From an uncultured Clostridia bacterium (GTDB lineage Bacteria; Bacillota; Clostridia; Oscillospirales; Ruminococcaceae), in contig CANQXS010000005.1 of the NCBI GenBank assembly GCA_947627875.1, positions 1 through 64,000 of the forward strand: DNA of 64,000 nucleotides, given 5' to 3'. The position numbers were made by a program, and so were the translations under genes. Position 1 is the stretch's first letter. The number at the start of each line of letters is the position of its first letter. The notes under the pieces are model-generated. The model saw nothing but the letters and a program-made list of their open reading frames with translations. It did not search any database and was not told the origin of the DNA. Positions 1 to 64,000 of this stretch are shown piece by piece.

Positions 1-95
1 TTACTGCCCAATTTCCATTCTCTCAAAATCTCCTTGGAAGGGTAGTCCAGCGGTTCGTAGCACTCGCAAAGGTCGATCGATTCATAGTCTTTCAT
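1..95 (-). CDS. Small hypothetical protein, partial (runs off left edge)
   Basis: An ATG at 93-95 on the minus strand opens a frame that stays open to the window edge, giving 31 visible codons beginning MKDYESIDLCECYEPLDY. It is preceded by AAGGAG six bases upstream of the ATG, a strong ribosome binding site, and it starts 11 bases after the relaxase stop codon, so it is most likely the next gene of the mobilization operon. The visible part is acidic with two closely spaced cysteines and no recognisable domain. I do not recognise the family; it is probably an accessory protein of the mobile element. The C-terminus is outside the window. Confidence 0.6.
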   Translation of the reverse strand, partial: MKDYESIDLCECYEPLDYPSKEILREWKLGS

Positions 96-106
96 TGTTA
101 TTCTCC

Positions 107-1693
107 TTAAATTTCTTGTGTTTGGTCTTTTGGCTTGTTTGATTCTTCGCGCAAAGTTCGGTTTATATTATCCGCAATCGTTTGCAGCCGTTTGACCTCA
201 TCACGTTTTTCGTGAAGTTCCTCATACAATTCGTTCTGCTGTGATGTCAGTCTTTCAATTTCCGACTGCAATGCCTTGTAGCTCGGAATTTTGCTTATGC
301 CGTGTTCAGAAAAGTACCGTTTCGCCGAATCCATAATAATAAACTCACTTTCGTGCTGCTTGCGGAATTTCGCCCTCGCTCGGTCAGACTTCAACGTCCG
401 ATACTCGTCCCGAATCGACTTTGTATTTGCATACGCAAGCACTCGTTTTTGAAGTTCCTTTTTGTCACGAAGTTCCATTTCAACCGCTTTCAGATTCTCT
501 CGGCACTCGCTTTCCTCCGTCTTTGCCATTTTAAGGGCGGTCTGCAAATCTTCAAACGACTGAAGTCCATACTTTTCAAGCTCAGCGACGCTCTTGGCAG
601 ACTGTTTCAAGTTGAACACTTTTGCCCAATGCTCAAACCCCGCGCCCTTTTCGGGCGTTACATCGACCATTCGCAAAATACTGTCGTGATATGTGTCGAT
701 TTTCGAGTTTTTTGCCCCTTGTAAACGTTTGAGGATACTCGGTCGAGATGATATGCCATGCTCACCGGTTTGCTCCAACTGTAGCGATTTCTGCTCAAAA
801 ACGGCACTTATTGCGGCAAGGTCAAAGGCGTTTCCCAAGCGGCGGGCGGTTATAGGCTTGGCACGTTCGGCTGTCAGATATGACAAATGCCCTCGACTTT
901 GCTTTACGGTCACACCCTCGCGTAGAAGTAGTTCGGCAAACTTATCAAAATTTGTTGCGGCTTCAAGTGCTTTCCGAATAATCTGCCGCAACTTTTCCTT
1001 ATCCGTTTCAAACTTTGTCGGTTTGCCGTCGGCAGATAGCTCGGTTTGTCCGCGACGCTTAGCCCAATACTCTCGCTCGGTCACTCGCTCCTTGCTGCCG
1101 TTGAGCAAATCAATTTGATATAGTCCCTCGCGTTGACACATTTCCATAACTTCGGCGCGAAAGAAATTCATAGCCGCCTCTGTGCAGCGGTGCTTACAAC
1201 CTGCGCGCGTATCCGCAGGTCTGTCCATATACGGCAGGAGATGCACGTCCTCGATTCGTAAGCTGTTGATAACGATGTGGCAATGGATATTTCCGCTGTG
1301 ATTGTGACCGTCGGCGTGTGTGCAAACAATAGCTTGATGTCCCGCGAAATGTTCCTTGCAAAACTGCTCGCCCAACGCTTGCGCACAGTCAACTGTCAAG
1401 CCGTTCTCAACAGCATCGCGCGGGTCAAAACTGATTATGTAGTGATGACTTTTAACGTCGCCACGGGAGCGATTCTTGTCATATTGAAGATTTGACTTCA
1501 TACAGGCAATAGCGAAATCATATTCTCCGCAATTCAAGGTTGCAAAGCGGCAATTATCTCGCGGGATCAGTCTGCCCGATTCGTCAAGAACGGGTTTGTT
1601 TGTGAACTCGTCGTGTTCAAACAATAGATATTTTTCGGTCGCACCATAGTCGGCATTTTTAGAGCTTAAGTGTTTGAACGTCGCCAACCGCAT
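107..1693 (-). CDS. Relaxase/mobilization protein (MobA/VirD2-type)
   Basis: Relaxases nick one strand at oriT and lead it into a recipient cell during conjugative mobilization. The metal-binding three-histidine motif is visible as HNHSGNIHCHIVIN at residues 130-143, preceded by SHHYIISFDP near 82-91, as in MobA/VirD2-type enzymes. The last 140 residues are charged and predicted coiled coil. I chose the ATG at 1691-1693, six bases after AAAGG; an in-frame GTG lies directly upstream. The gene overlaps the end of mobC by 35 bases and is followed by another small gene, so the three form an operon. No integrase or replication gene is visible, so whether the parent element is an ICE, IME or plasmid fragment cannot be decided here. 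Confidence 0.9.
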   Translation of the reverse strand: MRLATFKHLSSKNADYGATEKYLLFEHDEFTNKPVLDESGRLIPRDNCRFATLNCGEYDFAIACMKSNLQYDKNRSRGDVKSHHYIISFDPRDAVENGLTVDCAQALGEQFCKEHFAGHQAIVCTHADGHNHSGNIHCHIVINSLRIEDVHLLPYMDRPADTRAGCKHRCTEAAMNFFRAEVMEMCQREGLYQIDLLNGSKERVTEREYWAKRRGQTELSADGKPTKFETDKEKLRQIIRKALEAATNFDKFAELLLREGVTVKQSRGHLSYLTAERAKPITARRLGNAFDLAAISAVFEQKSLQLEQTGEHGISSRPSILKRLQGAKNSKIDTYHDSILRMVDVTPEKGAGFEHWAKVFNLKQSAKSVAELEKYGLQSFEDLQTALKMAKTEESECRENLKAVEMELRDKKELQKRVLAYANTKSIRDEYRTLKSDRARAKFRKQHESEFIIMDSAKRYFSEHGISKIPSYKALQSEIERLTSQQNELYEELHEKRDEVKRLQTIADNINRTLREESNKPKDQTQEI

Positions 1694-2057
1694 CACCTAC
1701 CTTTCGCATGATTTCGTACTTCAAATCGACGAGGTCGGAAATCGCAGATTGCACATCAACATAAAGTGTGTTATATGGCACCCCGTGTTCGTTGATATAC
1801 CGTGCAATCTGGTTGAGATTCCCACCGATTTTTCCGAGTTGAGCAGTTAGCTGACCGACAGCAGCCAGAAGTTTTTCATTGACAGGCGAGACCGTGATGA
1901 TGGGCATGATGACCGCGTTCTCGATTGCCTGACGGATAAATTCCGACTGGCTAATCCCACAGAATTTTGCTCGTTCAGTGAAATCGGCGTATTCTTCATC
2001 AGTCATACGAGTTTTGATGACGATGCTGCGTTTGGGCGTTTTGTATTTCTTTGGCAT
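1659..2057 (-). CDS. mobC: MobC-like relaxosome accessory protein
   Basis: MobC proteins bind oriT and help the relaxase open the DNA. The 132-residue protein has an N-terminal ribbon-helix-helix-like segment (RMTDEEYADFTERAKFCGI, then QSEFIRQAI) followed by the MobC signature LGKIGGNLNQIARYINEHG. The frame is open further upstream, to 2300, but that part is not conserved in style and crosses the repeats. The ATG at 2055-2057 has GGGGG seven bases upstream and begins MPKKYKTPKR, a typical basic start, so I take that start. The gene precedes and overlaps the relaxase. The directly repeated motif upstream is a plausible binding target. Confidence 0.85.
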   Translation of the reverse strand: MPKKYKTPKRSIVIKTRMTDEEYADFTERAKFCGISQSEFIRQAIENAVIMPIITVSPVNEKLLAAVGQLTAQLGKIGGNLNQIARYINEHGVPYNTLYVDVQSAISDLVDLKYEIMRKVGDAVGDVQTLKL

Positions 2058-2067
2058 ATATAGCCCC

Positions 2068-2520
2068 CTTTCATCTTTAACGGACATTTTTTGCATAAAT
2101 GGTGATACCCTAAATGTAAATTTTATATGAACATAATTTACACTCCTCTCACAATACAACGTACATTTTTTCGACAGATGATCGGTATAAGAATTGTAAA
2201 ATTTTCGTGAATACGATATTTTCTCATTACCCTCAACGCAAACGGTTTGATTATGCCAACTTTTCAATACCTTCCACACCGAAAAAAGATTTTTTGCCAA
2301 GTTTTTGGCAATCTCGTCAGAAAAATCTTTCTACTTTATAACGGACATCTCAGGGCGGGGTTGTCCACTAATGCTTTAAAAATTCCCTTTCACCTTTAAC
2401 GGACAAATTTCTGAAAAAATATGGGGTGGCAGATGTAAATTTTCCGTAAATTCTTGCTGACGGATAAATCACAAAATTCAAGTTTTATACCCCTCTCACT
2501 TTACAACGGACATTTTTTAA
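2068..2520. repeat. Five dispersed direct repeats upstream of mobC; candidate oriT/iteron region
   Basis: A motif close to AACGGACATTTTTT, usually preceded by a pyrimidine-rich CTCACTTTA-like stretch, occurs at 2079-2092, 2158-2171 (one change), 2340-2353 (right half diverged), 2398-2411 (right half diverged) and 2505-2518 (perfect). All copies have the same orientation. A TTGCCAA/TTGGCAA hairpin lies at 2294-2311 among them. No reading frame fits the stretch. Position directly upstream of mobC and the relaxase suggests an origin of transfer or a regulator-binding array. This is inferred from placement, not from a match to a known oriT. Confidence 0.55.
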
Positions 2521-2692
2521 GTAAATTTCTGGGTACTTTCTAAAAAAGTTTACCTAAACATCAAAATTTCTCTGTTTGGTACAAAATGCAAGGGGCTTTT
2601 GACTTATTCATTGTGCAGCTTTTAGTATATATTTTCAGTTCAGTAACATTTAAAATGGAGAAAAACCAAATGTGACGAAAATAATTTGAGCA

Positions 2693-2733
2693 TAAAAAAT
2701 ACCAACGTAACAATTTGGTACGTTGGTATTAGT
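2693..2733 (-). terminator. Hairpin with T-run on the minus strand
   Basis: Arms 2699-2709 and 2719-2729 are a perfect 11-bp inverted repeat (ATACCAACGTA / TACGTTGGTAT) with a 9-base loop. Read on the minus strand it is followed by ATTTTTT, the form of an intrinsic terminator. The opposite side, TAGTTTTATAT, is weaker. It may mark the end of a transcription unit of the mobile element. Confidence 0.5.
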
Positions 2734-2747
2734 TTTATATAAAGCAG

Positions 2748-2834
2748 GGTTTGGGGAAGGCACTCCCCAACAAGATTCCGCGCAGCCAAATTTGAGCTTT
2801 TAGCCAAATTTGGTACCGCGGTAGAATCTTGCTC
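2748..2834. repeat. Long imperfect palindrome between the mobile element and the sigma gene
   Basis: A short hairpin TTGGGGA/TCCCCAA (about 2751-2770) is followed by a larger one: CAAGATTC-CGCG at about 2769-2781 pairs with CGCG-GTA-GAATCTTG ending at 2833, and CCAAATTTG occurs twice between the arms. No gene fits. It lies where the mobilization genes end and chromosomal-style genes begin, so it could be a junction structure or an interspersed palindromic repeat. Confidence 0.45.
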
Positions 2835-2946
2835 TTTTCATACATTGACACACCATATCAAAACCTTTAAAATTATTTACACCCCCTGTAACCTTTTCAT
2901 TCTAAATGTCGTCTTAACTTTTATACCGCAGAAAGGAGGTTTTCGG

Positions 2947-3522
2947 GTGATCAGCGACGAAGAAATAATCGAGCGATATTTTTTGCGGGACGAGAGTGCG
3001 ATAACGGCCACGGCCCAAAAATACGGCGACCGGTGCTACGGCGTGGCATATAACATTCTTCGGGCTCGGGAGGACGCCGAGGAGTGCGTCAGCGACTCAT
3101 ATTTGAAAGTATGGAACTCGGTCCCTCCGGACAGACCGCAAAGTTTAAAGTGCTATCTTTTAAAGATCGTCAGAAACCTTTCGCTCGACCGACTGAAATT
3201 CTTAAATCGAAAGAGGCGCTGCCGCGAGCTTGAAATATCCTTTTCGGAGCTTGAAAATGTTCTGCCGGACAGCAGCATTCCCGACGGAACCGAGGAATCG
3301 GAGCTTGCGGAGATTTTAAATCAGTTTCTCGAAACTCTCTCTCGGGACGCAAGGCTTATTATGGTGGCGAGATACTGGCACTTTCTTTCGATCTCCGAGA
3401 TTTCGGCAAAATACGGATATTCGGCGGGCAAGGTTAAAACCAGCCTTTCACGCTCGCGCGAGAGGCTGAGAAAATATCTTGAGGAAAGAGGTTTTATGAA
3501 TGAAAACAGCGAAAATAATTAG
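2947..3522 (+). CDS. ECF-type RNA polymerase sigma factor
   Basis: A 191-residue sigma-70 family protein of the extracytoplasmic-function class. Region 2 is seen in YGVAYNILRAREDAEECVSD followed by YLKVWNSV, and region 4 in ISEISAKYGYSAGKVKTSLS followed by RSRERLRKYL, a helix-turn-helix that reads the -35 element. The frame is open upstream of 2947, but the GTG there follows AAAGGAGG by seven bases, the best start. The 3' end overlaps the next gene by 23 bases, a coupling typical of sigma/anti-sigma pairs. It probably controls its own operon, which runs to the ABC ATPase near 8.4 kb. Confidence 0.9.
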   Translation: MISDEEIIERYFLRDESAITATAQKYGDRCYGVAYNILRAREDAEECVSDSYLKVWNSVPPDRPQSLKCYLLKIVRNLSLDRLKFLNRKRRCRELEISFSELENVLPDSSIPDGTEESELAEILNQFLETLSRDARLIMVARYWHFLSISEISAKYGYSAGKVKTSLSRSRERLRKYLEERGFMNENSENN

Positions 3523-4651
3523 GGCGTTCGGGCTTATCGACGACAAATTCCTGATCGAGGCGGAAGACGCTGCCTCCCCGCAAAAACCGCGTTTTAAAAT
3601 CAAGCTGGTTCTTATCGCGGCCGCGATAAGCGTTCTTGCGCTCGGCACTACCGCGTTCTCAATCAGCCGCATGAGCGCCCTCGAAAATATGAAATACGCC
3701 TTTGACCGTTATAGCGGCATCAAAAGCGAGACCGAGCAGACCGAAAGCCCTGCCGAAGAAGACCTCACCCCCGAGGTCGAGCATGACTACACATTTTTCA
3801 GCAGCTACACCGACAGCGAGCTCAAGGACCCGGCCGACTTTCCGTGGATCGAAAATCTCGCAGAATATGGGGACGAGTTTGAATATGACACCGAGCAGAA
3901 GCCGGACGAATTCCGGCTGACATCGGTGCTTTTAGACGACCACTGTTTTTATGCCACGGTGCAGTATGTAATTCCCGACGACGTTAAAAAGGAACTCGGC
4001 AAAAAGCTCCCCGAGGGCGCGGTTCCGTGGTTCAGAATCCACTTTCAAGACGGCGGAGGATATGAAGACACTTATCCGATATCTTTGGAAGGCAATCTTT
4101 ATACCTTTGCCATCTACTCGCTTGGCTTCAGCAGCCTGCCCGACGAGATCACCGTTACATTCAGGGAACTCGGCTACCGCGAGATGGAAGACGGACAGAT
4201 TATCAGCGATTTCCAAAATGCATTGGACTTTGAAAGGACTCTCACAGTTTCGACTTCGAAACTTAAAAAGACCGAGAGCAAAATATCGGGAGAGGAAGTT
4301 TATCACACCGAATCGGGCGACGTTTATATGACCGCAGAGCTTTCCCCGACCGGGATTTTCCTCAATTATCACAGCGAGGACGGCAAGGCCGCTTTGGAGC
4401 TTTATGACGACAAGTATTTCCTGCCGAACAAGCTGCAAATATGCCTCGACGACGGCAGAATTTACGGCGACGGCGAGACATTCTTCGAGCTGTTCTATAT
4501 TCTGAACGGGCGAAGCGGAAATATCATGAACTATAACGACGGCGACCCCGAAAACGACCTTGTCTGTGAAAGCCTGACCTTTAAGAAGCCTGTCGACATT
4601 TCTCACATAGAAAAAATAATAATCGGCGGCTGCGAGTTTGTTTTTGATTAA
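3500..4651 (+). CDS. Single-pass membrane protein, candidate anti-sigma factor
   Basis: A 383-residue protein with a short cytoplasmic N-terminus (about 34 residues), one membrane helix around residues 35-57 (LVLIAAAISVLALGTTAF) and a large acidic extracytoplasmic part. It overlaps the ECF sigma gene by 23 bases and has GAGGAAAGAGG eight bases before the ATG. By arrangement it is the likely anti-sigma partner, resembling the DUF4179-type membrane anti-sigma proteins of Clostridia. No zinc anti-sigma motif is present. The outer domain is unrecognised and could be the signal sensor. The role is inferred from topology and gene order. Confidence 0.65.
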   Translation: MKTAKIIRAFGLIDDKFLIEAEDAASPQKPRFKIKLVLIAAAISVLALGTTAFSISRMSALENMKYAFDRYSGIKSETEQTESPAEEDLTPEVEHDYTFFSSYTDSELKDPADFPWIENLAEYGDEFEYDTEQKPDEFRLTSVLLDDHCFYATVQYVIPDDVKKELGKKLPEGAVPWFRIHFQDGGGYEDTYPISLEGNLYTFAIYSLGFSSLPDEITVTFRELGYREMEDGQIISDFQNALDFERTLTVSTSKLKKTESKISGEEVYHTESGDVYMTAELSPTGIFLNYHSEDGKAALELYDDKYFLPNKLQICLDDGRIYGDGETFFELFYILNGRSGNIMNYNDGDPENDLVCESLTFKKPVDISHIEKIIIGGCEFVFD

Positions 4652-4674
4652 ATTAAAGAAAGAAGTGTTTATTT

Positions 4675-6072
4675 ATGAAGCTATTAAAAATTATCGCCGC
4701 GCTGATGATTGCGGCTTCTCTATTCGGCTGCGTAGATACGCCGGAGTCACTCAAAAAGGCGCAGACCGAGCCTGCCGAAAGCGGCGAAATCATTCTCGGC
4801 GGCCAAAGCGTTGAAGAAAGCCCGGCATCGGTTAATACATCTGAGAAGCCCGAAAAGGTCGCCGAGCGCGGCAGCTTGGAAGCTATCAGAAATCAGCTTG
4901 AAACCGACCTGAAAAAGTCGTATAAAAATATATCAGTCACAAGTGCAAGAGTAAGCGACGCGGACGCTATGCCGATTCGCGATATAAAAATAGGCATGAA
5001 TCCCGACTACGACTACACTCCGCTCCTTGAGCTTTTTTACAGCGACAGATACGATGTCGCCGACGAAAAGTATTATCGCCATACTAAAGCGGGGACCTCT
5101 ATGTCTGAGGGCGAGCCGCTGAGAAACGAGCCGGAATACAGCGAAGAGCTCGGGCAGGTAATTTTGAGAAACCGCGCTGATATAGACATCGACGGCTTTG
5201 CGCCGATTTATGACGACGGCGATAAGACCCTGTCGGTATTCAAATATTCGACGGGCGGCGTCTGGGGGTCTCAGACAGGCGGCGGCTTGGAATCGGACGC
5301 TGTGTATTACTATAACAATTTCGAGGTCTGTAAAGAGTACGATCTGAGAGACGAAAAACCCTCGCCCGACGAAGAATACACAATGGCCGACGGCGAAAAA
5401 TGGGGCGCTTCTGAGGCAATAGATTATGTTGAAAATTTCTGGAAAGAGTATATCTCGCCATCCGATACCGACGAATTTACATACACCGTGAAAAAGCTGT
5501 ATATCATGGATCTCGGCGACGGAAAATACGGCTATCTCTTTGATATGCAGATGACGGACAAAAGCGGGAATTTCTATGACATCGACAATTCCGAGTTTTA
5601 TTTTTCAAACGCAGCAATTTTGGCAGGCGAACCTTTTCCTTTTCCCGACGAGCTCAGTACCTACTGCGCCCAGAAAGAGAAGATCACCCGCTTCACAAAG
5701 GATTTCGGCTTTGAGCTTTGCGATGAGCCCGTCAGCGAAAGCCTTTTGAGCCTCGGGGAAGCGTCCCAAATTCTCTCGGAGACCCTCGCGCCGAATATCG
5801 GACTTGAACTTGAAGCCGAGCTTTGCTATTCTATTTTCTGCAAGGGCTATCATTGCGCCGACGGCTGGATCAAAAAGGACTTTTACGCCTTTCTCTGCCA
5901 GACCGAAAGCGACTTTGAAATCCGCCCGATATGGTGTTTCAAGCCCGCAGGGGAAAGCTATCTGCTCGACCCGTTCATGGGGAGATACTACGTTGATGCC
6001 GTTACGGGCGAGGTGAGCATGATAGTCAACTTGGTATATCAAAAGGCAGCCGACGAGAGCAGCGGCTGGTGA
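4675..6072 (+). CDS. Secreted lipoprotein of unknown function
   Basis: A 465-residue protein whose N-terminus is a lipoprotein signal peptide: basic start, hydrophobic core, then the lipobox LFGC with the lipidated cysteine at residue 19. The mature part is acidic and aromatic-rich and I recognise no domain; the end (YYVDAVTGEVSMIV) resembles the tail of PepSY-like and YycI-like regulators, but only weakly. It sits third in the sigma/anti-sigma/ABC operon, 23 bases after the previous stop and four bases before the next start. A surface sensor or a substrate-binding role for the neighbouring ABC system are both possible. Confidence 0.7.
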   Translation: MKLLKIIAALMIAASLFGCVDTPESLKKAQTEPAESGEIILGGQSVEESPASVNTSEKPEKVAERGSLEAIRNQLETDLKKSYKNISVTSARVSDADAMPIRDIKIGMNPDYDYTPLLELFYSDRYDVADEKYYRHTKAGTSMSEGEPLRNEPEYSEELGQVILRNRADIDIDGFAPIYDDGDKTLSVFKYSTGGVWGSQTGGGLESDAVYYYNNFEVCKEYDLRDEKPSPDEEYTMADGEKWGASEAIDYVENFWKEYISPSDTDEFTYTVKKLYIMDLGDGKYGYLFDMQMTDKSGNFYDIDNSEFYFSNAAILAGEPFPFPDELSTYCAQKEKITRFTKDFGFELCDEPVSESLLSLGEASQILSETLAPNIGLELEAELCYSIFCKGYHCADGWIKKDFYAFLCQTESDFEIRPIWCFKPAGESYLLDPFMGRYYVDAVTGEVSMIVNLVYQKAADESSGW

Positions 6073-6076
6073 CGAA

Positions 6077-6961
6077 ATGAGTAAAAAAGATTATATTTAT
6101 TCCTGCGGCTTTGCCACGGTTTCGGCACTTCTGACAGCAATCATTTTTCTTCTGAACGATTACGCTGTTATTCCGACAGATATACCCGTCAGGTCTGTGA
6201 TAGGTCATATTTTCCTCGACGACAGCGCGCTGTTTTTACAGGAAAGCTCAAACTATGCCGCTCCGTTTGTTTGCCGCTCGACCCATATTTGGACAGCGGT
6301 TTTCCTGCCGCTTCTATGCTCTGCGCCGTTTCTTCTTGCATTTGCAAGCGAAATGAAGGGCAACTACCGTTTAAAATTATCCCGAATCGGCAGCTTTAAC
6401 AGGTACTGGAACAGGGTCTTTTTCCGCTCGGGACTTTCTGGCGCATGCTGCGTTACGGCAGGATATACGCTGTTTTCAGAGGCGGTTTTCGCATATTTTC
6501 CACATATGTCGGAGTACCCCGCCGAGCCGAAAGTGATGAACGATGTCTTTTCAATGATGGCGGTGCGCAAACCGCTTGATGGGACGCTCAATAAGCTTTT
6601 CAAAAATACCGAAAGTGAGTTTTTATATTGGTTACCGACGGCGATAAACGTCTTTGCATACTCGTTTTTAGTCGCGATTATCTGCCTTGCACTGTACCTG
6701 CTGATAATGAATCGATACAAGGCAATCGGTATGCCGATGATAGTTTTTTATCTTGCTGAGCAGTTTTCGACACGGAGGTTATATGACAGCCTTGAACCGA
6801 AATGGCAGATTTTAAGCCCGCGCTCACTCTTGATAAATGCTGAATACACGTTTTCAACTTTCGATATAAACGACTTTGAATATCTGTTTTTCTTTACTTT
6901 AGCTAATGTTTTATTCTATTTCGCCGGTAAGGCATTATTCAGAAAGCGGGTGATGAATTGA
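6077..6961 (+). CDS. Polytopic membrane protein, probable ABC-2 type permease subunit
   Basis: A 294-residue hydrophobic protein with about six membrane segments, including one near residues 12-30 and others near 75-90, 115-135, 195-215 and 270-290. It has no sequence signature I can name. It lies between the lipoprotein and a second membrane protein, and its stop overlaps the next start by four bases, so it probably forms a heteromeric permease with it. The ATPase that follows would energise the pair. Substrate unknown; export or self-protection is typical for ABC systems of this layout. Confidence 0.65.
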   Translation: MSKKDYIYSCGFATVSALLTAIIFLLNDYAVIPTDIPVRSVIGHIFLDDSALFLQESSNYAAPFVCRSTHIWTAVFLPLLCSAPFLLAFASEMKGNYRLKLSRIGSFNRYWNRVFFRSGLSGACCVTAGYTLFSEAVFAYFPHMSEYPAEPKVMNDVFSMMAVRKPLDGTLNKLFKNTESEFLYWLPTAINVFAYSFLVAIICLALYLLIMNRYKAIGMPMIVFYLAEQFSTRRLYDSLEPKWQILSPRSLLINAEYTFSTFDINDFEYLFFFTLANVLFYFAGKALFRKRVMN

Positions 6962-7815
6962 AGCTGTTCTTAGGAATCATCAAATCAGAATACATAAAGT
7001 GGCTAAAGAGCGATAAGCAACTCATGACCGCCTTTTCGATGATTTTTCTCTATATGTACTCGCTTGAAATCATCAACAAATATTCCGTCGAAATGGGCGA
7101 ACCGATAAACCTGTTCGAGCCGCTCACGATATTCATGTCAAACCTCTATATCATCCCGATACTCGTTCTGACATTCGCCGTCTTGATGATAGATTTTCCC
7201 GATATTTCGGCAAATGCCACGTTTATGCTAATCCGCTCGGGGAGGACGAAGTGGTACAGTGGACAGGTCGTGTTTGTCTATGCCGCCGCCGTTTCGTTTA
7301 CCGTAATATTCTTCATCTACACCGCGATTTTCACCCAGAAAAATGCATTTGTCGCAAATCTTTGGTCAAACGCCGAGAGGCTGATAAACACTCTTGAATA
7401 TCAAGAAATTCGCTCAAAAAATCCCCTTTCATATCTCGACCTCTCAATCATAAATAACTACACCGTCGCGCAGGCGACTGTTTTCGGCGTGATTTTAATG
7501 ACGCTTCATCTCACGCTCTCGTCGCAGGTGCAGATGGTTTTATCGCTTAAGTTTAACAAGATGATCGGACTGCTCGCAAACGCTTCACTCCTCGCCCTCG
7601 GTATGATCGCATGGTGGGCGGACAGCCCCGCGAAGTGGCTTTTTCCGCTAGCGCACTCGACATTGGTTTACCACTACGATGAGCTTTTCAACAAGGTGAA
7701 TTTCCCGATTTTAGGCTCGTTTGCATATCTCGCGGCTGCGAATGTGGCCATATATTTCCTTGGGCAAAGGGTGATAAAACGTAAAAATCTCTCGCTTATG
7801 GCTAAGGAGGATTAG
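6958..7815 (+). CDS. ABC-2 type membrane permease subunit
   Basis: A 285-residue membrane protein beginning KLFLGIIKSEYIKWLKSDKQ, the amphipathic N-terminus usual for ABC-2 permeases, followed by about six membrane helices. The start is a TTG overlapping the previous stop (TTGA), with a GCGGG upstream; no better start exists nearby. It ends one base before the ATPase start, which has its own AAGGAGG inside this gene's last codons. The close packing supports a single transporter made of both membrane proteins and the ATPase. Confidence 0.7.
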   Translation: MKLFLGIIKSEYIKWLKSDKQLMTAFSMIFLYMYSLEIINKYSVEMGEPINLFEPLTIFMSNLYIIPILVLTFAVLMIDFPDISANATFMLIRSGRTKWYSGQVVFVYAAAVSFTVIFFIYTAIFTQKNAFVANLWSNAERLINTLEYQEIRSKNPLSYLDLSIINNYTVAQATVFGVILMTLHLTLSSQVQMVLSLKFNKMIGLLANASLLALGMIAWWADSPAKWLFPLAHSTLVYHYDELFNKVNFPILGSFAYLAAANVAIYFLGQRVIKRKNLSLMAKED

Positions 7816-7816
7816 A

Positions 7817-8449
7817 ATGATAAAGGTTGAAAATGTCAGCTTGAAAATCAAGAAAGATATGATTTTGAGGAATATAAATGTCGAGTTCGAGCGCGGCAAA
7901 ATCCACGGAATAATCGGCAGAAACGGCAGCGGAAAAACTATGCTGATGAAGTGCATTTGCGGGTTTATTAAGCCCACAGAGGGGGAAATCACAGTTGCGG
8001 GAAAGCGTATCGGCGTTGACTGCGACTTTCCCGAAAGCGTCGGAGTTATCATCGAAACGCCGGAGTTTATACCGTATTATTCAGGCTTCAAAAATCTCAA
8101 GCTCCTTGCAGATATCCGCCGCAAAATCACCGATGACGACATCAGAAGAAGCATTGAGCTCGTCGGACTTGACCCGATGCTCAAAAAGAGCGTAAAGAAA
8201 TATTCCCTCGGTATGCGCCAGCGGCTCGGCTTGGCGCAGGCTATTATGGAAGATCCCGACCTGCTGATTTTGGACGAGCCTATGAACGGTCTCGACAAGG
8301 ACGGTGTGGGAGAGATGAGGAAGTATCTGCTCGATTTAAAGGCGCAAGGCAAGACTATTCTCATTGCCTCGCACTCGGCGGAGGATATTGATGTGCTCTG
8401 CGACAGCGTGGTGGAGATGGATAAGGGGAGGATTGAGAAGATAAGATAA
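7817..8449 (+). CDS. ABC transporter ATP-binding protein
   Basis: A 210-residue ATPase with all expected motifs: Walker A GRNGSGKT near residue 35, signature YSLGMRQR, Walker B LLILDEP, and the switch histidine in ASHS. The signature has SLGM in place of SGGQ, common in antibiotic- and peptide-export ATPases of Firmicutes. It is the last gene of the operon begun by the ECF sigma factor and would drive the two membrane subunits before it. At 210 residues it is a minimal nucleotide-binding domain without extra regulatory parts. Confidence 0.9.
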   Translation: MIKVENVSLKIKKDMILRNINVEFERGKIHGIIGRNGSGKTMLMKCICGFIKPTEGEITVAGKRIGVDCDFPESVGVIIETPEFIPYYSGFKNLKLLADIRRKITDDDIRRSIELVGLDPMLKKSVKKYSLGMRQRLGLAQAIMEDPDLLILDEPMNGLDKDGVGEMRKYLLDLKAQGKTILIASHSAEDIDVLCDSVVEMDKGRIEKIR

Positions 8450-8460
8450 GGTAAAGATAT

Positions 8461-8500
8461 ACCACTCTCTATGCGAAAGCTCTGAGGGTGGCTGCTTTTT
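8461..8500 (+). terminator. Possible terminator after the ABC operon
   Basis: CCACTCTC (8462-8469) can pair with GAGGGTGG (8484-8491) with one G-T pair, followed by CTGCTTTTT. Modest stem, so moderate support only. Confidence 0.4.
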
Positions 8501-8578
8501 GCGTAACGTCAATGTAATTGCAAATAAAGGTAAAATACAATTTTGTAATGTAAGCGTGGGAATGGACGAGGGTCTTTA

Positions 8579-8845
8579 AGTGTGGGGAACACCCCGGCGA
8601 GGGTCTCCCCAAGAAAAACTGTCCACCGGACAGTTTTTCTTCCCCGTCCTGCGCTTTGTTTGAAAAAGATTTCGTGCTCTGCGGAGCGCGACCAGAGGCT
8701 TCTCGCCCGATGCACGCGGGGCTTTGTCCGAGAATACGAGTGGGCGGGCGTTTATGCCCGCAAAGTAAGAACGGATACAAAACCAGCTTGCATTTGACCC
8801 GTCGCAAGCCTTTTAAAAAAGGCTCGACCGAAAACTTTTATGCTT
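8579..8845 (+). repeat. Interspersed repeat, copy A (hairpin element)
   Basis: This gene-free stretch holds two blocks that recur in the same order, inverted, at 38761-38945. Block 1 contains GGCGAGGGTCTCCCCAA and a perfect hairpin whose arms AAGAAAAACTGTCC and GGACAGTTTTTCTT flank a 3-base loop (8611-8641), then GTCCTGCGCTTTGTTTGAAA. Block 2 is AAGCCTTTTAAAAAAGGCT followed by CGACCGAAAACTTTTAT (about 8808-8840). The interior between blocks differs in the two copies. Open frames crossing it look non-coding. It looks like a short non-autonomous dispersed element or a structured RNA. Confidence 0.7.
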
Positions 8846-8863
8846 TATGTACCCGATTTTTAG

Positions 8864-8903
8864 AAAAAAAGCCATACCCGATTGCTCGGATATGGCTTTT
8901 TCG
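8864..8903 (-). terminator. Terminator of the small Cys-rich gene
   Basis: AAAAAGCCATACCCGA (8866-8881) pairs with TCGGATATGGCTTTTT (8886-8901) with one wobble pair. Runs of A and T on both sides make it work in either direction. It lies about 30 bases after the stop of the minus-strand small gene. Confidence 0.75.
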
Positions 8904-8930
8904 TCAGGCGGCTATGCCGCCGTTCTGCGG

Positions 8931-9080
8931 TCAGTTGCAGCCGCACCCGCAGTCGTTGTTCCCGCATCCGCAGCCGTTGCCGCAGCTGTTGTTTCCGCAG
9001 GTGTTGCAGCCGTTGAAGCCGAAGAGGATTATCAGGATAAGAATGATGATCCACCAGTAGCCGTTTCCGAAGCAATTCAT
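8931..9080 (-). CDS. 49-residue Gly/Asn/Cys-rich membrane miniprotein (YjcZ-like)
   Basis: ATG at 9078-9080, preceded by AAGGAG nine bases upstream, opens a 49-codon frame ending TGA at 8931-8933. It begins MNCFGNGYWW, continues with a 10-residue hydrophobic helix of Ile/Leu (11-20), then a tail of alternating Gly, Asn and Cys with ten cysteines in total. Short proteins with a hydrophobic helix next to a Gly/Cys-rich segment are found in spore-formers as YjcZ/sporulation-associated peptides. A good ribosome site, a strong terminator directly after the stop and the composition support a real gene. The spore role is inferred by analogy only. Confidence 0.7.
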   Translation of the reverse strand: MNCFGNGYWWIIILILIILFGFNGCNTCGNNSCGNGCGCGNNDCGCGCN

Positions 9081-9276
9081 AGAGTATATCTCCTTCATGT
9101 AGTTTTTTGAAGCACTTCAATACTTCATACTACAGTTTATGAAATCCCCGCAAATGTGTTACTGCTCCCTCAATCGTAAGCAAGCGGTCGGCGGCATACA
9201 ATTTACCGTGCGTGATTATATCCGGCAAATCTGCCGATAATTTCTATCGGAATATTTTCGGAAAGGAAGGACGGAT

Positions 9277-11619
9277 ATGTTTGAATTCAACGAGATGTTC
9301 GGCAGCGACGGCTTCACCGATTCCGCTCTCAGAGCCGTGAGCCACGCCATTCGCCGCGCCTCACAGATGGGTCATACCTACGTCGGGACCGAGCACCTTC
9401 TCCTCGGGCTCCTCAGCGAGGAGGGCTCGGCGGCTGCATCTATCCTTGAGAGATTTTCGGTGAGCTATAAGGCGGTGGAGCGAAAAATTTACGAGCTTAT
9501 CGGCACCGGCGAGCCCACCGATGTCACCGGCGCGCAGCTCACCCCAGCCGCGCGGCGCTGCGTGCGCTTCGCTAAGCGGACAGCAAGCGAGGTGTCGAAC
9601 ACCAAAACCGGCACCGAGCACCTTCTCTGCGCTATCTTAAATCAGCAGAACTCTACCGCAAGGAGCATTCTCTACGACCTCAACTGCAACATTTCGCGGC
9701 TCTGCACGAGCGCGGGCGAAGCGGTCGAAAAGAGCGCCGTTTTGGGCAGCCGAAAGGAGCAGCCGAGGCTTGCACAGCTCGAAAAATACGGCTTCGATAT
9801 GGTCGAGCGGGCAAAAAAACAGGGCTACGACCCCTGCGTAGAGCGCGACGCCGAGCTCGAGCGTATGACTGAGATCTTAATGCGCCGCGGAAAGAACAAC
9901 CCATGTCTCGTCGGCGAGGCGGGAGTCGGGAAAACGGCTATAGTAGAGGCTTTGGCGGTCAAAATCGCAAACGGTGCGGTCCCTCAGCCGCTTATCGGAA
10001 AGAGGATTTTCTCGCTCAGTCTTACCTCGCTCCTTGCGGGAGCAAAATACCGCGGCGACTTTGAGGAACGCCTCAAAGCCTGTATCGAGGACGCCGCCCG
10101 CACCGGCGACGTTATCCTCTTCATCGACGAGCTCCATACCCTCGTAGGGGCGGGAGCCGCCGAAGGAGCCATAGACGCCGCGAATATCTTAAAGCCTATG
10201 CTCGCGCGCGGGGAGCTCAGGCTCATCGGCGCAACCACCTTCGACGAATACCGCCGCACCGTCGAGGGTGACAAGGCACTCGAACGCCGCTTCTGCGTAA
10301 TAAAGGTAGGCGAGCCGAACCGCGACGCCGCCGTAAAAATGCTCACCCGCCTAAAGCCGAAATACGAGCAGCACCACCGAGTTGTGATAGAAAAAGAGGC
10401 GGTCGAGGCAGCCGTCGACCTCTCGTCAAGGTATATAACCGACAGATACCTCCCCGACAAGGCGATAGACATCATCGACGAAGCCTGCGCATCGGTAAAG
10501 CTGAAAGACTTTACAGACGTCAGTTCAAGGGGTGATTTATCCTCGGCTTTCAACGACTATGTAGCGGGGAAAATCCCCAAAGAAAGGTACTTTGAGGAGC
10601 TTTTCAGGCGCACCGGCACCGACGCCGACCTCCCGAGGGTAAGAGCGGCAGACGTGGAAAGGATAATCACTTTACAGACCTCTATCCCGCAGGAAAGGCT
10701 CCTTGCCGACAGGTCCGACGAGGTCCGCAAAGAGCTCTCTGCCAAAATAATCGGTCAGGAGGGCGCGATAGCCTCTCTCGTGTCGGCGTTAAGGCGCTCC
10801 GGCTCGGGTCTGCGCTCGGGCGAAGGACCGATAGCCGCGCTGATGTTCTCCGGGCCGACCGGAGTCGGGAAAACCGAGCTTGCGCGGGCGCTGGCATTAA
10901 GCCTATTCGGCAGCGCCGAGTCGCTCGTGAGATTCGATATGTCCGAGTTTTCCGAGCGAAGCAGCGTTTCGCGGCTTATCGGCTCTCCGCCGGGATATGT
11001 CGGCTTCGGGCAGGGCGGTGAGCTGACCGAAAGGGTACGCCGCCGACCTTCGAGCGTATTGTTGTTCGATGAATTCGAGAAAGCCGACCGCGAGGTCGCG
11101 GCGCTGCTTTTACAGCTTCTCGACACCGGCTACCTTACCGATTCCAACGGCAGGCGGGTATCGTTCAAGAGCACCGTCGTCATTCTAACGACAAACGCCG
11201 TCGCCTCAAAGAGCGCCTCCTGCGGCTTTTCGGAGTCGGGCAGGCAGGAAAGCGGCGCGAGGGAGGGGCTCTCGAAGGTGTTTTCCTTCGAGCTGATGAA
11301 CCGCCTCGACGCGGTATGCTCCTTCGGCAGGCTTAGCGCTGAGAGCTGCAAAAAAATCGCGGCGATGCGGCTTGAAGCGCTTGCCGAGAGGGCTTATTCC
11401 CAAGGCATCAGCCTCGAATTCGACGCTTCGGTCGCCGAAGCGATAGTCGCCTCCGCCGACTGCAAGACCTTCGGCGCTCGGGAGATCGCCCGAGTGATTG
11501 CCGAAAAAATAGAGGACCCGCTCGCGGATATTCTCCTTTCGGGAACACGCGGGACCGTCAAGGCGACAGCCGAGGGCGGAGCCGTGAGCCTCGAGCCCCA
11601 GCCCGTCCTGTCGGCATAA
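9277..11619 (+). CDS. clpC: ClpC-like AAA+ unfoldase ATPase
   Basis: A 780-residue double-ring ATPase of the ClpA/ClpC family, which unfolds proteins and feeds them to ClpP. The N-terminal Clp_N repeats run to about residue 145 (YVGTEHLLLGLL and TGTEHLLCAIL). D1 has Walker A GEAGVGKT and Walker B VILFIDELHTL; D2 has GPTGVGKT and VLLFDEFEKA. A CGF tripeptide sits where ClpC carries its ClpP-docking VGF loop. The middle domain is short and lacks the usual UVR-type motif, unlike textbook ClpC. ATG at 9277 follows AAAGGAAGGACGG. It stands alone, without ctsR/mcsA/mcsB, so it may be a specialised paralogue. Confidence 0.88.
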   Translation: MFEFNEMFGSDGFTDSALRAVSHAIRRASQMGHTYVGTEHLLLGLLSEEGSAAASILERFSVSYKAVERKIYELIGTGEPTDVTGAQLTPAARRCVRFAKRTASEVSNTKTGTEHLLCAILNQQNSTARSILYDLNCNISRLCTSAGEAVEKSAVLGSRKEQPRLAQLEKYGFDMVERAKKQGYDPCVERDAELERMTEILMRRGKNNPCLVGEAGVGKTAIVEALAVKIANGAVPQPLIGKRIFSLSLTSLLAGAKYRGDFEERLKACIEDAARTGDVILFIDELHTLVGAGAAEGAIDAANILKPMLARGELRLIGATTFDEYRRTVEGDKALERRFCVIKVGEPNRDAAVKMLTRLKPKYEQHHRVVIEKEAVEAAVDLSSRYITDRYLPDKAIDIIDEACASVKLKDFTDVSSRGDLSSAFNDYVAGKIPKERYFEELFRRTGTDADLPRVRAADVERIITLQTSIPQERLLADRSDEVRKELSAKIIGQEGAIASLVSALRRSGSGLRSGEGPIAALMFSGPTGVGKTELARALALSLFGSAESLVRFDMSEFSERSSVSRLIGSPPGYVGFGQGGELTERVRRRPSSVLLFDEFEKADREVAALLLQLLDTGYLTDSNGRRVSFKSTVVILTTNAVASKSASCGFSESGRQESGAREGLSKVFSFELMNRLDAVCSFGRLSAESCKKIAAMRLEALAERAYSQGISLEFDASVAEAIVASADCKTFGAREIARVIAEKIEDPLADILLSGTRGTVKATAEGGAVSLEPQPVLSA

Positions 11620-11656
11620 TATAAGACCCATACCTTTTTCGGGTATGGGTCTTTCG
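11620..11656. terminator. Bidirectional terminator between clpC and radA
   Basis: AAGACCCATACC and GGGTATGGGTCTT form a 12-bp stem with a short T-rich loop at 11622-11652, placed between convergent stop codons. Confidence 0.85.
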
Positions 11657-13024
11657 CTATTTTATCGCTTCAAAAGCCTGCCTTAAGCTGTTCACGCCTA
11701 CGACCTCGATGTCGTCAAACTGCCTTATATTCTTGAGCGAGTGCCGCGGGACGATGCACTTCGTAAATCCGAGCCTTCGCGCCTCCTGGATCCGCTGCTC
11801 GAGGTGCGAGACCGAGCGTATCTCCCCGCCGAGACCTATCTCTCCGAAAGCGATAACGTCGTCGCCGATGGGCTTGTCGGTCAGCGAGGAGTAGAGCGCC
11901 ATCGCGACCGGAAGGTCGGCTGCGGGCTCGTTTATTCTTAAGCCTCCGATGATGTTCACATAAACGTCGAGCGCGCCGTAATAGAATCCGAGGCGCTTTT
12001 CGAGAACCGCGAGTATAAGCCATACTCGGTTGAAGTCGAAGCCCGCTGTGACCCGCCTCGGAGCGCTCGAGCCGCTCTTTGCGACGAGCGCCTGCACCTC
12101 GGCAAGTATCGGGCGCGTGCCTTCCATCGCGCAGACCACGCAGCAGCCCGAAACCCCCTTCGGACGCCCTGAGAGCAGCATCTGCGAGGGGTTCTCGACC
12201 TGTTCGAGACCGTTGTCGCGCATCTCGAAAACGCCTATTTCGTTGGTAGAGCCGAAGCGGTTCTTCGCCGCGCGAAGAATGCGGTAGGAGAGGTTGCGGT
12301 CTCCCTCAAAGTAGAGAACGGCGTCGACTATGTGCTCCATAACCTTCGGACCGGCTATAGCGCCGTCCTTGTTGACGTGTCCGACGATGAAAAACGGTAT
12401 CTCCTCAGATTTTGCGAGCCTCATAAAGAGGTTTGCGCATTCCCTCACCTGAGTAACGCTCCCGGGGGCGGAGTTGATCTCCGCGACCGACATCGTCTGT
12501 ATCGAGTCGATTATAACGATGCCCGGTTTGTTTGCAACAACCGTGTCGGCAACGGTCTGCGCGTCGGATTCGGTGAGGATATAGAGGTTCTCAGAGCTTA
12601 CGCCGAGGCGCTCGGCTCTGAGCTTTATCTGCCGCGCGGATTCCTCGCCCGAAACGTAGAGGATAGTGTTTTCCTCGCCGAGATAGCGGCATATCTGCAA
12701 AAGCAGCGTTGACTTTCCGATTCCCGGCTCGCCGCCGAGGAGCACGAGCGAGCCTTTCACAAGCCCTCCTCCGAGAACTCTGTCGAGCTCGTTGAAGCCG
12801 GTTTTATATCTTACCTCCGACGAAGCAGAGAGGTCTATTTCGCTGAGGCTCATGATTTTTTGGGAGCCGCGGGCGGCAGACCTTGAGACCGACGCGCTCT
12901 TTGAGACGACGGGTTCGGTCTCTTCGAGGGTGTTCCATTCGCCGCAGGAGGGGCAGCGGCCGTTCCATTTCGGGCTTTCATAGCCGCAGGAGCGGCAGAC
13001 GAAAACGCTTTTTGCTTTCGGCAT
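11657..13024 (-). CDS. radA: DNA repair protein RadA (Sms)
   Basis: RadA is a hexameric branch-migration helicase acting in recombination. The 455-residue protein has the N-terminal zinc finger (CRSCGYESPKWNGRCPSCGEW near residues 10-30), a RecA-like ATPase with Walker A GGEPGIGKST, the RadA-specific KNRFG motif (AAKNRFGSTNEIGVFEM) and a C-terminal Lon-like domain. The length is normal for the family. It is followed 21 bases upstream on the transcript by cwlD, so the two could be co-transcribed with cwlD first. In many Clostridia radA lies near clpC; here they converge. Confidence 0.96.
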   Translation of the reverse strand: MPKAKSVFVCRSCGYESPKWNGRCPSCGEWNTLEETEPVVSKSASVSRSAARGSQKIMSLSEIDLSASSEVRYKTGFNELDRVLGGGLVKGSLVLLGGEPGIGKSTLLLQICRYLGEENTILYVSGEESARQIKLRAERLGVSSENLYILTESDAQTVADTVVANKPGIVIIDSIQTMSVAEINSAPGSVTQVRECANLFMRLAKSEEIPFFIVGHVNKDGAIAGPKVMEHIVDAVLYFEGDRNLSYRILRAAKNRFGSTNEIGVFEMRDNGLEQVENPSQMLLSGRPKGVSGCCVVCAMEGTRPILAEVQALVAKSGSSAPRRVTAGFDFNRVWLILAVLEKRLGFYYGALDVYVNIIGGLRINEPAADLPVAMALYSSLTDKPIGDDVIAFGEIGLGGEIRSVSHLEQRIQEARRLGFTKCIVPRHSLKNIRQFDDIEVVGVNSLRQAFEAIK

Positions 13025-13045
13025 TTTTTGACTTCCTTTCGTTAT

Positions 13046-13792
13046 TTACGACGCGCTCGGTCCGTAGTTTTCAAAGATGTAATCGCAGAGGCTCTTGTAG
13101 AGCGTAAAGGCGACCTGAGTCTGATATCCGTCGCTCTCAAGCTTCGCGGCTTCGTCGGGGTTCGATAAAAACCCGCATTCCGCCATAACGGCGGGACATT
13201 CGGCGTTGTGAAGAAGATATATGTCGGTTCCTACGGGCTTTATCTCGCGGGAGTTATCGGGCTGGAGGAGTGAAACAAAGTTGCTCTGCATTATCGAGGC
13301 GAGGCGCTCGCTCTCTGAGCTCTGCTCGGGGAAAAACATCTGAGCGCCGCTGTATTTCGGGTCGGTGAACTGGTTCTGATGAATAGAGACGAAAACCGCA
13401 TTGTCAAAGGAGTTGATTATGTTCAGTCGGTTTGACATATCCGATTTTTTCTGATTTCCGAGACCGGTGATACCGGTGTCGTGGATAGAGCGGTCGGTGT
13501 CGCGGGTGACTTCGACCTTAAAGCCGGTGATCCTGAGCATTTCCCTGAGCTTTAAAAGGATGTTAAGGTTTATGTCCTTTTCCTCGGCGCCGTTTACGCT
13601 TACGCAGCCGCTGTCTATCCCGCCGTGACCGGCGTCAAGGACGATAACCGGCAGCAGGCTGTCGGCTTCGGCGTCGACGGGGACCGCCTTTTCGGGCAGC
13701 GACGAGGTTTTTATGAATCCGAAGACCAAAAGATAGGTGCAGAGCAATACTATAAGCGCGCCTACTCGGTTGACCCAAAGTTTTTTTAACAT
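13046..13792 (-). CDS. cwlD: N-acetylmuramoyl-L-alanine amidase, CwlD-type
   Basis: A 248-residue Amidase_3 zinc enzyme that removes stem peptides from peptidoglycan. It has one N-terminal membrane helix (residues 10-28), then the catalytic domain with VLDAGHGGIDSG (first zinc His and nearby residues), SIHQN (second His) and AECGFLSNPDEA (catalytic Glu region). Size, single anchor and absence of wall-binding repeats match CwlD, which makes muramic delta-lactam in the spore cortex. Context supports a spore-former (spoIVA, sipL and spoIID in the window). A vegetative amidase of the same family cannot be excluded. A small hairpin lies just upstream at about 13806-13830. Confidence 0.82.
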   Translation of the reverse strand: MLKKLWVNRVGALIVLLCTYLLVFGFIKTSSLPEKAVPVDAEADSLLPVIVLDAGHGGIDSGCVSVNGAEEKDINLNILLKLREMLRITGFKVEVTRDTDRSIHDTGITGLGNQKKSDMSNRLNIINSFDNAVFVSIHQNQFTDPKYSGAQMFFPEQSSESERLASIMQSNFVSLLQPDNSREIKPVGTDIYLLHNAECPAVMAECGFLSNPDEAAKLESDGYQTQVAFTLYKSLCDYIFENYGPSAS

Positions 13793-13845
13793 ATTCTTAC
13801 CTCCGTAGTCTTTTTTACAAGACTATGAGGTTGTCTCGGAAATTA

Positions 13846-14442
13846 TTACCTTCCTTTTCCGCCGTAGAGGATTTTTTCCTTGACATCAACGTGCTGATAG
13901 CCGATATAGAAGGCAGCCCAGCAGGTGAGGACGAATAAAAGCGGCAGCAGTGTCATAACGATCATTCCGCCCGCCGAGAGCTCGGCAGCGGGAACGCTTA
14001 CCGACATAGAGCGCCCCGCCTCGTCGAATTCAAGGTGGTTCGGCGCAAAGATATAGGTTATGGGCATAAAGTAGAAAGTGAGGGTTTTATACCAGGGGAA
14101 GAAGTCGAAGCCCAAAACGCCGAATTTAGAGAGATAGAGCAGTATAACGAAGATATAGTTTATCCCCGCAGGAACGGCTCCGATAACGGCTCCGAAATGC
14201 TTTGTGTTCTCGGTCAGACCTTCGCGGCTGAACTTGGTGTTGGCTCTTGCGCCGGCTTTATGGCAGAAATCGGCGTAAATGCAGAGCGAAGCGCCGATAG
14301 AGCAGAACCCGAACAGCCAGCACATGACTGTGCCGAAGTTTTGGTAGCACATCGGGAAGAAGTAGTTTATAACAAAGCCCGCGAGCTCGCAGAGTATCAG
14401 GAAGAGCGCGGATTTTATTAGAAGCTTGGGTTTGTTCATCAT
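13846..14442 (-). CDS. Four-helix membrane protein of unknown function
   Basis: A 198-residue protein with hydrophobic segments near residues 10-30, 36-56, 85-108, 112-132 and 158-180, so four or five membrane helices. The start is the first of two consecutive ATGs, six bases after AAAGGA. I recognise no family. It is transcribed toward cwlD and away from trkA; the space upstream contains the inverted-repeat element at 14505-14681. Calling it an integral membrane protein is secure; nothing in the sequence points to a substrate. Confidence 0.65.
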   Translation of the reverse strand: MMNKPKLLIKSALFLILCELAGFVINYFFPMCYQNFGTVMCWLFGFCSIGASLCIYADFCHKAGARANTKFSREGLTENTKHFGAVIGAVPAGINYIFVILLYLSKFGVLGFDFFPWYKTLTFYFMPITYIFAPNHLEFDEAGRSMSVSVPAAELSAGGMIVMTLLPLLFVLTCWAAFYIGYQHVDVKEKILYGGKGR

Positions 14443-14504
14443 ATCATATCCTTTCGCGGTATCTTTTTTACAATTATACTACAAGTCTGCGGGAAAAACA
14501 AGGG

Positions 14505-14681
14505 TTTTTGAAAAGGAGAGGGGAAATTCCGAGAGCGCTGCGCTCCGCAGTTTGCGCCTCCGAGGGCGAAGCCCGCCGCGCTCCGCGCGGGACCCCCGCC
14601 GCGGCTTTGCCGCGGCGGGGGCAGCCGTCCCTGCGGGACGGCTCGGGCTTCGCCCGCAGTACCTGCAGTCCTTTTCAAAAA
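14505..14681. repeat. GC-rich element bounded by 13-bp perfect inverted repeats
   Basis: TTTTTGAAAAGGA (14505-14517) and TCCTTTTCAAAAA (14669-14681) are perfect inverted copies enclosing 151 bases of very GC-rich sequence with several nested hairpins, for example CCGCCGCGG/CCGCGGCGG around CTTTG and CCGTCCC/GGGACGG. No gene is credible inside. It sits between a minus-strand gene and the trkA promoter. It may be a small non-autonomous element or a strong cruciform. Confidence 0.6.
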
Positions 14682-14696
14682 TTTGCGCCCAAAAGG

Positions 14697-14725
14697 TTGC
14701 AAAAAATCTCCGACAGTGCTACAAT
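14697..14725 (+). promoter_or_regulatory. Vegetative promoter of trkA-trkH
   Basis: TTGCAA at 14697-14702 and TACAAT at 14720-14725 with a 17-base spacer. It lies 37 bases before the trkA start and directly after the inverted-repeat element. Confidence 0.7.
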
Positions 14726-14761
14726 ATTCTATGTATATTCCGACACCTTATGGAGGTCAAT

Positions 14762-16123
14762 ATGAAGATAATTATTGCCGGCTGCGGAAAAATCGGCGTT
14801 TCGGTGCTTTCAAGCCTCGCGCAGGAGGGTCATGACGTAACCGCCATCGACGACAACAGCAGCGTTATATCCGAGCTGACCAACGTCTACGACGTAATGG
14901 GCGTCTGCGGAAACGCCGTCGACTGCGATACTCTTATGGAGGCGGGCGCCGCCGACTGCGGTATGTTCGTCGCGATGACCGATTCCGACGAGCTAAATAT
15001 GCTCAGCTGCTTCCTCGCCAAGAAAATGGGCGCACAGAACACCATCGCCCGCATTCGCAATCCCGAATACAACGATTCGAGCCTCGGCTTTATGAGGCAG
15101 CACCTCGAGCTCTCGATGGCGATAAACCCCGAGCTCAGAGCCGCCAACGAGCTCTATAATATCCTTAAATTTCCGTCGGCTCTAAAGATCGAGACCTTCT
15201 CCCAGCGCAACTTGGAGATGATAGAGTTCCGGCTCGGCGAAGAGAGCGACCTCGCCGGCAAGACCATCATAGAAATAAGAAAGAAATACGACGCCAAGTT
15301 CCTGATATGCTGCGTTCAGCGCGGCGACGACGTATTTATCCCGAGCGGCAATTTCGTCCTCGCCTCGGGCGATAAGATAGGCTTGACCGCTTCTCAGGGA
15401 GAAATGCAAAAGCTCCTGAAAATGCTTAATTCCCTGCGCCGTCAGGCTAAGAACATCCTCATTCTCGGCGGCAGCAAGACCGCCTATTACCTCGCTAAGA
15501 TGTGCGAGGCTTCGGGCAGCACCGTCAAGATAATCGAGCAGGACGAAGCCCGCTGTCTCGAGCTTACCTCTCTGCTCCCTTCGGCGACGATAATCCACGG
15601 CAACGGCGCCGAGCAGGAGCTCCTTATGGAGGAAGGTCTCGCGAGCTGCGACGCCTTCGTTGCGCTTACCGGTATGGACGAAGAAAATATCCTTCTCTCG
15701 GTATTCGCAAATATGCAGAACGTCCCCAAAACCGTAGTAAAAATAAACCGCGACGAGCTCGTCTGGCTCGCGCAGAAAATAGGTATCGAGAGCGTAGTCT
15801 CCCCGAAGGAGATAACCTCTAATATCCTCGTTCAGTATGCCCGCGCGCTCGAAAATTCCTCCGGCTCAGCCGCGGTCGAGACCCTTTACAAGCTCTTTGA
15901 CGGCAAAGCCGAAGCTCTCGAATTCATCGTCAAGACCGAGTCGAGGCTCACAGGCGTTATGCTCAAGGATATAAGCCTGAAGCCGAATATCCTTATCGGC
16001 GGAATAATGAGGGGCAGAAAAACTATAATCCCCTCCGGCGTCGATATGATACTCCCGGGCGACAGGGTGATAGTAATCTCCTCGGGCAACCGCCTTAACG
16101 ACATCTCCGACATTCTCAAATAA
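14762..16123 (+). CDS. trkA: Trk potassium uptake regulatory protein TrkA
   Basis: TrkA is the cytoplasmic nucleotide-binding ring that gates the TrkH potassium channel. The 453-residue protein has two RCK/TrkA_N Rossmann domains (first KIIIAGCGKIGVSVLSSLA, residues 1-30, with an NAD-binding glycine-rich loop; second KNILILGGSKTAYYLAKM near 230) and two TrkA_C domains after each. The frame is open well upstream through the GC-rich element, but the ATG at 14762 follows GGAGG by five bases and starts the Rossmann fold exactly, so I use it. TrkH follows after 19 bases. Confidence 0.95.
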   Translation: MKIIIAGCGKIGVSVLSSLAQEGHDVTAIDDNSSVISELTNVYDVMGVCGNAVDCDTLMEAGAADCGMFVAMTDSDELNMLSCFLAKKMGAQNTIARIRNPEYNDSSLGFMRQHLELSMAINPELRAANELYNILKFPSALKIETFSQRNLEMIEFRLGEESDLAGKTIIEIRKKYDAKFLICCVQRGDDVFIPSGNFVLASGDKIGLTASQGEMQKLLKMLNSLRRQAKNILILGGSKTAYYLAKMCEASGSTVKIIEQDEARCLELTSLLPSATIIHGNGAEQELLMEEGLASCDAFVALTGMDEENILLSVFANMQNVPKTVVKINRDELVWLAQKIGIESVVSPKEITSNILVQYARALENSSGSAAVETLYKLFDGKAEALEFIVKTESRLTGVMLKDISLKPNILIGGIMRGRKTIIPSGVDMILPGDRVIVISSGNRLNDISDILK

Positions 16124-16142
16124 AAAGGAAACCGGTGTATAT

Positions 16143-17588
16143 ATGAATCGCAAAATGGTGTTTTACATATGCGGGCAGATGCTTCTTATCGAAGCCGCGC
16201 TGCTTGTCCTGCCGCTGATAGTTTCGCTTATCTACGGCGAGAGCTGCGCATTGGCAATTTTGGCTGCGATAGGAATAGCCATAGTCCTCGGAGCCGCGAT
16301 AATGCTCATTTCCCGCCCCGACGACACCGTCATATATTCCCGCGAGGGCTTCGTTATAACCGCTCTGACTTGGTTCGAGTTTTCGGCTGTCGGAGCGCTT
16401 CCGTTCGTCTTTGCGGGTGAGATACCTTCTTACATCGACGCCTTTTTCGAGACGGTCAGCGGCTTCACCACTACGGGAGCCTCGATTTTGCGCGACGTCG
16501 AGGTTATGAGCAAGGGGCTCCTTTTCTGGCGCAGCTTTACCCACTGGGTCGGCGGAATGGGGATACTCGTCCTCGTTATGGCTGTTCTGCCGATGACCAC
16601 CGACCGCTCTATCCATATAATGCGAGCCGAGATGCCCGGACCTATCGTCGGCAAGCTCGTTCCCCGCGTCCGCCAGACCGCGAAGATACTTTACGTTATA
16701 TATATCGCGCTTACGCTCATCGAAATAATCCTTCTTTTATGCGGAGGAATGAACCTCTTTGAGGCTTCCGTCCACGCCTTCGGAACTGCCGGTACCGGCG
16801 GCTTCGGCGTAAAGTCAGACAGCATTACAAGCTACAACCCCTTCATTCAGTGGGTCATGACCGTGTTTATGATGATATTTGCGGTAAATTTCAACCTCTA
16901 CTACCTGATTCTCATAAAGCGCTTCAAGGCAGCGTTTTCGAGCGACGAGCTCTGGGTCTATCTCGGAGTCGTGGCGGTGTCGGTGCTGCTCGTTTCGGTC
17001 AATATCGCCCCGCTCTATTCCTCGGTCGAAGAGACCGTCAGAAAAGCGGCGTTTCAGGTCCTCTCGATAATCTCGACCTCGGGCTTCGCGACCGCCGATT
17101 TCAACCTTTGGCCGCAGTTCTCAAAGGGGATACTCTTCGCGCTTATGCTCTTGGGAGGCTGCGCTGGCTCTACGGGCGGCGGCTTAAAGGTCTCCCGCGC
17201 GATAATGCTCTTCAAATCGGGGCGGCGCGAGCTCAAGAAGATGCTCCACCCGCGCTCGGTCTCGTCGGTAAGGCTCGAGGGCAGGACCGTCGACGACTCC
17301 ACTATTTCGAGCGTAGGGGTATACTTCGCGTTTTACGTCGCTATTCAGCTTTTGGCGTTCATACTCATCAGCTTCGAGCCCTTCGACTTTGAAACAAGGA
17401 TAACGAGCGTTGTAGCCTGCTTCAACAACGTAGGACCGGGTCTCGGGGCGGTAGGACCCGCGGGCAGCTATGCCGATTACTCGGCGTTTTCAAAGCTCGT
17501 TCTTTCCGTCTCGATGCTTTTCGGCAGGCTCGAAATATACCCCGTTATCTTCCTGCTCAGCCCGTCGGTGTGGTTTAAAAAGAGGTAA
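16143..17588 (+). CDS. trkH: Trk potassium uptake channel protein TrkH
   Basis: A 481-residue polytopic membrane protein with the four-fold M1-P-M2 architecture of TrkH/KtrB. Selectivity-filter loops are visible: TTTGASI near residue 110, GTAGTGGFGV near 220, GCAGSTGGG near 340 and NNVGPGLGAVGP near 430. It forms the membrane pore for which TrkA, just upstream, is the gating ring. It is 19 bases downstream of trkA with its own start at ATG 16143. The pair gives low-affinity potassium uptake driven by ion gradient. Confidence 0.95.
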   Translation: MNRKMVFYICGQMLLIEAALLVLPLIVSLIYGESCALAILAAIGIAIVLGAAIMLISRPDDTVIYSREGFVITALTWFEFSAVGALPFVFAGEIPSYIDAFFETVSGFTTTGASILRDVEVMSKGLLFWRSFTHWVGGMGILVLVMAVLPMTTDRSIHIMRAEMPGPIVGKLVPRVRQTAKILYVIYIALTLIEIILLLCGGMNLFEASVHAFGTAGTGGFGVKSDSITSYNPFIQWVMTVFMMIFAVNFNLYYLILIKRFKAAFSSDELWVYLGVVAVSVLLVSVNIAPLYSSVEETVRKAAFQVLSIISTSGFATADFNLWPQFSKGILFALMLLGGCAGSTGGGLKVSRAIMLFKSGRRELKKMLHPRSVSSVRLEGRTVDDSTISSVGVYFAFYVAIQLLAFILISFEPFDFETRITSVVACFNNVGPGLGAVGPAGSYADYSAFSKLVLSVSMLFGRLEIYPVIFLLSPSVWFKKR

Positions 17589-17611
17589 TTAAGCTCAAAG
17601 GAGGACCCGAA

Positions 17612-17924
17612 ATGGCAGTATTGTTTATCGTTTTCGCAGCGCTCGTTGCGCTCGGCTTTGTGTTTCTGAGCGGCAGGGGGGCTGTCGCTGACAGCGGGTT
17701 ACAATACCTCTTCAAAGTCCGAAAAAGATAAGCTCGACCCCAAAAAGCTGAGCAGGTTTATGGCGGCGTTTATGTTCGTTCTGGCGGGCTGCCGGCTCGT
17801 CATACCCGTGGGATTCGCCGTCGGGATAAAGCAGATAGCCTGGCTCGGGATGCTTCTCTTTTTAGTAGCGGCTGTGGCGGGCGTTGTCATCGCGAATACC
17901 GGCAATCGCTTTGAAAAGAAGTAA
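17612..17924 (+). pseudogene. DUF3784-family small membrane protein, frameshifted
   Basis: ATG 17612, after AGGAGG, reads a hydrophobic helix then GRGAVADSG and stops at 17729-17731 after 39 codons. The +1-shifted frame starting at 17700 continues GYNTSSKSEKDKLDPKKLSR and further hydrophobic helices to TAA 17922-17924. Joined, the two halves give a 103-residue protein matching the DUF3784 layout, where a membrane helix is followed by GKGA, GYNT, EK, L and RF. The break lies in AGCGGGTTAC, where one G too many would explain it. It is either a true pseudogene or a sequencing error. It follows trkH by 23 bases. Confidence 0.75.
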
Positions 17925-17963
17925 TGCACAAAATTAACGGTTAAATTTTAGTAATTATTCATA

Positions 17964-17992
17964 TTGACTTTTTGGAATTTATTTGATAAACT
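17964..17992 (+). promoter_or_regulatory. Promoter of the secreted Cys-rich pair
   Basis: TTGACT (17964-17969) and TAAACT (17987-17992), spacer 17 bases. The leader to the ATG at 18082 is about 80 bases and contains a further TATAAT near 18014. Confidence 0.55.
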
Positions 17993-18081
17993 ACCATTAG
18001 CGGTAAGTACTACGCTATAATGCTCCGAAGCGCAAGGAGCAAGGGAAAGAATGTCATATATATTTTTAAAGGAGGATAAAA

Positions 18082-18531
18082 ATGAAAAGGTTAGTTATTT
18101 CTGTTGTCGTAGCAATTATTCTGATCTCATCTATGACCGTTTCCACTTTTGCTCTGATATGTCCGAGCTGTGGAAATGGTGAGAATCTTTCTCCGGCTTG
18201 TAGTGGGGTTCAAGTAGGTCCGCCTGTAGGTGAAACCTGTCCGCTTCTGAACAGGACGTTTAACGGCGTCAAGCATTACGGTATGTGTACGCTCGTTAAA
18301 TATTATTGCAGAACCGACGTATATTGCTCCCGCTGCAACGTGACATCTCCGGGCTTGGAAATGCATTATTGCCACTTCGAGCATACGGATACGAGTGAAC
18401 CCGTAACCGGCAGTTTATGCAAATGGAATCTGACAATGCCGACTGGTGTTTATAGTCCTATGTCTATGTTGGAGCTGTCAAAAACTAATCGCGGCGAATG
18501 GGTACTCCTTCGCTTAGCCGGTCTAATTTAA
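18082..18531 (+). CDS. Secreted Cys-rich protein (member 1 of a pair)
   Basis: A 149-residue protein with a clear signal peptide (residues 1-25, cleavage after TFA) following AAAGGAGG. The mature part carries paired cysteines: ICPSCGNGENLSPACSG at the start, YYCRTDVYCSRC in the middle and LEMHYCHFEH, patterns that look like small metal- or disulfide-linked ribbons. The next gene has the same order of motifs, so they are paralogues from a duplication. I recognise no named family. The His/Cys clusters resemble those in the large secreted protein at the right end of the window, but I see no direct homology. Confidence 0.75.
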   Translation: MKRLVISVVVAIILISSMTVSTFALICPSCGNGENLSPACSGVQVGPPVGETCPLLNRTFNGVKHYGMCTLVKYYCRTDVYCSRCNVTSPGLEMHYCHFEHTDTSEPVTGSLCKWNLTMPTGVYSPMSMLELSKTNRGEWVLLRLAGLI

Positions 18532-18550
18532 TCAAATTCGGGGGTGCAAT

Positions 18551-19069
18551 ATGAAAACCGTTTTTAAAAGATTTTTAGTTATATTACTTTCTGCAACGTT
18601 GATTTTTGGTTGCTCTGTTTTGACCTGCGCCGATGATTTTGACCCCGATGGAATTATTTGCACTCAATGCGGCTGCGCTGAACGGCTTTCATTTATCTGC
18701 ACCGGTGAAAAAGCTCCCGTGCCGGCTTTGAAAGACGCTTCGGTCGATTCATCGAGCTGTGCTCAGAGTGCCTCCGTCGGCAATGCAATCGCTATTGAAT
18801 ATTATTGCCGCACATATTTGGTCTGCAATCGCTGCGGCTGGTATCAGCAGGTGCTTCAGTTCCACCTTTGCGGCGCCGACGGCTGCGACCTGATCCATTG
18901 CTCGCTTGAGGATATGCAGGAATACTGCAGAGAAGCCGAGAGCATCGGAATAGATGACCTTCGCCATAATATGTACACCAAAGACGGCAATGCCAGAGTC
19001 TCCCGCCTTTACGAAACCGGCGCTCTGCCGCTCGTAGAGTTTACCGATTGGCTCGAAAACAAAAAGTAA
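18551..19069 (+). CDS. Secreted Cys-rich protein (member 2 of a pair)
   Basis: A 172-residue protein with a signal peptide ending near residue 27 (CSVLTCADD; a lipobox-like FGC is also present at residues 19-21, so lipidation is possible). It repeats the motifs of its upstream neighbour: IICTQCGCAERLSFICTGE, then YYCRTYLVCNRCGW and LQFHLCGADGC. It has an extra acidic C-terminal stretch of about 60 residues. It begins 19 bases after member 1 with a GGGGGTG ribosome site, so both are made from one transcript. Function unknown. Confidence 0.75.
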   Translation: MKTVFKRFLVILLSATLIFGCSVLTCADDFDPDGIICTQCGCAERLSFICTGEKAPVPALKDASVDSSSCAQSASVGNAIAIEYYCRTYLVCNRCGWYQQVLQFHLCGADGCDLIHCSLEDMQEYCREAESIGIDDLRHNMYTKDGNARVSRLYETGALPLVEFTDWLENKK

Positions 19070-19081
19070 TAAAATGAAAAC

Positions 19082-19116
19082 AAAAAGCAGGTACGGCGTT
19101 CCCGCACCTGCTTTTA
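19082..19116. terminator. Bidirectional terminator
   Basis: AAAAGCAGGT and ACCTGCTTTT with an inner CGG/CCG stem at about 19083-19114, between convergent genes. Confidence 0.8.
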
Positions 19117-19126
19117 ATATGCCTTT

Positions 19127-21004
19127 TTACACCATCAGCTCGCTTATAAGCCCGCTGAGCTCCTCGGCGTCCTCTATTTCGAGCCCCGAAAGAAGCCTTG
19201 CCTGAGCGTAGAGCAGCTTGCAGTATTTCGCGCATCTTTCCTTATCGCTGCCGTAAAGCTCCTTTATCTTCGCGGTAACGGCGTGCTCGCTGTTTATTTC
19301 GAGGACCAGCGACGCCTTAAGCCCTTCGCCCGCGTCGGGCATCTTCGAGAGGACCCTCGCCATCTCGATGGTCATTCCGCCCTCGCTCGAAAGAGCCGCG
19401 GGGTGTCCGCCGAGCGCGTTCGAGAATTTCACCGAATTAAGCCCGCCGACGCTTTCCTTTATGAAGTCCAAAAGCTCCTTGCCGCTCTCGTTCTCCTCGG
19501 CGAGCTTCTTGGTCTCCTCCTCGGTGTTGAGGTCGAGCTCGTCGGTCGAAACGTTCACGAACTTCTTGTCCTCAAAGCTCATAAGCGTCTGGAGCGTGAA
19601 CTCGTCGACGTCCTCGGTGAGAAGGAGTATCTCATAGCCCTTCGCCTTTACAGCCGCCGCCTGTGGGAGCCTAAGCGCCTTTTCGGGGGTGTCTCCGCAG
19701 GCGTAGTAGATGCTCTTCTGCTCCTCGGGCATACGGGCGACGTATTCTTTGAGGGTGGTATATTTCATCTCGTTCGACGAGACGAACATGATCAGGTCCT
19801 GAAGGAGCTCCTTGTGGGTCCCGTAGTCGGAATACACCCCGAATTTGAGCTGCGAGCCGAACGCCTTAAAGAACGTCTCGTATTTTTCCCTGTCCGTTTC
19901 GAGGAGCTTTAAAAGCTCGTTCTTTATCTTCTTTTCGACCGCCTTTGCGATGGTCCTTAGCTGGTGGTCCTGCTGCAGCGTCTCGCGCGAGATGTTGAGC
20001 GAAATGTCCGAGCTGTCTATAAGCCCCTTAACGAAGCTGAAATAGTCGGGAAGCATCTCTGCGCAGCGGTCCATTATCATAACTCCGCTCGAATAGAGCT
20101 GCAAGCCCTTTTCGTAGTTCTTCGAGTAGTAGTCAAAAGGCGCATGAGAGGGGATATAGAGCAGTGCAGTATATTCGACCGCGCCCTCCTGACGGTAGTG
20201 CATAACCTTTATCGGGGGCTCGTAGTCCATAAACTTCGCGGTGTAGAAGTTGTTGTATTCCTCCTCGGTGACTTCCGCCGCGGGCTTTTTCCAGAGCGGG
20301 GTTATCGAGTTGAGGGTGCGGCGCTCGGTGACCTTTTCGGTCTCGTTCTCCTTGCCCTCGACGGGCTTGTTGACCTCAAAGTCCATTCTTATCGGGTAGT
20401 GGATATAATCGGAATACTTCTTTACAAGCCTCTGAATAGAGTAGGGCTCAAGGAACTCGCAGTAGTCCTCTTCCTCCGAGTCGGGCTTGATGTGAAGCGT
20501 TATCTCGGTGCCTACGCTCTCTTTTTCGCATTCCTCGAGAGTATAGCCGTCAACGCCCTCCGATTCCCATTTCCAGGCTTTTTCGGCTCCGTAGACCTTC
20601 GAGACAACCGTTACTTTGTCGGCGACCATAAACGCCGAGTAGAATCCGACTCCGAACTGCCCGATTATATCTACGTTTTCGGCGGCGTTTTCGCTCTTGA
20701 AGTCCAAAGAGCCGCTCTTCGCGATGGTGCCGAGGTTGTTTTCAAGCTCCTCGCGGGTCATTCCGCAGCCGTTGTCCGAAACTGTGAGAATCCTCGATTC
20801 CTCGTCGGCAGAGAGCGAAATTTCGTAATCCGAGCGGGGGAGCCCCGAATCGCTGTCGGTCAGCGACCGAAAATACCTCTTGTCGATAGCGTCGCTCGCG
20901 TTCGAGATAAGCTCTCTGAGGAATATCTCCTTGTGGGTATAGATGGAGTTTATCATCATGTCTAAAAGCTTTTTCGACTCCGTCTGAAACTGTTTCTTTT
21001 CCAA
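19127..21004 (-). CDS. htpG: Molecular chaperone HtpG (Hsp90)
   Basis: A 625-residue Hsp90 dimeric ATPase chaperone. The GHKL ATP-binding domain is clear: ELISNASDAIDKRYF near residue 35, SDNGCGMT near 95, and GQFGVGFYSAFMVADKVTV near 130. The middle domain includes FFDYYSKN-like and SSDISLNISRETLQ segments, the latter carrying the conserved catalytic-loop arginine. Length is normal. It stands alone on the minus strand and converges with the Cys-rich pair. No complete CIRCE is seen upstream, although GTGCTAAAAT near 21047-21056 resembles a half-site. Confidence 0.96.
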   Translation of the reverse strand: MEKKQFQTESKKLLDMMINSIYTHKEIFLRELISNASDAIDKRYFRSLTDSDSGLPRSDYEISLSADEESRILTVSDNGCGMTREELENNLGTIAKSGSLDFKSENAAENVDIIGQFGVGFYSAFMVADKVTVVSKVYGAEKAWKWESEGVDGYTLEECEKESVGTEITLHIKPDSEEEDYCEFLEPYSIQRLVKKYSDYIHYPIRMDFEVNKPVEGKENETEKVTERRTLNSITPLWKKPAAEVTEEEYNNFYTAKFMDYEPPIKVMHYRQEGAVEYTALLYIPSHAPFDYYSKNYEKGLQLYSSGVMIMDRCAEMLPDYFSFVKGLIDSSDISLNISRETLQQDHQLRTIAKAVEKKIKNELLKLLETDREKYETFFKAFGSQLKFGVYSDYGTHKELLQDLIMFVSSNEMKYTTLKEYVARMPEEQKSIYYACGDTPEKALRLPQAAAVKAKGYEILLLTEDVDEFTLQTLMSFEDKKFVNVSTDELDLNTEEETKKLAEENESGKELLDFIKESVGGLNSVKFSNALGGHPAALSSEGGMTIEMARVLSKMPDAGEGLKASLVLEINSEHAVTAKIKELYGSDKERCAKYCKLLYAQARLLSGLEIEDAEELSGLISELMV

Positions 21005-21083
21005 AGCATATTACTCCTTTATAAAAAATTAAGATTTCCAATAGATATTTTAGCACGTCCGCGGGAAAAATCAACCTTTTCTC

Positions 21084-21112
21084 TTTACTTTTTTTAAAAA
21101 ACGTGGTATACT
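21084..21112 (+). promoter_or_regulatory. Promoter of galE
   Basis: TTTACT (21084-21089) and TATACT (21107-21112), spacer 17 bases, 38 bases before the ATG. Confidence 0.65.
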
Positions 21113-21150
21113 TTAAAGCCGAAAAAACCTGATTGAAAGGAAGTATCGGC

Positions 21151-22179
21151 ATGTCTGTTCTTGTTTCCGGAGGAGCGGGCTATATCGGCTCGCATACCGT
21201 TCTTGCGCTTTTGGAGCGCGGCTATGAGGTAGTCGTCTTCGACAACCTCTCGAATTCCTGCGAGGAGTCGCTTAAAAGGGTGGAAAAAATCACCGGCAAA
21301 AAGGTGAAATTCTATGAGGCGGATATGTGCGACGCCGCTGCGATGGACCGCATCTTCGAAGAAAATCCCGAAATAACCTCGGTCATCCATTTCGCGGGGC
21401 TCAAGGCAGTCGCTGTCTCGGTCTCTCAGCCCATCGAATACTATAAAAACAACATCGGCGGAACTCTTACACTCGTCGAGGCTATGCGCGCCCACGGCGT
21501 AAAGAACATAATCTTCAGCTCCTCGGCGACGGTTTACGGCGAAGCTGCCGAGATCCCCACAACCGAGAACTGCCCGAAGGGCATCTGCACCAACCCTTAC
21601 GGCTGGACAAAGTCAATGATAGAGCAGATACTCACCGACGTTCACACCGCCGACCCGAGCTGGAACGTAATTCTTCTTAGGTATTACAACCCCGTAGGAG
21701 CTCATAAGAGCGGGCTCATCGGCGAGGACCCGCAGGGCGTCCCGAATAACCTCACGCCATATATCGCTCAGGTCGCCGTCGGCAGAAGACCTCATCTCAA
21801 TGTAAACGGCAACGACTACAACACCCCCGACGGCACCGGCGTCCGCGATTATATCCACGTCGTAGACCTCGCTGAGGGGCATATAAAAGCGCTCGAAAAG
21901 ATAGCTTCCCTCGGCGGAGAGGTAAAGATCTACAACCTCGGTACCGGCAAGGGCTCGTCGGTGTTCGACGTTCTCCACGCCTACGAGCGCGCCTGCGGCA
22001 GAGAGCTGCCCTACGTCATCGCGCCCCGCCGCCCCGGAGACTGCGATATCAGCCTTGCCGACCCTTCGCGCGCAGAGCGCGAGCTCGGCTGGAAAGCTAA
22101 GCTCACCCTCGACGACATGTGCCGCGATTCCTGGAACTGGCAGAGCAAGAACCCGTATGGATATAAAAACGAGGAATGA
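21151..22179 (+). CDS. galE: UDP-glucose 4-epimerase GalE
   Basis: GalE interconverts UDP-glucose and UDP-galactose for galactose use and cell-surface glycan synthesis. The 342-residue protein shows the short-chain dehydrogenase NAD motif GGAGYIGSHT at its start, the active-site YGWTK (Tyr/Lys), and the GalE-typical NPYGWTKSMIEQIL and RYYNPVGAH. I take the ATG at 21151, about eight bases after AAAGGAAG; an in-frame TTG six codons upstream is less likely. It is a single gene with its own promoter and terminator. Confidence 0.95.
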   Translation: MSVLVSGGAGYIGSHTVLALLERGYEVVVFDNLSNSCEESLKRVEKITGKKVKFYEADMCDAAAMDRIFEENPEITSVIHFAGLKAVAVSVSQPIEYYKNNIGGTLTLVEAMRAHGVKNIIFSSSATVYGEAAEIPTTENCPKGICTNPYGWTKSMIEQILTDVHTADPSWNVILLRYYNPVGAHKSGLIGEDPQGVPNNLTPYIAQVAVGRRPHLNVNGNDYNTPDGTGVRDYIHVVDLAEGHIKALEKIASLGGEVKIYNLGTGKGSSVFDVLHAYERACGRELPYVIAPRRPGDCDISLADPSRAERELGWKAKLTLDDMCRDSWNWQSKNPYGYKNEE

Positions 22180-22203
22180 CCTTCCGAATTATTATCTCAC
22201 AGA

Positions 22204-22238
22204 CATTTTGCCCGTCTTTTTAAGTCGGGCAAAAATTT
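22204..22238 (+). terminator. galE terminator
   Basis: TTTTGCCCG and CGGGCAAAA (about 22206-22235) enclose an 11-base loop and are followed by a run of T. Confidence 0.8.
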
Positions 22239-22241
22239 TTC

Positions 22242-22270
22242 TTGCATTATGCCCGAATATGCTGTATAAT
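22242..22270 (+). promoter_or_regulatory. Promoter of the GH30-dockerin gene
   Basis: TTGCAT (22242-22247) and TATAAT (22265-22270) with a 17-base spacer, 46 bases before the start codon. Confidence 0.8.
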
Positions 22271-22316
22271 AGCTTTGTATACATCATCTTCCTACTGCTT
22301 TTGAAAGGAACATTAT

Positions 22317-24401
22317 ATGAAACACATCTTTACATTCAAGAGAATGCTCGCGGTCTTCCTTGCGGCTCTTATGACCTGCCTCAGCGTCAGCGTACCGGTA
22401 AGCGCCGATTCTCTCACCGAAAAGACCTTTACCGTCTTCAGCGGGCAGCAGGTCATCGAAGGCTGGTACCCGTCCTTTATTATGAAGCATGAGAACCCTA
22501 CGCTTATGGACGGATTCCTGAGCGCCGTTCAGAACCCCGGCGCGGCGATTGAAATAACCTACACCGGAAGTGCAGATATAAGCCTTCTGCTTATGAGCTA
22601 CCCGCAGGGCGGCGGCAACAGTTATCCTTGGGTCTCTTACGGGGATTGCTCGATAAAAACTTCGGGAAACAGAAATGTAGCCGTTTTCAGCGCTTCGGGG
22701 CTTATCAACACATATACCTCCAAAAAGCACGATGACGACGGTCAGAACCTAAGGCTCGACAATCTTATGAATTTCGCCATCGGCGGCGAGGGCAACACCG
22801 TCTATTCCGTCATCGTAAGATGGACTACCGACGGCGTTCCCTCCCTCAACGTCAACCTTGGTTCCGCCCATCAGACTATAGAGGGCTTCGGCGCCTCCTA
22901 CACCTGGTACGGCGATTGGATAACGAGCAGCAACAAAAAGAATCAGGTCTTCGACTGGATATTCAACGACTGCGAATTCAATATCCTCCGCTTCCGCGAC
23001 CTCAACCGCGTCCGCGGCTACGGCGGCGGCTTTGAAGATACCAACTACCGCGCCCGCGCCTATAAGGCTTATTACGACGCAGCCGTCAGCAGGGGAATAA
23101 AGCCCATCGTTTTGGTCACGAGCTGGGGCGAATATCGCGACGAGGACTGGGTGGAATTCGTCGACAGGGGAATGCATCAGACCTGGCAGGGCAACGTCCC
23201 TTGGACTTATTACACCTTAAAGAAGGACTCGAGCGGCAATTACCGCTACAACGACCTTGCCGATTTCTGCGTTAAATCCGTTCAGCTCTTCTTCGACGCA
23301 GGGATTCCCGTCGACTACTTCTCTATCTCCAACGAGGTCGAGCTTCAGGACGACCGCCTCGACGAAAAGGGCAACCCCCGCGACTACTCCGGCTTCTTCT
23401 TCGACACCGAGGAGACGCAGTATGCCTGCTCCTACGCAAAGGCATATATAGCCGTCTACGACGCTTTCCAAAAAGCCTTCGGCGATAAGGCACCGAAGCT
23501 TCTTGCGCCCGAGACTATGGCGGCGACCCCGAACCTCATTAAATCCTATGTCGACCCGATACTCCGCGAGCGCCCCGAGACCGTTACCACTATCGCTCAC
23601 CATCTCTACGGCAGCGCCAACACCGCCTCGGAATTCTCGCAGATATCTAATATGTATTCGAGCCGGTATTCGATCTGGCAGACCGAGTGGTACACCAACA
23701 ATCTCTACGACCTCGCCTCAGAGATCATCAGGGAGCTCACTTATGAAAACCTCAACGCCTATCTCTACTGGGACGGCGTCTGGGTGCCGGATGACGGCAA
23801 CTGCCTCATTGAGCTTGCAGGCGATACCCCCTGGAACCCCAACGCCTATGCCGCCCGCCGCGGTCCTCATTATATAATGATGCACTTCTCGAAGTACATC
23901 AAGAACGGCTATGTCAGGGTCGACGCGAATTCAAGCGGCACCGGCTGTGAATACGTCGCCTTCAAATCTCCCGAGGACGACAGGCTCGTTATAGTCGCTC
24001 TCAATAAGACCGGCGTAAGCGACACCGTAAGGCTCAACATCGGCGCAACGGTCACCGGCTCCGAGATCTGGCGCTCAACCTTAAACACCACCGACCACAC
24101 CAAAGAGCAGACCCAGAACAGCTATATGCAGAAGGTCGGTCAGACCGTCTCCGAGGGCGGAACCGTAACTCTGCCGGCGAACACTTTAACTACGATAGTC
24201 CTCGACATCAGCTCGGTCGTTAAGGGCGACGCCGACGGCAGCGGAAAGGTAGAGCTCGCCGACGCAGTGGCTATCCTCCGCAGTCTTGCGCATTTAGAAA
24301 CCCCGAAATTCTATCCCGTAGCCGCCGACCTCGACGGCAGCGGAGCGGTCGAGCTTGCCGACGCAGTCGCCGTTCTTCGCCGGCTTGCTCATCTGGGATA
24401 A
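22317..24401 (+). CDS. Secreted GH30-like glycoside hydrolase with C-terminal dockerin
   Basis: A 694-residue extracellular enzyme. Signal peptide 1-30 (cleavage after VSA). An N-terminal region of about 140 residues looks like a beta-rich accessory domain. The catalytic barrel starts near 180 with HQTIEGFGASYTWYGDW, as in GH30 xylanases and glucosylceramidases; likely acid/base Glu in SISNEVE and nucleophile Glu in IWQTEWY. The last 58 residues are a type I dockerin with two calcium-binding repeats (GDADGSGKVELADAVAILR and ADLDGSGAVELADAVAVLR). It should attach to a cohesin on a scaffoldin, a cellulosome-like arrangement. GH30 is favoured; subfamily and substrate (xylan likely) are not settled. 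Confidence 0.85.
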   Translation: MKHIFTFKRMLAVFLAALMTCLSVSVPVSADSLTEKTFTVFSGQQVIEGWYPSFIMKHENPTLMDGFLSAVQNPGAAIEITYTGSADISLLLMSYPQGGGNSYPWVSYGDCSIKTSGNRNVAVFSASGLINTYTSKKHDDDGQNLRLDNLMNFAIGGEGNTVYSVIVRWTTDGVPSLNVNLGSAHQTIEGFGASYTWYGDWITSSNKKNQVFDWIFNDCEFNILRFRDLNRVRGYGGGFEDTNYRARAYKAYYDAAVSRGIKPIVLVTSWGEYRDEDWVEFVDRGMHQTWQGNVPWTYYTLKKDSSGNYRYNDLADFCVKSVQLFFDAGIPVDYFSISNEVELQDDRLDEKGNPRDYSGFFFDTEETQYACSYAKAYIAVYDAFQKAFGDKAPKLLAPETMAATPNLIKSYVDPILRERPETVTTIAHHLYGSANTASEFSQISNMYSSRYSIWQTEWYTNNLYDLASEIIRELTYENLNAYLYWDGVWVPDDGNCLIELAGDTPWNPNAYAARRGPHYIMMHFSKYIKNGYVRVDANSSGTGCEYVAFKSPEDDRLVIVALNKTGVSDTVRLNIGATVTGSEIWRSTLNTTDHTKEQTQNSYMQKVGQTVSEGGTVTLPANTLTTIVLDISSVVKGDADGSGKVELADAVAILRSLAHLETPKFYPVAADLDGSGAVELADAVAVLRRLAHLG

Positions 24402-24616
24402 AGGCTTTGTCAAAGGAAAGCGTTAAAATTTCTTGTAAAATTAACACAAAATTTACATCTTCAATGCAATATTTTGGCGTTTTTTGCACAATAGCCGATT
24501 TTGTCAATAAATATTAAGAAAAGATTGTATAAATTGGCTATAGTAAAACTGCCCAATATATTGTATAATAATGACACAAAAGCGTTTTCGCTTAAAAATC
24601 AAGGAGGTTTTCAATT

Positions 24617-24907
24617 ATGAAGAAATTACTTGCTATGCTTCTGGCTCTTGCAATGGTTCTCTCTATGCTCACTGTTGTTGCTTTCGCTGAAGGCACCGAG
24701 CAGGGCGGCGAAGGTGAAGGCGACTCTATGAACGCCGGCGATACCGATGAGAATCCCGCTGAGGGCGAGGGCGACGGCACTGCAGAGCCCGCTCCTTCCG
24801 AGCCCGCTCCTTCTGAGCCCGAGCAGAACCCGCCTACGGGTGTAGCTCTTGCCGTTGTTCCTATGATGGTTGCAGCTGCTGCCGCCGTAGTCGCCAAGAA
24901 GCACTAA
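24617..24907 (+). CDS. Small sortase-anchored surface protein (NPPTG motif)
   Basis: A 96-residue protein: signal peptide 1-25 (cleaved after AFA), an acidic Gly/Glu/Pro-rich middle with the repeat APSEPAPSEPE, and a C-terminal wall-sorting signal made of NPPTG, a hydrophobic helix of about 20 residues and a KKH tail. This is the form of an LPxTG-like signal with the NPxTG variant. The middle is too short for a folded domain, so it may be a stalk. It follows AAGGAGG and is a lone gene with its own terminator. The role on the surface is unknown. Confidence 0.75.
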   Translation: MKKLLAMLLALAMVLSMLTVVAFAEGTEQGGEGEGDSMNAGDTDENPAEGEGDGTAEPAPSEPAPSEPEQNPPTGVALAVVPMMVAAAAAVVAKKH

Positions 24908-24927
24908 TCGTTTATTAAAGTAAACAT

Positions 24928-24960
24928 TCAGAAGCGCTCCTTTGGGGCGCTTTTGTTTTG
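24928..24960 (+). terminator. Terminator of the NPPTG gene
   Basis: AAGCGCTCC and GGGGCGCTT (about 24931-24953) with a TTTG loop, then TTGTTTTG. Confidence 0.75.
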
Positions 24961-25065
24961 CCTTTTAACGTTTTTTCGCTTTAGCGCAAGTATTGACCTC
25001 GCCGTCAAATTCGGCGTTATTTTTTCAACCTTTATATCTAAATCGACAATCTTGACGGAATAATG

Positions 25066-25094
25066 TTGACAACGCGCCTGCGGAATGTTAAAAT
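25066..25094 (+). promoter_or_regulatory. Promoter of fhs
   Basis: TTGACA (25066-25071) and TAAAAT (25089-25094), spacer 17 bases. Confidence 0.75.
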
Positions 25095-25149
25095 TTCGGT
25101 AGAAATTTGAGGGCGGCAGAGCCGCCTTGAAAAGGAGAAGGAGTTAATT

Positions 25150-26826
25150 ATGGCGTATCTTAGCGACATTGAGATCGCGCAGAGCACACCGCTCAGGTCG
25201 ATCACCGAAATCGCCGAAAAGGCGGGCATAAGCCTCGATCACATCGAGCAGTACGGCAGATATAAAGCAAAGCTCGACAACCGTCTGATCCTTAAGTCGG
25301 ACCGTCCCGACGGAAAACTGATTTTGGTCACCGCCATCACTCCCACCCCTGCGGGCGAGGGCAAGACCACCACGACCATTGGTCTTGCCGACGGTCTGCG
25401 CAGGCTCGGAAAGAAGTCGGTAGTAGCTTTAAGAGAGCCCTCTCTTGGTCCGGTATTCGGGATCAAGGGCGGAGCCGCAGGCGGCGGCTATGCTCAGGTC
25501 GTCCCTATGGAGGATATCAACCTCCACTTCACCGGCGACTTCCACGCCATCGGCGCAGCCAACAACCTGCTCGCCGCTATGCTCGACAACCATATCTACC
25601 AGGGCAACGCGCTCAATATCGACCCGAGAAGGATAACCTGGAAGCGCTGCGTCGATATGAACGACCGCCAACTCCGCTTTGTCGTCGACGGTCTCGGCGG
25701 AAAAGCCAACGGCACCCCCCGCGAAGACGGCTACGACATTACCGTCGCGAGCGAGATAATGGCTGTTTTCTGCCTTGCGAGCGATATCGACGACTTAAAG
25801 GCAAGGCTTTCGCGCATCGTCGTCGGCTATACCTACGACGACAAGCCCGTGACCGCGGGCGAGCTCAAAGCCGTCGGCGCGATGACCGCCCTCCTCAAGG
25901 ACGCCATCAAGCCCAACCTTGTCCAGACCCTCGAAGGGACCCCCGCTATCGTCCACGGCGGACCTTTTGCCAATATCGCACACGGCTGCAATTCCGTTAT
26001 CGCGACCCGCACCGCCCTCAAGCTCGGCGACTACGCCGTTACCGAGGCGGGCTTCGGCGCCGACCTCGGAGCCGAAAAGTTCCTCGATATCAAGTGCCGT
26101 ATGGCGGGGCTCACTCCCGACGCCGTCGTAGTTGTCGCAACGGTCAGAGCCCTCAAAATGCACGGCGGGCTGCCGAAAACCGAGCTCGGCAGCGAGGACC
26201 TCTCCGCTCTCGAAAAGGGCATTCCCAACCTTATGCGCCACGTCTCGAATATAAAGAACGTCTACGGTCTGCCCGCTGTGGTCGCAGTGAACCGCTTCCC
26301 GACCGATACCGACGCCGAGATCGAGCTCGTCATCAAAAAGTGCGCAGAGCTCGGCGTAAAGGCTGTTCTGAGCGACGTCTGGGCAAAGGGCGGCGAAGGC
26401 GGAAAAGAGCTCGCCGAAGAGGTCGTCCGCCTCTGCGAGGAGGAGAAGCCCGACTTCAGGTTCTCCTACGAGCTCGACCTGCCCATTGAAAAGAAGATAG
26501 AAGCGGTCGTAAAGCGCGTTTACGGCGGCGACGGTGTTATCTTCCAGCCGGCTGCCTCGAAGGAGATAGCGCGGCTCACCGCCCTCGGCTTCGGAAACTG
26601 CCCCGTTTGCATCGCGAAAACTCAGTACAGCTTCTCCGACGACCCGACCAAGCTCGGCGCGCCTACCGGCTTCAAGGTAACCGTAAAGAGCGTAAAGGTC
26701 TCTGCCGGCGCGGGCTTTATAGTCGCCCTGACCGGAGATATCTTAACGATGCCGGGTCTGCCGAAGGTCCCCGCCGCCGAGAAGATCGACGTTGATTCCG
26801 ACGGAAAGATCAGCGGTCTGTTCTGA
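25150..26826 (+). CDS. fhs: Formate-tetrahydrofolate ligase
   Basis: Fhs makes 10-formyl-tetrahydrofolate from formate, ATP and tetrahydrofolate, feeding one-carbon metabolism and the methyl branch of acetogenesis. The 558-residue length and the ATP-binding motif [16 protein letters not shown] near residue 65 are diagnostic, as are [20 protein letters not shown] and [11 protein letters not shown] 25150 follows AAAGGAGAAGGAG. It is a single-gene unit with a consensus promoter and strong terminator. Presence of fhs fits an anaerobic Clostridia member; no other Wood-Ljungdahl gene is in the window, so acetogenesis cannot be claimed. Confidence 0.97.
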
Positions 26827-26837
26827 TACAATATATA

Positions 26838-26868
26838 ATAAGGGAGCCGCAGCAGGCTCCCTTTTCTT
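26838..26868 (+). terminator. fhs terminator
   Basis: GGGAGCC and GGCTCCC around GCAGCA at 26842-26861, followed by TTTTCTTTT. Confidence 0.85.
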
Positions 26869-26900
26869 TTGCTGAATTTAGCACTCTTTCGTCTTAGCTG

Positions 26901-26927
26901 TTAGCACTTAACGCGTTTGACTGCTAA
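26901..26927 (+). promoter_or_regulatory. CIRCE-like operator (HrcA site) upstream of hsp20
   Basis: TTAGCACTT (26901-26909), nine bases, then GACTGCTAA (26919-26927). The CIRCE consensus is TTAGCACTC-N9-GAGTGCTAA, so each arm has one change and the spacer is exact. A further perfect left half TTAGCACTC lies at 26878-26886. The site is about 145 bases upstream of the hsp20 start. HrcA binding is inferred. Confidence 0.6.
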
Positions 26928-27070
26928 TTTTTAACTAAACGTCACCGTTTCATCACAAAGCTATCATAAACAGGGTATATATTGATAACTGTCAAAGGGA
27001 AAAGAATCCCCGAGGCAAATAAAAAGTCCAAAACCGCATACAATATAGTATCCTAAAGGAGGAAACCACA

Positions 27071-27502
27071 ATGTTAGTACCTTATGTAAGAAGAAATCTT
27101 TCAGCCTTTGACCCGTTCCGTGAGCTCGATGAAATTGAGCGCGCATTCTTCGGGAATAACGACAGCAAGGTCGCCGCTTTCTCGACCGATATCCGCGACA
27201 ACGGCAGCGAGTTCGTCCTCGAGGCAGACCTCCCGGGCGTCAAGAAGGAAGACATCAAGCTCGACCTCTCCGACAACATTCTGACCATCTCCGCCGAGCG
27301 CCACTCGGAATACGAAGAGAAGGACAAGAAGGGCAACTACGTCCGCTGCGAGCGCTCGTTCGGCTCCTACCAGCGCAGCTTCGACACCACCGGTATCGAC
27401 GTCGATAAGATCGACGCCGAGTTCAAGGACGGCGTCCTGAAGCTCACGATGCCGAAGCTCGTCGAGAAAAAGCCCGAGCCCAAGCGCCTCGAAATCAGAT
27501 AA
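27071..27502 (+). CDS. Small heat shock protein Hsp20 (alpha-crystallin family)
   Basis: A 143-residue ATP-independent holdase chaperone. The alpha-crystallin domain covers residues 35-130 with VLEADLPGVKKEDIKLDLSD, LTISAERHSEYEE, ERSFGSYQRSF and FKDGVLKLTMPK; a C-terminal IXI-like LEIR tail is present. ATG 27071 follows AAAGGAGG. The upstream CIRCE-like element suggests heat-shock control through HrcA. CATACAAT at 27038-27045 also resembles a sigma-E type -10, so a sporulation input is possible but unproven. A strong terminator follows. Confidence 0.93.
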   Translation: MLVPYVRRNLSAFDPFRELDEIERAFFGNNDSKVAAFSTDIRDNGSEFVLEADLPGVKKEDIKLDLSDNILTISAERHSEYEEKDKKGNYVRCERSFGSYQRSFDTTGIDVDKIDAEFKDGVLKLTMPKLVEKKPEPKRLEIR

Positions 27503-27507
27503 GGCAA

Positions 27508-27545
27508 AAAAATCCGGCGTCCTTTGCGGGCGCCGGTTTTTTGTA
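27508..27545 (+). terminator. hsp20 terminator
   Basis: CCGGCG and CGCCGG with further pairing inside (27512-27535), followed by TTTTTTG. Confidence 0.8.
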
Positions 27546-27559
27546 TTCTTTTTTCTTGA

Positions 27560-27712
27560 GGAGCATTTAATTTCCGCCGTGGCGCATTCCGCCGGGGCGG
27601 AAATTTTTAAAAACCGACCGTGACGCATTCCGCCGAGGCGCATTTAAAATCCGCCGGGGCGGAAATTTTTAAAAACCGACCGTGACGCATTCCGCCGGGG
27701 CGCATTTTATAA
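27560..27712. repeat. 62-bp tandem repeat, two full units plus fragments
   Basis: The unit starting CCGCCGGGGCGGAAATTTTT occurs at 27589 and again at 27651, period exactly 62, and includes AAAAACCGACCGTGACGCAT. Short partial units (GCGCATT, TCCGCCG) flank it. The stretch between hsp20 and the DUF1292 gene has no coding potential. Confidence 0.75.
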
Positions 27713-27740
27713 AAAAATTCTCAGAATTTTTTTATAAAAT
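27704..27740. repeat. 37-bp perfect AT-rich palindrome
   Basis: Arms 27704-27721 and 27723-27740 (18 bases each, beginning ATTTTATAAAAAAATTCT) are perfect inverted copies around a single C. It abuts the tandem repeat. It could act as a terminator in both directions or be the end of a small element. Confidence 0.8.
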
Positions 27741-27979
27741 CCGCCCTGCCGATATTTGCGGACATAAAACCCGCACGAAGCAGGGTGGGTAAAAACGCCC
27801 CAAGGATTTCTCGCTCCCTTCGTCCGACGGCTTGCCGTCGGGAGGTCTGCAGTCCGCCCTCGGAGGACGAATCCCTTAATTTATGTGTTGGATTTAAAAA
27901 ACCGCAAATTGTCGCACAAGGCAGAAAAAAGTCTTATTTATCTGCGCTTATTCTGCGCAGCCGAAGCCGTAATATACGT
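27741..27979. other. Gene-free stretch with small GC hairpins
   Basis: Contains a hairpin CCGACGG/CCGTCGG near 27820-27840 and CTGCGC/GCGCAG near 27943-27961 but no gene with a ribosome site. The latter hairpin precedes the 3' end of the minus-strand DUF1292 gene and may end its transcript. Confidence 0.4.
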
Positions 27980-28333
27980 TCAGGATTCCTCTCCGGCGTA
28001 ATCGTTGCCGTCGAAGCCGTCGTCGTATTCTTCGCCGTCCTCATCGTCGCCGTCGTAATATCCGTCGAGCCTTTCTAAGAAGATGTTCCCGATGCGCTCG
28101 TATTCCTCGTCGTCGTCAACGGTGACGAGAATCTCGCCCTCGGGGTCTTCAAGCTTTAAAACTACGAGCTGGGCGTCGCCGGTTATCGAATCCTTCGGGT
28201 CGTCGTAAACGGGAACCATCGCGTAATAGGTGTTGCCGTTCTCCTCGTAGGTGTCGAGCAGCTCGAAGGTATGCTCCTCGCCGTTTTCGTCCGAAAGGGT
28301 ATATATATCGGGGTTATAATCGAAGTCTTTCAT
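27980..28333 (-). CDS. DUF1292 family protein
   Basis: A 117-residue acidic protein with the DUF1292 layout: TLSDENGEEHTFELLDTYE, YYAMVPVYDDP, VVLKLEDPEGEILVTVDDDE and EEYERIGNIFLERL. The last 25 residues are a low-complexity Asp/Glu/Gly tail. Members occur widely in Firmicutes, often near yrvL/ruvX-type genes, with no proven biochemical role. Here it is a single-gene unit with its own near-consensus promoter, transcribed away from the putative RNA unit on the plus strand. Confidence 0.88.
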   Translation of the reverse strand: MKDFDYNPDIYTLSDENGEEHTFELLDTYEENGNTYYAMVPVYDDPKDSITGDAQLVVLKLEDPEGEILVTVDDDEEYERIGNIFLERLDGYYDGDDEDGEEYDDGFDGNDYAGEES

Positions 28334-28369
28334 AGCGATTTCCTTTACATTTTTATTCGCAACAAATTT

Positions 28370-28398
28370 ATTATATCCGATATCGCATTCAAAGTCAA
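28370..28398 (-). promoter_or_regulatory. Promoter of the DUF1292 gene
   Basis: On the minus strand, TTGACT (28393-28398) and TATAAT (28370-28375), spacer 17 bases. Confidence 0.75.
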
Positions 28399-28456
28399 GA
28401 GGGTAATTGTAAACAAAATATTAAATAAAAATTTTAAAAAAATTTTAAAAAAAGTA

Positions 28457-28485
28457 TTGACAATCTCTAAAAAGTATGCTATATT
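28457..28485 (+). promoter_or_regulatory. Promoter of the SD-repeat RNA unit
   Basis: TTGACA (28457-28462) and TATATT (28480-28485), spacer 17 bases; transcription would start near 28492. Confidence 0.75.
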
Positions 28486-28491
28486 ATAGAC

Positions 28492-28885
28492 ACAGAGAAG
28501 AGAGAAAGAAAAACGAAAGAAAAAATCCAAAAGGGAGAGGGTTCCAATGAAGAGGTAAACTCAATTCACAAGTCGCAGGTCAACCCCGACGATTTTATGA
28601 AAGCAGTGATTCCTATGAAACTCGCAAGATCCTGGATTTGAATCCGAAATAAATCCGAAAGAGGTGAGTCCGGCATACAGTTAAGTTTTGATTCAGATTC
28701 ATACAACTAAAAGCTCACAGAATAATCTACGGAGATGATTCCGATGAATGTTAATAAACACAAAATTCTCTGAAATGCTTTGAAAGGCGTGAATCCAATG
28801 AACAGGTGTGTTACCGCTTAGCGGATAAAGTAAAAAATAAAATTTTATATATAGAAGAAGCGGTGCAAAAGCCGCTTCTTTTGTA
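28492..28885 (+). ncRNA. Candidate non-coding RNA or long leader with five extended-SD repeats
   Basis: A near-consensus promoter at 28457 and a hairpin terminator at 28857-28884 bracket about 390 bases with no long reading frame. Inside, five segments resemble GAAAGGAGGTGATTCC, the complement of the 3' end of 16S rRNA, and four are followed by NATGAA; the ATGs are at 28547, 28615, 28744 and 28798, and the fifth segment (about 28658-28680) reads GAAAGAGGTGAGTCC. Each could start a micro-reading frame of 3 to 9 codons (for example MKR, MNRCVTA). The terminator lies directly before the ribosome site of the next gene, so this may be an attenuated leader or an independent RNA. Confidence 0.55.
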
Positions 28886-28886
28886 A
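28855..28886 (+). terminator. Terminator or attenuator hairpin before the 28.9-kb gene
   Basis: GAAGCGG and CCGCTTC with an 8-base loop, followed by TTTTG. It is followed within four bases by AAGGAGAG, the ribosome site of the next gene. Confidence 0.7.
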
Positions 28887-28898
28887 GGAGAGCTGTTT

Positions 28899-29246
28899 AT
28901 GACAAAAAAGATTTTAGCCTGCGTCTGCGCTGCTGCGTTAATTCCCGCCGCGCTTCTGCCTGCGCAGCTCAAAGCCGCCGAGTCCGACGCCGACGCGGAT
29001 CGAATGCATATAGTCGAAAGCTTCCCCTATGACCCCGCCGACCCCGACCACGATTACCACGCCGACGGCTATTATCTCCGAGAGGAGACCGAGAACTGGA
29101 CCGAAGAGGACTGGGAAAAATTCTTTGAAAAATATCCCGACGAATACGATATTTACAGAGGTCCCTTCGTATGGGATTATAGTCCTGATCCGTATCCTTC
29201 CCGACCGACCGAAGGCACTGTGCAGATTTCGGAATTTGAGCATTGA
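28899..29246 (+). CDS. Small secreted acidic protein, unknown function
   Basis: A 115-residue protein with a signal peptide (residues 1-26, cleavage near LKAAES) and an acidic mature chain rich in Asp, Glu, Tyr and Pro (DYHADGYYLREETENW, then EEDWEKFFEKYPDEYDIY). No domain recognised. ATG 28899 follows AAGGAGAG. The only promoter seen is that of the SD-repeat RNA unit upstream, so its expression probably depends on reading through the hairpin at 28857-28884. A strong terminator follows at 29266. Confidence 0.7.
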   Translation: MTKKILACVCAAALIPAALLPAQLKAAESDADADRMHIVESFPYDPADPDHDYHADGYYLREETENWTEEDWEKFFEKYPDEYDIYRGPFVWDYSPDPYPSRPTEGTVQISEFEH

Positions 29247-29263
29247 TTTGTCTAAACAGTATC

Positions 29264-29292
29264 TGCCGCCCCCCTCGGGCGGTTTTTTTATG
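29264..29292 (+). terminator. Terminator after the small secreted gene
   Basis: CCGCCC and GGGCGG around CCCTC, then seven T. Confidence 0.85.
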
Positions 29293-29445
29293 CCCGAAAT
29301 TTTTCAAATCGGTCATTACCGTGATACAAGCCGAATATATATGTCTTGAGAAATCAGAAGTCAGAAATGTACGGAAGACCGAGGTCGGAAGTCGCGCCGT
29401 TCTGACCTCTGACCTCTGACAATCTGACATTAAATAGGAGGAGCT

Positions 29446-30960
29446 ATGGATTTTAAGCTTACAAGGGAGAATTTCACCGTTCAGAAGGCGCTTTTAGATA
29501 CGGTGAGTGAGCAGTCGCTCGAGCTCGACTACGTCCTGCCCGATTACTGCCCCGAGATTTTTAAGGTTTTGAGCTGCCGTATCTATCCGTCGGCAGCCCG
29601 CAGGACCCTGAACGGGACAAAGCTCGGCTACGAGCTTACCGCGCTGGTGAGGGTCGTTTACGTTTCGGAGAGCGGCGAGATATCCGCCGTCGAGCAAAAG
29701 CTCTCATACGACAGGTCCGCCGAGCTGAGCTACAGCCCGAAGTCGCCGGTAATATTCATCGACCCCGCAGTCGAAACAAAGAGCTGCCGCGTTGTCAACA
29801 AGCGCAGGATAGACATAAGGGGAGTCATCTCGATAGCGGTAAAGGTTATGGCAGACGAGCCGCGCCAGGCGGTCACATCGGCGCAGGGCGGGGGGATACA
29901 GCTCAGAAAGACCCTCGTCACCTATCCTTCAAAGCGGCTTTTCATCACAAAAAGGGTAACCGTTATCGACGAGGTCGATATAATCCAAACCAAGCCGCCG
30001 GTGGGGGTAGTGCTTCGTGCCGACGCCGCCGTAAATTCCGCCGAGAAAAAGGTCCTTTCGGGGAAGCTCCTGACAAAGGGCGAGGCGGGGGTAACCGTCA
30101 TCTACATTCCCGAGGGCGGGGGAGAGATCGAAAAGATAAGCTTTGAGCTGCCGTTTTCTCAGGTCTCCGACGTCGAGGGGCTCGACGAGCGCTGCGACGT
30201 TTTCGTCGACGCCTCCGTTTCGGGCTGCGAGATACGCCCTCTTTCAAAGGGCGAGCCCGCAAAGATAGAATGCGAGCTCGGTATCGACATAAGCTGCCTT
30301 GCGCTTAAATTCGAGAGCGCCCGCCTTGCCGACGACGTTTTCTCGACCGAATGCGAAGCAGTCGCCGACAGGACCGACTGCTCGATAGAATGTGTTCCCG
30401 TCCAGGTGAACGAGGCGCATAAGGTCAAAACAACGCTTACCTACAGCGAGGGCGAGATAAAGAGCGTGCTGTTCGCCTGCGCCGAAGCGGGAAAGCTCAC
30501 CGCCGCCGCGAAAAAGGCGGGCGGAAAGCTTACCTTCACCGTTTTTGCAAAGAACGAATCGGGCAAGCCGATATGCCTCGAAGCCGATGTTCCTTACGAG
30601 CACGAGCTCGAAAACCCCGTCTGCGATTGCTCCTATTCCGATCTCAGGGCGGCGGTCGGCGCGGTCACCTACAACCTGACGAGCTCGAACGCAATCGAGA
30701 TCTGCGCCGACGTAAAGATAAAGGGCTATATCTGCGAGGCGAAAACCGGCAGCTTTATCGGAGACATACGCCTCGACGAGACAAAGCCGGTAATGCGCGA
30801 CCGCGACTGCTCCCTCAAGCTCTATTACGCCGAAAAGGGCGAGCAGCCCTGGGAGATAGCCAAGCGCTGCCGCGCGAGCCTCGGCGCGATACTCGAAGAA
30901 AACGAAATAGACAGCGAAGCGGTGGAAGAAGGCTGCATGCTGTTGATACCGATAGAATGA
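29446..30960 (+). CDS. sipL: Spore coat assembly protein SipL-like (DUF3794 + LysM)
   Basis: A 504-residue protein with repeated DUF3794 domains (for example LLDTVSEQSLELDYVLPDYC then PEIFKVLSC) and a C-terminal LysM-like segment (about residues 455-503, YAEKGEQPWEIAKRC to LLIPIE). In Clostridioides difficile SipL has this architecture and binds SpoIVA through LysM to place the coat around the forespore. Its gene lies 12 bases before spoIVA, which supports the same role. ATG 29446 follows AGGAGGAG. A loose inverted repeat rich in GACCTCTGAC lies just upstream (29355-29430). Confidence 0.85.
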   Translation: MDFKLTRENFTVQKALLDTVSEQSLELDYVLPDYCPEIFKVLSCRIYPSAARRTLNGTKLGYELTALVRVVYVSESGEISAVEQKLSYDRSAELSYSPKSPVIFIDPAVETKSCRVVNKRRIDIRGVISIAVKVMADEPRQAVTSAQGGGIQLRKTLVTYPSKRLFITKRVTVIDEVDIIQTKPPVGVVLRADAAVNSAEKKVLSGKLLTKGEAGVTVIYIPEGGGEIEKISFELPFSQVSDVEGLDERCDVFVDASVSGCEIRPLSKGEPAKIECELGIDISCLALKFESARLADDVFSTECEAVADRTDCSIECVPVQVNEAHKVKTTLTYSEGEIKSVLFACAEAGKLTAAAKKAGGKLTFTVFAKNESGKPICLEADVPYEHELENPVCDCSYSDLRAAVGAVTYNLTSSNAIEICADVKIKGYICEAKTGSFIGDIRLDETKPVMRDRDCSLKLYYAEKGEQPWEIAKRCRASLGAILEENEIDSEAVEEGCMLLIPIE

Positions 30961-30972
30961 GCAGGTGAAGAT

Positions 30973-32451
30973 ATGACAAATACAAATATTTACAAGAGCA
31001 TTTCGGAGCGCACCGGCGGCGACATCTATATCGGCGTTGTAGGACCCGTCAGAAGCGGAAAATCCACCTTTATCCGCCGCTTTATGGAGGAGCTCGTTAT
31101 CCCCAACATCTCGGAGCAGTATATGCGAGAGCGCACCGTCGACGAGCTGCCGCAGGCGTCTGCGGGAAAGACGATAATGACTACCGAGCCGAAGTTTATC
31201 CCCGAGGAGGCAGTCGCCATCAACCTCGACGAAGCCGCGGCGGTCAACATAAGAATGATAGACTGCGTAGGCTATATCATTCCCTCGGCTGTAGGATATA
31301 TCGAGAACGACGCCCCGCGAATGGTCCGCACCCCTTGGTTCGATACCGAAGTGCCGTTCAATATGGCTGCCGAGATCGGCACTCAGAAGGTTATAACCGA
31401 ACATTCCACCGTCGGGATAGTCGTAACGACCGACGGCTCGGTCTCGGGTCTTGACCGCGACGAATACGAGGAATGCGAGCAGAGGGTAATAAGCGAGCTT
31501 TCAGAGCTCGGCAAGCCGTTCGTTGTGCTTATGAACACCGTCGACGAGACCTCGGAGCGCACCGAGGCGCTCTGCGAGAGCCTTCGCCAAAAATACGGCG
31601 TCGCCGTTCTGCCGGTAAACTGCCTGACGATGACCCGCGACGACATCACAAAGATAATAACCTCGCTTCTCTACGCCTTCCCCGTCAAGGAAATAGGCGT
31701 GTGCATGCCGCGCTGGGTCAATTCGCTTTCAAAGGGTCACTGGCTCAAAGAGGAGCTTTTCGGCGGGATACGCCGCTCGGCGGAAAAGGTGAAGTTCCTG
31801 CGCGACATAAAGCCTCTCTGCGACGAGATAACCTGCTGTGACGACGTTCTGAACTCCGGCGTCGCCGAAATAGACCTCGGGACGGGAGCTTGCAAGATAA
31901 AGGTCGAGCTCGACGGAACGCTCTTCTATAAGATCCTCAGCGAGGAATCGGGGCTCGACATCACCGGCGACGACGAGCTTATGCCGACGATCTTGGAGCT
32001 TGTGAGGTTCAAAAAGCGCTTCGAGAAGTTTTCTAAGGCGCTCGACCAGGTCGAAAAGACCGGCTACGGTATCGTTATGCCCGACGAGGGCGAGCTTTCG
32101 CTCGACGAGCCCGAAATCATCCGCCAGGGCGGAAAATACGGCGTAAGGCTAAAGGCGAACGCGCCGTCTATCCACCTTATCCGCGCAGACATATCGGCAG
32201 AGGTCGAGCCGATAGTCGGCTCCGAGAAGCAGAGCGAAGAGCTCATAAGCTACCTGATGAACGACTTCGACCGCGACCCCGAGAAAATCTGGGACACCAA
32301 CATCTTCGGAAAATCGCTCTCTGAGCTTGTGAACGAAGGGCTGAGGCAAAAGCTCAGCCGCCTGCCCGAAGACGCCCGCGGAAAGCTCCGCGAGGCAGTC
32401 GAGCGCATCATCAACGAGGGCTGCTCGGGGCTTATCTGCTTACTTATATAG
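30973..32451 (+). CDS. spoIVA: Stage IV sporulation protein A, coat-assembly ATPase
   Basis: SpoIVA polymerises by ATP hydrolysis into the basement layer of the spore coat. The 492-residue protein has Walker A GPVRSGKST near residue 25, the sensor-threonine region GKTIMTTEPKFIPEEAV, DCVGYIIPSAVGY, NTVDE, and the conserved C-terminal end (CSGLICLLI). Length matches the family. It is coupled to sipL upstream and followed by a very strong terminator. It is the clearest evidence in the window that the lineage forms spores. Confidence 0.97.
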   Translation: MTNTNIYKSISERTGGDIYIGVVGPVRSGKSTFIRRFMEELVIPNISEQYMRERTVDELPQASAGKTIMTTEPKFIPEEAVAINLDEAAAVNIRMIDCVGYIIPSAVGYIENDAPRMVRTPWFDTEVPFNMAAEIGTQKVITEHSTVGIVVTTDGSVSGLDRDEYEECEQRVISELSELGKPFVVLMNTVDETSERTEALCESLRQKYGVAVLPVNCLTMTRDDITKIITSLLYAFPVKEIGVCMPRWVNSLSKGHWLKEELFGGIRRSAEKVKFLRDIKPLCDEITCCDDVLNSGVAEIDLGTGACKIKVELDGTLFYKILSEESGLDITGDDELMPTILELVRFKKRFEKFSKALDQVEKTGYGIVMPDEGELSLDEPEIIRQGGKYGVRLKANAPSIHLIRADISAEVEPIVGSEKQSEELISYLMNDFDRDPEKIWDTNIFGKSLSELVNEGLRQKLSRLPEDARGKLREAVERIINEGCSGLICLLI

Positions 32452-32456
32452 TAATA

Positions 32457-32492
32457 AATATCCCCCCGGCTACGCCGGGGGGATATTTAGTG
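32457..32492 (+). terminator. spoIVA terminator
   Basis: ATATCCCCCCGGC and GCCGGGGGGATAT form a perfect 13-bp stem with loop TAC at 32459-32487. Confidence 0.85.
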
Positions 32493-32547
32493 TCATCTTA
32501 CTCGCCCAAAGGGCTAATTTTTCAACCGCAAGTTGCTGAACCCGTCA

Positions 32548-32576
32548 TTGAAATTCCGCAAAAAAGCCGCTATAAT
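32548..32576 (+). promoter_or_regulatory. Promoter of the XRE regulator
   Basis: TTGAAA (32548-32553) and TATAAT (32571-32576), spacer 17 bases. Confidence 0.75.
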
Positions 32577-32620
32577 AATATCAGAACAGGCGCCCGTTCA
32601 ATAAAATTTCGGAGGTAAAT

Positions 32621-33679
32621 ATGAACATTATCATCGACAAAAACCTGCGCGAATTAAGAAGGACCCGCGGCACGAGGCAGGAGGACCTTGCCGACCACCT
32701 CGGCGTGAGCGTTCAGACCGTCTCGAAGTGGGAGCGCGGCGAAAACTTCCCCGACCTCACGTTTATCCCCGCGATAGCGAGCTATTACAACGTCACCGTA
32801 GACGACCTTTTGGGCGTCGGCGAAATCAGAAAGCAGGAGCGCCTCGATTGGTATGAAGCCGAGAGTAAAAAGCTCCAGAATGTCGGCAAAATTCCCGAGG
32901 CGGTCGCACTCTGGCGCGAGGCTTTAAAGGAATTTCCGAACGAGCATAAGGTCATATCCAAGCTTGCCGACGCGATTTTCAACCAAAACAGCGACGATAC
33001 CGAACGGTATAATGAGGTAATAGAGCTTGAGGAGCGCATACTCCGCGAATCGACCGATCAAAGTCTTCGCGACGGCGCCATACAGCTGCTTTGCTTATCA
33101 TACGACAACCTCGGAGACAGCGAAAAAGCAACGGAATACGCCAATATGGGAGGGGATATGTATTGCTCACGGCAAAGCCTTTTGTCGCAAGTTCTGAAGG
33201 ACGATGAGCGCGAGAAATACAACAAGCACCTGATTGTCGAATTTGCGGACGAAATCGGGCAGTGTTCTTGCGAACTGGAATCTATCCCCTGGGAAAAGCG
33301 CCACGAATTTTTCCTGAAAATCTTGGAGCTCATCTTCGACGACGGCTTCTACGGCTTCTATGCCTGCCGCGCCTCCCAGCGCCATCACTGGCTCGCGAGG
33401 ATCTATGCCGGTTGGGAAAATCAGGAGGAAAAAGTCAGGTATCACATCGAGCAGCTCGTGCATTTTGCGAAGCAGTATGACAGCCTCGACGGCGAATATA
33501 CCTACACCTCGACATTTATGAAGGGCGTCAAGGGCAACTCAAAGAGTTCCACCACAAACACCGAAGGCACGCAGTGCGAGAATTATCTCGAAGCCCTCAC
33601 CGGCAGCGACAGCTGGATGTTTGACCGCTTCCGCGAGACCGATTGGTTCAAATCCGCGCTCGAATCGCTCAAGTCATAA
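32621..33679 (+). CDS. XRE-family transcriptional regulator with helical C-terminal domain
   Basis: A 352-residue protein with an N-terminal Cro/C1 helix-turn-helix (residues 6-62; RQEDLADHLGVSVQTVSKWE is the recognition segment). After it comes an all-helical part of about 280 residues with TPR-like stretches (AVALWREALKEFPNEHKVIS, then DNLGDSEKATEYANMG). This layout fits regulators that bind peptides or partner proteins through TPRs. Ligand and targets are unknown. It has its own promoter and a terminator, and faces the Rnf-like operon. Confidence 0.88.
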   Translation: MNIIIDKNLRELRRTRGTRQEDLADHLGVSVQTVSKWERGENFPDLTFIPAIASYYNVTVDDLLGVGEIRKQERLDWYEAESKKLQNVGKIPEAVALWREALKEFPNEHKVISKLADAIFNQNSDDTERYNEVIELEERILRESTDQSLRDGAIQLLCLSYDNLGDSEKATEYANMGGDMYCSRQSLLSQVLKDDEREKYNKHLIVEFADEIGQCSCELESIPWEKRHEFFLKILELIFDDGFYGFYACRASQRHHWLARIYAGWENQEEKVRYHIEQLVHFAKQYDSLDGEYTYTSTFMKGVKGNSKSSTTNTEGTQCENYLEALTGSDSWMFDRFRETDWFKSALESLKS

Positions 33680-33715
33680 GACATCTTCTCAATTCTTTTC
33701 ATAAGGTTTTTACCG

Positions 33716-33752
33716 CAAAAGACCCTGCCTAAAAAGCAGGGCCTTTTGTATT
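33716..33752. terminator. Bidirectional terminator
   Basis: AAGACCCTGC and GCAGGGCCTT around CTAAAAA (33719-33745) between convergent genes. Confidence 0.75.
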
Positions 33753-33755
33753 CGT

Positions 33756-34955
33756 TCAGTATATCAGTATCATCGTTTCGTCGTAGCCGAGCCCGACAAG
33801 GACGGGTATCAGCGATTCGTCCGAAACGGCGGGTATCAGCGTTTTGCCGCTGTCTTTAAGCTCCTCCGCAACGCTTCGGAATACAACAGTCGCCTTGTCG
33901 CTCTCTCCGAGACCGGTATACGAGACCTCAGTCCCGTCGGCTCTGACGAGCCTTGTGCCTACCGCCGCCGAATCGTATCTGACGTAAACCGTGTTGCAGT
34001 TGAGCAGCGAAGTGTCGTTTAAAACCTCGTCGTTTCCGGCGATGATGTCCTGCGCGTCGACCTCTACCGCGTAGCTCTTTGCCGCTCCGAGAGTCTCCTG
34101 GAGCGCGTTCGAGAACTCCGCGAGGGCTTTATATCTGTCCGCGCTTTGGACTATCGCGCCGACATATCCGAGGTCGGAACGCCGAAACGGCGGGAATTCG
34201 AGCTCGCCCGCGATTATCCCCGCGAATCCGGCTTCGGATATTTCGGAGACGAATCCCGAGATATATCCGCGCGCGCTCTCCGAGAACGCCGATATCCAGG
34301 GCTTGCCGCCCGCCGCGCGGGAGTTGTCGAGCCAGGTAGAGGTCGAGTTTTCAAAGAGATAGCAGATGCTCTTGTCCACCCAGCTGAGAATATGGTCCGT
34401 AAGCGCCGAAATGCGGGCGTAGGGCAGAAGCCCCGCGTCGGTGATCTTCTTTGCGGCTGCCGAGAGGTCGCTTATCGCGAGGGGATACACCGCCGAAACG
34501 TTTACCGCGCGCTCGTCCTTGGTGTTGAAGCCGATAACGCCGCCGTCCCGGATCAGCTCGAGAGCTATTCCGCAGCAGCCCTTTTCGGTAGCTTCTTTTA
34601 TCGCCGCGTCGAGGACAGCGTTATAGTCCTCCGAATTCGGCAGCGCCACAAAGAGTATGCCGTTTTTCGGCTCGGGTTCGGGCTCGGGCTCGGTGGTGAC
34701 GGGCGTGGTCTCGGGCGCGGGAGTCGTCGCCGCGGTGGTGATCTCGTTCTTCGGAACGTCGGGCGCGGTGGTCGTCGAAGCCTGCCTGTCGGGGCGCTCG
34801 CGCATAAAGTCCATTATCGGCTTTCCTACGCTGTATCCGAGAAAAGCTATCCCCAGCAGCAGGAGCACGGTGAGAAAAACATTCAGAGCCGTGCGACCCG
34901 CAGAGCGCTTCTTTTTAAACATCGGCTTTGTTTTTTTGACCTTTCTTTTTCGCAT
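33756..34955 (-). CDS. Membrane-anchored TIM-barrel-like protein (putative glycoside hydrolase, DUF4015-like)
   Basis: A 399-residue protein: very basic N-terminus (RKRKVKKTKPMFKKKR), one membrane helix (residues 26-46), a Thr/Pro/Glu linker (60-95), then an extracellular domain that alternates strands and helices (ILFVALPNSEDYNAVLDAAI, GIALELIRDGGVIGF, LLPYARISAL). This resembles the YngK/DUF4015 group of putative glycosidases, but the match is weak and catalytic residues are not certain. It lies 17 bases after the rnfA-like gene and is the last gene of that operon, so a link to the membrane complex is possible. Confidence 0.6.
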   Translation of the reverse strand: MRKRKVKKTKPMFKKKRSAGRTALNVFLTVLLLLGIAFLGYSVGKPIMDFMRERPDRQASTTTAPDVPKNEITTAATTPAPETTPVTTEPEPEPEPKNGILFVALPNSEDYNAVLDAAIKEATEKGCCGIALELIRDGGVIGFNTKDERAVNVSAVYPLAISDLSAAAKKITDAGLLPYARISALTDHILSWVDKSICYLFENSTSTWLDNSRAAGGKPWISAFSESARGYISGFVSEISEAGFAGIIAGELEFPPFRRSDLGYVGAIVQSADRYKALAEFSNALQETLGAAKSYAVEVDAQDIIAGNDEVLNDTSLLNCNTVYVRYDSAAVGTRLVRADGTEVSYTGLGESDKATVVFRSVAEELKDSGKTLIPAVSDESLIPVLVGLGYDETMILIY

Positions 34956-34972
34956 ACAAAACCACTTCCTTG

Positions 34973-35548
34973 TCAGATTTTCAGGCTGTAAATTATCATA
35001 GCGATTATCCCGATATAGAGCACCGAGGCGGGGAAGCCCCTGAATGCCGCCGGAACCTTTTCGTTTGAGAGCTTTTTATAGTTGATAGCAAGAAGATACG
35101 CCGCAAGGACGAATCCCAGCCCCAGCTCGGCGGCGTAAATCAGCCTTTCCGAGAGGGGAGCGCCGCTTATTCCGTTGTTGAAAAGGCAGCCGAGAACGGC
35201 GCAGTTGAATGCGGTGAGGTGGACGTATTTTCTCAGAGCCGCAAAGCGCTTCTTCGCGACTATTCTTATAAAGACAAGCGTGACGATATAAACCAGCCCG
35301 AGGCAGAGAACGTAAACAGTAGGCTTGAAGAGCTGAGCGGTCTCGCTCTTAAGAAGCCCTTCGGCATAGAACGCTATAAGGCTCGACAGCACCGAAAATT
35401 CCGTTATAAACGCTCCGAACGACAAAAGCTGCCTTGGCGATTTGGCACACTCTATAAGGGTCGAGGTGCCTATCGCCGAGGTGAATATAACGTTTTCAAG
35501 CGTTACGGCGGCGAGCGCCGAGAGGAGTATTTCCAAAAAAGCGGTCAT
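34973..35548 (-). CDS. RnfA/RsxA-like membrane subunit lacking one cluster cysteine
   Basis: A 191-residue, six-helix protein with the RnfA frame: TLENVIFTSAIGTST, LTAFNCAVLG and AAFRGFPASVL align with VNNFVLVKFLGLCPF, TTNCAVLG and APFRGNAIAL of RsxA. RnfA and RnfE together bind a membrane [2Fe-2S] cluster through four cysteines. Here Cys116 in NCAVLG is kept, but the GLCPF cysteine is Ser29. The partner at 35606 lacks both of its own. It is coupled to rnfE- and rnfD-like genes upstream. The fold is secure; a working Rnf redox role is doubtful. Confidence 0.82.
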   Translation of the reverse strand: MTAFLEILLSALAAVTLENVIFTSAIGTSTLIECAKSPRQLLSFGAFITEFSVLSSLIAFYAEGLLKSETAQLFKPTVYVLCLGLVYIVTLVFIRIVAKKRFAALRKYVHLTAFNCAVLGCLFNNGISGAPLSERLIYAAELGLGFVLAAYLLAINYKKLSNEKVPAAFRGFPASVLYIGIIAMIIYSLKI

Positions 35549-35605
35549 AGCCTCAGCTTTCCTTTCAGAACATTATATTGCTTCTTTGATGAGTAAAATA
35601 TCGAA

Positions 35606-36229
35606 TCAGGGCTGTTCCTTATAAGCTCCCGAAATTATCTGCAAAAACCACCTGAAAGCCGCGCTCACTGCGGCAAGGAGTATGAACCCTCCGAAAAGGG
35701 TGGAAAAAATCGGTATCGAGAACGGCAGGACCTTTATCCCGAGGACCGTTCCCGTCGAGAGAAAGCCCCTTATCCCGCCGAAGGTAAGAAGCGCCAGGTC
35801 GTAGCCAATAACGTAAAAAGCCGCGAGCTTGAGCATATACGGGCGGGCAAGGCGGTAAAACTTCGTTTCGGTGCGAAGGGTTATCAGCGAATTTGTTATC
35901 AGCAGGGGAGCGTATATCCCCACGGCGAGGTACATCTGCGAGAGGACCTCTCCGCTCATAAAGAACAGATGGACCGGTACATACACCAACGAAGCAACTA
36001 CGGTGTATAATATAATACGGAATGTATATACGATTTTTCGCGGAACAAAGCTGCAAAGGGCAATAGTAACGAATGTAACTGCGGTGAAAACCGCCGCGAG
36101 AATTGCGCCGCTGTAAAAGCTCGTGCAGGCGGCGGCTGCGGGCGCGATTATAACTCCGCTCGAATAAAGAGGGTTCTTTGTGAGTATCCCCTCGCGTTCG
36201 GCGTCTCTGAACATCAGCCGCTCATTCAT
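35606..36229 (-). CDS. RnfE/RsxE-like membrane subunit lacking both cluster cysteines
   Basis: A 207-residue membrane protein. The N-terminal NPLYSSGVIIAP aligns with the NxxLVQLLGLCP of RsxE and APLLITNSLITLR with IPLIVTNCIVVGR; the two cluster-binding cysteines are Ala29 and Ser114. About six helices. The start is the ATG at 36227-36229, which follows AAAGGAGG and overlaps the end of the rnfD-like gene by eight bases; the frame upstream of it is inside that gene. Operon position between rnfD- and rnfA-like genes supports the assignment. Confidence 0.78.
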   Translation of the reverse strand: MNERLMFRDAEREGILTKNPLYSSGVIIAPAAAACTSFYSGAILAAVFTAVTFVTIALCSFVPRKIVYTFRIILYTVVASLVYVPVHLFFMSGEVLSQMYLAVGIYAPLLITNSLITLRTETKFYRLARPYMLKLAAFYVIGYDLALLTFGGIRGFLSTGTVLGIKVLPFSIPIFSTLFGGFILLAAVSAAFRWFLQIISGAYKEQP

Positions 36230-37502
36230 TTTGCTCCGCCTCCTTTTCTGCGGGCTCTTCCTCGGTCTGAGCATCTTCGGGCGCGTCACCGTCGGGCTTT
36301 ATTTCCTCCGTTTCGGAATTATCTGCGCTTTCCGACTTCTCGGCTTCGGCTGCCTTTTCCTTCTTTTCCTTTGCGCGGGCGTCGTGTTCCTTCATCTTTT
36401 TCACGATGAAGTCCGAGAGCCTGTCCAAAAGCTTCGATATAAGCCTTATAAGCGCCGCGCAGCCGATTTTAAGCTCCTTAAAGAGCCATCTCAGGAATCT
36501 TGCCGTATATTTCGCCGCGAATTTCGATATTATCTTTGTCCACTTCCGGAGGAACTTAAGCAGCCGTTCGAGCGCATCGGTAAGCCTGTCGAATTCGTCG
36601 CGGAAAACGCAGGCTATCGGCAGCATAAACACCGCGCCGTTTTCTATCGTCGTCAGCCTGCGCAGCAAAAACGCTCCCGCCGCGAACACAGCGCCGTAGA
36701 CGATTTGCGAGAATTCCCGCTTCGGGACGTATCTCGGGTCGCACGCCATAAACACGAACACAAACAGGAACGACCCCGCAGTCAGCGAGTTGAGGACGGC
36801 ATACCAGCCCGTTTCTCCGACGGGGAAGATAACGCTTATAAGTACGTTCGCCGCGAGCCCCGAGAAGAACGCGGCGGTCGGAATGTCGCGGAAGAAATAG
36901 AGCGCAATCGCGCAGATGAGTATTATCAGTATCGCCGAGCTCCCCATCGGTCCGGCTAACTTTCCCCAGACAATGTCGAGCAGGCTGAACGCCGAGCCGG
37001 TGCCGTCGTCGAGGTAATAGGTATAGGAATGCGTCAGTCCTTCGCTTACGGTATTCGTGAGCGGCACCGAGCCGAAAGGCTGAGGAACGGGGTATCTTAC
37101 TATATAAGAGGGGAAGCAGAGCAGGGTAAAGATATAAGCGGTGCAGACGGGGCAGAAGATCAGGTTAGAGTTGCCTCCGAAGGCGTGCTTGCAGACAGCC
37201 GTCATAAAAGCCGCGGCAAAAGCCATAATCGTATAAGGCACCGACGCCGGCATAAGAAGCGCGAGCAGAAGCCCCGACATAAGCGGCGATTCGTCGGTCC
37301 AGTCGAACTTTTTGCGCATAGCCGCGCAGCAGATATAGTCGGTCAGAACGCTCGACAAAACCGACACCGCCGCGACGATCACGGCGCGCAGCCCGTAGTA
37401 ATAATATGCCATAAAAACTATGGTGAACAAAAGCGCGGAGGTTTTTGCATACCTTAGCTTTTCGGATTTTTCGGTCAATCCGGTCTGAGCCGTAAAAATC
37501 AC
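36222..37502 (-). CDS. RnfD/NqrB-like membrane subunit with charged C-terminal extension
   Basis: A 426-residue protein. Residues 15-305 follow RnfD: DESPLMSGLLLALLMPAS, KHAFGGNSNLIFCP, CFPSYI, and DDGTGSAFSLLDIVWGKLAG then PMGSSAI aligned to the DxxSGATPL flavinylation loop. The threonine that carries covalent FMN in RnfD/NqrB appears as Phe172. The last 120 residues are an extra Lys/Glu/Ala-rich coiled coil and acidic tail not found in ordinary RnfD. It starts the four-gene operon. RnfB, RnfC and RnfG are absent. Confidence 0.78.
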   Translation of the reverse strand: MIFTAQTGLTEKSEKLRYAKTSALLFTIVFMAYYYYGLRAVIVAAVSVLSSVLTDYICCAAMRKKFDWTDESPLMSGLLLALLMPASVPYTIMAFAAAFMTAVCKHAFGGNSNLIFCPVCTAYIFTLLCFPSYIVRYPVPQPFGSVPLTNTVSEGLTHSYTYYLDDGTGSAFSLLDIVWGKLAGPMGSSAILIILICAIALYFFRDIPTAAFFSGLAANVLISVIFPVGETGWYAVLNSLTAGSFLFVFVFMACDPRYVPKREFSQIVYGAVFAAGAFLLRRLTTIENGAVFMLPIACVFRDEFDRLTDALERLLKFLRKWTKIISKFAAKYTARFLRWLFKELKIGCAALIRLISKLLDRLSDFIVKKMKEHDARAKEKKEKAAEAEKSESADNSETEEIKPDGDAPEDAQTEEEPAEKEAEQNE

Positions 37503-37547
37503 AGTCCTTTGTATCAGATAAAATGCTTTTTTGGGGGAAGAAAGGTT

Positions 37548-37865
37548 ATGAATGCGTCAAAGCGCCGCAGGCTTCGCGCAGCGGCGGCATATACACAGGT
37601 AATATGCATATCCGAAAGCGAGAGCGGCCTGCGCGCTCTTGCCGATATTCTCAAAAAAACAGGAATCGCGGAGAGCTGCCTTATCTATGCCGACGGCTAC
37701 TGCCTCGGCTTCAGGGCAAAGACCAAAGAGCTCGGCGGGCTTCTGCCGCTTATTTGCGAGCACAGCGAAAAGGTCTGCCTCGGGAGCGTATACCGCGAGA
37801 TATTCTCTGAGCACGGCAGCGTTATAATAAAAAGCGGCGCGCTGAATATACTATCTTCTCATTGA
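37548..37865 (+). CDS. Small protein resembling the MecA C-terminal (ClpC adaptor) domain
   Basis: A 105-residue protein. After a basic N-terminus, the pattern ESGLRALADILKK, CLIYADGYCLGF, LPLICEHSEKV, FSEHGSVIIKSGALNIL follows the strand/helix spacing of the MecA C-terminal domain (LY.y.g.YyL, then EyG and EHGk.Ii..A). MecA delivers substrates to ClpC through this domain; the N-terminal substrate-binding half is missing here. ATG 37548 follows AAGAAAGG. It is divergent from the rnfD-like gene and overlaps the end of rpe by 15 bases. The similarity is by eye and modest. Confidence 0.5.
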   Translation: MNASKRRRLRAAAAYTQVICISESESGLRALADILKKTGIAESCLIYADGYCLGFRAKTKELGGLLPLICEHSEKVCLGSVYREIFSEHGSVIIKSGALNILSSH

Positions 37866-38498
37866 GGCTACCGCCGAAGCCATATCCTCGGCTTTGAAGA
37901 TATAAGAGCCCGAAACAAGGACGTTCGCACCCGCCGCTCTCACCTTCGGCGAGGTGTTATAGCCTATCCCGCCGTCGACCTCAATGTCGAGCGCGCAGCC
38001 CTGCCTTTCGGCTTCTTTTCTGAGTGCAGATATCTTTTCGAGCGTTTCGGGAATGAATCCCTGCCCGCCGAAGCCGGGCTCAACCGTCATAACGAGGACC
38101 ATATCGAGCTTTTTTATCAGCGGGAACACAAGCTCGGCAGGGGTCTTCGGCTTTACCGATATCCCCGCGGTGAGCCCGCGCGAGCGAATTTTTTCGATGA
38201 TCTTCTCGGGGTCGCCGTCGGCTTCGAGGTGGAAGGTAATGTTGTCCGCGCCGGCGTCGGCAAAGGCGTCGATAAATTTCATCGGGTCGGTTATCATAAG
38301 GTGGACGTCGAAGGGCAGACGGCAGTATTTTCTTATAGATTTCAGCACCGGTACGCCGTAGCTGAGGTTCGGCACGAAATGCCCGTCCATCACGTCGAAG
38401 TGTATCATATCGCAGCCCGACTCCTCGGCGCGCCTTAGTTCGCGCTCAAGGTTTCCGAAGTCGGCGCTGAGTATAGAAGCCGAAATTTTCGTTTCCAT
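37851..38498 (-). CDS. rpe: Ribulose-phosphate 3-epimerase
   Basis: Rpe interconverts ribulose-5-phosphate and xylulose-5-phosphate in the pentose phosphate pathway. The 215-residue TIM barrel shows SILSADFGNLERELRRAE, DVMDGHFVPNLSYG (metal-binding His/Asp), DVHLMI, VMTVEPGFGGQ (catalytic Asp region replaced by Glu-Pro-Gly context as usual) and EVDGGIG, then GANVLVSGSYIF. Length is normal. Its 3' end overlaps the small MecA-like gene. Together with xylB in this window it supports pentose use. Confidence 0.96.
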   Translation of the reverse strand: METKISASILSADFGNLERELRRAEESGCDMIHFDVMDGHFVPNLSYGVPVLKSIRKYCRLPFDVHLMITDPMKFIDAFADAGADNITFHLEADGDPEKIIEKIRSRGLTAGISVKPKTPAELVFPLIKKLDMVLVMTVEPGFGGQGFIPETLEKISALRKEAERQGCALDIEVDGGIGYNTSPKVRAAGANVLVSGSYIFKAEDMASAVASMRR

Positions 38499-38549
38499 AA
38501 CATCCCTCTTATATGTTTATTATAAATCGGAGCACAAAAATACAGATTA

Positions 38550-38578
38550 AGTATACTATAAACGCGCGGTTTTGTCAA
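38550..38578 (-). promoter_or_regulatory. Promoter of rpe
   Basis: On the minus strand, TTGACA (38573-38578) and TATACT (38550-38555), spacer 17 bases. Confidence 0.75.
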
Positions 38579-38760
38579 ATAAAAACCGAAATTGATACCG
38601 AATTTTAACTTTTGGAATTTATTCAAGCGCCGCCGTATCCCGAGAGACGCGGCGGCGGTATATAAAAACGGCTGCCGGCGCTGCCGCCGGTCCGTTAGTT
38701 CATACTATGCCGCTGGCGCGGAGGAAGACACATAAGAGGGGAGAGCGCTTGTAAGTGCTG

Positions 38761-38945
38761 AAAAATATAAAAGTTTTCGGTCAAGCCTTTTCCAAAAGGC
38801 TCGCGGGGACGTGGGGCGGAGCCCCCGCCGCGCCCGCAGGCGCGGAATCTATTTCAAACACAGCGCAGGACAGGGAATAAAAACTGTCCGGTGGACAGTT
38901 TTTATTGGGGAGACCCTCGCCGGGGGGTCCCCTGATTTGCCGAAC
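38761..38945 (-). repeat. Interspersed repeat, copy B (inverted relative to copy A)
   Basis: The reverse complement carries the same blocks as 8579-8845 in the same order: GGCGAGGGTCTCCCCAA, a hairpin with arms AATAAAAACTGTCC and GGACAGTTTTTATT around a 3-base loop, GTCCTGCGCTGTGTTTGAAA, a variable GC-rich interior, then GAGCCTTTTGGAAAAGGCT and TGACCGAAAACTTTTAT. The G-to-T change in one arm is matched by C-to-A in the other, so pairing is kept. Confidence 0.7.
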
Positions 38946-38989
38946 GGCGAGTGAGGCAAATAAAAAACTTTGTTAGATAACAAAATACT

Positions 38990-39118
38990 CTTTTTGCTTC
39001 CATACCCCCCCTGCCCCCTCTCCCTCAAAGAGGGCGAGGGGGTTCCACCCTGTCACCCGGTCGTTCACCGTTCGGCGAACGACCGACCCCTCCCCTCGAG
39101 GGGAGGGGTATTTGGACT
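38990..39118. repeat. GC-rich hairpin cluster
   Basis: Contains CCCTC...GAGGG, GGTCGTTC/GAACGACC around ACCGTTCGGC (about 39059-39084) and CCCCTC/GAGGGG around GAG (about 39092-39108). It lies between copy B and the parE promoter; no gene fits. It looks like another class of dispersed palindromic repeat. Confidence 0.5.
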
Positions 39119-39165
39119 CCTCGAAAAGCGTTTCGCTTCTTACGCTTTCTTTGTCTTTTAACCCC

Positions 39166-39194
39166 TTGCATTTGTGGAAAAAACGTGGTATAAT
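39166..39194 (+). promoter_or_regulatory. Promoter of the topoisomerase pair
   Basis: TTGCAT (39166-39171) and TATAAT (39189-39194), spacer 17 bases; the ACGTGG before the -10 matches that of galE. Confidence 0.75.
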
Positions 39195-39243
39195 AACTAC
39201 ATATTGTGATAAGCGGCAGAGATTCTGAAAGGATTGATAAACA

Positions 39244-41226
39244 GTGCCACAGAAAAACGAATACGGCAACGAAGCGATTCGCTCCCTCAAAGGGGCCGAC
39301 AGGGTCAGAAAGCGTCCGGCAGTAATCTTCGGCTCCGACGGGCTCGAGGGCTGCAAGCATTCCGTCTTCGAGATAATATCAAACTCGGTCGACGAGGCTC
39401 ATCAGGGCTACGGAAAGAAGATATTCGTCACCTATTACAGCGATTTTTCGGTCGAGGTCGAAGACAACGGCAGAGGCTGTCCCGTAGACTTCAACAAGGT
39501 CGAGAACAGATATAACTGGGAGCTCGTCTATTGCGAGCTCTACGCCGGCGGAAAATACGACAACGTCGACGGCGGCAGCTACGAATATTCCCTCGGTCTC
39601 AACGGTCTCGGCGCCTGCGCCACCCAGTACGCCTCGAAATATATGGACGTCGAGGTTTTCCGCGACGGATATAAATACAACATCCACTTTGAAAAGGGCG
39701 AAAACATCGGCGGTCTCAAAAAAGAGGAGACCAAGAGCCGCAAGACCGGCACCCGCACCCGCTGGCTCCCCGACCTTGAGGTATTTACCGACATCGCCAT
39801 CGAAAAGGAATACTTCCTCGACGTATTGAAGAAGCAGGCGATAGTCAACCCCGGGATAGAGTTTCATTTAAGATATCAGAACCCCGAGGGGGATTTTGAA
39901 CAGTTTGAATTCCTCTATGAAAACGGCATTCTCGACTATGTGAACGAGATAATCGGCGACAGCGCATTGACGACTCCCCAGCTCTGGACCGCCGAGCGCA
40001 AGGGCAGAGACCGCGACGATATGAACGACTACAAGGTAAAATACAACTTCGCGTTCGCGTTCTCAAAGACCGTTAAGCTCGCCGAATACTTCCATAATTC
40101 GAGCTTTCTCGAATACGGCGGCTCGACCGAAAAGGCGGTGCGCCAGGCGTTTACCTCTTATATTGACAGCTATTTGAAGCAGAACAACAAATATCTGAAA
40201 AACGAGTCAAAGATAATTTACGGCGATATCGAGGACTGCCTCGTTATGGTCTCGAGCTCGCTTTCAACTCAGGCTTCTTACGAGAACCAGACCAAAAAGG
40301 CGATTAACAACCGCTTTATCTACGAGGCGGCGGTCGATTTTCTGAAGCATCAGCTCGAGGTATATTTCATCGAGAACCCCGACGACGCCAATAAGATATG
40401 CGACCAGGTCCTTATCAACAAGCGCTCCCGCGAATCGGCAGAAAAGACGAGGATAAACACCAAAAAGCTCTACGCCGAAAAGCTCGATATGGCGAATATG
40501 GTCAAGAAGTTCGTCGACTGCCGCTCTAAAGACGTCGGGCGCCGCGAGCTCTATATCGTCGAAGGCGACTCGGCTCTCGGCTCGGTAAAGCTTGCCCGCA
40601 ACGCCGAGTTTCAGGCGGTAATTCCCGTCCGCGGAAAGATACTCAACTGCCTGAAGGCGAGCTACAACAAGATCTTTGAAAGCGAGATAATAACCGACCT
40701 TATGAAGGTCCTCGGCTGCGGGGTAGAGGTAAAATCGTCGAAGAACAAGGAGCTTTCGAGCTTCAACCTCAACGCGCTGAGGTGGTCTAAAATAGTCATC
40801 TGCACCGATGCCGACTACGACGGCTTCCAGATACGCACACTCATTCTGACGATGCTCTACACCCTCGCGCCTACTCTGATTGAAAAGGGCTTCGTTTATA
40901 TCGCGGAGTCGCCGCTCTACGAGATAAACACCAGCGAGAGGACCTATTTTGCCTACGACGAGACCGAGCGGGCAGACATACTTAGGCAGATAGGCGGCAA
41001 AAAGTTCACGATCCAGCGCTCGAAGGGTCTCGGCGAAAACGAGCCCGATATGATGAGCCTTACGACTATGAACCCCGAAACGAGACGGCTTATAAAGGTG
41101 AGCCCCGACGATGCCGAGCACACAAGGTTTATGTTCGATATGCTCCTTGGGGACAACCTCTCGGCGCGAAAGGAATTCATCAACAATAACGGACACGACT
41201 ATCTCGATATGGCGGACATAAGCTGA
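39244..41226 (+). CDS. parE: DNA topoisomerase subunit B (ParE/GyrB type)
   Basis: A 660-residue ATPase subunit of a type IIA topoisomerase. GHKL motifs: EIISNSVDEAHQGYG, EVEDNGRGCPVDF, SLGLNGLGACATQYAS. Toprim motifs: YIVEGDSALGSVKLAR with the metal-binding Glu and CTDADYDGFQI. The start is GTG 39244 (following GAAAGGA), as no ATG fits the conserved N-terminus. The parC-type gene follows after 113 bases. I call it ParE rather than GyrB because of the paired layout away from any oriC genes; the two are hard to separate by eye. Confidence 0.85.
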   Translation: MPQKNEYGNEAIRSLKGADRVRKRPAVIFGSDGLEGCKHSVFEIISNSVDEAHQGYGKKIFVTYYSDFSVEVEDNGRGCPVDFNKVENRYNWELVYCELYAGGKYDNVDGGSYEYSLGLNGLGACATQYASKYMDVEVFRDGYKYNIHFEKGENIGGLKKEETKSRKTGTRTRWLPDLEVFTDIAIEKEYFLDVLKKQAIVNPGIEFHLRYQNPEGDFEQFEFLYENGILDYVNEIIGDSALTTPQLWTAERKGRDRDDMNDYKVKYNFAFAFSKTVKLAEYFHNSSFLEYGGSTEKAVRQAFTSYIDSYLKQNNKYLKNESKIIYGDIEDCLVMVSSSLSTQASYENQTKKAINNRFIYEAAVDFLKHQLEVYFIENPDDANKICDQVLINKRSRESAEKTRINTKKLYAEKLDMANMVKKFVDCRSKDVGRRELYIVEGDSALGSVKLARNAEFQAVIPVRGKILNCLKASYNKIFESEIITDLMKVLGCGVEVKSSKNKELSSFNLNALRWSKIVICTDADYDGFQIRTLILTMLYTLAPTLIEKGFVYIAESPLYEINTSERTYFAYDETERADILRQIGGKKFTIQRSKGLGENEPDMMSLTTMNPETRRLIKVSPDDAEHTRFMFDMLLGDNLSARKEFINNNGHDYLDMADIS

Positions 41227-41339
41227 GCCGCCCCGACGCGCGCCACCGTCTCCGCCCAGTCCCGCACTCCGTTCGGGACGCGCTCCGCCGACGGCGCGCC
41301 GCTTCCCCTTAAAATCACTTACAGAACAGAGGTCAGAAA

Positions 41340-43583
41340 ATGCCCAAGAAAAAAGACAAAGAACCTAAACAGCCGAAGCTTTCGCAGCGCCACGCCGACG
41401 CCTATATCAACGGCGCGGGAACGGTCGTCGACGAGCCGATAACCGTCACCCTCGAAAAAAACTATATGCCCTACGCGATGAGCGTAATAGTCTCGCGCGC
41501 CTTCCCCGAGATAGACGGCTTCAAGCCCTCCCACCGCAAGCTCCTATATACTATGTATAAAATGGGGCTTCTGACCGGCGCGAGAACGAAGTCGGCAAAT
41601 ATAGTCGGTCAGACTATGAAACTCAACCCCCACGGCGACCAGGCTATCTACGAGACAATGGTCCGCCTCGCGAGGGGAAACGAGGCGCTTTTGCACCCCT
41701 ATATCGACTCTAAGGGCAACTTCGGAAAGGCGTATTCGAGCGATATGGCTTATGCCGCCTCGCGTTATACCGAGGCAAAGCTCGAACCTATCTGCAACGA
41801 GCTCTTTGCGGATATCGACAAAGATACCGTAAATTTCGTCCCGAATTACGACAATACAATGACCGAGCCGGAGCTTCTGCCGGTAACGTTCCCTTCGATA
41901 CTCGTAAATTCCAACGTCGGAATAGGCGTTTCGATGGCGAGCGCGGTCTGCCCCTTCAATCTTCGGGAGCTCTGCGAGGCGACGATAGCCCTTATCCGCG
42001 ACCCGGACTACGATGTTATGCAGACGATGAAGGGTCCCGACTTCCCGGGCGGCGGAGATATGCTCTACGACGAGGACAAGCTCAGGCAGATATTCTCGAC
42101 GGGCAGGGGAGCAGTTAAGATACGCGCGCGGTACAGCTACGACAAAGAAGCCAACTGCATCGAGATAACCGAGATCCCCCCGACGACCACCGTTGAGGCG
42201 ATAATCGAAAAGGTAATAGAGCTTGCGAAGAACGGTCTCAAAGAGGTAAGCTATATCCGCGACGAGACCGACCTTGACGGCTTGAAGATAGCAATAGATT
42301 TAAAGCGCGGAGTAGACCCCGACGAGCTCATGAAAAAGCTCTACCGCCTAACCCCGCTTCAGGACAGCTTTTCGGCAAACTTCAACATTCTCGTAAACGG
42401 CTACCCGAAGGTCCTCGGAGTTACCGATATAATCCGCGAGTGGCTTAAATTCCGCATCGGCTGCGTAAAGCGCCGCGTGAAGTTCGACCTCGGAAAGAAA
42501 AAAGAGCGCCTGCATCTCCTCGACGGTCTCGAAAAGATACTTTTAGACATCGACAAGGCTATAAAAATCGTCCGCGAGACCGAGGAGGAAGCCGACGTCG
42601 TTCCCAACCTTATGATAGGCTTCGGGATAGACGAAATCCAGGCGGAATATGTCGCCGAGATAAAACTGAGGCACTTAAACCGCGAGTATATCCTCAACCG
42701 CTTAAAGGACATAAACGACCTCACCGACGAGATCGCCGAGCTCGAAGACATTCTTGGCAGCGATAGGAAGATAAAGCTCATCATCATCGACGAGCTCAAA
42801 AAAGTTGCCGAGAAATACGGTCAGCCCCGCAGGACGGGCATAATCTACGCCGACGACGAGCCCGAGGTAAAGGAAGAACCGCTCGTCGCCGATTACCCCT
42901 GCCGCCTTATCCTCACCCGCGGCGGCTATTTCAAGAAGATAACCCCGCAGTCGCTCAGAATGTCGGGCGAGCAGAAGCTCAAGGAAAACGACGTTATTTC
43001 GACCGAGATCGACCTCAGCAACCGCGCCGAGCTGCTGTTCTTTACGGCTAACGCCAAGTGCTATAAATCCAAGGCGTCGGCCTTTGCGGATTCAAAGGCG
43101 AGCCTTCTCGGAGACTTTATCCCCGTCGCGCTGAAATTCGACGAGGGCGAAAGCGTCTTCGGAATGGCTGCAACGCTCGACTATTCCGGCTGCCTGCTGT
43201 TTGTCTATAAAAACGGCAAGGCGGCAAAGGTCCCGCTAAGCTCCTACGCAACTGTCACCAACCGCAAGGTCCTTTTAAAGGCTTATTCCGATAAATCCGA
43301 GCTCGTCGCCATTCTCGACGTAAAGGAGGGCTGCGACGTTATGCTCCGCTCGTCAAACGGCAGGGCGATAGTCTTCAACACGGGTATGATACTCCCGAAA
43401 TCCACCCGCGACACCCAGGGCGTTCAGGTAATGACCTTAAAGGCAGGTTCGCACGTCGAATCGGCTCATATCTTAACGGAGGAGCAGGCTAAGGAGCTCT
43501 CGAAATACCGCACCAAGACCCTTCCCGCCGCAGGACCTTTCGCGAAAGACGTCCCCGACCTCGACCAAACTACGCTGATATAA
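41340..43583 (+). CDS. parC: DNA topoisomerase subunit A (ParC/GyrA type)
   Basis: The 747-residue DNA-cleaving subunit. The catalytic tyrosine is Tyr143 in AASRYTEAKL; the resistance-determining stretch NPHGDQAIYETMVRLA lies just before it. The central tower and coiled-coil region (ELAKNGLKEV to ELKKVAEKYG) is intact, and a C-terminal part with weak beta-pinwheel repeats follows (SSNGRAIVFNTGMI). No clear GyrA box is seen, which favours ParC. The gene is cotranscribed with the ParE-type subunit and ends with a terminator shared with the converging gene. Confidence 0.88.
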   Translation: MPKKKDKEPKQPKLSQRHADAYINGAGTVVDEPITVTLEKNYMPYAMSVIVSRAFPEIDGFKPSHRKLLYTMYKMGLLTGARTKSANIVGQTMKLNPHGDQAIYETMVRLARGNEALLHPYIDSKGNFGKAYSSDMAYAASRYTEAKLEPICNELFADIDKDTVNFVPNYDNTMTEPELLPVTFPSILVNSNVGIGVSMASAVCPFNLRELCEATIALIRDPDYDVMQTMKGPDFPGGGDMLYDEDKLRQIFSTGRGAVKIRARYSYDKEANCIEITEIPPTTTVEAIIEKVIELAKNGLKEVSYIRDETDLDGLKIAIDLKRGVDPDELMKKLYRLTPLQDSFSANFNILVNGYPKVLGVTDIIREWLKFRIGCVKRRVKFDLGKKKERLHLLDGLEKILLDIDKAIKIVRETEEEADVVPNLMIGFGIDEIQAEYVAEIKLRHLNREYILNRLKDINDLTDEIAELEDILGSDRKIKLIIIDELKKVAEKYGQPRRTGIIYADDEPEVKEEPLVADYPCRLILTRGGYFKKITPQSLRMSGEQKLKENDVISTEIDLSNRAELLFFTANAKCYKSKASAFADSKASLLGDFIPVALKFDEGESVFGMAATLDYSGCLLFVYKNGKAAKVPLSSYATVTNRKVLLKAYSDKSELVAILDVKEGCDVMLRSSNGRAIVFNTGMILPKSTRDTQGVQVMTLKAGSHVESAHILTEEQAKELSKYRTKTLPAAGPFAKDVPDLDQTTLI

Positions 43584-43587
43584 TAAA

Positions 43588-43620
43588 AAAATAAGACCCT
43601 GTGATAGGGTCTTATTTTTA
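43588..43620. terminator. Bidirectional terminator
   Basis: AATAAGACCCT and AGGGTCTTATT around GTGAT (about 43590-43616) between convergent genes. Confidence 0.8.
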
Positions 43621-43625
43621 TGCTT

Positions 43626-45500
43626 TTAGTCGGATACTATTTCCGAGACGATCCCGTCGGTGAACCTAACCGTTACCGACCGTCCGCCTTCCTCCTCCGG
43701 GGCGACGAGCGTAATGACCGCGTCGGGCGTAAAGCCGTATTTTGTAAGGTAAAACGCCTTTATCGCGTCCTCCAGGCTGTCGCCAATGCTTATTCCGTTG
43801 ACCTTCGGCAGTCCGTCCAATCCGGGCTCCGGCAATTCAAATACGAGCAGCCCCGTCGGAAATTGCGCTCTGAGGTTTGAATAAACCGTTTTCTCGGCTT
43901 CGGCTGTCACGGGCTCCTCCGTTTCGGGCGGAGCTTCGGTCTGAGCGGGCTGTGTTTCGGCGGGCTGAGAAGGCTCTGGCTCGGTCTCCGTGGGAACAGG
44001 GACCTCCTCGGATTCGTCCTCGGGTTCTTCACCCGAAACGTTCAGAAGGGTAGGCTCCATTCTCATAATATTCCTTCTCAGGTAATACGTCAGCTCCCTT
44101 ACGGCTGCCTTCTGGGTGTAGCGCTCGGGGTTGTTGGCTGTATTTGTGATCGCTTCTGTCTCCTCGGGGAGTATGCCCATATTAGTGTTTCCCGGGTCAA
44201 CCTCATAGCCGTCCTCGCAGTAAACGTGGTAGGCTATATCGAGCCCGTTCACGTTATGGACCGAATATACGAGCTGCGGTATAGGTTCGAGAACGCCGTC
44301 TGCGTTCTCATATACGAGCGCGATGTATTCGCCCTGCATCACCGGACGCCCATACAGCTGATAATCCGCCGTTCCGTAGTTTAAGAGCAGCCGGTCGGCG
44401 TCCTCGCTCTCGTTCGAGAGATATTCGCGGTTGATATTTATGCTGTAGAGGGTCTGGGTCGCAACGTCCATAGTCACTCCCGAGGTCGTGTTGACCGAGA
44501 CTTCTGCATAGCCGGTATATGCGTCCTCAATGGTAAAGCGCACCAGCGCTATTTTGTCGAGCTTCGCGATAACACCGTCGCGAATATCGTAATACTCAAA
44601 GCTTGCGAGCGTGTTCTCAACGGCGCCGTCAGCGCTTTCGGCGATCATAAGCGTTTCAGGCTCGCCGTAGTCGCCCTCTTCCTCGGCTTCCTCCGAACCC
44701 TCTGAGGGGGCATCCGAGCCGTCAGCGGAAGCAGGAGCTTCAACATTATCGTTCGGCGCTTCGGCGGGAACATCGCCAGCAGGAGCGACAGGAGCAACGA
44801 ACACCGGAGAGGAGTTGGCGAGCAGAGCCGCCGAGGTATCGTAAACGGTTGCCGAGCCGGCGTTTGTCACCGAGCGCTGCGAAAGAACATAGTCGTCGCC
44901 GTTATAGTCGCCGTCATAGCCTTCGCTCGCATACCGCGAATAGGGCGAGCCGTCCTGAAGAGCCGATCCCTCGGTCTCTTCATCTGCGGCATCTTCGGCA
45001 ATATCTTCATCAACGTTTTCGACTTCATCGACCTCGGGCAAGTCGTCCTGATAGCCGTCCTCGGCTCCTTCGACCTGAGCGGGCTCGGGCAGGGGAATGC
45101 CGTCGTCGAATCCCTCGGCGAGCATATCGTCCGCTCCCTCCGCGCCTTCTGCTCCCTCTCCGAGGGGACCGTCGGGCATTTCCGGCGTGGCATAAGGCTC
45201 GGCTGTTACGTCCTGCGTCGCTTCGTTCATCGCCGCGTCGGGATTGGGAGCCGCCGATTTTGCCATCGGCAGTCCTCTAAGGGTGAGGACTCCCGCGGTC
45301 GCGGCGACGAGCACCAGACAGGCGGCAAGGGCGGCGTATTTGCCGTATTTTTTCGAGAACGAAGATACGGTTATCTTTTCTTCCTTCTTTTCGGAGGAGC
45401 GCTCTTCATAGACTTCGAGCATCTTTTTCTTCAGCTCAGCCTTGAATTCGTCGCTGAGTTTAAGCGAACCGACTTCGTTTTTATACTCTGTCGCTTTCAT
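43626..45500 (-). CDS. Large acidic single-pass membrane protein, candidate anti-sigma factor
   Basis: A 624-residue protein with a cytoplasmic N-terminus of about 54 residues (KATEYKNEVGSLKLSDEFKA is typical of anti-sigma tails), one membrane helix near 55-75, a very acidic low-complexity stretch to about 270, a structured part (about 280-450) and a Thr/Pro/Glu linker before a C-terminal domain (YSNLRAQFPTGLLVFELPEP). ATG 45498-45500 follows GGAGGGAGGG; a TTG two codons upstream is possible. It overlaps the sigma gene by 20 bases, so it is probably its anti-sigma partner. Confidence 0.7.
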   Translation of the reverse strand: MKATEYKNEVGSLKLSDEFKAELKKKMLEVYEERSSEKKEEKITVSSFSKKYGKYAALAACLVLVAATAGVLTLRGLPMAKSAAPNPDAAMNEATQDVTAEPYATPEMPDGPLGEGAEGAEGADDMLAEGFDDGIPLPEPAQVEGAEDGYQDDLPEVDEVENVDEDIAEDAADEETEGSALQDGSPYSRYASEGYDGDYNGDDYVLSQRSVTNAGSATVYDTSAALLANSSPVFVAPVAPAGDVPAEAPNDNVEAPASADGSDAPSEGSEEAEEEGDYGEPETLMIAESADGAVENTLASFEYYDIRDGVIAKLDKIALVRFTIEDAYTGYAEVSVNTTSGVTMDVATQTLYSININREYLSNESEDADRLLLNYGTADYQLYGRPVMQGEYIALVYENADGVLEPIPQLVYSVHNVNGLDIAYHVYCEDGYEVDPGNTNMGILPEETEAITNTANNPERYTQKAAVRELTYYLRRNIMRMEPTLLNVSGEEPEDESEEVPVPTETEPEPSQPAETQPAQTEAPPETEEPVTAEAEKTVYSNLRAQFPTGLLVFELPEPGLDGLPKVNGISIGDSLEDAIKAFYLTKYGFTPDAVITLVAPEEEGGRSVTVRFTDGIVSEIVSD

Positions 45501-45984
45501 CGTCAAGCCCTCCCTCCAGAATGGTTTTAAGCTGTTTTCTCGCGCGCAGAAGCAGCGAGGAAACGGTGTTTTGGTTCTTGCCGAGCATCTCCGAAATTTC
45601 GGCTATCTTATAGCCCTCGAAATAGTGGAGATACACGACGGTGCGGTATTTTTCGGGCAGCTCCATTACCGCCTCCATTACCGGACCCTGACCGAACCTC
45701 TCGGTTTTGGTGATATTTTCGGTGAGTTCCTCCGTTGGGTGGGAATACACCTTTCTGTTATAGGTTTTACACATATTCAGCGTTACCTTTAAAAGCCACG
45801 CTTTTTCGTGCTCGTCCGATTCAAAATCGGGGAGCGCCCGCATAAGCTTTAAAAAGACCTCCTGAGCGATATCCTCTGCACAGCTTCGGTCGCACAGAGC
45901 GTGATACGCCGTGCGGTAAACCATGTCGGAATATTTATCGACAACAGAAGATATGTAAACACCGACGTCGTTAGCAGTTTGCAT
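45481..45984 (-). CDS. ECF-type RNA polymerase sigma factor
   Basis: A 167-residue sigma factor with region 2 (YSDMVYRTAYHALCDRSCAE then DIAQEVFLKLMR) and region 4 (LPEKYRTVVYLHYFEGYKIA then EISEMLGKNQNTVSS, RARKQLK). The DIAQEVF motif is classical for SigW/SigV-like factors. It is the second sigma/anti-sigma pair of the window; the partner overlaps its 3' end. Target genes cannot be deduced. No clear vegetative promoter is seen in the AT-rich 220 bases upstream. Confidence 0.93.
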   Translation of the reverse strand: MQTANDVGVYISSVVDKYSDMVYRTAYHALCDRSCAEDIAQEVFLKLMRALPDFESDEHEKAWLLKVTLNMCKTYNRKVYSHPTEELTENITKTERFGQGPVMEAVMELPEKYRTVVYLHYFEGYKIAEISEMLGKNQNTVSSLLLRARKQLKTILEGGLDDESDRV

Positions 45985-46208
45985 GATCCTCTATCATTCA
46001 GCCGCAAGCAGCCGAGAACTCCTTTCCGCCCGTTCCTTTATACGTTTCATAAGTAATACGCGAAAGAGGGGCAAAATATTGCACTCGGAAAAAATTTTTT
46101 AAAAATATTTTCCACGCTATTATTTTAACAGATTTCAGAAAAAAGTAAAGCATAACGGCAAAAAAATATAAAAATCCGTAAATTTAAGAATTTATTGCCC
46201 GCTTTCTA

Positions 46209-46237
46209 TTGACAAAACCGAAAAAATATGTGAAAAT
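46209..46237 (+). promoter_or_regulatory. Possible promoter of the argC-like gene
   Basis: TTGACA (46209-46214) is exact; the -10 at the 17-base position is GAAAAT with a TGT before it, a weak or extended -10. It argues that TTG 46209 is a promoter element and not a start codon. Confidence 0.4.
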
Positions 46238-46289
46238 TACAGTGAATAGGTTTGAATTTCGCCATTACGCCGAAACGGAAGTGAAAGTT

Positions 46290-47234
46290 TTGAAAAAAGT
46301 CCTCGTTGACGGGCATTACGGGACCGTCAATTTAAATCTCAATAAATTGCTCGCCGGTCGCGACGACCTCGAGATCATCGCCCTCGAAAGCCGCAGCAGA
46401 GTAAGCCCCGAGCAGCGCATATCCCTGCTCAACACCGCCGATATAGTCATACTCTGCCAGTCCGCCCAGACTGTCGTAGAAACCATCCCGCTCATCACCG
46501 AGCGCAGCGTAAAGGTCATCGACACCTCCAACGCCTACAGGCTCTCCCCGAGCTGGGTATACGGAATGCCCGAGCTCAGCCCCGAGCAGCGCTCAAAAAT
46601 ATCGTCCTCGAGGTTCGTCTCTATCCCCGCGCCTATGGCAGTCGGCACAATAGCGCTTATAAATCCTCTTTTAAAGGGAAAAATAATGCCGCCCTACCTG
46701 CCCGTTTACGTCAACTGCGTCGTCGGCTATTCGAGCGGCGGAGCGAATATGATAGCTCTTTATGAAGACCCCGGGCGCCCCCGCGCCTATTCTTCGGCGA
46801 GGCAATACGGTCTCGACCAGGCTATTTTGCAGCAGAAAGAGATAATGCACGCCGCAGGGCTTTCCTACCGCCCCTCCCTCAGCCCTATGATCGACGATTA
46901 CCCCAACGGCATACTCGTCACCCTTCCGCTCCACCTCCGCACTCTGTCGAAGCGTCTCCATTCCCGCCAGATTTGGGAGGTCGTGAAGCGCTTTTACGAG
47001 CGCGAGCCGCTTATTGAGGTGGTTGACTTTGAATCCGCTTCGGAGCAGCTCGGCGGATATCTCGACGCCGGAGGAATGGCGGGCTCCAACAAAATGCAGC
47101 TCTTCGTTTTCGGAGACAACGATATATGCCTTCTTGCCGCGAGGTTCGACAATCTCGGCAAGGGCGGCGCCGGAGCCGTCGTTCAGTGTATGAACCTTAT
47201 GCTCGGTCTCGACGAGCTCAGGGGAGTTATTTAG
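46290..47234 (+). CDS. ArgC-like protein (type 2) lacking the catalytic cysteine
   Basis: A 314-residue homologue of N-acetyl-gamma-glutamyl-phosphate reductase, short type. VLVDGHYGTVNLNLNKLLAG matches IFIDGEAGTTGLQI, and SNAYRLSPSWVYGMPELSPE, VNCVVGYSSGGANMI and FDNLGKGGAGAVVQCMNL all follow the family. At the NPGCYPTG active site the protein reads IPAPMAVG, so the nucleophilic cysteine is Pro115 and the enzyme should be inactive as a reductase. I take TTG 46290, eight bases after GGAAG, because the family starts at KKVLVDG; GTG 46281 is an alternative. No other arginine gene is near. Confidence 0.8.
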   Translation: MKKVLVDGHYGTVNLNLNKLLAGRDDLEIIALESRSRVSPEQRISLLNTADIVILCQSAQTVVETIPLITERSVKVIDTSNAYRLSPSWVYGMPELSPEQRSKISSSRFVSIPAPMAVGTIALINPLLKGKIMPPYLPVYVNCVVGYSSGGANMIALYEDPGRPRAYSSARQYGLDQAILQQKEIMHAAGLSYRPSLSPMIDDYPNGILVTLPLHLRTLSKRLHSRQIWEVVKRFYEREPLIEVVDFESASEQLGGYLDAGGMAGSNKMQLFVFGDNDICLLAARFDNLGKGGAGAVVQCMNLMLGLDELRGVI

Positions 47235-47241
47235 AGGTCCG

Positions 47242-47273
47242 TGCCGGCGGGGGCTCACCCCGCCTTTTCTTTT
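47242..47273 (+). terminator. Terminator of the argC-like gene
   Basis: GGCGGGG and CCCCGCC around GCTCA, then TTTTCTTTTT. Confidence 0.8.
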
Positions 47274-47417
47274 TGTCACCGCCGGGCAAGTCCCGTATGC
47301 ATATTTCAAATACCTTAAAGGAGGCTCGGAAAAATGCGCATTCGCAGATAAAAAAGGCTTACCGACGGGCAGTCGTAAGTCTTTACCCAAAAAATCTTAT
47401 TTTATACGGAGGACATT

Positions 47418-48689
47418 ATGACTGATAATTTTGAAAATCTTTTTAACCGCGCCCCCGGGACGGAAAAGGTCCCCAAGGCGCTAACCGTCGCCATAGACAC
47501 CGGCGACTACGACGTTGAGCGCTCGCTCGCCGAGCTTAAAGAGCTCATCAGGACCGCAGGGGGCGAGACTGCCGCCGAGGTGGTCCAGAAGCGCCCCGCG
47601 CCCGACAGCGCGACCTGCGTCGGCTCGGGCAGGCTCGAGGAAATGAAGACCCTCTGCGAAGAGATGGAGATAGACGTCGTCGTCTTCGACTTAGAGCTGA
47701 CCGCTACCCAGATAAGAAACATAGAAAAGGCGCTCGACACCGAAACTATCGACCGCACGATGCTTATTCTCGACATCTTCGCTCAGCGCGCCACGACCCG
47801 CGAGGGCAAGCTCCAGGTAGAGATAGCAAAGTATAAATACCTGCTCCCGAGGCTCTCGGGAATGGGCAGATCGCTTTCGAGAACGGGCGGCACCGTAGGT
47901 ATGAGGGGAGGACCGGGCGAAACAAAGTTAGAGCTCGACCGCCGTTATATCCGCTCGCGGATCGACACCTTAAACTCGGAGCTTAAAAACATCGAATCGA
48001 GGAGAGAGCTCGCGCGAAAGCGCCGAAAGAAGGACGGCGTTCTGACCGCCGCGATAGTCGGCTATACCAACGTCGGGAAATCGACTCTTATGAACGCCCT
48101 TACCGAGGCGGGAGTGCTCGTTGAAAACAAGCTCTTCGCCACTCTCGAGACCACCTCGCGCTCGATAATCCTCCCCGACGGCAGAAGCGTCCTTTTGACC
48201 GACACCGTCGGGCTTATAAGCCGCCTGCCGCATCACTTGGTCGAGGCGTTCAAGTCCACCCTTGAAGAAGCCGCGGGAGCCGACGTTATCCTTCACGTCT
48301 GCGACAGCGCGAGCCCCGACATCGAGGAGCAGACGCGGGTGACCCGCGAGCTTCTTTCAGAGCTCGGCTGCGACGGCATACCGGTCGTAACGGTTCTGAA
48401 TAAGAGCGACATCTCCGACTTCGACGGCTCTTCGCTCAAAGAGGGGACCGTCCTCATTTCCGCAAAGGACGGCACCGGTCTCGACAGGCTTCTTGAAGAG
48501 CTCGCAAAGGCTCTTCCCGATACAGCCCGAAGAATGAAGCTCAGGCTTCCGTTCTCCGAAGCGGGGCTTCTTGCAAAGATCAGAGCCGAGGGCGGTGTCT
48601 TTTCCGAGAAATACACCGCCGACGGTATCGAGGTCGACGCGCTCGTCGACGTAAAGCTTATAAGCGCCGCCGAGAAATACGGAATTTAA
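47418..48689 (+). CDS. hflX: GTPase HflX
   Basis: HflX is a ribosome-associated GTPase that splits stalled or dormant 70S ribosomes. The 423-residue protein has the HflX N-terminal domain (KRPAPDSATCVGSGRLEEMK, TATQIRNIEKAL), the glycine-rich GGTVGMRGGPGETKLELDRR segment, then the G domain: G1 GYTNVGKST, G3 DTVGLI, G4 NKSD. Length normal. It is a single gene between two terminators; ATG 47418 follows CGGAGG. Confidence 0.95.
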   Translation: MTDNFENLFNRAPGTEKVPKALTVAIDTGDYDVERSLAELKELIRTAGGETAAEVVQKRPAPDSATCVGSGRLEEMKTLCEEMEIDVVVFDLELTATQIRNIEKALDTETIDRTMLILDIFAQRATTREGKLQVEIAKYKYLLPRLSGMGRSLSRTGGTVGMRGGPGETKLELDRRYIRSRIDTLNSELKNIESRRELARKRRKKDGVLTAAIVGYTNVGKSTLMNALTEAGVLVENKLFATLETTSRSIILPDGRSVLLTDTVGLISRLPHHLVEAFKSTLEEAAGADVILHVCDSASPDIEEQTRVTRELLSELGCDGIPVVTVLNKSDISDFDGSSLKEGTVLISAKDGTGLDRLLEELAKALPDTARRMKLRLPFSEAGLLAKIRAEGGVFSEKYTADGIEVDALVDVKLISAAEKYGI

Positions 48690-48691
48690 TT

Positions 48692-48730
48692 TCAGACCCG
48701 CGCCCTTTTTCGGGGTGCGGGTCTTTGCTT
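48692..48730 (+). terminator. hflX terminator
   Basis: AGACCCGCGCCC and GGGGTGCGGGTCT (about 48693-48724) around a T-rich loop. Confidence 0.8.
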
Positions 48731-48790
48731 CGACATTCTTGTGACATTCCGGCTGTTATACTTGTCCTATCACCGAAAAGGAGGACAAGT

Positions 48791-49777
48791 ATGAAAGACT
48801 TTTTCAGAGGAATCGCCATAGTGACCGCGGCGCTTCTGCTTTTTCCGGCGGTCCCTTATATCGTCGGAGCTATATTCGAGCCCCGAGAGACCATAGAAGC
48901 CGTTTCCGACGCCGCCGTCATTCCCGAAGCGCCGAAATACGGGACGGTTACAGAGGTAAACGTCTACGACGTCGTTTCGGACCGCGTCCTTACGCTTACC
49001 GCCGAGGAATACATCGCCTCGGCGCTCGCAGCCTTGCTTTCGCCGGAATCAGACCCCGAGCTTTTAAAGGCTCAGGCGGTGCTTATGTATACCTATATCC
49101 TTCGCCGAAGGCTCGATGAGAGCGCCTCTCCGACTCCCGAGCTCTCGGGCTGTGACGTAAGCAGCGATTTCTCGAAATATCCGAGGCTTGTTTTGGGCGA
49201 CGGTCTGAGCTACGATTTAGAGCCTTTCCGCGAGGCGGCGAGGGCAGCCGTCGGTACCTACTGCGCCTACGGCGGCGAGCCGATAACGGTTGCATACTGC
49301 TATTCTGCGGGAACCGCAACCGAGAGCGCCGAAACAGTCCTCGGGATAGACCTGCCCTATCTTAAATCGGTGCCGAGCGGCGAGCCCGACGCCTATCTCA
49401 CTACCGTTACATATACCTCGGACGAGGTCTTCGCAAGGCTCACCACCACGCTCGACGGCTACGTCCTTTTGGGCGATGCCTCGGGCTGGATAACCGAAAA
49501 GGAGACCGCGCCCGACGGCTATGTAAAGTCGGTTTACCTCGATTCGCGGTTCATAGTCAGCGGCGCCGAGATAGCGCGGCTCCTCAACCTTCCTTCGGCA
49601 AAGTTCACCTACCGCTACAGCAGCGTTACCGACCGCTTTACCTTCACCGTTTCGGGGAGCGGCAGCCTTTGCGGAATGTCTCAGCGCGGGGCGGGGTTCC
49701 TCGCCGCCGAGGGATACAATTATAAAGAGATACTCCTTCATTATTTTTCCGGCGTCGAAATAGTATCGCCGGAATAA
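48791..49777 (+). CDS. spoIID: SpoIID-like protein lacking the catalytic glutamate
   Basis: SpoIID is a lytic transglycosylase of the engulfment complex. The 328-residue protein has an N-terminal membrane helix (8-27) and the SpoIID pattern EEYIASALAALL, LLKAQAVLMYTYIL, YCYSAGTATESAE and GMSQRGAGFLAAEGYNYKEI then LLHYFSGVEI. In active SpoIID the stretch reads EYVxGVVASEMP; here the glutamate position is Leu82, so cleavage activity is doubtful. I use ATG 48791, five bases after GGAGGA; the frame upstream is unlikely. It could be a diverged paralogue instead of the true engulfment enzyme. Confidence 0.8.
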   Translation: MKDFFRGIAIVTAALLLFPAVPYIVGAIFEPRETIEAVSDAAVIPEAPKYGTVTEVNVYDVVSDRVLTLTAEEYIASALAALLSPESDPELLKAQAVLMYTYILRRRLDESASPTPELSGCDVSSDFSKYPRLVLGDGLSYDLEPFREAARAAVGTYCAYGGEPITVAYCYSAGTATESAETVLGIDLPYLKSVPSGEPDAYLTTVTYTSDEVFARLTTTLDGYVLLGDASGWITEKETAPDGYVKSVYLDSRFIVSGAEIARLLNLPSAKFTYRYSSVTDRFTFTVSGSGSLCGMSQRGAGFLAAEGYNYKEILLHYFSGVEIVSPE

Positions 49778-49779
49778 AG

Positions 49780-49811
49780 AAAAGCCCCCGTACAGGGGGC
49801 TCTTTTCTCTG
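49780..49811. terminator. Bidirectional terminator
   Basis: AAAAGCCCCC and GGGGGCTCTTTT around GTACA, between convergent genes. Confidence 0.8.
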
Positions 49812-51788
49812 TTATTCTGCCTCTTTGAGCTTCCAGTATATGCCGTACCTCGTGTTGTAGAGAGTGTAGTAGGGGACGAATTCGAGCTTTTCCGCCGAGG
49901 CGTCAAAGGTGAACGAAAGCCCCTTGTTCTTGGTGAAGTAAGACGCGGGGTCGTCCTTTACGGCGCGCGGAGCGATCCCGCCGTTCAAAACGAGGGTGTC
50001 GTTCGGGACGACGGTGTTCTCGGGTATCAGAACGCTCATACCGGTGTAGGTGGTCGTCATATTGTCGTCTGAGAGCTTCGCCGCCAAAAGCAGCGGACCG
50101 TATCTGAAGCAAACCGTGTTTATGCCGTCCTGGAGGTTATAGGCTTTGAGCCCGAGGGGTATTTTAACGCTCAGCTCGTCGCCGTTCTGCCATTCCCTGT
50201 CTACAACGGCATAGCCGCCCTCGTCGGTAAATGCGAGGGCTTCGCCGTTCAGAGTCAGCGTCATATCTCCCATTATCCAGTCGGGTATGCGGAGCCTCAG
50301 CGCGAATTTTTTGCTCTCGTCGAGCGCGAATTTAAACGCCGCCGTGTCCGTCTCCGGAATATCGGTCGTCTGGGTCAGGGTGAGCCCGAGGGCTTCGTCC
50401 TTTACCTCCGAGCCGAGATACATATTTACATAGATTCCGCCGTCGTTTTTGAAGTAGATGCTGTCGCCGAGCTTGGTGAAGTTCTCCATCCCGCTTCCCG
50501 TGCAGCACCAGAAGCTGTCGACCGCCGTGGAAAACGTCCTGAAATAGCCCGTAGCCATCGCCTGGAAGTAGGTCGTCATACCCGTCTCGGGGTTCTGCGA
50601 CGCCAGAATGTGGTTCAAAAAAGCGTTTTCGTAGTAATCGGCATATTTTTTGTCGCCGGTTATTGTAAAGAGGTCTCTTGTGAGCTTGAGCATATTATAT
50701 ACGTTGCAGGTCTCGCAGTTGCAGTTGGTGCGCTCCTGATTAAGAACGTCGTCCTCGCCGAAGTGCTCCCATTCGCTGTTGCCGCCGGTATGGTAGGTGT
50801 GGTGATCGACGACCATCTGCCAGAATACCTCCGCGGTTTCGAGATATTCCGAGGCGTCGACCTTCGTAAGACCTATCATCTTTCCGTCGAGCATAAGATA
50901 TCTCTTGAGCGCGCCGATTATTTTCGGGATAGTCGTGTTGGCATGGCGGTTGTTTAAGACGTTTTTGCCGTCGGATCTTATCTGCGCAAAGAGCTCGTCC
51001 TCGTCGAAGGCGTGCGCCGCTTCGGCGTATTTAGTGTCGCCGGTGTAGGCATAGAGGTCGTAGAGCGCGTCGTTCATTCCGCCGTACTCGATGCTCAAAA
51101 CCGTCCGCCTCGTCTCCTCGCTCCAGCCGCTCACGCGCTTATAGGTCCAGTCGCCGAGCTTTTTTGCGATGTCGAGCGCGGGCTGATACCCAGTCTCGGC
51201 GTATACGCTTATAAGCCCCTCGAATATCTTATGCATCGTATACCACGGCACCCACGCCTCGTTGAAGAGGTCTGATTTTCCCTTTTCAACGTTGTCGAAC
51301 TGTATCTCGTGATTGCCGTAGTTGATAATTTTTCCGCCCCAAAGGAAGCCGTTGTCGCTCTGGCAGAGGACAAGCCCGTCGATTATTTCGGTCATCTTGG
51401 CGTAGAGCGCCTTTTTGTCCGACTGCGAAGTCCCGCCGTTCTCATAAGCCTGCGCGAGCGCGGTAAGATAATGCCCTAAAGTATGCCCGCCTATAAGCGA
51501 ATCCTCCCAGCCGCCGTAGGGCTTCACTCCGTTGGAAGCTATGCTCGCGTTCTGCCGAAATCCCGCAAGCAGCCTGTCGGTCTCGAGCGAGAGAAGATAA
51601 TCTATCTCCTTGTCGAGAGCGTTTTCGCAGTAGTCATCGGTGAGCTTGAGCTCCGAAAGACCGTAGCCCGAAATATCTGCGTTGCGGGCGACGGCGGGTT
51701 CGCCGTTTTCCGTCGCGGGAGCCGCGGCGCAGCCCGCGAGCATCGAAGCCGCAATAAACATACATATACCTCTTTTCAGTTTTTTCAT
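49812..51788 (-). CDS. Lipoprotein GH127-like glycoside hydrolase (beta-L-arabinofuranosidase type)
   Basis: A 658-residue secreted enzyme anchored by lipid: lipobox MLAGC with Cys19. The (alpha/alpha) barrel follows GH127/DUF1680: LLAGFRQNASIASNGVKPYG, GWEDSLIGGHTLGHYL, then ERTNCNCETCNVYNMLKLTR and SFWCCTGSGMENFTKLGDSI, which hold the cysteines and glutamate of the zinc-thiolate active site. A C-terminal beta part follows. GH127 enzymes remove beta-L-arabinofuranose from plant glycans. With GH39, GH30 and xylB nearby it fits arabinoxylan use. Family 146 is the main alternative. Confidence 0.85.
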   Translation of the reverse strand: MKKLKRGICMFIAASMLAGCAAAPATENGEPAVARNADISGYGLSELKLTDDYCENALDKEIDYLLSLETDRLLAGFRQNASIASNGVKPYGGWEDSLIGGHTLGHYLTALAQAYENGGTSQSDKKALYAKMTEIIDGLVLCQSDNGFLWGGKIINYGNHEIQFDNVEKGKSDLFNEAWVPWYTMHKIFEGLISVYAETGYQPALDIAKKLGDWTYKRVSGWSEETRRTVLSIEYGGMNDALYDLYAYTGDTKYAEAAHAFDEDELFAQIRSDGKNVLNNRHANTTIPKIIGALKRYLMLDGKMIGLTKVDASEYLETAEVFWQMVVDHHTYHTGGNSEWEHFGEDDVLNQERTNCNCETCNVYNMLKLTRDLFTITGDKKYADYYENAFLNHILASQNPETGMTTYFQAMATGYFRTFSTAVDSFWCCTGSGMENFTKLGDSIYFKNDGGIYVNMYLGSEVKDEALGLTLTQTTDIPETDTAAFKFALDESKKFALRLRIPDWIMGDMTLTLNGEALAFTDEGGYAVVDREWQNGDELSVKIPLGLKAYNLQDGINTVCFRYGPLLLAAKLSDDNMTTTYTGMSVLIPENTVVPNDTLVLNGGIAPRAVKDDPASYFTKNKGLSFTFDASAEKLEFVPYYTLYNTRYGIYWKLKEAE

Positions 51789-51820
51789 AGTTCACGCCTC
51801 TTTCAACCGGATTTTATATA

Positions 51821-51849
51821 AGTATACCATTGTCTCCGCGCTTTTGCAA
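51821..51849 (-). promoter_or_regulatory. Promoter of the GH127-like gene
   Basis: On the minus strand, TTGCAA (51844-51849) and TATACT (51821-51826), spacer 17 bases. Confidence 0.75.
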
Positions 51850-51879
51850 CAGTAATTTTTCCGGTTTTAAGAGCCGCAC

Positions 51880-52623
51880 CTATTTCAGCAGCCTCGAAAG
51901 CGTCCTCTCCGGATTCCCGATGAATTCCGCCGTTATCTGCCAATGCAGAGTGTCTTTATACGATGCTCTTTTTATATCCCCGCCCGAGATATAAAAAAGC
52001 TCCGCGTCGGGCAAAGCCATAAGCATCGGCGAGTGCGTTGCGATGATAAACTGCGAGCCTTCGTCGGCGAGCCGCTTTATCTCGCATATCAGCGTTAAGG
52101 TGTTCATCGGCGAGAGCGCCGCTTCGGGCTCGTCTAAGATATAGAGCCCGTTTCCCGAAAAGCGCTTCTGCACAAGCCTTAAAAAGCTCTCCCCGTGCGA
52201 CATCTTATGGAGCGATACCCCTCCGTAGGCTCCGAGAACCGGCGGGGCGCCGCAGGGGATCTCGTCGAGACTTTCGAGATAGCTTGCGGCGTTGTAAAAG
52301 CTCTCGGCTCTTAAAAAGAATCCGTCGCGGGGTCTTAATAGCTTTGATAGCAGAAGATGCCCGTAAAGCTCGGAATGAGTCGCCCTTGTCTCGAAGCTGT
52401 AATTGAGCGAGCCGCCTTCGGGGTTGAAGCCGAAAGCCGCTGCGATCCCTTCGAGCAGCGTCGACTTCCCCGAGCCGTTTTCTCCGGCAAAAATGCTGAC
52501 CCGCTTTTTGAATTCGAGCGGCTGCCGCTCCAAAAACCTCACGACTGGCAGCTTTTTGAGGTAAGACCCCTCGGGCAGCGGGCTTTTCACTCTCACTTCC
52601 GTAATAAATCTGTCAAATTCCAT
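51880..52623 (-). CDS. AAA/ABC-type ATPase, SMC-like (no membrane domain)
   Basis: A 247-residue ATPase: Walker A AGENGSGKST near residue 45, ABC signature-like LHKMSHGES, Walker B LYILDEPEAAL and switch His in IATHSP. The layout, with a short insertion between Walker A and signature, is that of the stand-alone RecF/SMC-like ATPases (COG3910 type) found next to small genes in Firmicutes. No transporter permease is adjacent, so it is not an uptake ABC protein. A 59-residue membrane protein lies eight bases upstream on the same strand. Confidence 0.8.
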   Translation of the reverse strand: MEFDRFITEVRVKSPLPEGSYLKKLPVVRFLERQPLEFKKRVSIFAGENGSGKSTLLEGIAAAFGFNPEGGSLNYSFETRATHSELYGHLLLSKLLRPRDGFFLRAESFYNAASYLESLDEIPCGAPPVLGAYGGVSLHKMSHGESFLRLVQKRFSGNGLYILDEPEAALSPMNTLTLICEIKRLADEGSQFIIATHSPMLMALPDAELFYISGGDIKRASYKDTLHWQITAEFIGNPERTLSRLLK

Positions 52624-52631
52624 AAAAAATC

Positions 52632-52811
52632 TCAGCTTGCGCGCTCAAATCTCTTGCAATATTCTTCGCTTTGCGGTATAATATCCGCAGAGGCGTTTTC
52701 AAGGCGGGCGGCGCGGGCGGCGTCGCGGCGGTTCTGCAAAACGAGCAGCCCGTCCCTGAGCGAATAGATAAAGGCGAGTCCGAGTGCGAGCACGATAAAA
52801 TATACCGTCAT
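52632..52811 (-). CDS. Small single-pass membrane protein (59 residues)
   Basis: ATG 52809-52811 follows GGAGGT by seven bases and opens a 59-codon frame ending TGA at 52632. It has one membrane helix (TVYFIVLALGLAFIYSL, residues 2-18) and then a basic/acidic cytosolic helix rich in Arg, Ala and Glu (QNRRDAARAARLENASADII). The ideal ribosome site and the eight-base distance to the SMC-like ATPase argue for a real gene of the same operon. It may tether the ATPase to the membrane; this is a guess from context. No known family. Confidence 0.65.
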   Translation of the reverse strand: MTVYFIVLALGLAFIYSLRDGLLVLQNRRDAARAARLENASADIIPQSEEYCKRFERAS

Positions 52812-52944
52812 TTTTATTACCTCCGTTTTTCCAAGGGCTTTTCCCTTTGTCTGATTCCATTATATTGCGCCATCTGTCCGTTGATACGGACTCATTTCGG
52901 AAATTTTTGAAAATAAGTCCGTTTTTCGGTACTTAAGAGGGGAG

Positions 52945-53505
52945 TTGGTCGATATTTCGGGCTTTGGGCTTATTGCCGGCGTGAGCATTCCCGATGTCTC
53001 CGCCGTCAAAAAGGAATACAGGCTTAAAAAATCAAAGCTCGTCTTCAGTCTCTCTGCCGAGGATTACCCCGCGTTTTTCTCAAGCGCCGTAAAGCTTATA
53101 AAAGAGCCCCTCTGCTTCTTTGCCGAAATCCCCTCTGACAACGACTCGGCAAGAACCTATTATCTCGACAACTGCACCGAGCCCGTCGTCCAAGCGATAC
53201 TAAAGCGCTACGGCGGTATCCTTTACGCCGACGGCGTTATAAAATTCGGCTTCTGCTCCCATTCCGCCGACGACGAGATATATATGCAGGAATACCAGAC
53301 TGCGGCGGTCTGCTCCGAGCGAATAGGGGAGTTTGAAAAGCTGCTTATCTCCCTCGGATATAAAAGGAACGACAAAGCGGTCCTCACCTGGGATGTTCTC
53401 AGCGAAAGCAACGCCGGAGAATGCGTAAACGTCGACGTCGAGGGCGAGGGCTATCCCGATATGATAAACAACCTCATCGACATCGGAATGTATCCCGCGG
53501 AATAG
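52945..53505 (+). CDS. Hypothetical protein, 186 residues
   Basis: A soluble, acidic protein with no signal peptide or membrane helix. The likely start is TTG 52945 within AAGAGGGGAGTTG, a close but acceptable ribosome site; the true start is uncertain. It reads MVDISGFGLIAGVSIPDVSA and has a mixed alpha/beta look (KSKLVFSLSAEDYPAFFSSA, LILYADGVIKFGF-like strands). I recognise no domain. It stands alone between the divergent ATPase unit and xylB. Base composition and codon use match neighbouring genes, so it is probably real. Confidence 0.6.
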   Translation: MVDISGFGLIAGVSIPDVSAVKKEYRLKKSKLVFSLSAEDYPAFFSSAVKLIKEPLCFFAEIPSDNDSARTYYLDNCTEPVVQAILKRYGGILYADGVIKFGFCSHSADDEIYMQEYQTAAVCSERIGEFEKLLISLGYKRNDKAVLTWDVLSESNAGECVNVDVEGEGYPDMINNLIDIGMYPAE

Positions 53506-53564
53506 TATATTATCCGGTCAAGAGATCGGTAAGATAAAAAATCAAGAAAGCGAGTGACATTATT

Positions 53565-55088
53565 ATGGCATATGTTATCGGAGTGGATATCGGCACGAGC
53601 GGCACAAAGACCGTTCTGTTCGACGAAAAGGGGAGCGTTATCGCTTCAAAAACCATCGAATACCCGATGTATCAACCAAAAAACGGCTACGCCGAGCAGG
53701 AGCCCGCAGACTGGGCTAACGCCGCTATCAACACAATTAAGGCGGTAGTCGCCGAGAGCGGAGTAAAGAAGGAAGACGTAAAGGGCATCGGTCTTTCTGG
53801 ACAGATGCACGGTCTCGTCATGCTCGACAAAGACAACGAAGTCATCCGCCGCTCGATAATCTGGTGCGACCAGAGAACGGCGAAGGAAGTAGACGAGATG
53901 AACCAAAAGCTCGGAAGAGACAAGCTCATCGAAATAACCGCCAACCCCGCCCTTACCGGCTGGACCGCCGCCAAGATACTCTGGGTAAAGAACAACGAAC
54001 CCGAGAACTACGAGCGCTGCCGCCATATCCTCCTCCCGAAGGACTACATACGCTTCGTTTTGACCCACGAATACGCCACCGAAGTTTCCGACGCCTCGGG
54101 AATGCAGCTTCTCAACGTCCCGAAGCGCGACTGGTCCGAAGAAATAATCGACGGGCTCGGTCTCGACGAATCGATGCTCGGAAAGGTTTATGAATCCTGC
54201 GAGATAACCGGACGCCTCACCAAGGATATCGCCGATACGGTAGGTCTCTGCGAGGGAACTCCCGTAGTAGGCGGAGCGGGAGACAATGCCGCGGCTGCCG
54301 TCGGAACGGGCGTAGTCGAAGACGGCAAGGCGTTCACCACGATAGGCACCTCCGGCGTCGTTTTCGCACACACCTCTAAAATATCGATAGATAAGCTCGG
54401 CAGAGTCCATACCTGCTGCGCCGCCGTCCCCGGAGCTTGGCACGTTATGGGCGTTACCCAGGGCGCGGGTCTCTCGCTTAAGTGGTTCCGCGACAATTTC
54501 TGCAACGCCGAAAAGGAGACCTCGGGTCTTATGGGAGTTGACCCCTACTATATTATGGATAAAGAGGCCGCTACCGTCCCGATTGGCTCGAACAGGCTGC
54601 TCTATCTGCCCTATCTTATGGGCGAGCGCACCCCTCACCTCGATCCCGACGCAAGAGGCGTGTTCTTCGGGCTCTCGGCTATGCACACCAAGAAGGACCT
54701 TCTCCGCGCGGTTATGGAGGGCGTTTCCTACAGCCTTCGCGACTGCGTTGAGGTATTCAAGCAGATGGATATAAGCGTGAGCGACATGATGGCCTGCGGC
54801 GGCGGCGGAAGCTCTCCGCTCTGGAGGCAGATGCTCGCCGACCTCTACGCCTGCCCCGTAAAGACCGCTTCCTCCAAAGAAGGTCCCGCGCTCGGCGTCG
54901 CGCTCTTGGCAGCCGTCGGAACAGGGCTCTATTCCAGCGTTCCCGAGGCCTGCCGCGAGGTCGTCAAGACCGATAAGGTCCAGGAGCCTATTGCGGAGAA
55001 CGTCAAGCCCTACGAGGATTCCTACAGGCTCTACACCGAGATATACCCCGCCCTTAAGGAGAGCTTCAAGAAGCTCGCCGCCCTCTGA
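53565..55088 (+). CDS. xylB: Xylulokinase
   Basis: XylB phosphorylates D-xylulose to xylulose-5-phosphate, the step after xylose isomerase. The 507-residue FGGY kinase shows GVDIGTSGTKTVLFDEKGSV at the N-terminus, IGLSGQMHGLVMLD, the sugar-binding WCDQRT, GGAGDNAAAAVGTG and the ADP-binding CGGGGSSPLWRQM. Q-MHGL is typical for xylulokinase over glycerol kinase. It may be co-transcribed with the thiol-redox genes that follow, since the next ATG overlaps its stop. Rpe elsewhere in the window uses its product. Confidence 0.94.
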   Translation: MAYVIGVDIGTSGTKTVLFDEKGSVIASKTIEYPMYQPKNGYAEQEPADWANAAINTIKAVVAESGVKKEDVKGIGLSGQMHGLVMLDKDNEVIRRSIIWCDQRTAKEVDEMNQKLGRDKLIEITANPALTGWTAAKILWVKNNEPENYERCRHILLPKDYIRFVLTHEYATEVSDASGMQLLNVPKRDWSEEIIDGLGLDESMLGKVYESCEITGRLTKDIADTVGLCEGTPVVGGAGDNAAAAVGTGVVEDGKAFTTIGTSGVVFAHTSKISIDKLGRVHTCCAAVPGAWHVMGVTQGAGLSLKWFRDNFCNAEKETSGLMGVDPYYIMDKEAATVPIGSNRLLYLPYLMGERTPHLDPDARGVFFGLSAMHTKKDLLRAVMEGVSYSLRDCVEVFKQMDISVSDMMACGGGGSSPLWRQMLADLYACPVKTASSKEGPALGVALLAAVGTGLYSSVPEACREVVKTDKVQEPIAENVKPYEDSYRLYTEIYPALKESFKKLAAL

Positions 55089-55228
55089 TGATGGCAAGAA
55101 AAATCATAAGAATAGCTATACTCGGCGCCGGCGTTTTATCGCTGGCGCTGGGGCTTATGCAGGGCGGCTACGGCGATACCCTGCAAAAAGCCGTGAAGCT
55201 TTGTATGGAGTGTGTCGGAATTGGCTGA
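55088..55228 (+). CDS. CD1871A-family CXXC-motif membrane miniprotein
   Basis: ATG 55088 (with a second ATG at 55091) overlaps the xylB stop and opens a 46-codon frame to TGA 55226-55228. It has a basic start, a membrane helix (IAILGAGVLSLALGLMQGG) and ends CMECVGIG, the C-terminal CxECIGIG signature of the small CD1871A family of Clostridia. These usually sit directly before a four-cluster 4Fe-4S membrane protein and a TlpA-like thioredoxin, exactly as here. The CXXC could exchange electrons with those partners; the biochemical role has not been established as far as I know. Confidence 0.8.
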   Translation: MMARKIIRIAILGAGVLSLALGLMQGGYGDTLQKAVKLCMECVGIG

Positions 55229-56081
55229 TAAACTTAGTTTTAAGCGCAAGCTCATTCAGCTCGCTTCGGCGCTCATCTACAACGCAAATCTCCCCGGCTT
55301 CGTGAGCGGAAAGCTCTATAAAGGCGCGAACAAGGGAGTCTGCGTCCCGGGGCTCAACTGCTATTCCTGCCCCGGTGCGATAGGGAGCTGCCCCCTCGGC
55401 GCGCTCCAGAACGCCATATCGAATATGCCCCATAAGGCGCCGTTTTATATCGCGGGGTTCATAATGCTTGTCGGGCTGCTTTTAGGAAGAGCAGTCTGCG
55501 GGTTCTTATGCCCCTTTGGGCTGATTCAGGAGCTTCTGCATAAGATACCCACCCCGAAGATAAAAAAGAGCCGCGTAACGAGAGCTCTGAGTAAGCTCAA
55601 ATACGCCGTTCTTGCGGTGTTCGTGATATTGCTTCCGCTCTGGTATGCCTTTGCGAAGGGGCTTCCCGTGCCGGCGTTCTGCAAGTATATCTGCCCCGCG
55701 GGAACGCTCGAAGGCGGCTTCCCGCTTGTGGCTCTGCGCGAGGAATACCGAGGAGTCATCGGCTTGCTGTTCGGCTGGAAAACGCTTTTATGCATAGCGA
55801 TACTCGTCCTCTGCATATTCCTTTACAGGGCGTTCTGCCGATTTTTATGCCCTTTGGGAGCGATTTATTCGCTTTTCGCCAAGATTGCCCTTATAGCCGT
55901 CAGAGTGGATAAAACCGCCTGCACCGGCTGCGGCTTATGCGTAAAGCAGTGCAAGATGGACGTAAAGAATGTCGGCGACGGCGAGTGTATCCACTGCGGG
56001 CAGTGCATATCCTGCTGCCCTCAAAACTGCATCTATATAGGATTGGAGAAACGAAAATGCAAAGAATCAAAAGAGTCCTGA
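55212..56081 (+). CDS. 4Fe-4S ferredoxin-type membrane protein (NapH/YccM-like)
   Basis: A 289-residue protein with about five membrane helices and cysteine motifs of the polyferredoxin type: CVPGLNCYSCPGAIGSCPLGA at 42-62, CGFLCPFG near 95, CKYICPAG near 157, CRFLCPLG near 208, then two 4Fe-4S clusters in CTGCGLCVKQCKMDV and CIHCGQCISCCPQNC. Electrons probably pass from the cytosolic clusters across the membrane toward the TlpA-like lipoprotein. GTG 55212 overlaps the previous gene; TTG 55221, ten bases after GGAG, is an equally good start. Confidence 0.88.
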   Translation: MSELADKLSFKRKLIQLASALIYNANLPGFVSGKLYKGANKGVCVPGLNCYSCPGAIGSCPLGALQNAISNMPHKAPFYIAGFIMLVGLLLGRAVCGFLCPFGLIQELLHKIPTPKIKKSRVTRALSKLKYAVLAVFVILLPLWYAFAKGLPVPAFCKYICPAGTLEGGFPLVALREEYRGVIGLLFGWKTLLCIAILVLCIFLYRAFCRFLCPLGAIYSLFAKIALIAVRVDKTACTGCGLCVKQCKMDVKNVGDGECIHCGQCISCCPQNCIYIGLEKRKCKESKES

Positions 56082-56587
56082 TACTGTTCACCGTCGCGGC
56101 GCTCTGCCTGCTTGCGGTATCCTGCGGGAGCCTCTCCGCCGAGCCCGAGGAATACACCGCCGCCGAAGAGGGCGGCGAGATGAGAGATTTCACCGGCGAG
56201 ACGGTCTCGGGCGAAAAGTTCACCCTTTCCGACCAAAAGGGGAAGGTAATTCTTCTCAACTTCTGGGCGACCTGGTGCGGACCCTGCGTCGGCGAGCTGC
56301 CCGCGTTCCCGAGGCTTATTGAGAAATACGGCGACGACCTCTGCCTTGTTACCGTCAACTGCGGAGAAGACAAGGAGACCGTCGAGAGCTTCCTCTCAGA
56401 GAACGGCTACGCCTTTACCGCGCTTCTCGACACCGATTACGCCATCAGTGATATCTACCCGACCGACGGCATTCCCTACACTCTGATATTTGACCGCGAC
56501 GGAAAGATATCCCATATTCAGCTCGGCGCAGGCGACGCCGACGAGATGTTTGATATGTACTGCGAAGCGATAGACCCGCTCATTTAA
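56057..56587 (+). CDS. TlpA-family thioredoxin-like lipoprotein
   Basis: A 176-residue extracytoplasmic thiol-disulfide protein. The lipobox LAVSC gives a lipidated Cys near residue 18. The thioredoxin fold has the active site WATWCGPC (WCxxC) and the conserved cis-proline in GIPYTLIFD. ATG 56057 follows GGAG and overlaps the Fe-S gene by 25 bases. Together with the miniprotein and the Fe-S membrane protein it forms a module that may deliver reducing power to surface thiols, like CcdA/DsbD systems. Clear terminator after it. Confidence 0.93.
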   Translation: MQRIKRVLILFTVAALCLLAVSCGSLSAEPEEYTAAEEGGEMRDFTGETVSGEKFTLSDQKGKVILLNFWATWCGPCVGELPAFPRLIEKYGDDLCLVTVNCGEDKETVESFLSENGYAFTALLDTDYAISDIYPTDGIPYTLIFDRDGKISHIQLGAGDADEMFDMYCEAIDPLI

Positions 56588-56591
56588 TCCG

Positions 56592-56633
56592 AATAAAAAC
56601 CGGCAGGGAGGTTTCCCCGCCGGTATTTTTTAT
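56592..56633. terminator. Bidirectional terminator
   Basis: AAAACCGGC and GCCGGTATTTTT with inner GGGA/TTTCCC pairing (about 56597-56628) between convergent genes. Confidence 0.75.
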
Positions 56634-56977
56634 TGCAGCCCGAAGCTTATCGAAAGCGCGTTGTTTATCTTATCCATCGCGGTGCTGTCGAGGGTCCCCA
56701 TTCGCTCCTTAAGGCGCTTTTTGTCTATCGTGCGGATCTGTTCGAGGAGCACGACGCTGTCCTTCGCGAGCCCGCAGGATTGCGAATCTATCTCTATATG
56801 AGTAGGGAGCCGAGTTTTCTCCTGACGGCTCGTAATCGCCGCCGCGATGACGGTCGGACTGTGCCGGTTGCCGACGTCGTTCTGAACGATAAGTACGGGT
56901 CTTATGCCGCCCTGCTCCGAGCCGACGACCGGGCTCAGGTCGGCGTAGTAAATTTCACCTCTGTAGACTGATGACAT
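56630..56977 (-). CDS. MazF/NdoA-type endoribonuclease toxin, no adjacent antitoxin
   Basis: A 115-residue PemK/MazF protein: [60 protein letters not shown] and [18 protein letters not shown] are all NdoA-like. The conserved Arg and Thr of the active site (GxRP and TSR) are present. ATG 56975-56977 follows AAGGAG. In Firmicutes this toxin is normally downstream of a mazE/ndoAI antitoxin; here the 157 bases upstream contain no gene. The antitoxin may be elsewhere. It is followed by no relative. Confidence 0.9.
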
Positions 56978-57134
56978 TGATTTCACTCTCCTTGCCAATT
57001 ACTTAACAATAGTTTTGACGGCAAAATCGTTTTTATACAGCCTTGCTCCATTATATGTACGAGCCCGCCCGAGAGTGAAGGGCGCAAAAAAAGCGGCGCC
57101 GAAAGCTTCGGTACCGCTTTGATGATGTTTGATT

Positions 57135-57869
57135 TTACAGTGAGAGCGATTTCCCGTCCTCGCAGATAAGGGTCAGCCGCCCGTCTTTTATAGAATACGC
57201 CTCGCCGTAAACGGTCGTTTTTTCGCCGTCGATATAAATGTAGCTCCCGTCGTTGAGCGCGATTATCTCGCGCTCGGCGCTGTCGGCAAAGGCGATGTCT
57301 TCGAGGACCCGCAAACCGTCGAGGCTTTCGTTTCTGAAGTACTGAAAATGCGGGAGGATATTCACATCCGTTATCCCGAGACCTCTTATACGGTGCTCAA
57401 AATTCGGGTCAAGGGCTTCTCCCTCTAACTCGGGGCAGGCGTAAACCTCGTCGGCGCAGTTCATCGAGCCCGCGCTCAGCGCGAGAACAATCCCTCCGTA
57501 GCCCGATAAACGCTCCCTGAGCCGAAGCTTTTTAAGAAACCTGTTCTGAGTCGGGACATGACCGCCCAATAAGAACAGAACGTCGGTTTTATCGAGACTG
57601 TCGACCGCTTCGGGATTTCTGCCGTCGCAAATGCAGATCTGCGAAACGCTTAGCCCGCTCATCGGGAACGCCTTAGCGTAGCAGGCGCAGATATCGTCGT
57701 TTTTTGAATAGTCCGTCGGGTCGGAGCAGATAAGCGTCACCCTTGCGTTTTCGCGCCATATCGCCGCAATTCTGTCAAGAAGCCCGTTGGCTCTGAGCAG
57801 CGGCTCGGGCAGCCTAAAATCGTCTATCTTGGCGCAGCCTCCGATGCTGCTTGTCAATACCGCTTTCAT
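57135..57869 (-). CDS. Peptidase S51-family protein (dipeptidase E/cyanophycinase-like)
   Basis: A 244-residue class I glutamine-amidotransferase-like serine peptidase. The nucleophile elbow is LALSAGSMN (GxSxG-like with Ser in SAGS), with FLLGGHVPTQNRFLKKL before it and the histidine/glutamate-bearing LGITDVNILPHFQYF after it. Members cleave Asp- or beta-aspartyl-containing dipeptides. It lies six bases after the GH39 gene on the same strand, so the two are cotranscribed. Substrate here is not predictable. Confidence 0.85.
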   Translation of the reverse strand: MKAVLTSSIGGCAKIDDFRLPEPLLRANGLLDRIAAIWRENARVTLICSDPTDYSKNDDICACYAKAFPMSGLSVSQICICDGRNPEAVDSLDKTDVLFLLGGHVPTQNRFLKKLRLRERLSGYGGIVLALSAGSMNCADEVYACPELEGEALDPNFEHRIRGLGITDVNILPHFQYFRNESLDGLRVLEDIAFADSAEREIIALNDGSYIYIDGEKTTVYGEAYSIKDGRLTLICEDGKSLSL

Positions 57870-57875
57870 ACGCGA

Positions 57876-59390
57876 TCAGCCGAGCTGTTCGGCTCTCTCG
57901 TAGCTGAACCCTCTGTCCGGCGTGAGGCGAGCGGGGCGGAGCTCGAAGTATTTGATTGCGAATTCGTCGAGCTCGAATTTAAGCTCCGCGCTGCCCTCGG
58001 CGGAAAGCCTCTGCGAGCTCACTGCGGGGTATGCCGCCGACTGCAAAAGCTCCTTCTGTTCCCGGCTGAGGCTTCTCGGCTCGCCGAGGTCGTGCCAGAG
58101 CTTGAGCGGGTTGCAGCATTTTTCGTCTACCGTCTTTGTGATAAGGCAGAGCTCGCCCTCCGCGGGGAGAGTGAAGCCGAGCGAAAGCTCTCTGCCCTCG
58201 CGCTTGCGGTCCGCGTTCCAAAGGACGCCCTTGTAAACATCTCCGTCTTTTACGATAACGGCGTCGTCGGAGCGGTGTACGCATTCGCCGCCGACGAGAT
58301 TCTTGAAGAAAGCGAAGCTCCAGAACGTCGGCTTCGGGATACAGCCGTTTGCAACGAGCCCGAAGCCCCCGTGGAGCGGCGCGAAGGGAACTCCGTTCTC
58401 CTCAAATATGTCTCCGAAGGTCCAGTAGGAATAGCTCTCGTTAATGTCGCCGAGCCTCGAAAGCTGGTGGCAGAGGAAAGCCGCGTTGCGGTTGGTGTCG
58501 TGAATCGGGTTGTCGGGGCTGTAAGAGGTGTTGAACTCGGTAATGTGTATCGGCAGTCCCTTATAGCATTCGTGGCTGTCGATGATGTCGCGGGTGGTCT
58601 TAAGGTTTGCAAACCCCGCCTCGGGGTCCATAAGCTCCTGATAGACGTAATGCCCGTTTCGGTCGGGCTGTTCGGTGGTGTAGTGGTGGCGGGTAACGAA
58701 GTCTGGCTTTATGCCCTTTTCCTCGCAGTGCTCCATAAACTTCGAGATCCAGAGCTCGTCCGAGCCGCCGCAGACCGCAGGTCCGCCCACCTTAAACCTC
58801 GGGTCGACCTCCTTTACCGCCGCAAAGGTTTCGTCAAAGAGCTTGAAATACGCCTGCATATCGGCTTTTTCCCAGAACCCGGGGAGGTTCGGCTCGTTCC
58901 ATACCTCTATCGGGTAGGTGACAGCTTCGTCGGCGCCGTAGCGCTCGATAAGGTGGCGGAGCGTAGCTTTTACAAGGTCGTTCCAGAGGGCGTAGTCCTT
59001 CGGCGGGCAGGTGTGTCCTCCCCAGACGAACACTCTGTTTTCGCTCGAAGCGAGCCGCCCGGGCATAAATCCCAGCTCGAGGAAGGGCTTTAACCCGACT
59101 TCGCGGTAAGAGTCCATAACGAGGTCGAGATAGGTAAAGCAGTAGTCGCGGTAGGTCACTTCTCCCGTGCGCCAGTTGAAGCCCTCGCGGTATATCGCCA
59201 TATCGTCGTGGAAGAGCCCGTGACCGCGTATGTGCTTGAAGCCGATGTATTTCTGAACGAGCTTTAGCTGCTCAAAGTATTCCCTTTGGAGCGCAAGACC
59301 CATTCTGCCGGTGCCGACGCAGTAGTCGACGTTATTTTTGAAGTCGACTCTGTCCCCGGGGCTTATGACGTATGTTTTTTCGATTTTCAT
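57876..59390 (-). CDS. GH39 glycoside hydrolase, probable beta-xylosidase
   Basis: A 504-residue cytoplasmic enzyme (no signal peptide) that would release xylose from short xylo-oligosaccharides. GH39 markers: HIRGHGLFHDDM, the acid/base Glu in IEVWNEPNLPGFW, DFVTRHHYTTEQ, and the nucleophile Glu in IHITEFNTSYSP, with NESYSYWTFGDIFEE following. A C-terminal beta-sandwich completes the fold. Length matches beta-xylosidase XynB of Clostridia. The consensus promoter at 59420-59448 drives it. Together with xylB it makes an intracellular xylan-utilisation route. Confidence 0.9.
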   Translation of the reverse strand: MKIEKTYVISPGDRVDFKNNVDYCVGTGRMGLALQREYFEQLKLVQKYIGFKHIRGHGLFHDDMAIYREGFNWRTGEVTYRDYCFTYLDLVMDSYREVGLKPFLELGFMPGRLASSENRVFVWGGHTCPPKDYALWNDLVKATLRHLIERYGADEAVTYPIEVWNEPNLPGFWEKADMQAYFKLFDETFAAVKEVDPRFKVGGPAVCGGSDELWISKFMEHCEEKGIKPDFVTRHHYTTEQPDRNGHYVYQELMDPEAGFANLKTTRDIIDSHECYKGLPIHITEFNTSYSPDNPIHDTNRNAAFLCHQLSRLGDINESYSYWTFGDIFEENGVPFAPLHGGFGLVANGCIPKPTFWSFAFFKNLVGGECVHRSDDAVIVKDGDVYKGVLWNADRKREGRELSLGFTLPAEGELCLITKTVDEKCCNPLKLWHDLGEPRSLSREQKELLQSAAYPAVSSQRLSAEGSAELKFELDEFAIKYFELRPARLTPDRGFSYERAEQLG

Positions 59391-59419
59391 ATAATGTCAC
59401 CTCACAAATTCTTTTGTTA

Positions 59420-59448
59420 ATTTTAACAGATTTCCGAGCGGTTGTCAA
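59420..59448 (-). promoter_or_regulatory. Promoter of the GH39 operon
   Basis: On the minus strand, TTGACA (59443-59448) and TAAAAT (59420-59425), spacer 17 bases. Confidence 0.8.
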
Positions 59449-59515
59449 CCCGAATCATAAGAAACATACAAATCCCGCAAAACCCGTAAAATCACGCTAT
59501 TTTGCGCTTTAGCTG

Positions 59516-59544
59516 TTGACAAGGCGCAATTTATGGTGTATAAT
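59516..59544 (+). promoter_or_regulatory. Promoter of the large transglutaminase-like gene
   Basis: TTGACA (59516-59521) and TATAAT (59539-59544), exact consensus with a 17-base spacer. Confidence 0.85.
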
Positions 59545-59600
59545 ATATCAGTCTTATTACAGACAATATCAGACAATAACATTTTGGGAGGAACAACAAC

Positions 59601-62600
59601 GTGAAAAAGAGGCTTTTAAGTGTTCTTATCGCGCTATGTCTGTCGTTCGCGCTTATCCCGAGCGGGCTTGTCACAAAGACCGCCGAAGCGATTTCGACCG
59701 ACGTTTCAAGGTACTTCTACGATCAACTCGACTCCAACGCAAAACTCATCTACGACGGCATGGTCGAGATGTATGAACAAGACATCTTCAAGACCGGCAC
59801 CGGCGTATACGAATTCACCGCTGCGGAATACCCCGCGCTTCAGCCGCTCATCACCGCTCATATGAACGGCTCGGCAAATATCCTCAACGATTACGCCGCC
59901 GCGCGCGACGCCTTCTATGCCGACTACCCCGATATCTTCTATGTCGACTTCTCGGCGCTCACGGTAAAGATAACTTCTCAAAGCGGCGAATACCACCTCT
60001 ACCTCGGTCCCGGCAGATACGTCACCTATTACACCCCGGGCTTTGAGAGCGTTTCCGACGTTGAAGCCGCCCTCGCGGATTATAACGCCGCGCTCAATAC
60101 CCTTGTAGCGGTCGGCAGCGCCGAGTCAACGCCCGAGAAGAAGGTCGAGGCTGTTCACGACTACATAACCAAGCACGTCACCTACCGCGACGAATTAAGC
60201 GTCGCCCCCGAGAATATGGGCTTTGTCCGCACCGCTTACGGCGCGCTCGTCAAGCACGAGGGCGTCTGCGAGTCCTACACCCGCGCCTTCAAAGCGGCTA
60301 TGGATAAGCTCGGTATTCCCTGCGTCGTCGTTTACGGAATCTACCGCCACGACGACAACGTCGCCGAGTTCCACATCTGGAACGAGGTCGAGATAAACGG
60401 CGAGTGGTTCGCCGTCGACGTAACGATGGACGACCCCATCAACCCGAAAACCAAAGACACCAGCACCGGCGAGGACGGCTACGAGAACCACAAGTATATG
60501 CTCGTCGGGACCTCGGTCATGGCTCTCAATCATCAGGAGTCCTCTCAGATGTCGGACGGCGGCTTTAAGTTCGGCTACCCGATGGTCGGCGTCGACGCCC
60601 ACGGCTTCACCGACATCAGCGACGAAAACAGCCCCCTCAGGATCAGATATAAGGTAAACGAGTTTGAAGATATCGAAGCCGGGACCTTCTATGTAAGCTA
60701 CATGGGAATGAACGTCAACGATATGATCAAAAACGGCTACTACCTCATTATGCGCAACAAGGTCTTCGACGTCGAGCAGGGCTGGCAGAACACCGAGTGG
60801 TATTACTGCATACCCGAAATGTATAACAACGCCGGCTTCCCGACCGTCGGCAACGAGACTTTGTTCTATATGGGTCATGTTCAGTATCTCGAATTCGGCG
60901 TTACAACGATCCCTTATCCGCCGATCCCCGCCGACCACAGCCAGATACTCAGCTATGATTCCTACTTCCACGGCGACACTTCGCTCCTTCTTGCCGATTC
61001 CGGAATGATAGAAAACGAATACGGCGACTACCGTCCCGCCCCCGCGGTCATGAAGGCCGACCCGAAGATGACCGTCACCCTCGACATCGGTCCCACCTAC
61101 CATGTCAAGGCATATTACAACGATATCCTCGTTACTCCCGAGGTTTACGCCCAATACTGCGCGCCCGGCGACGTTACCGCTCCCGGCTATCAGGAGGCTC
61201 TTCGCAGCGCCACCGTCGACGACATCACCGTAAGGGTCGACGTTATCGACAAGCTCACCGGCAAATACCAGTCCGACAGCTATTACAACAGCCTTATCGG
61301 CAACTTCGCGCTCTCGTTTGAGGGTCAGGAGACCGTCCTCGAATTCGACTTCAAGCCGAGCGAGCTCTGGGCGGACGACAACGTTCTCTACGACTTCACT
61401 CTTCAGGGTCTCGTCGGAGCCTACAGCGGCAAAGAGCCCTCGCCGTTCAACTACGGCGCCGCTCATCCCTGCGCGATATGCAGCTGGAGGAGCAGGGGAT
61501 TCGATTACAACGTATTCGCAAAGCCCACCCTTGTCGACGACAGCGACCTCTCTATGGAGGGCTGGACCGACAGCGACGGCAACGTATGGGAAGGCACCAA
61601 GTGGGACGAGGACTATAAGTCGAGGCTTATGCTCGTCGTCTCCGACACCGGCAAGAAAGACGCCCACAATATGGAGGAAATGGTCGAAGGCGAGGGCGAA
61701 GACGTTCTCTCGGCTCTTACCTATAACATCAACCTCACTCTTTGCCGTAAGCAGTGGGCAGAGCTCGGCGACGGAATGTCGGTAAGGATCCAGCTCGGAT
61801 TCCCCGAGGGCTACGGTCCCGAGGACGAGGGCATTATCTTCAAGGCATACCACTTTAATAAAGACAGCTCGGGCAACATCATCGGCATCGAAGAGATACC
61901 CTGCACCATAACAAAGTACGGGCTTCTCATCGAGGTCAGAAAGTTCTCGCCATTCGCGATAGTAGCGGTCCGCGGCGAGCCCGACCCCGAAAAGAGGATC
62001 GAGCTCATATCCGACGTCGGCGGCAGCGTAAGCGCGGTCGGCAGCGAGAACGGCTCCCTCGTTCTTAACCCCGGAGACACCGCTACCGTCACCGTAACTG
62101 CCGACAGCGGCTACGTCATCGACACGGTCATCGCCTCCGGTCTCACCAAGAACGTAAACTACTCCGAGAACGGCGAGACATATTCCTTCGAGGTCTCCTA
62201 TGACGACATCGAGCTCGGCGCGACCATCGTCAGCGCGAAGTTCATAGCCGCCTCGGTCGCTTCTCAGCTCGAGGGCGAAAGCGTCATACCCGAGGTCACC
62301 GCTCCCGCGCCCTTCAGCATCGGCACCACTACCGTCAGCGTTGAAAACGGCGGCAGCCTCGTTTTAAGAGTATCCGACCCCAACAACGCCTACGCCTATC
62401 AGTGGTATCAGGTAAACGGCAACGGCGAAGGTCACGACAGAATGGTCGGCACCGGCGATGAGCTCATCATCAGTGAAGCCGACAGCAAATACGCCGGCAC
62501 TTACTACGTTACGGCTGTAGCCTTTGCCGGCGGCAGCACCGCCTCCACAAAGTCGAACGACTTTGTTACCGTCAACGTGACCCACGCCCACGAGTACGGC

Positions 62601-63992
62601 AAGCAGGGCTATGCATCGGGCGACAGCGGTCACTACTTCATCTGCAATGTCTGCGGAGAGCATTCCGATATACAGCCTCACGTTTACAACGCCCAGGGCG
62701 TATGCGGCTACTGCGGTCATACCAATGACGGCACCCACGAGCACGACTACGGCAGCGTTTACTACTCCGCCGGAGACGCGGGTCACTATCAGTCCTGTAA
62801 CCATATAAATGCCGACGGCACCGTCTGCGGCTCCGTTACCCCGACCGTTCCCCACGAATACGGACCCGACGGAAAGTGCAAGCTCTGCGGTCATTATAAT
62901 GACGCTATGCACACTCACACTTACGGCGACGAGCTCCTCTACGACGACGCCTCGGGTCACTACACTCAGTGCACTCATATCAATCCCGAGACCGGCGAGC
63001 GCTGCGCTTCGCGCACGGCACTTCTGCCTCACGACACCCAGAACGCCGACCATAAATGCGCCTGCGGCTATGCCGACGTAACTGTTGAGCATACCTACGG
63101 CGGCTATGTTGCCGACGGCGAGCGCGGTCATTACAAGGTCTGCGAGGTCTGCGGAACTCATTCTCCCGTCGAGGAGCATATCTACGGCGACGACGGAGTC
63201 TGCACTGCCTGCGGATTTGTCAACGACGCCGCTCATAAGCACATCTACGACGACGAATGGGAATATGACTCCCAAGGTCACTATCAGGTCTGCGAGCGCC
63301 TTATGCAGGACGGCAGCGCCTGCCCCGTCAGAAAGGATTACGCCGAGCACCGCTACGACGCCGAAGGAAGATGTATCTGCGGATATGTCAACGACGCGGT
63401 ACACGTTCACAATACCCTCGGCAGCTATACCGCCGACGGCGATAACGGTCACTACAGATACTGCACTCATCTTAACGCAGACGGCACCGTCTGCGGTCAG
63501 CGCACCGACATCGAGCCTCACCAATACGGCGCCGACGGTGTCTGCGCCCTCTGCAAATACGTCAGCAGCGATACTCACGTTCACACCTTCGGGACCGAGC
63601 TCTTCTACGACGACGCCTCGGGGCATTACACCCGCTGCACCCATGTAAATCCCGTCACGGGCTTGCAGTGTACCGTTCGCTCCCAAATCGTCCCGCATGA
63701 TACGAATAACGCCGCCCACAAATGCGTCTGCGGCTACACCGCTCCCGCAACGCATGTTCATTCCTACCTTCTGAACTTCAACAGCTACAACCACTGGTAT
63801 CAGTGCGCAGGCTGCGGTGAGATCGCGGGAATGTCGCAGCATACGTTCGTCAACGGCGTCTGCACGGTATGCAGGGTTCCCGACCCGAACGCCGGCGCTG
63901 AAGTTCAGCCTCCCGAGACCGCTCCCGACGACAGCGGAGTCGAAATCGAAGCTCCTACCGAGGGCAAGGCTCAGCTCACTTTCGCCGAGTAA
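59601..63992 (+). CDS. Large secreted transglutaminase-like protein with eight His/Cys-rich repeats
   Basis: A 1463-residue extracellular protein. Signal peptide 1-30 (TAEA|IS). Transglutaminase-like core: KHVTYRD, GVCESYTRAF with Cys223, FHIWNEV with His258 and AVDVTMDDP with Asp273. A beta-rich middle (about 300-800), then a KKIYR-free Ig-like part with QWYQVNGNGEGH (about 930). From residue 994 eight modules of 48-59 residues follow, each about HxHxYG...GHYxxC...C(x)C...PHxYGxDGxCxxCGxxND, looking like zinc ribbons; modules 2-3 resemble 6-7. The protein ends ELAPTEGK-like without a sorting signal. Likely a cell-surface binding or cross-linking protein. Confidence 0.85.
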   Translation: MKKRLLSVLIALCLSFALIPSGLVTKTAEAISTDVSRYFYDQLDSNAKLIYDGMVEMYEQDIFKTGTGVYEFTAAEYPALQPLITAHMNGSANILNDYAAARDAFYADYPDIFYVDFSALTVKITSQSGEYHLYLGPGRYVTYYTPGFESVSDVEAALADYNAALNTLVAVGSAESTPEKKVEAVHDYITKHVTYRDELSVAPENMGFVRTAYGALVKHEGVCESYTRAFKAAMDKLGIPCVVVYGIYRHDDNVAEFHIWNEVEINGEWFAVDVTMDDPINPKTKDTSTGEDGYENHKYMLVGTSVMALNHQESSQMSDGGFKFGYPMVGVDAHGFTDISDENSPLRIRYKVNEFEDIEAGTFYVSYMGMNVNDMIKNGYYLIMRNKVFDVEQGWQNTEWYYCIPEMYNNAGFPTVGNETLFYMGHVQYLEFGVTTIPYPPIPADHSQILSYDSYFHGDTSLLLADSGMIENEYGDYRPAPAVMKADPKMTVTLDIGPTYHVKAYYNDILVTPEVYAQYCAPGDVTAPGYQEALRSATVDDITVRVDVIDKLTGKYQSDSYYNSLIGNFALSFEGQETVLEFDFKPSELWADDNVLYDFTLQGLVGAYSGKEPSPFNYGAAHPCAICSWRSRGFDYNVFAKPTLVDDSDLSMEGWTDSDGNVWEGTKWDEDYKSRLMLVVSDTGKKDAHNMEEMVEGEGEDVLSALTYNINLTLCRKQWAELGDGMSVRIQLGFPEGYGPEDEGIIFKAYHFNKDSSGNIIGIEEIPCTITKYGLLIEVRKFSPFAIVAVRGEPDPEKRIELISDVGGSVSAVGSENGSLVLNPGDTATVTVTADSGYVIDTVIASGLTKNVNYSENGETYSFEVSYDDIELGATIVSAKFIAASVASQLEGESVIPEVTAPAPFSIGTTTVSVENGGSLVLRVSDPNNAYAYQWYQVNGNGEGHDRMVGTGDELIISEADSKYAGTYYVTAVAFAGGSTASTKSNDFVTVNVTHAHEYGKQGYASGDSGHYFICNVCGEHSDIQPHVYNAQGVCGYCGHTNDGTHEHDYGSVYYSAGDAGHYQSCNHINADGTVCGSVTPTVPHEYGPDGKCKLCGHYNDAMHTHTYGDELLYDDASGHYTQCTHINPETGERCASRTALLPHDTQNADHKCACGYADVTVEHTYGGYVADGERGHYKVCEVCGTHSPVEEHIYGDDGVCTACGFVNDAAHKHIYDDEWEYDSQGHYQVCERLMQDGSACPVRKDYAEHRYDAEGRCICGYVNDAVHVHNTLGSYTADGDNGHYRYCTHLNADGTVCGQRTDIEPHQYGADGVCALCKYVSSDTHVHTFGTELFYDDASGHYTRCTHVNPVTGLQCTVRSQIVPHDTNNAAHKCVCGYTAPATHVHSYLLNFNSYNHWYQCAGCGEIAGMSQHTFVNGVCTVCRVPDPNAGAEVQPPETAPDDSGVEIEAPTEGKAQLTFAE

Positions 63993-64000
63993 ACAAAAAC

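Follow-up and report, generated by a model that had tools for sequence, protein, structure and literature searches.

In the window, by which we mean the whole 64-kb stretch of DNA analysed, we identified a unit of about 390 bases that carries five tandem ribosome-binding elements between a promoter and a terminator-like hairpin and that is kept across the genus whichever gene follows it. Four of the elements precede frames of 3–9 codons and the remaining one has no start codon. Two of its frames change in a coding-type manner, its spacers diverge and RNAalifold gave no supported structure, so that the sequence has the look of an open message, free of conserved folding and divided into several tiny cistrons. 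We tentatively propose, with rather less than even confidence, that it encodes a polycistronic micro-ORF RNA that would engage ribosomes, either as a reservoir or as a sink or sensor of translation capacity.

Layout of the unit in the window

The array promoter is near-consensus and strong-looking, and a transcript of ~390 bases is predicted to run rightward from it (about 28492–28885). The unit and its surroundings comprise the following features:

27734–27930, reverse strand: 6S RNA gene (RF00013 at 49.9 bits), next to the DUF1292 gene on the side away from the array
27980–28333, reverse strand: divergent DUF1292 gene, a conserved neighbour through which the unit was located in other genera
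28432–28456, forward strand: UP-element-like A/T tract (24 of 25 bases A/T), just upstream of the -35 box
28457–28485, forward strand: promoter TTGACA-N17-TATATT with extended -10 (TG), from a promoter scan
28530–28558, forward strand: element A, ribosome site AAAGGGAGAGGGTTCC and micro-ORF MKR (28547–28558), from the sequence
28599–28641, forward strand: element B, GAAAGCAGTGATTCC and micro-ORF MKLARSWI (28615–28641), from the sequence and codon comparison
28657–28675, forward strand: element C, start-less extended Shine-Dalgarno GAAAGAGGTGAGTCCGGCA, in which GCA replaces the start codon
28731–28773, forward strand: element D, GGAGATGATTCC and micro-ORF MNVNKHKIL (28744–28773), from the sequence and codon comparison
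28782–28821, forward strand: element E, GAAAGGCGTGAATCC and micro-ORF MNRCVTA (28798–28821), from the sequence and codon comparison
about 28853–28882, forward strand: terminator-like hairpin with a T4 end, from the predicted fold
28899–29246: secreted-protein-like gene of 115 aa, no Pfam match

The TTGACA-17-TATATT promoter named in a preliminary description of this DNA was seen at 28457–28485, with TG before the -10 box. Seven promoter-pattern sites in the window scored at least 11 of 12 and three of the seven have the TG; among these three, near-pure A/T upstream is found only at the array promoter (16/25 and 17/25 at the other two). Relatives are likewise A/T-rich at the matching place upstream of the promoter, as judged by eye. 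All five tandem elements claimed earlier are present, with their TCC at 28543, 28611, 28669, 28740 and 28794, i.e. at measured spacings of 68, 58, 71 and 54 (54–71 bases). NATGAA follows four of them and opens the frames for MKR, MKLARSWI, MNVNKHKIL and MNRCVTA exactly as described, and the third is without ATG: element C reads GAAAGAGGTGAGTCCGGCATAC, with GCA where A, B, D and E have ATG. The motif GTGANTCCNATG has four copies in the 2.57-Mb genome to which the window belongs, two of them within the array (backward control, one), and a longer form of it has two copies at one mismatch, both in the array. The purine-preceded motif TGRN(T/A)CC, by which arrays were recognised in other genera, occurs 8 times forward and 5 times in reverse in the 64-kb window, and the sole forward cluster of three is the array. 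We take the array to be beyond chance because it is conserved, and the scarcity of GTGANTCCNATG in its own genome was counted as well.

The 3′ end, claimed to be a hairpin plus T-run, held up in part: the predicted fold has the hairpin with its T4 end, but the lists of both terminator scans lack it. In several relatives the hairpin that occupies this place ends in a longer T-run. Directly after the hairpin come the ribosome site and the ATG (28899) of the secreted-protein-like gene, as had been stated. The fold of the window's unit as a single sequence is unremarkable (z = -1.41). A tRNA or tmRNA was rejected by a search of positions 27000–30000.

Conservation and coding constraint within the genus

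DNA of the unit was matched in 22 of 24 other genomes of the genus. A 22-base element C pattern, allowing at most two mismatches, was found in 30 of 31 genus genomes with one match each; the genome missing it is 86% complete. The unit is thus kept in relatives, and the lack of conservation that the preliminary description held would speak against it was not observed. GCA occupies the start position in all 30 genus C matches listed, which were obtained with a pattern that itself contains GCA and permits two mismatches. Among 297 genomes of the family, the C pattern was present in five of the window's genus and, with two mismatches, in one other; this lone non-genus match looks like chance. Exact matches with names (n = 21) were all metagenome-assembled and labelled Clostridia, Oscillospiraceae or Ruminococcus, and viral contigs contained no exact copies of the C pattern.

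The order of ribosome sites and micro-ORFs is kept while the spacers diverge. Mean identities to the window over ten species, with segment limits that are off by about one base, were 0.96 for ORF B and for element C, 0.97 for motif D, 0.88 for ORF D, 0.92 for motif E, 0.93 for the start of A, 0.76 for ORF E, 0.79 for motif A and only 0.64 for motif B; the spacer between A and B had 0.50 and the other spacers 0.61–0.78. The frame of ORF B reads MKLARSWI in all 16 copies from 13 clade-1 species (the surplus copies derive from duplications in loci L018 and L062), with eight synonymous and no nonsynonymous distinct codon variants (2.3 synonymous expected, P = 4e-5). ORF D has eight synonymous and three nonsynonymous variants among 12 sequences of the same length (P = 9e-4). 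ORF E keeps seven codons and a stop in all 13 clade-1 species, its peptide being variable in the middle (four synonymous and four nonsynonymous substitutions, P = 0.14). Element A opens MKR and a stop in 4 of 13 clade-1 species and MKR, four variable codons and a stop in the other 9. These substitution tests count distinct variants, ignore the tree and leave out frames of other length (D of L016). As change in B and D is nearly all synonymous and the spacers have diverged, ORFs B and D are probably translated. The coding-type pattern of B and D in clade-1 species, such as a micropeptide gene would have, bears out the earlier proposal of micro-reading frames.

RNAalifold on 11 clade-1 species, leaving out L018 and L062 with their duplicated units, gave an energy of -20.2 with a covariation term of +1.07 and no supported structure, and a conserved RNA fold in clade 1 was rejected for want of covariation support in this alignment. 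The covariation term for 11 clade-2 species was +0.74, a figure from which we draw no conclusion.

The unit is independent of the downstream gene according to gene content. The window's secreted-protein gene was detected in 3 of 30 genus loci, and because it is present in so few the unit is most probably not a leader. By eye, a truncated copy of this gene lies in L009, a look-alike in L062, and different small secreted-like genes at the same spot in some other relatives. In some genus loci the array is followed by genes that, by eye, resemble rpe or the window's SipL-type gene; a Pfam scan of three neighbouring proteins in the window returned DUF1292, SipL and no family. On its other side lies the DUF1292 gene, from which the array is divergent in 28 of the 30 genus loci (L014 had no match and L020 is cut by a contig end). 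A terminator-like hairpin lies 395–1468 nt from the start in 28 of 30 genus loci; the one counted in the window, L009, L012 and L062 is a later hairpin, the nearer one having failed the terminator filter. The earlier view of an independent promoter–terminator unit is supported by these data.

Array length varies. In L023 and L054 the array is longer than 1.4 kb. Three genus loci (L055, L056 and L057) were read by eye rather than by the automatic scan; in L055 and L056 (from about 770 and 820) the array likewise extends over more than 1.4 kb and contains several ATTGAGTCC-ATG units, and a scan of 2.2 kb turned up no terminator. The A–B pair is tandemly repeated in L018 (three copies) and L062 (two), and the later A copies in L018 begin with GTG. 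From these repeats, arrays seem to grow by duplication. The last 300 bases of L023, right after the array terminator, hold a GC-rich near-tandem repeat (GTGCCGAGTGCGCCACATGTGCC-like).

Arrays in other genera and pairing with the 16S rRNA tail

A DUF1292 match was present in 132 of 138 genomes of the family. Of these 132, 90 loci were examined from the best DUF1292 scores down (G119 was passed over); three belong to the window's genus, and the other 87 come from 68 further genera. Counted in the divergent direction, purine-preceded TGRN(T/A)CC motifs numbered three or more in 33 of the 87 other-genera loci (25 of 68 genera) and in none of the 87 on the reverse strand. Forty-four loci (35 genera) had at least two motifs, and 39 (31 genera) at least two motifs plus a matching promoter. 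A promoter of the same type lay within 330 nt in 55 of 87 loci, compared with 4 of 87 in the control; 16 loci had the promoter and fewer than two motifs. Since 21 of the 87 loci had no motif and 22 had one, the array is absent or unrecognisable, as far as these motifs reveal it, in many other-genera loci. At order level, 30 DUF1292 loci were returned and 28 new ones examined, 21 of them from other families. Only L157 had two motifs, all others having none or one (L155 was covered over 366 bases), and none of the 21 loci from outside the family had more than two motifs, with two in one.

TGRNTCC followed by one base and ATG or GTG was found 94 times forward and twice in reverse in the 87 loci. 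In the 33 loci with at least three motifs, to which the count of frame lengths was confined, ATGs behind strong sites numbered 185 forward and 31 reverse, and the frames of these had at most three codons in 54 and 3 cases. Behind weak sites on the same strand, 71 of 412 frames were this short. The share of minimal frames thus rises from 17% (weak sites) to 29% (strong sites), an enrichment that is modest given 54 of 185 versus 71 of 412 and near-equal medians (11 codons behind strong and 11.5 behind weak sites). Minimal frames elsewhere include ATG-AAA-TAG, ATG-GCA-TAA, ATG-GAA-TAA and similar ones (MK, MA, ME).

Two types of element recur when motifs are filtered for at least eight purines in the preceding 12 bases: I elements are start sites, and T elements consist of GGAGTGAGTCC, then a non-start codon and roughly NNNANTTTAGCTT, as read by eye. 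T elements are often preceded by a frame ending in asparagine- or lysine-isoleucine-stop (NI or KI), and those of other genera keep extra downstream sequence, about NTTTAGCTT, for which 16S pairing does not account (both by eye). Element spacing in other genera is not strictly periodic. A reading of the T elements as GTG starts (V-S-P-x frames) was rejected after reading by hand: the frame is often open, but the GTG abuts the Shine-Dalgarno core and its frame relation to B is not kept. In some other-genera loci, among them L069, L074, L086, L089 and L090, a first frame of ~15–25 codons, often starting M-D/E/Y-x-x-E, stands before the minimal frames; such a long first frame is absent from the window's unit. 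In non-genus loci the trinucleotide ahead of N-ATG tends to be complementary to the ribosome site (GGA/TCC, GGT/ACC); with the TCC cases removed, 37 such pairings were observed for 22.7 in permutations (sd 4.2), a value reached in 1 of 1000. This weak signal hints at a further RNA or protein partner.

The end of the genus 16S rRNA (GGCUGGAUCACCUCCUUU) was taken from G002; it is present in two of 25 genomes, the window's own assembly not among them. Element C pairs almost fully with the 18-nt tail at -22.7 kcal/mol, a strength reached by 0.028% of sampled 24-mers of the window. Among window 24-mers, in which sites of -10 kcal/mol or stronger are common, element A ranks in the top 1.9%, D at 6%, E at 7% and B at 43%. 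Near-complementarity of all five elements to the 16S 3′ end, as first described, is therefore exceptional for C, only fairly strong for A, D and E, and ordinary for B. The C elements of the genus (n = 30, chosen by their GCA) have a mean of -21.8 kcal/mol (shuffles, -8.8) and the T elements of other genera (n = 55) a mean of -16.3 kcal/mol (shuffles, -9.5). The I elements average -11.5 kcal/mol in the genus and -14.5 elsewhere (shuffles, -7.7 and -8.7). Pairing of C with the tail extends into the start-codon position, which would suit docking without initiation. The suggestion that the elements act as ribosome decoys fits the start-less element C best; the other four resemble start sites. The earlier view that ribosome-binding sites are repeated here is supported.

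Candidate functions and related systems

We are led to a ribosome-directed RNA because the unit combines a promoter, repeated ribosome sites, tiny frames and a start-less element with no gene to control. A self-contained RNA, presumably transcribed in abundance if its strong-looking promoter is a guide, would carry a string of ribosome-engaging elements, of which the I elements would start very short frames and the start-less, super-extended Shine-Dalgarno T elements (C in the window) would dock 30S subunits. The array RNA is probably translated, and its key property would be to keep numerous rounds of initiation and termination, or docked 30S subunits, on a single RNA. Loaded in this way, it may act as a ribosome reservoir, or as a sink or sensor of translation capacity, and not in the control of a neighbouring gene. 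The main fact that pure loading leaves unexplained is that B and D are conserved as peptides, and a further point against this reading is that four of the five elements are not exceptional when set against the 18-nt 16S tail. The modest enrichment of minimal frames and the other-genera loci with one motif or none also count against it. In our ranking, peptide function comes next after the reservoir, sink or sensor, and a ribosome-stabilised carrier RNA after that.

In a micropeptide operon, the products of the message (e.g. MKLARSWI and MNVNKHKIL) would act as peptides, for instance as signals or in ribosome stalling. The conservation of B and D at the peptide level speaks for it, as do the frames ending in NI or KI and a stop that recur before T elements in other genera. 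We nevertheless regard it as unlikely: A and E vary, C has no start, other genera use one- to three-codon frames (MK, MA, ME) at many sites, and no export or processing gene was found among the three neighbour proteins scanned. That A and E are short and variable and that two-codon frames are frequent in some arrays argues against a peptide function for all frames. Less likely still is an RNA that is protected by its ribosome sites in the manner of STAB-SD and has its function elsewhere, such as in the T elements or in a 3′ product that acts by base pairing or protein binding. The start-less Shine-Dalgarno elements resemble STAB-SD (PMC7509114), and the sequence kept downstream of T elements goes beyond 16S pairing, but clade 1 shows variable spacers and no additional segment that is notable for its conservation.

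The preliminary description had proposed that the unit is a leader and that its translation may govern read-through into the secreted-protein gene, and the hairpin directly before the ribosome site of that gene is what speaks for it. We consider this highly improbable, as gene content largely contradicts it: the array is kept ahead of other genes, and the gene itself is rare at these loci. Least credible, to the point that we give it practically no weight, is an RNA of the CsrB/RsmY kind that titrates CsrA by GGA motifs. Tandem GGA-containing motifs do occur in many arrays, but B, C and E of the window are without GGA, and CsrA was found in none of the 16 genus genomes searched (of 31 in the genus set), although the same search was positive in two of nine other-family genomes and in E. 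coli, B. subtilis and T. maritima. Titration of CsrA is therefore contradicted for the genus.

That no named RNA class has this layout, as first suspected, agrees with our searches. Rfam gave no family above the gathering cut-off inside the arrays of the window and 23 related loci, only 6S RNA and one SAM riboswitch outside them, and the best sub-threshold matches in the window fall on the terminator hairpin; open-licence papers yielded no description of the layout. STAB-SD elements and two-codon minigenes come closest, and both are described as sites that precede a gene. In STAB-SD, which stands among start-independent Shine-Dalgarno stabilisers (cry, ermC, ompA), 30S binding without translation stabilises an RNA (PMC7509114). 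Element C and the T elements are alike in that a strong Shine-Dalgarno without a start codon would recruit 30S there, and C has the extended Shine-Dalgarno without a usable start. STAB-SD sites, in contrast, are described in the leader of one protein gene, whereas the array alternates sites and micro-ORFs and appears to serve no conserved gene; it stands upstream of the same protein gene in 3 of 30 loci, and at many loci a terminator-like hairpin intervenes. Regulatory minigenes of two codons (axe-txe mg2, LEE1) are described as acting in cis on the gene that follows, a key parameter being the distance to it (PMC8708949). They resemble the MK, MA and ME frames of other genera in having a strong ribosome site, AUG, one or two codons and a stop; a ribosome site with a one- or two-codon frame is found in other genera, and the window's frames have 3–9 codons. 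They differ from the array, whose frames form a unit of their own, and no conserved same-strand adjacent gene on which these could act in cis is apparent from the sequence.

Leader peptides and attenuators have short frames upstream of a hairpin terminator, and in this the array is like them. It differs in being without a conserved regulated gene (3 of 30 loci) and without a conserved alternative structure, none with covariation being found by RNAalifold in the 11 clade-1 species. 6S RNA (RF00013), a housekeeping RNA that acts on RNA polymerase, has its gene close by; the array itself has no Rfam match to 6S. A wider version of our preferred reading, in which a single-locus RNA across the bacterial family would use minimal start-stop cistrons and start-less docks to buffer, store or sense free ribosomes (or initiator tRNA), beside 6S RNA, is doubtful.

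If the ribosome-engaging reading is true, there would be an RNA of little but ribosome-binding sites and minimal frames at one chromosomal locus genus-wide and in many genera of the family, and with it a new way of acting on translation capacity in trans. Genes of two to nine codons, a size well under any cut-off used in annotation, would then exist as a natural set. It would further become possible to ask directly if free ribosomes can be titrated or reported by an RNA, the role that 6S RNA has for polymerase. A 6S RNA gene was also seen in the fetched loci L018, L023, L070, L083, L085 and L090, and in L070, L083, L085 and L090 DUF1292 stands between it and the array.
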